NCBI GenBank assembly: GCA_024275095.1
Contig: JAJRZV010000078.1
Coordinates: 1 to 17,225, forward strand
Origin: a bacterium
Lineage (GTDB): Bacteria > JAJRZV01
Length of the DNA stretch: 17,225 nt
Reading direction: 5' to 3'
Positions 1-17,225 of the stretch are shown in pieces. The notes beneath the pieces are model-generated. The model searched no databases. It saw nothing but the letters and a program-made list of their open reading frames with translations, and was not told where the DNA came from. The position numbers and the translations under genes are program-made. Numbering within the stretch: position 1 is the stretch's first letter; every line of letters begins with the position of its first letter.

Positions 1-1108
1 ACACAGACATGCCTTCCGACTCCAGCACATCCCTCACCCTGGTACGCACGGCCTCTCCCATCTCGTGCGTCCCGACCACCTTGATGTCCTCTCCATGTGA
101 TGCCATATCACGCGTACGATAACCATCCTCCACTGTATGTTCTACGGCTTTACGAATAATACGCGCTGCATCTTCCGCGCCCAGGGAAACCTCCAGCATC
201 AAAGCTGCTGAAAGAATCATGGCCAGTGGATTGGCAATGCCCCGGCCGGCGATATCAGGGGCGCTTCCGTGCACGGGTTCATAAAGTCCCTTCATTCCTT
301 CACCAACAGATGCAGACGGCAGAAGTCCGATGGACCCACTGATCATTGCTGCCTCGTCACTGAGGATGTCGCCGAACATGTTGGGGCACAGCAGTACGTC
401 AAAATCCTTGGGACGGCGTATAAGCTGCATGGAGGCATTGTCCACATACATGTGTTCCACTTCCACGTCCGGATACTCTTCAGCCACCTGGTTCACCACG
501 TTTATCCAGAACCTGAAGGTTTCCAGCACGTTGGCCTTATCCACAGATGTAAGTTTTTTCCTTCGCCTGCGCGCCATTTGAAATCCCATGCGGGCAATGC
601 GAGTCACCTCGTCACGCGTGTAACGCAATGTGTTGTACCCTTCCGTATCACTCATTCCCCTGGGCCGGCCGTAATAAAGCCCGCCGGTCAGCTCCCTCAA
701 CACAACAAGATCAACTCCCTCAACAAGTTCTCGTTTGAGAGGAGAGGCACCGGCAAGAGCACTGTAAACGTGAACAGGACGGATGTTGGCATAAAGCCCC
801 AGTTCTTTACGCAAAGCCAGCAACGCAGCCTCCGGTCGAATTTCATAATCCACATCATCCCATGCCGGACCACCAACTGCTCCCAGCAAAACAGCATCAC
901 ATTTAGAAATCTCCTCGAGGTCTTCTTCCCGCAGTGGTCTGCCGTAGCGGTCAATCGCGGCTCCGCCGACAAGATACTCAGAAAAATAAAATTTAATCCC
1001 CAGGGAAGCCGATATTTCCTGCAGCACCCCCAGCGCTTCGTTCATCACTTCCGGGCCGATCCCGTCTCCGGGCAGAACGGCTATTTTGTACTCCTTTACC
1101 TTGCTCAT
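1..1108 (-). CDS. leuB: 3-isopropylmalate dehydrogenase, 3' end cut by window edge
   Basis: LeuB oxidatively decarboxylates 3-isopropylmalate to 2-ketoisocaproate with NAD in the leucine pathway. Translating the minus strand from ATG at 1108 gives an uninterrupted frame of 369 codons to the window edge, which is about full family length, so only a few C-terminal residues should be missing. Visible motifs in order are GDGIGPEV near the N-terminus, GAVGGP, an arginine-rich substrate segment ([20 protein letters not shown]), [19 protein letters not shown], the metal/substrate segment [12 protein letters not shown], and [17 protein letters not shown]. The start overlaps the leuD stop as ATGA, with a weak AGGG upstream, which points to translational coupling. 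The frame runs off the left edge, so no stop was seen. Confidence 0.96.
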
Positions 1109-1599
1109 CTTCCCTGCATCCTCTTTTTCATGTAGTTCATCAGGCCTCCCGCTTCAAGAATTTCTCTCATGAATTGTGGAATGGGCTTTGCACTGTATTC
1201 CTTGCCGGTGGACAGGTTTCGTACAACACCTGTATCAAGATCCACTTCCAATTCATCGCCTGTTTTTATTTCCACCGCTTCATCCAGCTCGAGCAAAGGC
1301 AGACCGATGTTGAAGGCATTACGGTAAAAAATACGTGCAAATGAGCGAGCGATGACAAGAGGCACACCTGCTGCTTTTATCGCAATAGGGGCATGTTCCC
1401 TTGACGAGCCACAGCCGAAATTTCTACCACCGACAATAATGTCACCTTGCTGAACCTTATTGGGAAACTCAGGGTCTGCATCCTCCATCACATGGCGTGC
1501 CAGTTCGGCAGGGTCAGAAGTGTTGAGGTATCGTGCAGGGATGATTACATCAGTATCAATGTTGTCTCCAAACGTCCAGGCTTTCCCTTTTATATTCAT
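1105..1599 (-). CDS. leuD: 3-isopropylmalate dehydratase small subunit
   Basis: LeuD is the swivel-domain subunit of isopropylmalate isomerase, which with LeuC converts 2-isopropylmalate to 3-isopropylmalate. The protein is 164 residues, the short form typical of the archaeal/thermophile-type enzyme that pairs with a LeuC of about 420 residues. Near the N-terminus it has [16 protein letters not shown], followed by [15 protein letters not shown], the signature loop that shapes the active site. ATG at 1599 follows an AAGGGGG Shine-Dalgarno four bases upstream. The stop TGA overlaps the leuB ATG. The reading frame is the same as that of leuC upstream: the leuC stop TAG is followed by four sense codons (Q G G R) and then the leuD ATG. 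Confidence 0.96.
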
Positions 1600-1611
1600 T
1601 CTGCCCCCTTG

Positions 1612-2883
1612 CTATGCACGGATATTGTCGGGATGTATTATATAACCTGCAACAGCCGATGCAGCCGCCACAGCCGGATTGGCCAGGTACACCTGAGACT
1701 TCGGATGCCCCATGCGACCGACGAAATTTCTGTTGGAAGTGGATATCGCCACTTCACCTTCCGCAAGCACCCCCATGTGTCCCCCCAAACAGGGACCGCA
1801 GGTAGGTGGACCAATAACAGCACCGGCCTCAACAAAAATTTCCATCAAGCCTTCCTTCAGGCAGCGCCGCCATATCTCCGGTGTAGCAGGGATGATGATA
1901 AGGCGTACTCCTTTACAGACCTTTCTGTCCTTGAGGATTTCTGCAGCAATCTTCAAATCACTGAACCATCCATTGGTACATGAACCTATGAACACCTGAT
2001 CTACAGCGATTTTCTCGCTTTCAACTTCCGAAACCGGAGACACATTACCAGGCGAATACGGTCGAGCCACGCACGGTTCCAGCTCGGAAAGATTCAATTC
2101 CACCACGCTGTGATAGGCGGCGTCAGAATCGCTCGAATACACCTTATAATCACGCTGAGCCCTCTTATTCACCCACTCCAATGTCACATCATCTGGCGGA
2201 ACGATGGCATTTTTCGCCCCGGCTTCCACACCCATGTTGCATATGGTCAACCGCTCCTCCACGCTGAAAGCGGCCATGCCGTCTCCTGTAAATTCCAGTG
2301 ACATATAGGTGGCACCGTCTGTACCGATGCGCCCTATAAGATGCAGTATCAGGTCTTTCCCATAAAACCACTGTAGTTTGCGTCCGTTCACATCAACACG
2401 AATTGTCGGTGGCACTTTGAGCCAGGTCTCACCCGTGGCCATGGCGTAGGCGATATCAGTACTTCCCACACCCGTTGAAAAGGCTCCAATACCTCCGTAA
2501 GTACACGTGTGAGAGTCAGCACCAAGTACAAGGTCACCCGGAAGCACAACGCCTTTTTCCGGAAGAAGTGCATGTTCCACGCCTACTTCCCCTATCTCAA
2601 AATACCACTTCACGTGCATATCATGTGCAAATCGTCGCACCATAAGCGCCTGTGTGGCAGCTTTTATGTCTTTATTGGGAGTAAAGTGATCAGGTACAAG
2701 TGCCACTTTTTCAGGATCAGCCAGCTTCTCTACACCCGCTTTTTTGAGATTCTCTATGGCAATGGGAGCAGTGATGTCATTGGCAAGGGCAAGGTCAACC
2801 TTCACCTGAACAATTTCACCCGGTGAAACACTATCGCGTCCCGCGTGGTCCGCAATAATCTTTTCACTTGCAGTCATTCCCAT
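1612..2883 (-). CDS. leuC: 3-isopropylmalate dehydratase large subunit
   Basis: LeuC is the iron-sulfur subunit of isopropylmalate isomerase. It belongs to the aconitase superfamily and is the short type (423 residues). Three cluster cysteines are visible, C302 in GSCTNGWFSDL and C362/C365 in GPPTCGPCLGGH, along with the substrate/cluster segment GADSHTCTYGG near residue 125. A homoaconitase paralogue is possible from sequence alone, but lying between leuA and leuD/leuB makes LeuC the best reading. I chose ATG at 2883 because AAGGAG sits 7 bases upstream (2891-2896). A GTG at 2889 overlapping the previous stop (GTGA) would add two residues. The stop is TAG, twelve bases before leuD. Confidence 0.95.
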   Translation of the reverse strand: MGMTASEKIIADHAGRDSVSPGEIVQVKVDLALANDITAPIAIENLKKAGVEKLADPEKVALVPDHFTPNKDIKAATQALMVRRFAHDMHVKWYFEIGEVGVEHALLPEKGVVLPGDLVLGADSHTCTYGGIGAFSTGVGSTDIAYAMATGETWLKVPPTIRVDVNGRKLQWFYGKDLILHLIGRIGTDGATYMSLEFTGDGMAAFSVEERLTICNMGVEAGAKNAIVPPDDVTLEWVNKRAQRDYKVYSSDSDAAYHSVVELNLSELEPCVARPYSPGNVSPVSEVESEKIAVDQVFIGSCTNGWFSDLKIAAEILKDRKVCKGVRLIIIPATPEIWRRCLKEGLMEIFVEAGAVIGPPTCGPCLGGHMGVLAEGEVAISTSNRNFVGRMGHPKSQVYLANPAVAAASAVAGYIIHPDNIRA

Positions 2884-2885
2884 AA

Positions 2886-3275
2886 TCACACTCCTTCGCG
2901 CACGGATTTTTTAGAATGCCGGCGGTACTGCAGGCGGTTAAGTGCGTTGACAAAAGCCTTGGCAGAGGCCACCACAATGTCCGTATGAGCTCCCCTGCCA
3001 ACAGCCACAACACCGTTTTCTTCAATGTATACACTTACCTTGCCCTGAGCATCAGTACCTCCGGTGATGGCGCTGACGCTGAACCTTTCAAGATGAACCT
3101 TTTCACCGGTAATTTTTTCTATAGCCCGGTACGTGGCATCCACGGGTCCATCACCAGTAGCGTATTCACGCCTGACCTTACCCTCCACTTCCATTTCCAC
3201 AGTGGCAAAAGGCATCATGTTGATTCCACACACCACATTCACGCTGAGAAGTTTGTATTTTTGAGGCAGGCGCAA
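2886..3275 (-). CDS. leuA: 2-isopropylmalate synthase regulatory domain, separate ORF after amber stop
   Basis: This is the C-terminal leucine-binding (LeuA_dimer) domain of 2-isopropylmalate synthase without its catalytic part. Family features are YKLLSVNVVCG at the start, ATGDGPVDATYRAIEKITG in the middle, ITGGTDAQGKV, and GRGAHTDIVVASAKAFVNALNR near the end. All 129 residues look intact. It is in the same frame as the catalytic ORF upstream, separated only by TAG GAA ATT. The first possible start is TTG at 3275, with AGGA from the stop region 4 bases upstream, so reinitiation would be needed if the TAG terminates. Alternatives are readthrough giving a 511-residue enzyme, a recent nonsense mutation, or a sequencing error. 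The stop TGA overlaps the upstream leuC start region. Domain identity is sure; separate expression is not. Confidence 0.72.
   Translation of the reverse strand: MRLPQKYKLLSVNVVCGINMMPFATVEMEVEGKVRREYATGDGPVDATYRAIEKITGEKVHLERFSVSAITGGTDAQGKVSVYIEENGVVAVGRGAHTDIVVASAKAFVNALNRLQYRRHSKKSVREGV
2891..2896 (-). promoter_or_regulatory. Shine-Dalgarno site of leuC
   Basis: AAGGAG on the minus strand lies 7 bases before ATG 2883 and inside the last codons of the LeuA regulatory domain. It favours ATG 2883 over the GTG at 2889, which would be too close. Confidence 0.7.
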
Positions 3276-3281
3276 AATTTC

Positions 3282-3284
3282 CTA
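3282..3284 (-). other. in-frame TAG splitting leuA
   Basis: The minus strand reads ATC GCC TAG GAA ATT TTG CGC. The frame of the catalytic ORF continues after TAG directly into the regulatory domain with no further stop until 2886. Replacing the TAG with any sense codon gives a LeuA of normal length (about 511 residues). TAG also ends leuC (1612-1614) and ilvB (7449-7451), so it appears to be a working stop in this genome. Confidence 0.95.
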
Positions 3285-4421
3285 GGCGATGAGCGCCTCG
3301 ATATCCTCGTCATACACCTCCTTTTTGTCCGCCAGGGCTTTAAACTTTCTGAACGCTTCCTGAAGCTGCTCTTCTGTCAGATTGTAGCCCATTGACTTCA
3401 CACGCTCCCTGAAAGCATGGCGCCCTGAATGTTTGCCGAGAACCAGCGCAGAAGATGGTACACCCACGTCTTCGGGTTTCATGATTTCGTAGGTGCTTTT
3501 CTCTTTGAGCACACCATCCTGGTGTATGCCTGCCTCGTGTGCAAACGCGTTGGCTCCAACAATTGCCTTGTTGGGCTGCACAGCAATTCCTGTAATTTGA
3601 GTAACCAGCCGCGACGTGGGATAAATCTGCCGTGTATCAATCCCGGTATAATAGCCGTACACATCCTTCCGCGTTTTCAGTAGCATCACAATCTCCTCGA
3701 GAGATGCATTGCCCGCGCGTTCGCCAATACCGTTCACAGTGCATTCCACCTGGCGTGCACCGGCCTTAACCGCAGCAATGGAATTGGCGGTGGCCAACCC
3801 CAAATCGTTATGACAATGAACGCTGATAATAACCCTATCTATGCCTTCAACTTCTGTACGTATTTTGCGTATAAGGCTCGCGTATTCCTCTGGAACGGTA
3901 TATCCCACCGTATCAGGGACATTAATCACCTTCACCCCTGCTTTTACCACTGCCTGAAAAATCCGGCAGAGAAAATCCGGATCGGAACGTGTCGCATCTT
4001 CCGCGGAAAACTCCACGTTTTCTGTATACGATAACGCCCTTTCCACAGCCTTGACCGACCGCTCCAGTACCTCATCCGGCTCCATGCGTAACTTGTGCTT
4101 CATGTGAATGGGACTCGTGGCAATGAAAACATGAATGCGTGGTTTTTTTGCATCCTTGAGCGCTTCCCACGCTCTGTCAATATCTTCATCGTTCGTGCGT
4201 GCAAGACCAGCCACTTCACAGTTGGTGACAACCTTTGCAACCTCTCTTACCGCTTCAAAATCTCCTTCCGAGGCAATGGGGAAACCCGCCTCTATCACAT
4301 CCACGCCGAGCCTCTCGAGCTGCTGGGCCACGCGGATCTTCTCCTCAATGGTCATGCTAAACCCCGGCGCCTGTTCGCCATCCCTGAGCGTGGTATCAAA
4401 AATGTAAACTCTATCAGCCAT
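3282..4421 (-). CDS. leuA: 2-isopropylmalate synthase catalytic part, ends at amber codon
   Basis: LeuA condenses 2-ketoisovalerate with acetyl-CoA to 2-isopropylmalate, the committed and normally leucine-inhibited step of leucine synthesis. This 379-residue ORF holds the TIM-barrel catalytic domain and the linker subdomain. Visible motifs are [12 protein letters not shown] (R13, D14), the metal-binding [22 protein letters not shown], and [12 protein letters not shown]. It ends at the linker with EDIEALIA and then TAG, whereas family members run to about 510-520 residues through a regulatory domain that here follows in frame. ATG 4421 gives the canonical [11 protein letters not shown] start with AGGAGG about 11 bases upstream; GTG 4433 lies on that site and was rejected. 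In studied orthologues, as I recall, removing the regulatory domain abolishes synthase activity, so this piece probably needs the downstream domain. Confidence 0.92.
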
Positions 4422-4456
4422 GAAAGCACCCACCTCCTGAAAACTCGTTCAAAAAT

Positions 4457-5260
4457 TCACTGCGGCCTCACCTCTTCGGGAGCCGGCACTTTGGACTCTT
4501 CAGAGACCGGGCGCCGCACAAGCGCCATAATACCTCCCACCAGACCCGAGAGGAAGTAAGCATAAGCAAATCCGAATAGCGCTTTTGCCGGCTCCGCTGA
4601 AATAAGAACAATGACAAGCACGACGAAAAACATTGATATGAAAGGCTTTCGTTTCAAAAGACCAAGGTCTTTAAAACTGGGGAAAGGGATATTGCTGATC
4701 ATCACAAAACTTATTACATACATGAGCACAATAAGCGCTATATGCAGCCACGGTCCCGGAGTCACTCCCAAGTCGCGGAAGATAAGTACAGTAGAGGCAA
4801 TGATACCTGCTGCACCAGGTGTAGGCAATCCTCGAAAAGAGGACTTTTCAACCGTACTGTATTGAAGGTTGAAGCGTGCCAGCCTGAGGGCTGCACACGC
4901 CACGTAAAGAAAGGCCCCCAGCCATCCCCATCGTCCATAAGGCTGAAGCACCCACAGGTATGCAAGCAGCGCCGGTGCAACCCCAAAGGAAATTAAATCA
5001 GCCAGGGAATCATACTGAACTCCAAAACCTGAAACACTCCTGGTCAACCGAGCCACACGGCCATCCATGCCGTCAAAGACGGCTGCAAGGAATATCGCGA
5101 TCGCAGCCTTGTGATACTCTCCCTTGATGCTGCTGATAATGGAAAAGAAGCCGAAAAAAAGGCCCAGGCTTGTGAGGAAATTCGGAAGTATGTAAACACC
5201 GCGTCTCGGTTCATCTACCGCACGAATACGTCTTTTCTTCTTCTTGTTGCTTGATTTCAC
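4457..5260 (-). CDS. pssA: CDP-diacylglycerol--serine O-phosphatidyltransferase
   Basis: PssA makes phosphatidylserine from CDP-diacylglycerol and serine at the inner membrane; the adjacent psd then makes phosphatidylethanolamine. The CDP-alcohol phosphotransferase signature is complete at residues 63-88: DGMDGRVAR, then a glycine, and two more aspartates in GVQYDSLAD. Several hydrophobic segments follow, ending with a proline/glutamate-rich tail. The N-terminus is very basic (KSSNKKKKRRIR). I prefer GTG at 5260 because GAGG (5269-5272) lies 8 bases upstream. GTG at 5269 overlaps the psd stop as GTGA and would add three residues, but it sits on the ribosome-binding site. There are 35 bases between its stop and leuA. 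Confidence 0.93.
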   Translation of the reverse strand: MKSSNKKKKRRIRAVDEPRRGVYILPNFLTSLGLFFGFFSIISSIKGEYHKAAIAIFLAAVFDGMDGRVARLTRSVSGFGVQYDSLADLISFGVAPALLAYLWVLQPYGRWGWLGAFLYVACAALRLARFNLQYSTVEKSSFRGLPTPGAAGIIASTVLIFRDLGVTPGPWLHIALIVLMYVISFVMISNIPFPSFKDLGLLKRKPFISMFFVVLVIVLISAEPAKALFGFAYAYFLSGLVGGIMALVRRPVSEESKVPAPEEVRPQ

Positions 5261-5265
5261 TTTTC

Positions 5266-5883
5266 TCACCTCGCTACCAAGGTTTCACCTGCCCTTACTC
5301 TATCTCCTTTCTTGACAATCACCTCCACGTTCGCAGGCATTATAAGGTCCACTCTTGAACCAAACGCAATGAGACCAACGCGTTCCCCCCTCTTTACCAA
5401 ATCTCCCGGGGTCTTGTAGAAAAAAATCCGTCGCGCAAAAGCGCCAGCCACCTGAACGAATTTAAAACGGGCGCCATCTTCTCTCTCGACCACAACTTCA
5501 TTTCGTTCGTTATGCATCTGGGCCTCATCTGTGTGTGCGATAAAAAAACGACCCCGGTGGTATCTGGTCTCCTTGATAGTTCCCGCTTCCGGCGCCCGGT
5601 TCACGTGTACGTCAAAGGCAGACATAAAAATGCTTACACATATTGCATCTTCTCCCACATCACCATCTGACACTTTATCCACTCTTATCACACGACCATC
5701 TGCAGGTGCCACATAACCGTGAGAACCCGGTACGGTCCGTTCCGGATCTCTAAAAAACCAGAGAGAAAACAGTGCCACAGCAGCAAAGGGAGCTGCCAGG
5801 AGTTTCATATTGAGCACATAAAAGAGTAAAGCAGGTAAAGCAGCTCCGAGAATAAATACATATCCGCGCCTGGCAATTCTCAT
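5266..5883 (-). CDS. psd: phosphatidylserine decarboxylase proenzyme, short archaeal-type
   Basis: Psd decarboxylates phosphatidylserine to phosphatidylethanolamine using a pyruvoyl group made by self-cleavage. The protein is 205 residues, the short form. An N-terminal hydrophobic hairpin (about residues 8-44) anchors it to the membrane, followed by FFRDPER, the conserved APADGRV, and DVHVNRAPE. The predicted cleavage site is Gly175-Ser176 within [12 protein letters not shown], giving a large beta chain and a 30-residue alpha chain bearing the pyruvoyl group. ATG 5883 overlaps the ilvC stop as ATGA, with AGGG a few bases upstream. The pairing with pssA makes the function clear. Confidence 0.94.
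5269..5272 (-). promoter_or_regulatory. Shine-Dalgarno site deciding the pssA start
   Basis: GAGG on the minus strand lies 8 bases before GTG 5260. It partly coincides with the alternative GTG at 5269, which argues against that start. Confidence 0.5.
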
Positions 5884-6890
5884 TTTTCCCTGACGAGTTT
5901 TTTCTCTTTCAACCAGGGCATCATGCCTCGCAGGCGTTCACCAACTTCTTCTATTGGATGTGCCTCCCACTCCCGTGTCAAAGCGTTGAACACAGGACGA
6001 CCGGCTCTATTCTCCAGAATCCATTCCCTGGCAAATGTGCCACTTTGAATCTCGTCCAGTATGCGCTTCATCTCTTCCTTGACAGCGCTGTTGATCACTC
6101 TGGGGCCTCTCGTGAGGTCACCATATTTAGCGGTTGAACTGATGGAGTAGCGCATGTTCTTGATCCCGCCTTCATATATGAGGTCCACAATAAGTTTAAC
6201 CTCATGCAGGCACTCAAAATAAGCCAGTTCCGGAGGATAACCAGCCTCCACCAGTGTCTCAAACCCTGCGCGAATAAGACTTGTCAGTCCTCCACACAAA
6301 ACCACCTGTTCTCCAAAAAGGTCTGTCTCCGTTTCGTCTTTAAAAGTGGTTTCTATGATTCCCGCTCTGCCCGCACCAATAGCATCAGCATACGCAACAG
6401 CCAGCTGAAGTGCGTCACCAGAAGGGTTCTGGTGTACAGCAACGAGCGCTGGCACACCCCTGCCTTCTTCGTATTCACTACGCACCAGATGACCAGGACC
6501 CTTGGGAGCCACCATAAAGACGTTTACATCACCCGGGGGAACAATCTGGCTGAAATGAATGTTAAATCCATGGGCAAAACCCAGATACTTACCTGCTGAA
6601 AGGTTGGAGGCAATGTGTTGTTCATAAATAGCCGGCTGATGTTCATCCGGCACAAGCATCATAATCACCTCTCCCTGTGAGGCAGCCCAGCCAGCATCGC
6701 CGGTTTCAAATCCCGCATCTTTCGCACGCTGCCACCCCGGAGAACCTTCCAGTTCTCCTACAACTACCGTAACGCCACTGTCACGGAGATTCAGTGCGTG
6801 GGCATGCCCCTGACTTCCGAAACCGATAACAGTCACTTTTTTGCTCTTGATGAGTTCTGCATTGGCATCGCTGGAATAGTACACTTTCAT
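5880..6890 (-). CDS. ilvC: ketol-acid reductoisomerase, class I
   Basis: IlvC isomerises and reduces acetolactate or acetohydroxybutyrate to the dihydroxy acids of valine and isoleucine synthesis. The 336-residue length is that of class I enzymes. The Rossmann motif [13 protein letters not shown] is at residues 23-35. Metal-binding and catalytic segments include [12 protein letters not shown] and [11 protein letters not shown]. The cofactor loop after the second beta strand reads [12 protein letters not shown] (residues 42-53): E46 and E48 are acidic and the arginine usually found there to hold the NADPH 2'-phosphate is absent, which suggests NADH use or dual specificity (inference). I chose ATG 6890 because AGGAGG is 6 bases upstream; TTG 6896 was rejected. 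The stop overlaps the psd ATG. Confidence 0.97.
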
Positions 6891-6896
6891 GAGCAA

Positions 6897-6902
6897 CCTC
6901 CT
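6897..6902 (-). promoter_or_regulatory. Shine-Dalgarno site of ilvC
   Basis: A perfect AGGAGG lies 6 bases before ATG 6890, in the 21-base gap after ilvN. It excludes the upstream in-frame TTG 6896 as the start. Confidence 0.75.
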
Positions 6903-6911
6903 GAAAAAGTC

Positions 6912-7430
6912 TCAGGCTACGTGCCTGGTGCCTTCCTGTTCACGTTTTTTTGCGGTACGGGCCATCGCCACCTTGCCTGTGCGTGCAATGTCCCGAATAC
7001 CAAAAGGTTTCATCAATTCAATGAAGGCTCCGATCTTGCCCTCATCGCCTGTAATTTCGACGACATAGGCCGATGGAGAAACGTCGACGATTTTGGCCCT
7101 GAAAATATCCACCGTTCTGAGGATTTCCGCACGATGTTCTGGAGCTGCGTTAACTTTTACAAGCACCAGTTCCCTTTCCACATGCTCTGTGGTGGTGAGG
7201 TCTGTAACTTTTATTACGTCAATGAGCTTTCTCAGTTGCTTGATGATCTGTTCAATAATCTGATCATCACCTGAAGTCACAATTGTCATTTTCGAGACGG
7301 TGGGATCAGTTGTCTCCGCCACACACAGGCTTTCTATGTTATATCCCCGTCCGCTGAAGAGCCCCGCCACGCGAGCAAGAACCCCGAAACGATTTTCCAC
7401 AAGAAGGGAAATAGTATGTCTTCTAACCAT
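6912..7430 (-). CDS. ilvN: acetolactate synthase small (regulatory) subunit
   Basis: IlvN is the ACT-domain regulatory subunit that binds valine and activates the catalytic subunit IlvB. The protein is 172 residues, the usual long form. The N-terminal ACT domain (about residues 4-75) begins [29 protein letters not shown], broken here only by its conserved glycine/asparagine turn, with [10 protein letters not shown] following. A second ACT-like half covers roughly residues 84-155 with [22 protein letters not shown] 7430 has GGAGG 6 bases upstream (7437-7441), in the short gap after the ilvB stop. The C-terminal tail is charged and probably disordered. Confidence 0.95.
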
Positions 7431-7448
7431 GCATCACCTCCGCTTATT

Positions 7449-9143
7449 CTAAACAAGGAGCATGTCTTTCAACGATGCTCCTGCCGGAACCATGGGATAA
7501 ACACACTCCTCGCGGTCAATCACAAAATCCACAAGAACAGGAGCATTGACATCAAGTGCTTTCTTTATCACATTTTCCACCTGGTCAGGCCTGGTGGCCC
7601 TTAAACCCACCGCGCCGTAAGCCTCGGCAAGCCTCACGAAATCAGGAAGTACCCCAAAACATGTCTCTGAATAGCGCTTGTCAAAAAAGAGATGCTGCCA
7701 CTGCCTTACCATCCCGAGGAAGCGATTGTTCAATATAAAAACCTTCACCGGCAGGCGATATTGGACAGCAGTGGCCAGCTCCTGAATATTCATCTGGATG
7801 CTCCCATCTCCAGCAATATCAACGACAACTTTTCCAGGGTTCGCCACCTGCGCTCCTATTGCTGCCGGAAAACCAAATCCCATTGTCCCGAGACCGCCAG
7901 ATGTAATAAATGTTCGTGGCTGTTTGTATTTAAAAAACTGCGCCGCCCACATCTGGTTCTGACCAACCTCTGTTGTGATAATGGCATCTCCTCCCGTAAG
8001 TTCGTAGAGCTTTTCCACTACATACTGGGGTTTAATTCTGGTCTTGGAACGATTGTAACGAAGCGGTTGTGTCTCTTTCCATTCTGATATTTTCTTTCTC
8101 CACTCTGCAGTCCTTTTTTGAAATGCTCGAATTTCCTTTTGCGGAACATTCTTCAACTCTTCCAGCAGACGCCTGACCACCCTTTTCGCATCTCCAACAA
8201 TGGGCACGTGTACCTTTACACTCTTGCTGATCGAAGCTGGATCCACATCTACATGTACAATTTTTGCTTCAGGAGCAAATTCTTCTACCTTTCCGGTCAC
8301 GCGGTCGTCAAAGCGCGCTCCCACGGCGATAATAAGATCGCTGTGAGTAACAGCCATGTTGGCCGCATAGGTTCCATGCATACCCAGCATACCCATAAAA
8401 AGCTCATCGTCTCCCGGGAACCCGCCGAGACCCATCAGGGTATTGGTCACAGGGATTTTGAGCTTGCGTGCAAATTTTGTAAGGTCAGCAGCTGCAGAAG
8501 ACCATATGACACCGCCACCTGTGTATAGTACCGGTCGGGATGAGGCGAGAATAATGTCAAGAGCCTTACGTATTTGCTTGACGTGACCCTCGAGAACTGG
8601 CTTGTATCCCCTCAGTTCAATATGATCCGGGAATTTCACATTTGCACTGGCAGTAATCACATCCTTGGGAAGATCCACAAGTACAGGGCCGGGACGTCCC
8701 GTCCTGGCAATATAAAAAGCTTCTTTAATCACCCGCGGAAGGTCCTTTACATCCTTTACAAGGTAGTTATGCTTGGTGCACGGCCGAGTTATACCTACTA
8801 TATCTGCTTCCTGAAATGCATCATTGCCAATCATGCTCGTGGGAACCTGGCCGGTAAATACCACTATGGGTGAAGAATCCATGTAAGCAGTTGCTATACC
8901 CGTGACCGTATTCGTGGCACCGGGCCCGGATGTCACAAGCACTACTCCTACCTTGCCTGATGACCTGGCATACCCATCAGCAGCATGCACGGCTCCCTGT
9001 TCATGTCTGGTAAGAATATGGAAAAGTTCAGAATCCTTGTGGAGCTCATCGTATATATTTATGACCGCACCACCGGGGATACCAAATATTTCCCTTACAC
9101 CCTCTCTTTTGAGGGCTTCCAAAAAAATACGTGCTCCCGTCAT
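7449..9143 (-). CDS. ilvB: acetolactate synthase large (catalytic) subunit
   Basis: IlvB condenses two pyruvates, or pyruvate and 2-ketobutyrate, to acetolactate or acetohydroxybutyrate using thiamine diphosphate, FAD and magnesium. The 564-residue protein shows the catalytic glutamate E48 in [15 protein letters not shown], the [19 protein letters not shown] segment, the FAD-region sequence [11 protein letters not shown], and the thiamine diphosphate motif [15 protein letters not shown] ending in LNN. It looks anabolic because ilvN, ilvC and ilvD flank it. I chose ATG 9143 because AGGAG (9151-9155) lies 7 bases upstream; the adjacent GTG 9146 would add one residue. The stop is TAG, and readthrough would add only five residues before a TGA. 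Confidence 0.97.
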
Positions 9144-9176
9144 CACGATTCTCCTGACAATTTATGAAGTTAACAA

Positions 9177-9205
9177 ATTTTACTCCACCACCTCTCTATC
9201 AACAA
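9177..9205 (-). promoter_or_regulatory. weak candidate sigma70 promoter for ilvB
   Basis: TTGTTG (9200-9205) and TAAAAT (9177-9182) are separated by 17 bases in the ilvD-ilvB gap, the longest gap in the window. The -35 match is poor (3 of 6) and the -10 match good (5 of 6). The pair overlaps the inverted repeat at 9182-9216, so this may be chance. Confidence 0.2.
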
Positions 9206-9216
9206 GGTGAAGGAGT
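9182..9216 (-). promoter_or_regulatory. imperfect inverted repeat in ilvB leader
   Basis: The 106-base ilvD-ilvB gap contains a 35-base imperfect inverted repeat: arms ACTCCTTCACCT and AGGTGGTGGAGT around an 11-base loop. Ten Watson-Crick pairs, one G-U pair and one mismatch form the stem in RNA. It is followed by AAAATTTG rather than a clean T run, so it is a poor intrinsic terminator. It could be an RNA-processing site, an operator or a weak attenuator. No leader peptide with branched-chain codons is visible. Confidence 0.35.
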
Positions 9217-9249
9217 GGATTAAATCGAAAAATTATTTTCGCCGATGCT

Positions 9250-10905
9250 TTATTTTGTAATTACAGCCCCCCGAGACGCAGGTCCCACCGAACGTGCATA
9301 CCTGCTGAGAACACCGGGTCTAACCTCTTTTCTTACAGGCTCCCAGGAAGATTTACGCTTTTCGAGTTCTTCCTCACTTACGTGCAGGTGAATCCTGCGT
9401 GCAGGAATGTCTATTTCGATCTCGTCACCATCTTCTATCAGCGCAATCGGACCACCTTCAGCAGCTTCGGGGCAAACATGCCCGACACATGGACCGTGGG
9501 TACCTCCGGAAAAACGGCCGTCCGTAATAAGGGCTACACTGCGGGAAAGGCCCATCCCAATAATTTTGGATGTGGGAGTAAGCATTTCACGCATTCCCGG
9601 GCCGCCACGGGGTCCCTCATAACGAATAACCAGAACATCTCCTTCTTTGACCTCGCCTTTATCCAGGGCCTGGGTTACTTCCTCCTCCGAGTTGAACACC
9701 CGGGCACGTCCCTTGAACCTCATCATATCTTCACTCACGCCTGCCTGCTTGATCACGCAACCTTCAGGCGCAAGATTGCCCCGCAAAATGGCGATTCCTC
9801 CCTCTGGCCTGAACGGTTTGTCCAGAGGACGAATCACTTCTTCATCGAGAACTTTACCCTTTTCTGCAAGGCCTTTGATCCCCGTCCCATCTACAGTGAG
9901 ACTCTCTTCCAGCGCATCCTTAAGTCTGTGAAGTACAGCCGGAATACCTCCGGCAAATTCCAGATCTTCCATGAGATAGGGCCCGTTTGGAGCAATTGAG
10001 GTAATTTGCGGCGTTGATGCGGAAATCCTGTCAAACTCATCAAGTTCAAGAGTGAAGCCGGCTTCTGCAGCTATGGCCGTAAGGTGCAGTACAGTATTTG
10101 TGGACCCACCCAGTGCCATGTCCACACGGATACCATTTCTAAAAGCAGCAGGAGTAAGGATTTTGCGCGCAGTAATATTGTTCTTTACAAGCTCAACGAT
10201 ACGCCGTCCTGCCTCGTATGCCAGCCATTTTTTCTTTGCAGAACCTGCAAGAGCTGTACCTGTTCCACTCAGTGACATGCCCATGGCCTCTGTCACGCAC
10301 GCCATGGTATTGGCTGTGTAAAGCCCCTGGCAGGAACCTTCTCCAGGACATGCACACATTTCCAGTGTTTTGAGCTCGTCTTCTGTTATCTCACCTCGCT
10401 GATACCGCCCGACAGCCTCAAAAGTATCAGCCACCAGTGAAAGGCGTTTCTGACCAAGACGCCCCGATAGCATTGGTCCAGCAGTTACCACAATTGCCGG
10501 TATATCAAGCCGGGCAGCTGCCATCAGCATTCCCGGTGTAATTTTGTCACAGTTGGTGAGAAGTATAAGACCATCAAGAGCATGGGCGGTGACAACAGTC
10601 TCCACCACATCCGCCACGACCTCCCGCAAAGGAAGAGAATACCGCATTCCCTCATGTCCCATAGCGATACCATCGCAAATGGCCGGCACCCCGAACGTGA
10701 ACGGAACACCACCACCTGCGTGTATTCCTGCTTCGATTTTCCTCTCGAGTTCTCTCATGCCCACATGGCCGGGCACAAGGTCGGTAAAACTTGAGGCGAT
10801 TCCTATAAACGGTTTGTCCAGCAAGGCCGGCGACACACCCGTAGCATAAGTAAGAGCACGATGGGGAACGCGATTAAGCCCTTTTTTCACACGATCAGAG
10901 CGCAT
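9250..10905 (-). CDS. ilvD: dihydroxy-acid dehydratase
   Basis: IlvD dehydrates dihydroxy-isovalerate and dihydroxy-methylvalerate to the 2-keto acids that precede valine and isoleucine. The protein is 551 residues, the normal length. Motifs in order are [27 protein letters not shown], the cluster segment [44 protein letters not shown], and [14 protein letters not shown] near the C-terminus. The early loop has VPGH where many [2Fe-2S] plant-type enzymes have a cysteine, which resembles the oxygen-sensitive [4Fe-4S] E. coli form (inference). ATG 10905 comes one base after the TAA of the small DUF465 gene and has only a weak GGCGGG upstream, so coupling is likely. The gap to ilvB is the longest in the operon. 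Confidence 0.96.
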
Positions 10906-10906
10906 T

Positions 10907-11137
10907 TTAATTACCCGCCTTCTCGTATTTTCTGAGTATCTCGTAAATACGGTCTTTACCCTTCAACTTCTCCCTCTTCAAACGCTTGAGTTCCACTTCC
11001 TCTTCAGGTGTAAGATACCTTTTACTCTGGAGAACCTCGATCTTCTTTTCGTACTCCTGGTGTGCTTCCCACAAAACTTTGAGCTCTTCATCGTGATGAA
11101 TAAGCATCTTGATCTTTTCAATCTCCCAGGTCTCCAC
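10907..11137 (-). CDS. YdcH/DUF465 family small coiled-coil protein
   Basis: This is a 76-residue, highly charged, all-helical protein of unknown role. It matches the DUF465 (YdcH) pattern: an early leucine/histidine segment ([20 protein letters not shown]), a central segment ending [18 protein letters not shown], and a closing [15 protein letters not shown]. It has no signal peptide or membrane segment, and a two-helix coiled-coil hairpin is expected. GTG 11137 is supported by AAGGAGG 7 bases upstream, the strongest ribosome-binding site in this part, suggesting high expression relative to its neighbours. It is one base from ilvD. A link to amino acid synthesis is suggested only by position; no function is assigned. 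Confidence 0.88.
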
Positions 11138-11144
11138 GTTTACA

Positions 11145-11151
11145 CCTCCTT
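11145..11151 (-). promoter_or_regulatory. strong Shine-Dalgarno site of DUF465 gene
   Basis: AAGGAGG lies 7 bases before GTG 11137, in the 68-base gap after tsaB. No clear terminator hairpin or promoter is visible in that gap, which is A-rich just upstream of this site. Confidence 0.75.
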
Positions 11152-11205
11152 TCTTTTATTATTCTTTTCTTTGACTCAACCGGTCCAGGATAGATGCTTC
11201 CACTT

Positions 11206-11862
11206 TTAAATCTTCCGCTCCTGCTTGTTCGTTGATGGACATATTGCAGGACACTCATACTGCAGGTGCGTTTCCAGAGGATTAACAAACGCTCGGTGCA
11301 TTATTGCTGCACGAATTGCATTCAGCGCATTAGAGCCGTCGCTTACGACGGATTCGGGTTTCAGACCTGCAGCAATAAACGCTCGACCCACAGGACGATA
11401 TGTTCCGTCGTGTAACTCTTTCAGCTCAAGAAGGGCATCCCGGGTAACCTCGCTAATGCGCTCCACGACCATTCCCGTGTTTTCCTTATTCACCGCAGCC
11501 ACACAACAACACCCTCTACCCATATCCACAGCCACAAGATAGCGCCCGCTGTCCAGCGAAAAAAGAGCGCTGGTAAAAGTGTCCACATAGGCAATGTTTA
11601 TCCCCGCAGCCACAGCCAGGCCCTTTGCATACGCAGCCCCTACTCTAATTCCTGTATAATAACCCGGGCCAGACACCACAACCACACCTGTAACATCGTT
11701 AATGTCCAGCTTGCATCTTTGCAATATCTCTTCAACCGCCCAGTCAAGATGCTCAAAGTGGCCTTTATGTACCCTGTAGCTCACGAGCATCTCTTCCCCC
11801 TCTTCTCCCCGGCATCCCACACTTCCTATCTCTCCTGTAGTATCAAACCCGAGAAAATACAT
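11206..11862 (-). CDS. tsaB: tRNA t6A modification protein TsaB (YeaZ)
   Basis: TsaB is the non-catalytic partner of TsaD in the complex that adds threonylcarbamoyl to A37 of tRNAs reading ANN codons. The 218-residue protein shows an actin-like fold start (YFLGFDTTGEIGSVG) and the family motif SGPGYYTGIRVG (residues 64-75), matching the usual GPGSFTGLR. The segment at 112-120 is unusual: where relatives carry an arginine-rich DARRGEVY-like stretch, this one has DMGRGCCC with three consecutive cysteines. The C-terminal tail is also divergent. ATG 11862 lies one base after the rseP TGA (TGAAATG) with no clear ribosome-binding site, implying coupling. The frame extends 34 codons further upstream into rseP, but those residues are not family sequence. 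Confidence 0.85.
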   Translation of the reverse strand: MYFLGFDTTGEIGSVGCRGEEGEEMLVSYRVHKGHFEHLDWAVEEILQRCKLDINDVTGVVVVSGPGYYTGIRVGAAYAKGLAVAAGINIAYVDTFTSALFSLDSGRYLVAVDMGRGCCCVAAVNKENTGMVVERISEVTRDALLELKELHDGTYRPVGRAFIAAGLKPESVVSDGSNALNAIRAAIMHRAFVNPLETHLQYECPAICPSTNKQERKI

Positions 11863-11863
11863 T

Positions 11864-12916
11864 TCACGACATAAGGCGCATGATGTCATTGTAAAAGGCA
11901 AGAATAAACAAACTGACAAAGATGATAACACCCACGATTTGAACGGCTGTACGGAAACGTTCACCCATCGGTCTGCCGATCATCCCTTCAAAGAAAAACA
12001 CAATTCCAAGAAATCCATCCAGTGGTGGAATAGGGAGGAGGTTGAAAAGTCCGATCATTATGCTGATCGCAGCCATAAAGTAAAAATAAGAAACCAGTCC
12101 ACTACGGAACGAATCACTGGCCATCTTCCCAATGGCAATCGGGCCGCCTATCTGCTTATACGCTTCCTTATTCGTAAAAAGTTTACCCAGAGAATCAAAC
12201 ACGATCCGGACAATATTTCCACACATGCGTACTGCCTCTCCAACGGAGGCGACAAATCCGGGCTTAATGTGGATCAGGTGTTTTTCATCTGCCTTGATGC
12301 CCACCATCCACCGGTCGAGATATATACCCTTATCCACTTCCTCAGAGACTTTCTTAGGAGTTATGGTAACGGTTAATGTTTTTTCACCCCGTTTTATGGT
12401 GAAAACAAGAGGTGCTCCTTTAGAGCTGTTAACAAGTCCAGGAATATCAGACCAGTAATGAACGGGTTTACCATTAATGGAAAGGATAATATCACCTGCT
12501 TTTAACTCAGCCTTTTCGGCAGGAGAATCTTTCAGCACTTCTCCCACAACAGGTTTGTAATCATACGTCCCTTTCCACAACACAAGTGCCCATATAACGA
12601 TGAAACCAAGAACAAGATTAAAGCCCGTTCCCATCAGGGCCATCAGTGTTTTTTGATACCAGGGATGTCTTTCATAAGGTGTAATAGAAGGGTCCTTACG
12701 GGCATCGTCTTCTTCTGCAAGTTTCACGTATCCACCAACAGGTATTGCTGAAACAGCATATTCGGTGCGCCCTCGCTTGAAAGAAAAAAGAACGGGGCCA
12801 AAACCCAGGGAAAGCCGCAACACGTCCATCCTGAACAACTTGGCCATAAAAAAATGCCCCAATTCGTGCACAAGTATAACAACACCGAAGAGTATTACTG
12901 CTGCAAGATACGGCAT
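11864..12916 (-). CDS. rseP: RIP metalloprotease RseP, site-2 protease family
   Basis: RseP cleaves membrane-spanning substrates such as anti-sigma factors and leftover signal peptides within the inner membrane. The 350-residue protein has the zinc motif HELGH (H17, E18, H21) in the first membrane helix, a second helix near residues 97-114, one periplasmic PDZ domain at about 120-186, and the second active-site motif NLLPIPPLDG at 292-301, whose Asp300 is the third zinc ligand. After LDG the common glycine-histidine is replaced by FLG. E. coli RseP has two PDZ domains, while many other bacteria have one as here. ATG 12916 overlaps the dxr stop by one base (TGATG). Confidence 0.95.
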   Translation of the reverse strand: MPYLAAVILFGVVILVHELGHFFMAKLFRMDVLRLSLGFGPVLFSFKRGRTEYAVSAIPVGGYVKLAEEDDARKDPSITPYERHPWYQKTLMALMGTGFNLVLGFIVIWALVLWKGTYDYKPVVGEVLKDSPAEKAELKAGDIILSINGKPVHYWSDIPGLVNSSKGAPLVFTIKRGEKTLTVTITPKKVSEEVDKGIYLDRWMVGIKADEKHLIHIKPGFVASVGEAVRMCGNIVRIVFDSLGKLFTNKEAYKQIGGPIAIGKMASDSFRSGLVSYFYFMAAISIMIGLFNLLPIPPLDGFLGIVFFFEGMIGRPMGERFRTAVQIVGVIIFVSLFILAFYNDIMRLMS

Positions 12917-14079
12917 CAGCTACCCATCGCCCTTATAATAGACTTTGCAGTAATTTCAGCCCATTCGGCTGCATCAAGTACATCCTGTATATCAAACACT
13001 TCAGTGTTTTTATATTCCAGGAGAGTCTGGAACACCACTTTAACAATGCTTGTAAATTTTATTTTCCCTTGAAGAAACGCGGCAACCGCCACGTCATTTG
13101 CGACTGCCATAACAGCAGGGGCTGTACCACCCTCTTCAAGTACGGAATACGCAAGGTTAATTGCAGGATACTTCTTGGAGTCAACAGGCAAGAATTCAAG
13201 AGTCCCCAGTTCTTCAAGATTCAATTTACGCACCATTCTAAAAGGATACCGTTCAGGATAGGAAAGCGCATACAGAATAGGTATACGCATGTCCGGCAAA
13301 AACATTACAGCAACGCTTGAGCCGTCCATCAAATCAACAATAGCGTGTACAACAGATTGGGGATGTACCACCACGCCTATGCGTGAAGGGTCAAGCTGGA
13401 AAAGCCAGTGAGCTTCTATAATTTCAAAACACTTGTTCATCATTGTTGCTGAATCGATGGTGATTTTTTCTCCCATGGACCATACCGGGTGCTGAAGGGC
13501 ATCTTTTACCGTGATATTGTCCAGTTCCTTTAAATCCATATTAAGGAAAGGACCACCGGAAGCTGTAATTACAATACGAGAGATATTTGTGAGAGGCCGA
13601 CCTTCAAGCACCTGAAAAACCGCATTATGCTCACTATCCACAGGAAGAATAAGGGCATCGTTCTTTCCAGCTTCGCGCATAATGATTTCACCCGCCATTA
13701 CCAGGCTCTCCTTGTTTGCAAGTGCAAGGCGCTTGCCAGCACGTACGGCTTCCAGTGCAGGGCGAAGTCCATACCTGCCCACCACAGCACACAAAACAGT
13801 ATCCACGTCATCGAGTGCTGCCAAGGAAATCAAACCCTCTTCTCCCGTGAGAACCTCCACCTTCCGGGTACTGATCCGATCCTTCAGAACAGAAGCGTCC
13901 TCCTCAGAAGCAATGGATACGTACCTGGGCCTGAATTCACGGATTTGTTCCACCAACAGGTCAACATTGCGTCCTGCAGCAAGAGCCACCACCTCGAATT
14001 TTTCGGGAAATGCCCGGACCACGTCAAGGGCCTGCGTACCTACAGAACCCGTTGAGCCCAGGATGCTGAGCTTTTTCAA
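12916..14079 (-). CDS. dxr: 1-deoxy-D-xylulose 5-phosphate reductoisomerase
   Basis: Dxr converts deoxyxylulose phosphate to methylerythritol phosphate, the committed step of the MEP isoprenoid pathway, whose products feed UppS. The 387-residue protein has the NADPH motif GSTGSVG (residues 8-14), ALANKESLVMAGE, the metal/substrate segment PVDSEHNAVFQ, ITASGGPF, HPVWSMGEKITIDSATMMNK with the flexible lid, and VVHPQSVVHAIVD. The start is TTG 14079, overlapping the uppS stop as TTGA, supported by AGGAGG 8 bases upstream. In many bacteria cdsA separates uppS from dxr; here there is no room for it. Confidence 0.96.
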   Translation of the reverse strand: MKKLSILGSTGSVGTQALDVVRAFPEKFEVVALAAGRNVDLLVEQIREFRPRYVSIASEEDASVLKDRISTRKVEVLTGEEGLISLAALDDVDTVLCAVVGRYGLRPALEAVRAGKRLALANKESLVMAGEIIMREAGKNDALILPVDSEHNAVFQVLEGRPLTNISRIVITASGGPFLNMDLKELDNITVKDALQHPVWSMGEKITIDSATMMNKCFEIIEAHWLFQLDPSRIGVVVHPQSVVHAIVDLMDGSSVAVMFLPDMRIPILYALSYPERYPFRMVRKLNLEELGTLEFLPVDSKKYPAINLAYSVLEEGGTAPAVMAVANDVAVAAFLQGKIKFTSIVKVVFQTLLEYKNTEVFDIQDVLDAAEWAEITAKSIIRAMGS

Positions 14080-14834
14080 AATAAATACCTCCTGCCGGCC
14101 TTGAGCTGTTCAGAAGTAAGGCCGAAACGCCGTTCTCTCACCGCGTATTCCCGAAGAGCCGCTTCGAAATCTTCTTCTGTCAAATCGGGCCAGAGCACAT
14201 CCGTAAAATAAAACTCTGTATATGCCATCTGCCAGAGCAGGAAATTGCTCACCCGCTGTTCACCCCCCGTGCGTATAAGAAGATCAGGATCGGGAAGGTC
14301 ACACGTGTACAAGTACCTCTGGAAAATTTTGGGTGTCAGTTTATCCACGTTAAGCCATCCCTTCTGGACCTCGCGGACGACTTCTTTTACAGCGTGTACT
14401 ATTTCACTGCGGCCGGAATAACTGAAAGCCAGGGTGAGTACCATGCTTTTATGATTCTCGGTGAGACGTCGCAACTCGCAAATTTCCTTTCTGATGTCTT
14501 CGGGCATGTCCTCATAATCGCCGATCACGTTCAGCTTGATGTCGTGCTCAAGGAGAACTTTTTGCTCTGCCTTCATGTAATCACGCAAAAGTCTCATCAA
14601 CGCGTCAACTTCTTCCTTCGGCCTGTTCCAGTTCTCCTTGGAGAAAGAATAAGCTGTAAAATAACGAATGCCTCGATTCCGTGCATAACGTGTAATTTTC
14701 TTCAAGACCTCAACGCCACGCCTGTGGCCTTCAACGCGTGGAAGATTTCTCCGGCGGGCCCAGCGACCATTGCCGTCCATGATCACAGCCACGTGGGCAG
14801 GAAGTTTGCCCGTGGCCCGTTGTCTGGATTTCAC
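14076..14834 (-). CDS. uppS: undecaprenyl diphosphate synthase (cis-prenyltransferase)
   Basis: UppS extends farnesyl diphosphate with isopentenyl units to undecaprenyl diphosphate, the lipid carrier for peptidoglycan, O-antigen and capsule. The 252-residue protein shows the catalytic aspartate D20 in VIMDGNGRWARRR, then EGHRRGVEVL, the segment TAYSFSKENWNRP, and the C-terminal signature LIRTGGEQRVSNFLLWQ followed by YTEFYF. GTG 14834 overlaps the stop of the kinase gene upstream as GTGA and is supported by AAGGAGG 8 bases upstream (14843-14849). The kinase controls polysaccharides that are assembled on the carrier made here, so the junction is functionally coherent. Confidence 0.96.
   Translation of the reverse strand: MKSRQRATGKLPAHVAVIMDGNGRWARRRNLPRVEGHRRGVEVLKKITRYARNRGIRYFTAYSFSKENWNRPKEEVDALMRLLRDYMKAEQKVLLEHDIKLNVIGDYEDMPEDIRKEICELRRLTENHKSMVLTLAFSYSGRSEIVHAVKEVVREVQKGWLNVDKLTPKIFQRYLYTCDLPDPDLLIRTGGEQRVSNFLLWQMAYTEFYFTDVLWPDLTEEDFEAALREYAVRERRFGLTSEQLKAGRRYLF
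14088..14093 (-). promoter_or_regulatory. Shine-Dalgarno site of dxr
   Basis: AGGAGG lies inside the last codons of uppS, 8 bases before the TTG start at 14079. It supports TTG as the true dxr start. Confidence 0.75.
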
Positions 14835-17155
14835 CCTTCATACCTCCTTTTAACCCGCTCCACCTCCCTTTTTACCCTTTTAGCAATGCGTTTTAAACCG
14901 GTGGGGGGAGGCTCCTCTCCAGTATATTCGTAATAGTAGTAGTAATTGTATCCATACGGATGGAGGTCTTTGTATCTGACACGGTTGAAAACAATCCCTC
15001 CTATTGGTGCAGATACATTTTTTAACATGTTAATCGTATTTTCTACTTCAGAAACGCGCGTGCGCCTGGCCTCCACAACCACCAGCACCTGTTCCACCAG
15101 CGAAGAGAGCACCAGCGCGTCAGCCACTGCGAGCACAGGTGGACTATCTATAAACACCATGTCAAACTCCCTTTTCAATTCCTCGATAAATCTTTTCACC
15201 GAATCGGTGTTAAGCAATTCCGTAGGGTTGGGAGGTTTCTCGCCTGCTGTAACAAAGGAGAGATTGTCTGAAAAATGCCGAATTATACCTTCTTTTCCCA
15301 CCTCAGGATCTACGATAAAGTCAGTAAGTCCGGGGGTTCTCTTTACTCCAAATATGCGGTGAACGACGGGCTTGCGAAGGTCACAATCCACCACCACGCT
15401 CTTCAAGCCTGCCACCGCACATGCGTAAGCAATGTTCACAGTCACCGTTGACTTGCCCTCCATTCCTCCGGGAGAAGTGACGAGAAACGAATTCACCGTT
15501 CCCTCTCCGAGATACTTGAGGTTTGTCCGCAGCGTGCGCATGGACTCCAGGAACACGTCCTTTCGTCTGGACTTGATGAGGCACACGTCTCTTCTGCTCA
15601 AACGCTTTCCTCCGCTTACCTCAGAAGCAAGGGGAATAATTCCCAGCACAGGGATGTTCACCCGACCCTGCAGGTCCTCAGGAGTGCGAGCCGTGTCGTC
15701 CAGGTGTTCAGCCAGAAGCACCGCAGTCACACCGAAAAGAAACGCAAGGGCGAAAAACATCATTAACGAGCGACCCACCCGGGGTTCCACGGGTGTACGG
15801 GGGAGAACGGCCGGGTCTATAACACGCGCATTGCCCAGTGTGGCAGCCTTGGCAATACGCGTTTCTTCATGCTTCTGCAACAAATACGTGTAGATTCCTT
15901 CGTTAACCTTTGCCATGCGCTCCAGCCGCGCAAGCCGCCTCTCCGCCTCCGGTAAAGCCCTCAGCTGGGCATCATATCGGGCAATGATACGCGATAAAGA
16001 CTGTTTCTTTTTCCGGATACCGTCACGAACGCCGTTGAGGACATCAACAATTTTCTCCCTGGTCTCACGTATGCGCGCCTGAATATTCTGAACAGCAGGA
16101 TGCGCCTCAGTGTATTCAGCAAGGAGCGCGCCCTTCTGAACCTCGAGGTCCGTGAGACGCTGCAGGAGCGAGTTCACAATGGGGTCATCCACGGAAATTG
16201 AAGAAACAGTCGAAAGCGTGTTGTTTTCACTGTGTGTGAGCGCCTCAAGGAGAGAGTTAACCTCGCGTTCTCTCATTTCAAGCTCTACCTTGCGCATCTC
16301 AAAATCCGAAAGTCTGTCGATGATGTTGCTCACCTCTCCGCTCAACTGCACGTATCCGGTTTTTTCCCTCCAGCGGTCCAGCTGGGACTCAACCATTTCA
16401 AGGCTCGCCCTCGTCCTCTCAATCTGCTTTTCGAGAAACTGGAGCGTCTGAGAGGCTGCCTGTGACCATTTCTCGCGGTTTTTCTGCCGGTACACATCGA
16501 GAAGCGTGTTAACCACGTTCATGGCCCTGACAGGATCGGTATCACGATAGGATATCCAGACAATATTGCTCATTGTGCCTGCTTTTTTTACCTCCAGGTT
16601 GCCGCTGATACGGGGCACAACGTTTTCTACGGGCACCACCCGGATGGAAGCCACGCCCGAAGCTGCCTCGGGCCACTCCAGCTGAAAGCGCATTCCATCT
16701 TTTTGAAACACAACACCATTATGGAGCTCCCACTGCTGATGATCAGGCCCTTTCAACCATGCAGTGTTTCCCTTCCACCGGAGAATGTACGAACCGCCCG
16801 GACGAGTCAGATCAAACGCGTATACTTTGAGGCGAGGATCATCGGGGATCACGTTAAGGTGAAGCCGACGTACGACCTCCGCGATGATGCTGCGTGACTT
16901 GATGATTTCTATTTCCGTATCCACACGCCTGGCCTGTCCCAGGCTGGAAAGGTACCCGAGAAAGTCCCGCTGGCCTACGGGTTCGCCAATTTCAAGTTTC
17001 GCAGAGGCCTGGTAGATCCGTTCGCGCGTAAGTGTGGATACAAGGCCGACAATAAAAATGACAACGAACACGGAGAAAAAATAATGGATGCGACGATTAA
17101 ATATCTGGATAAGTTCCGAGAAGAGCACTTCTTTCTGGGGCCTTGCCTGGGCCAT
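14831..17155 (-). CDS. Wzc-like polysaccharide co-polymerase / BY-kinase
   Basis: This is a fused inner-membrane chain-length regulator and cytoplasmic bacterial tyrosine kinase controlling export of capsule or exopolysaccharide. The 774 residues show a Wzz-type N-terminus with a membrane helix at about 23-41, a periplasmic region with long coiled coils (about 232-440), a proline-containing segment before a second membrane helix (463-483), then the kinase: Walker A GGMEGKST (563-570), Walker A' VVVDCDLR (587-594) and Walker B MVFIDSPP (666-673). The tail has eight tyrosines within residues 734-744 (YGYNYYYYYEY), the expected autophosphorylation cluster, followed by a basic amphipathic end. 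ATG 17155 has AAGGGTG upstream. No symbol is given because wzc, epsB and ptk names vary by lineage. Confidence 0.93.
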   Translation of the reverse strand: MAQARPQKEVLFSELIQIFNRRIHYFFSVFVVIFIVGLVSTLTRERIYQASAKLEIGEPVGQRDFLGYLSSLGQARRVDTEIEIIKSRSIIAEVVRRLHLNVIPDDPRLKVYAFDLTRPGGSYILRWKGNTAWLKGPDHQQWELHNGVVFQKDGMRFQLEWPEAASGVASIRVVPVENVVPRISGNLEVKKAGTMSNIVWISYRDTDPVRAMNVVNTLLDVYRQKNREKWSQAASQTLQFLEKQIERTRASLEMVESQLDRWREKTGYVQLSGEVSNIIDRLSDFEMRKVELEMREREVNSLLEALTHSENNTLSTVSSISVDDPIVNSLLQRLTDLEVQKGALLAEYTEAHPAVQNIQARIRETREKIVDVLNGVRDGIRKKKQSLSRIIARYDAQLRALPEAERRLARLERMAKVNEGIYTYLLQKHEETRIAKAATLGNARVIDPAVLPRTPVEPRVGRSLMMFFALAFLFGVTAVLLAEHLDDTARTPEDLQGRVNIPVLGIIPLASEVSGGKRLSRRDVCLIKSRRKDVFLESMRTLRTNLKYLGEGTVNSFLVTSPGGMEGKSTVTVNIAYACAVAGLKSVVVDCDLRKPVVHRIFGVKRTPGLTDFIVDPEVGKEGIIRHFSDNLSFVTAGEKPPNPTELLNTDSVKRFIEELKREFDMVFIDSPPVLAVADALVLSSLVEQVLVVVEARRTRVSEVENTINMLKNVSAPIGGIVFNRVRYKDLHPYGYNYYYYYEYTGEEPPPTGLKRIAKRVKREVERVKRRYEG
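14930..14960 (-). repeat. short TAC trinucleotide run in the kinase tail
   Basis: The codons for the tyrosine cluster are nearly uniform TAC/TAT (on the plus strand a gtagtagtaat run). The repeat is short and imperfect, but any slippage of one unit would add or remove one tyrosine without changing the frame. Confidence 0.5.
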
Positions 17156-17156
17156 C

Positions 17157-17225
17157 TCACTTCACCCTTTCCCAGATATAAAGGGAGTTGACCACCGTCT
17201 GGAGTGGTCGAGAAATAAACATGTC
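17157..17225 (-). CDS. possible C-terminal end of an upstream gene
   Basis: A minus-strand frame entering from the right edge ends with TGA at 17157-17159, one base before the kinase ATG (TGAGATG), the same spacing style as rseP/tsaB. It gives 22 residues ending NSLYIWERVK. By position a polysaccharide export or assembly gene would be expected, but the fragment is too short to recognise. The other two minus frames are also open over much of this stretch, so the evidence is weak. Confidence 0.4.
   Translation of the reverse strand, partial: DMFISRPLQTVVNSLYIWERVK

Follow-up and report, generated by a model that had tools for sequence, protein, structure and literature searches.

Background

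The gene described here resembles bacterial LeuA (TIGR00973/PRK00915) in carrying all of its domains, in its length of 511 residues and in its place in an ilv-leu operon ahead of leuC, leuD and leuB, but its codon 380 is an in-frame TAG, which no relative examined shares. Plants have natural relatives of LeuA that lack the regulatory domain, namely the methylthioalkylmalate (MAM) synthases and tomato IPMS3, and these demonstrate that its loss is viable (PMC8490860, PMC6635470); for a bacterial enzyme, Huisman et al. 2012, as cited elsewhere, is credited with the result that removal of this domain disturbs substrate binding. The plant enzymes have lost the C-terminal leucine-feedback domain, whereas our leuA retains it, conserved and in the same reading frame, and the match of our sequence to MAM1 (6e1j) stops at residue 379. 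Single in-frame stops flanked on both sides by conserved protein, as seen in this leuA, have been described in bacteria by Belinky et al. 2021, who guarded against artefacts by admitting to their set only stops found in at least two genomes (PMC7918605); unlike those shared stops, the one in leuA is private to one sequence. Were it genuine, it would imply a feedback-decoupled or two-subunit LeuA.

Results

The window, by which we mean the whole stretch of 17,225 nucleotides analysed (contig JAJRZV010000078.1 of assembly GCA_024275095.1), belongs to a draft genome of 2.45 Mb in 136 contigs that is 97% complete. On its minus strand, leuA runs from an ATG at 4421 to a TGA at 2888-2886 and reads as a 511-residue LeuA with a single internal stop. 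The 5' part (3285..4421), preceded by a strong Shine-Dalgarno sequence (aggaggtg), encodes residues 1-379, which comprise the TIM barrel, HCS_D2 and the first 12 residues of LeuA_dimer and correspond to positions 1-382 of the NCBIfam profiles PRK00915/TIGR00973. The TAG at codon 380 (3282..3284, minus strand) is followed by GAA ATT TTG, and from this TTG, codon 383 (3273..3275, minus strand) and a possible restart codon, a 129-residue frame stays open up to the terminal TGA. This 3' part (2886..3275, minus strand) holds the rest of the LeuA_dimer regulatory domain and matches profile positions 386-510, so that the two parts together make up one ordinary full-length LeuA. An HMGL-like catalytic barrel, HCS_D2 and LeuA_dimer all stand in one reading frame, as in other members of the family, and the gene departs from them in being interrupted at codon 380. 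Because the frame is long and homologous on both sides of the stop, and relatives align across the TAG with identities of up to 68%, its continuation is not a matter of chance.

The initial annotation had described this arrangement correctly, both in the codons around the stop and in the two recognisable halves that sum to a full LeuA, but its placement of the stop exactly between the catalytic and regulatory domains needs amending. Pfam assigns residues 287-367 to HCS_D2 and 368-497 to LeuA_dimer, which begins 12 residues before the TAG and has the TAG as its 13th residue; taken alone, the downstream frame enters the profile at position 20 of 131. The TAG sits close to the domain border, yet within the regulatory domain.

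The surrounding gene order is ilvD-ilvB-ilvH-ilvC-psd-pssA-leuA-leuC-leuD-leuB, in which all names other than leuA and leuC were assigned by sequence recognition, and every frame except that of leuA is open. On the minus strand, leuC (1612..2883) is intact, with an ATG at 2883 in place of the GTG at 2889 chosen by the ORF caller, as is the putative leuD (1105..1599), and the putative leuB (2..1108) is open as far as the contig end. Genes resembling pssA and psd, of phospholipid synthesis, occupy positions 4457-5883 of the window between ilvC and leuA, inside a cluster for branched-chain amino acids.

We compared leuA with its counterparts in genomes that are related to the source at domain level only, among which the best matches are at most 68% identical and the best named ones fall in deltaproteobacteria-type drafts. 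None of the 109 aligned relatives has a stop before residue 498, each carrying one uninterrupted gene; where leuA was flagged as having one stop (G014, G016, G026 and G034), that stop proved to lie at or past the gene end. Codon 380 falls in a variable, mostly acidic column (Asp or Glu): it is a sense codon in nearly all of the 109, about 85% of which have GAC, GAA, GAT or GAG. In the nearest relative (L004, at 68% identity) the codon is GAG, which differs from TAG by a single base, and from a relative at that distance we infer that the codon before the change may have been the same. The initial annotation had held that a sense codon in all close relatives would speak against a genuine split; the 109 relatives largely show this, although the nearest of them is only 68% identical. 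The aligned column of TTG383 is arbitrary, with CTG, TAC, ATC, GTG and many more. The regulatory half is conserved normally, its C/N identity ratio ranking 56 of 110, and this comparison with other LeuA revealed no relaxed constraint on that half. Since the relatives are uninterrupted and the regulatory half is normally conserved, the stop is either very young or absent in reality.

In 973 kb of the source genome (40% of 2.45 Mb), searched for coding frames that run on past a lone stop, Pfam placed isolated in-frame TAA, TAG or TGA codons inside one protein in at least 12 further conserved genes. In prfB, encoding RF2, a TAA (L145:1735-1737, equivalent to G000:C21:8711-8713) lies inside the PCRF domain, besides the normal +1 frameshift site gggggtatctttgac. 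On the same contig, dnaE (minus strand) has a TAA at residue 728 (L156:1989-1991 on G000:C21), where relatives mostly have Arg or Lys. Stops within a domain were also found in the [NiFe]-hydrogenase small subunit (TAA, L171:17629-17631, on contig C7; Glu in homologues), an aldehyde ferredoxin oxidoreductase, AOR (TAG, L222:19574-19576; Glu or Asp), lon (TAG, L162:15553-15555, equivalent to G000:C13:35553-35555; mostly Met), nadB (TAA, L209:10974-10976), a DAGK/YegS-like kinase (TAG, L206:18473-18475; Asn), a methyltransferase (TAA), an M50 protease (TAG) and a RhuM family protein (TGA), the residue at the prfB stop not being a fixed one. A biotin carboxylase has a TAG at an inter-domain border of one protein, and a TPR/cNMP (cyclic-nucleotide-binding) gene on the minus strand, likewise interrupted within a conserved domain, has two TAA codons (L207:1420-1422 and 2515-2517), of which the one at 1420-1422 is close to the end and is possibly the gene's proper stop. 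Further likely cases are a glucan-hydrolase-like protein with a TAG and a TPR/zinc-ribbon protein with a TGA. Several other candidates of the scan turned out to be, or had the look of, ordinary gene junctions, by Pfam for glnA-GATase, metK-ahcY and an outer-membrane-like protein running into a sigma factor, and by eye for a pilB-pilC type pair and thrS-infC.

Two control genomes, G012 (one contig, 400 kb scanned) and G019 (a draft, 369 kb), provided 769 kb in total and 20 candidates, mostly ordinary gene junctions, with no interrupted domain in G012 and one in G019, a DUF6206 gene that was the single control case with an interrupted look. The resulting 13 cases against 1 give P of about 0.003, or about 0.01 without leuA and prfB, which were dropped in a second test because both had drawn attention first; a weakness of the comparison is that, in the source and control genomes alike, the candidates behind these values were in part selected by eye. 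Isolated stops in essential single-copy genes are thus present in the source genome and exceed what the control genomes contain. Both dnaE and prfB are single copy, the former being the sole match in the genome at the threshold used. A complementary search for odd residues at invariant columns of leuA, leuC, ilvC and ilvH showed no excess, with fewer than one error expected there and hence no power.

Discussion

The leuA TAG is probably a single wrong base in the draft, metagenome-type consensus, and among the four explanations offered by the initial annotation an assembly error is the best supported. What favours it is the company the stop keeps, for dnaE, prfB, lon, nadB, the gene of a hydrogenase small subunit and further genes are interrupted by isolated stops as well. 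Both DnaE and RF2 are essential proteins, and a cell with untranslatable stops in the two genes should not live; the stops in dnaE and prfB cannot, for that reason, all be real and inactivating. We infer that these stops are errors of the sequence rather than of the organism, and the simplest reading of those across the genome would be consensus substitution errors or rare private nonsense variants. By our computation about 4% of coding substitutions create a stop, and if random substitutions are the source, the error rate may be estimated at a few in every 10,000 bases. With such an error corrected, leuA would be an ordinary, uninterrupted gene with a sense codon at 380, probably Glu, and its product would be a normal leucine-regulated 2-isopropylmalate synthase made from an intact ilv-leu operon. 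In practical terms, a gene split or pseudogene in this draft needs the backing of reads before it is interpreted biologically, and such claims can be tested quickly by looking for in-frame stops in essential genes that occur in single copy.

The next best reading is a private nonsense variant, that is, a real and recent mutation, either fixed or a minority variant caught in the consensus, which would cut LeuA after residue 379 and bring leucine auxotrophy or loss of feedback. The GAG of the nearest relative is one step from TAG, both halves are still as well conserved as a very young change would leave them, and searches of the whole genome returned no match for fpg/mutM and none at the cut-off for mutY. 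The initial annotation was right to list such a mutation as possible, but we rank it below error and consider it unlikely: dnaE and prfB would need real nonsense mutations as well, which cells should not survive, and leuC, leuD, leuB and the ilv genes are all open. The best mutY match (C121:1802-2410, 232 aa) falls short of that cut-off and could represent an enzyme of the Nth type.

Programmed or suppressor-dependent readthrough, by which some full-length LeuA would be made, had also been put forward, and we regard it as very unlikely. A regulatory half as conserved as in relatives would suit it, as would the rarity of TAG, the least used stop in the genome (48 of 548 long ORFs), but the machinery does not point that way. 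RF1 is present above its curated cut-off, and the best PylS match scores 26.8 bits where the cut-off is 178, with 12 of 14 control genomes likewise giving matches below the cut-off. The genome has 43 tRNA matches, and no CTA, TTA or TCA anticodon occurs among those that ARAGORN decoded, so that the proposed search for a suppressor tRNA or pyrrolysine genes came back empty at these thresholds and pyrrolysine or other UAG recoding was set aside. No RNA structure was found downstream of the stop, where 84 nt fold like shuffled sequences (z 0.24), and in-frame backup stops after the 548 long ORFs show no clear excess (162, versus 141 and 151 out of frame). Nor does recoding fit the wider set: the leuA stop is not shared by relatives, and the mixture of Glu, Arg/Lys, Asn and Met at the interrupted sites led us to reject a single recoded residue. 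Given that all three stops occur and the residues differ, the interrupted sites do not represent a reassigned codon.

A natural two-subunit synthase, in which translation ends at the TAG and restarts at TTG383, is highly improbable on our reading. The TTG lies 6 bases past the stop with an AGGA 4 bases upstream of it, and NifV of Clostridium pasteurianum is reportedly a split relative within the LeuA family. Yet no split leuA occurs among the 109 relatives, TTG383 reads as an ordinary leucine codon in a column that varies among them, and the other interrupted genes of this genome have no such restart pattern (the hydrogenase stop, for example, reads TAA GGT GCA ATA). The AGGA is a short candidate ribosome site before a TTG that is not conserved, and it appears to be no sign of design, as the likely ancestral GAGGAA would serve equally well or better. 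Stop/TTG reinitiation, the first explanation in the initial annotation, is not supported. That the organism truly carries dozens of stops in conserved genes, dnaE, prfB and leuA among them, and copes with them through broad readthrough or restart of low specificity seems to us scarcely credible.

If the stops are consensus errors, as we favour, one might ask whether they share a chemical origin. Guanine oxidation during shearing produces G-to-T/C-to-A errors (PMC5521083), and a change of this kind would fit the stops in the hydrogenase, AOR and leuA genes; the dnaE stop may instead derive from a Lys codon, AAA to TAA. We did not adopt such a bias, which is only a possible source of the stops, and G-to-T/C-to-A changes make up 39% of one-step nonsense changes anyway.
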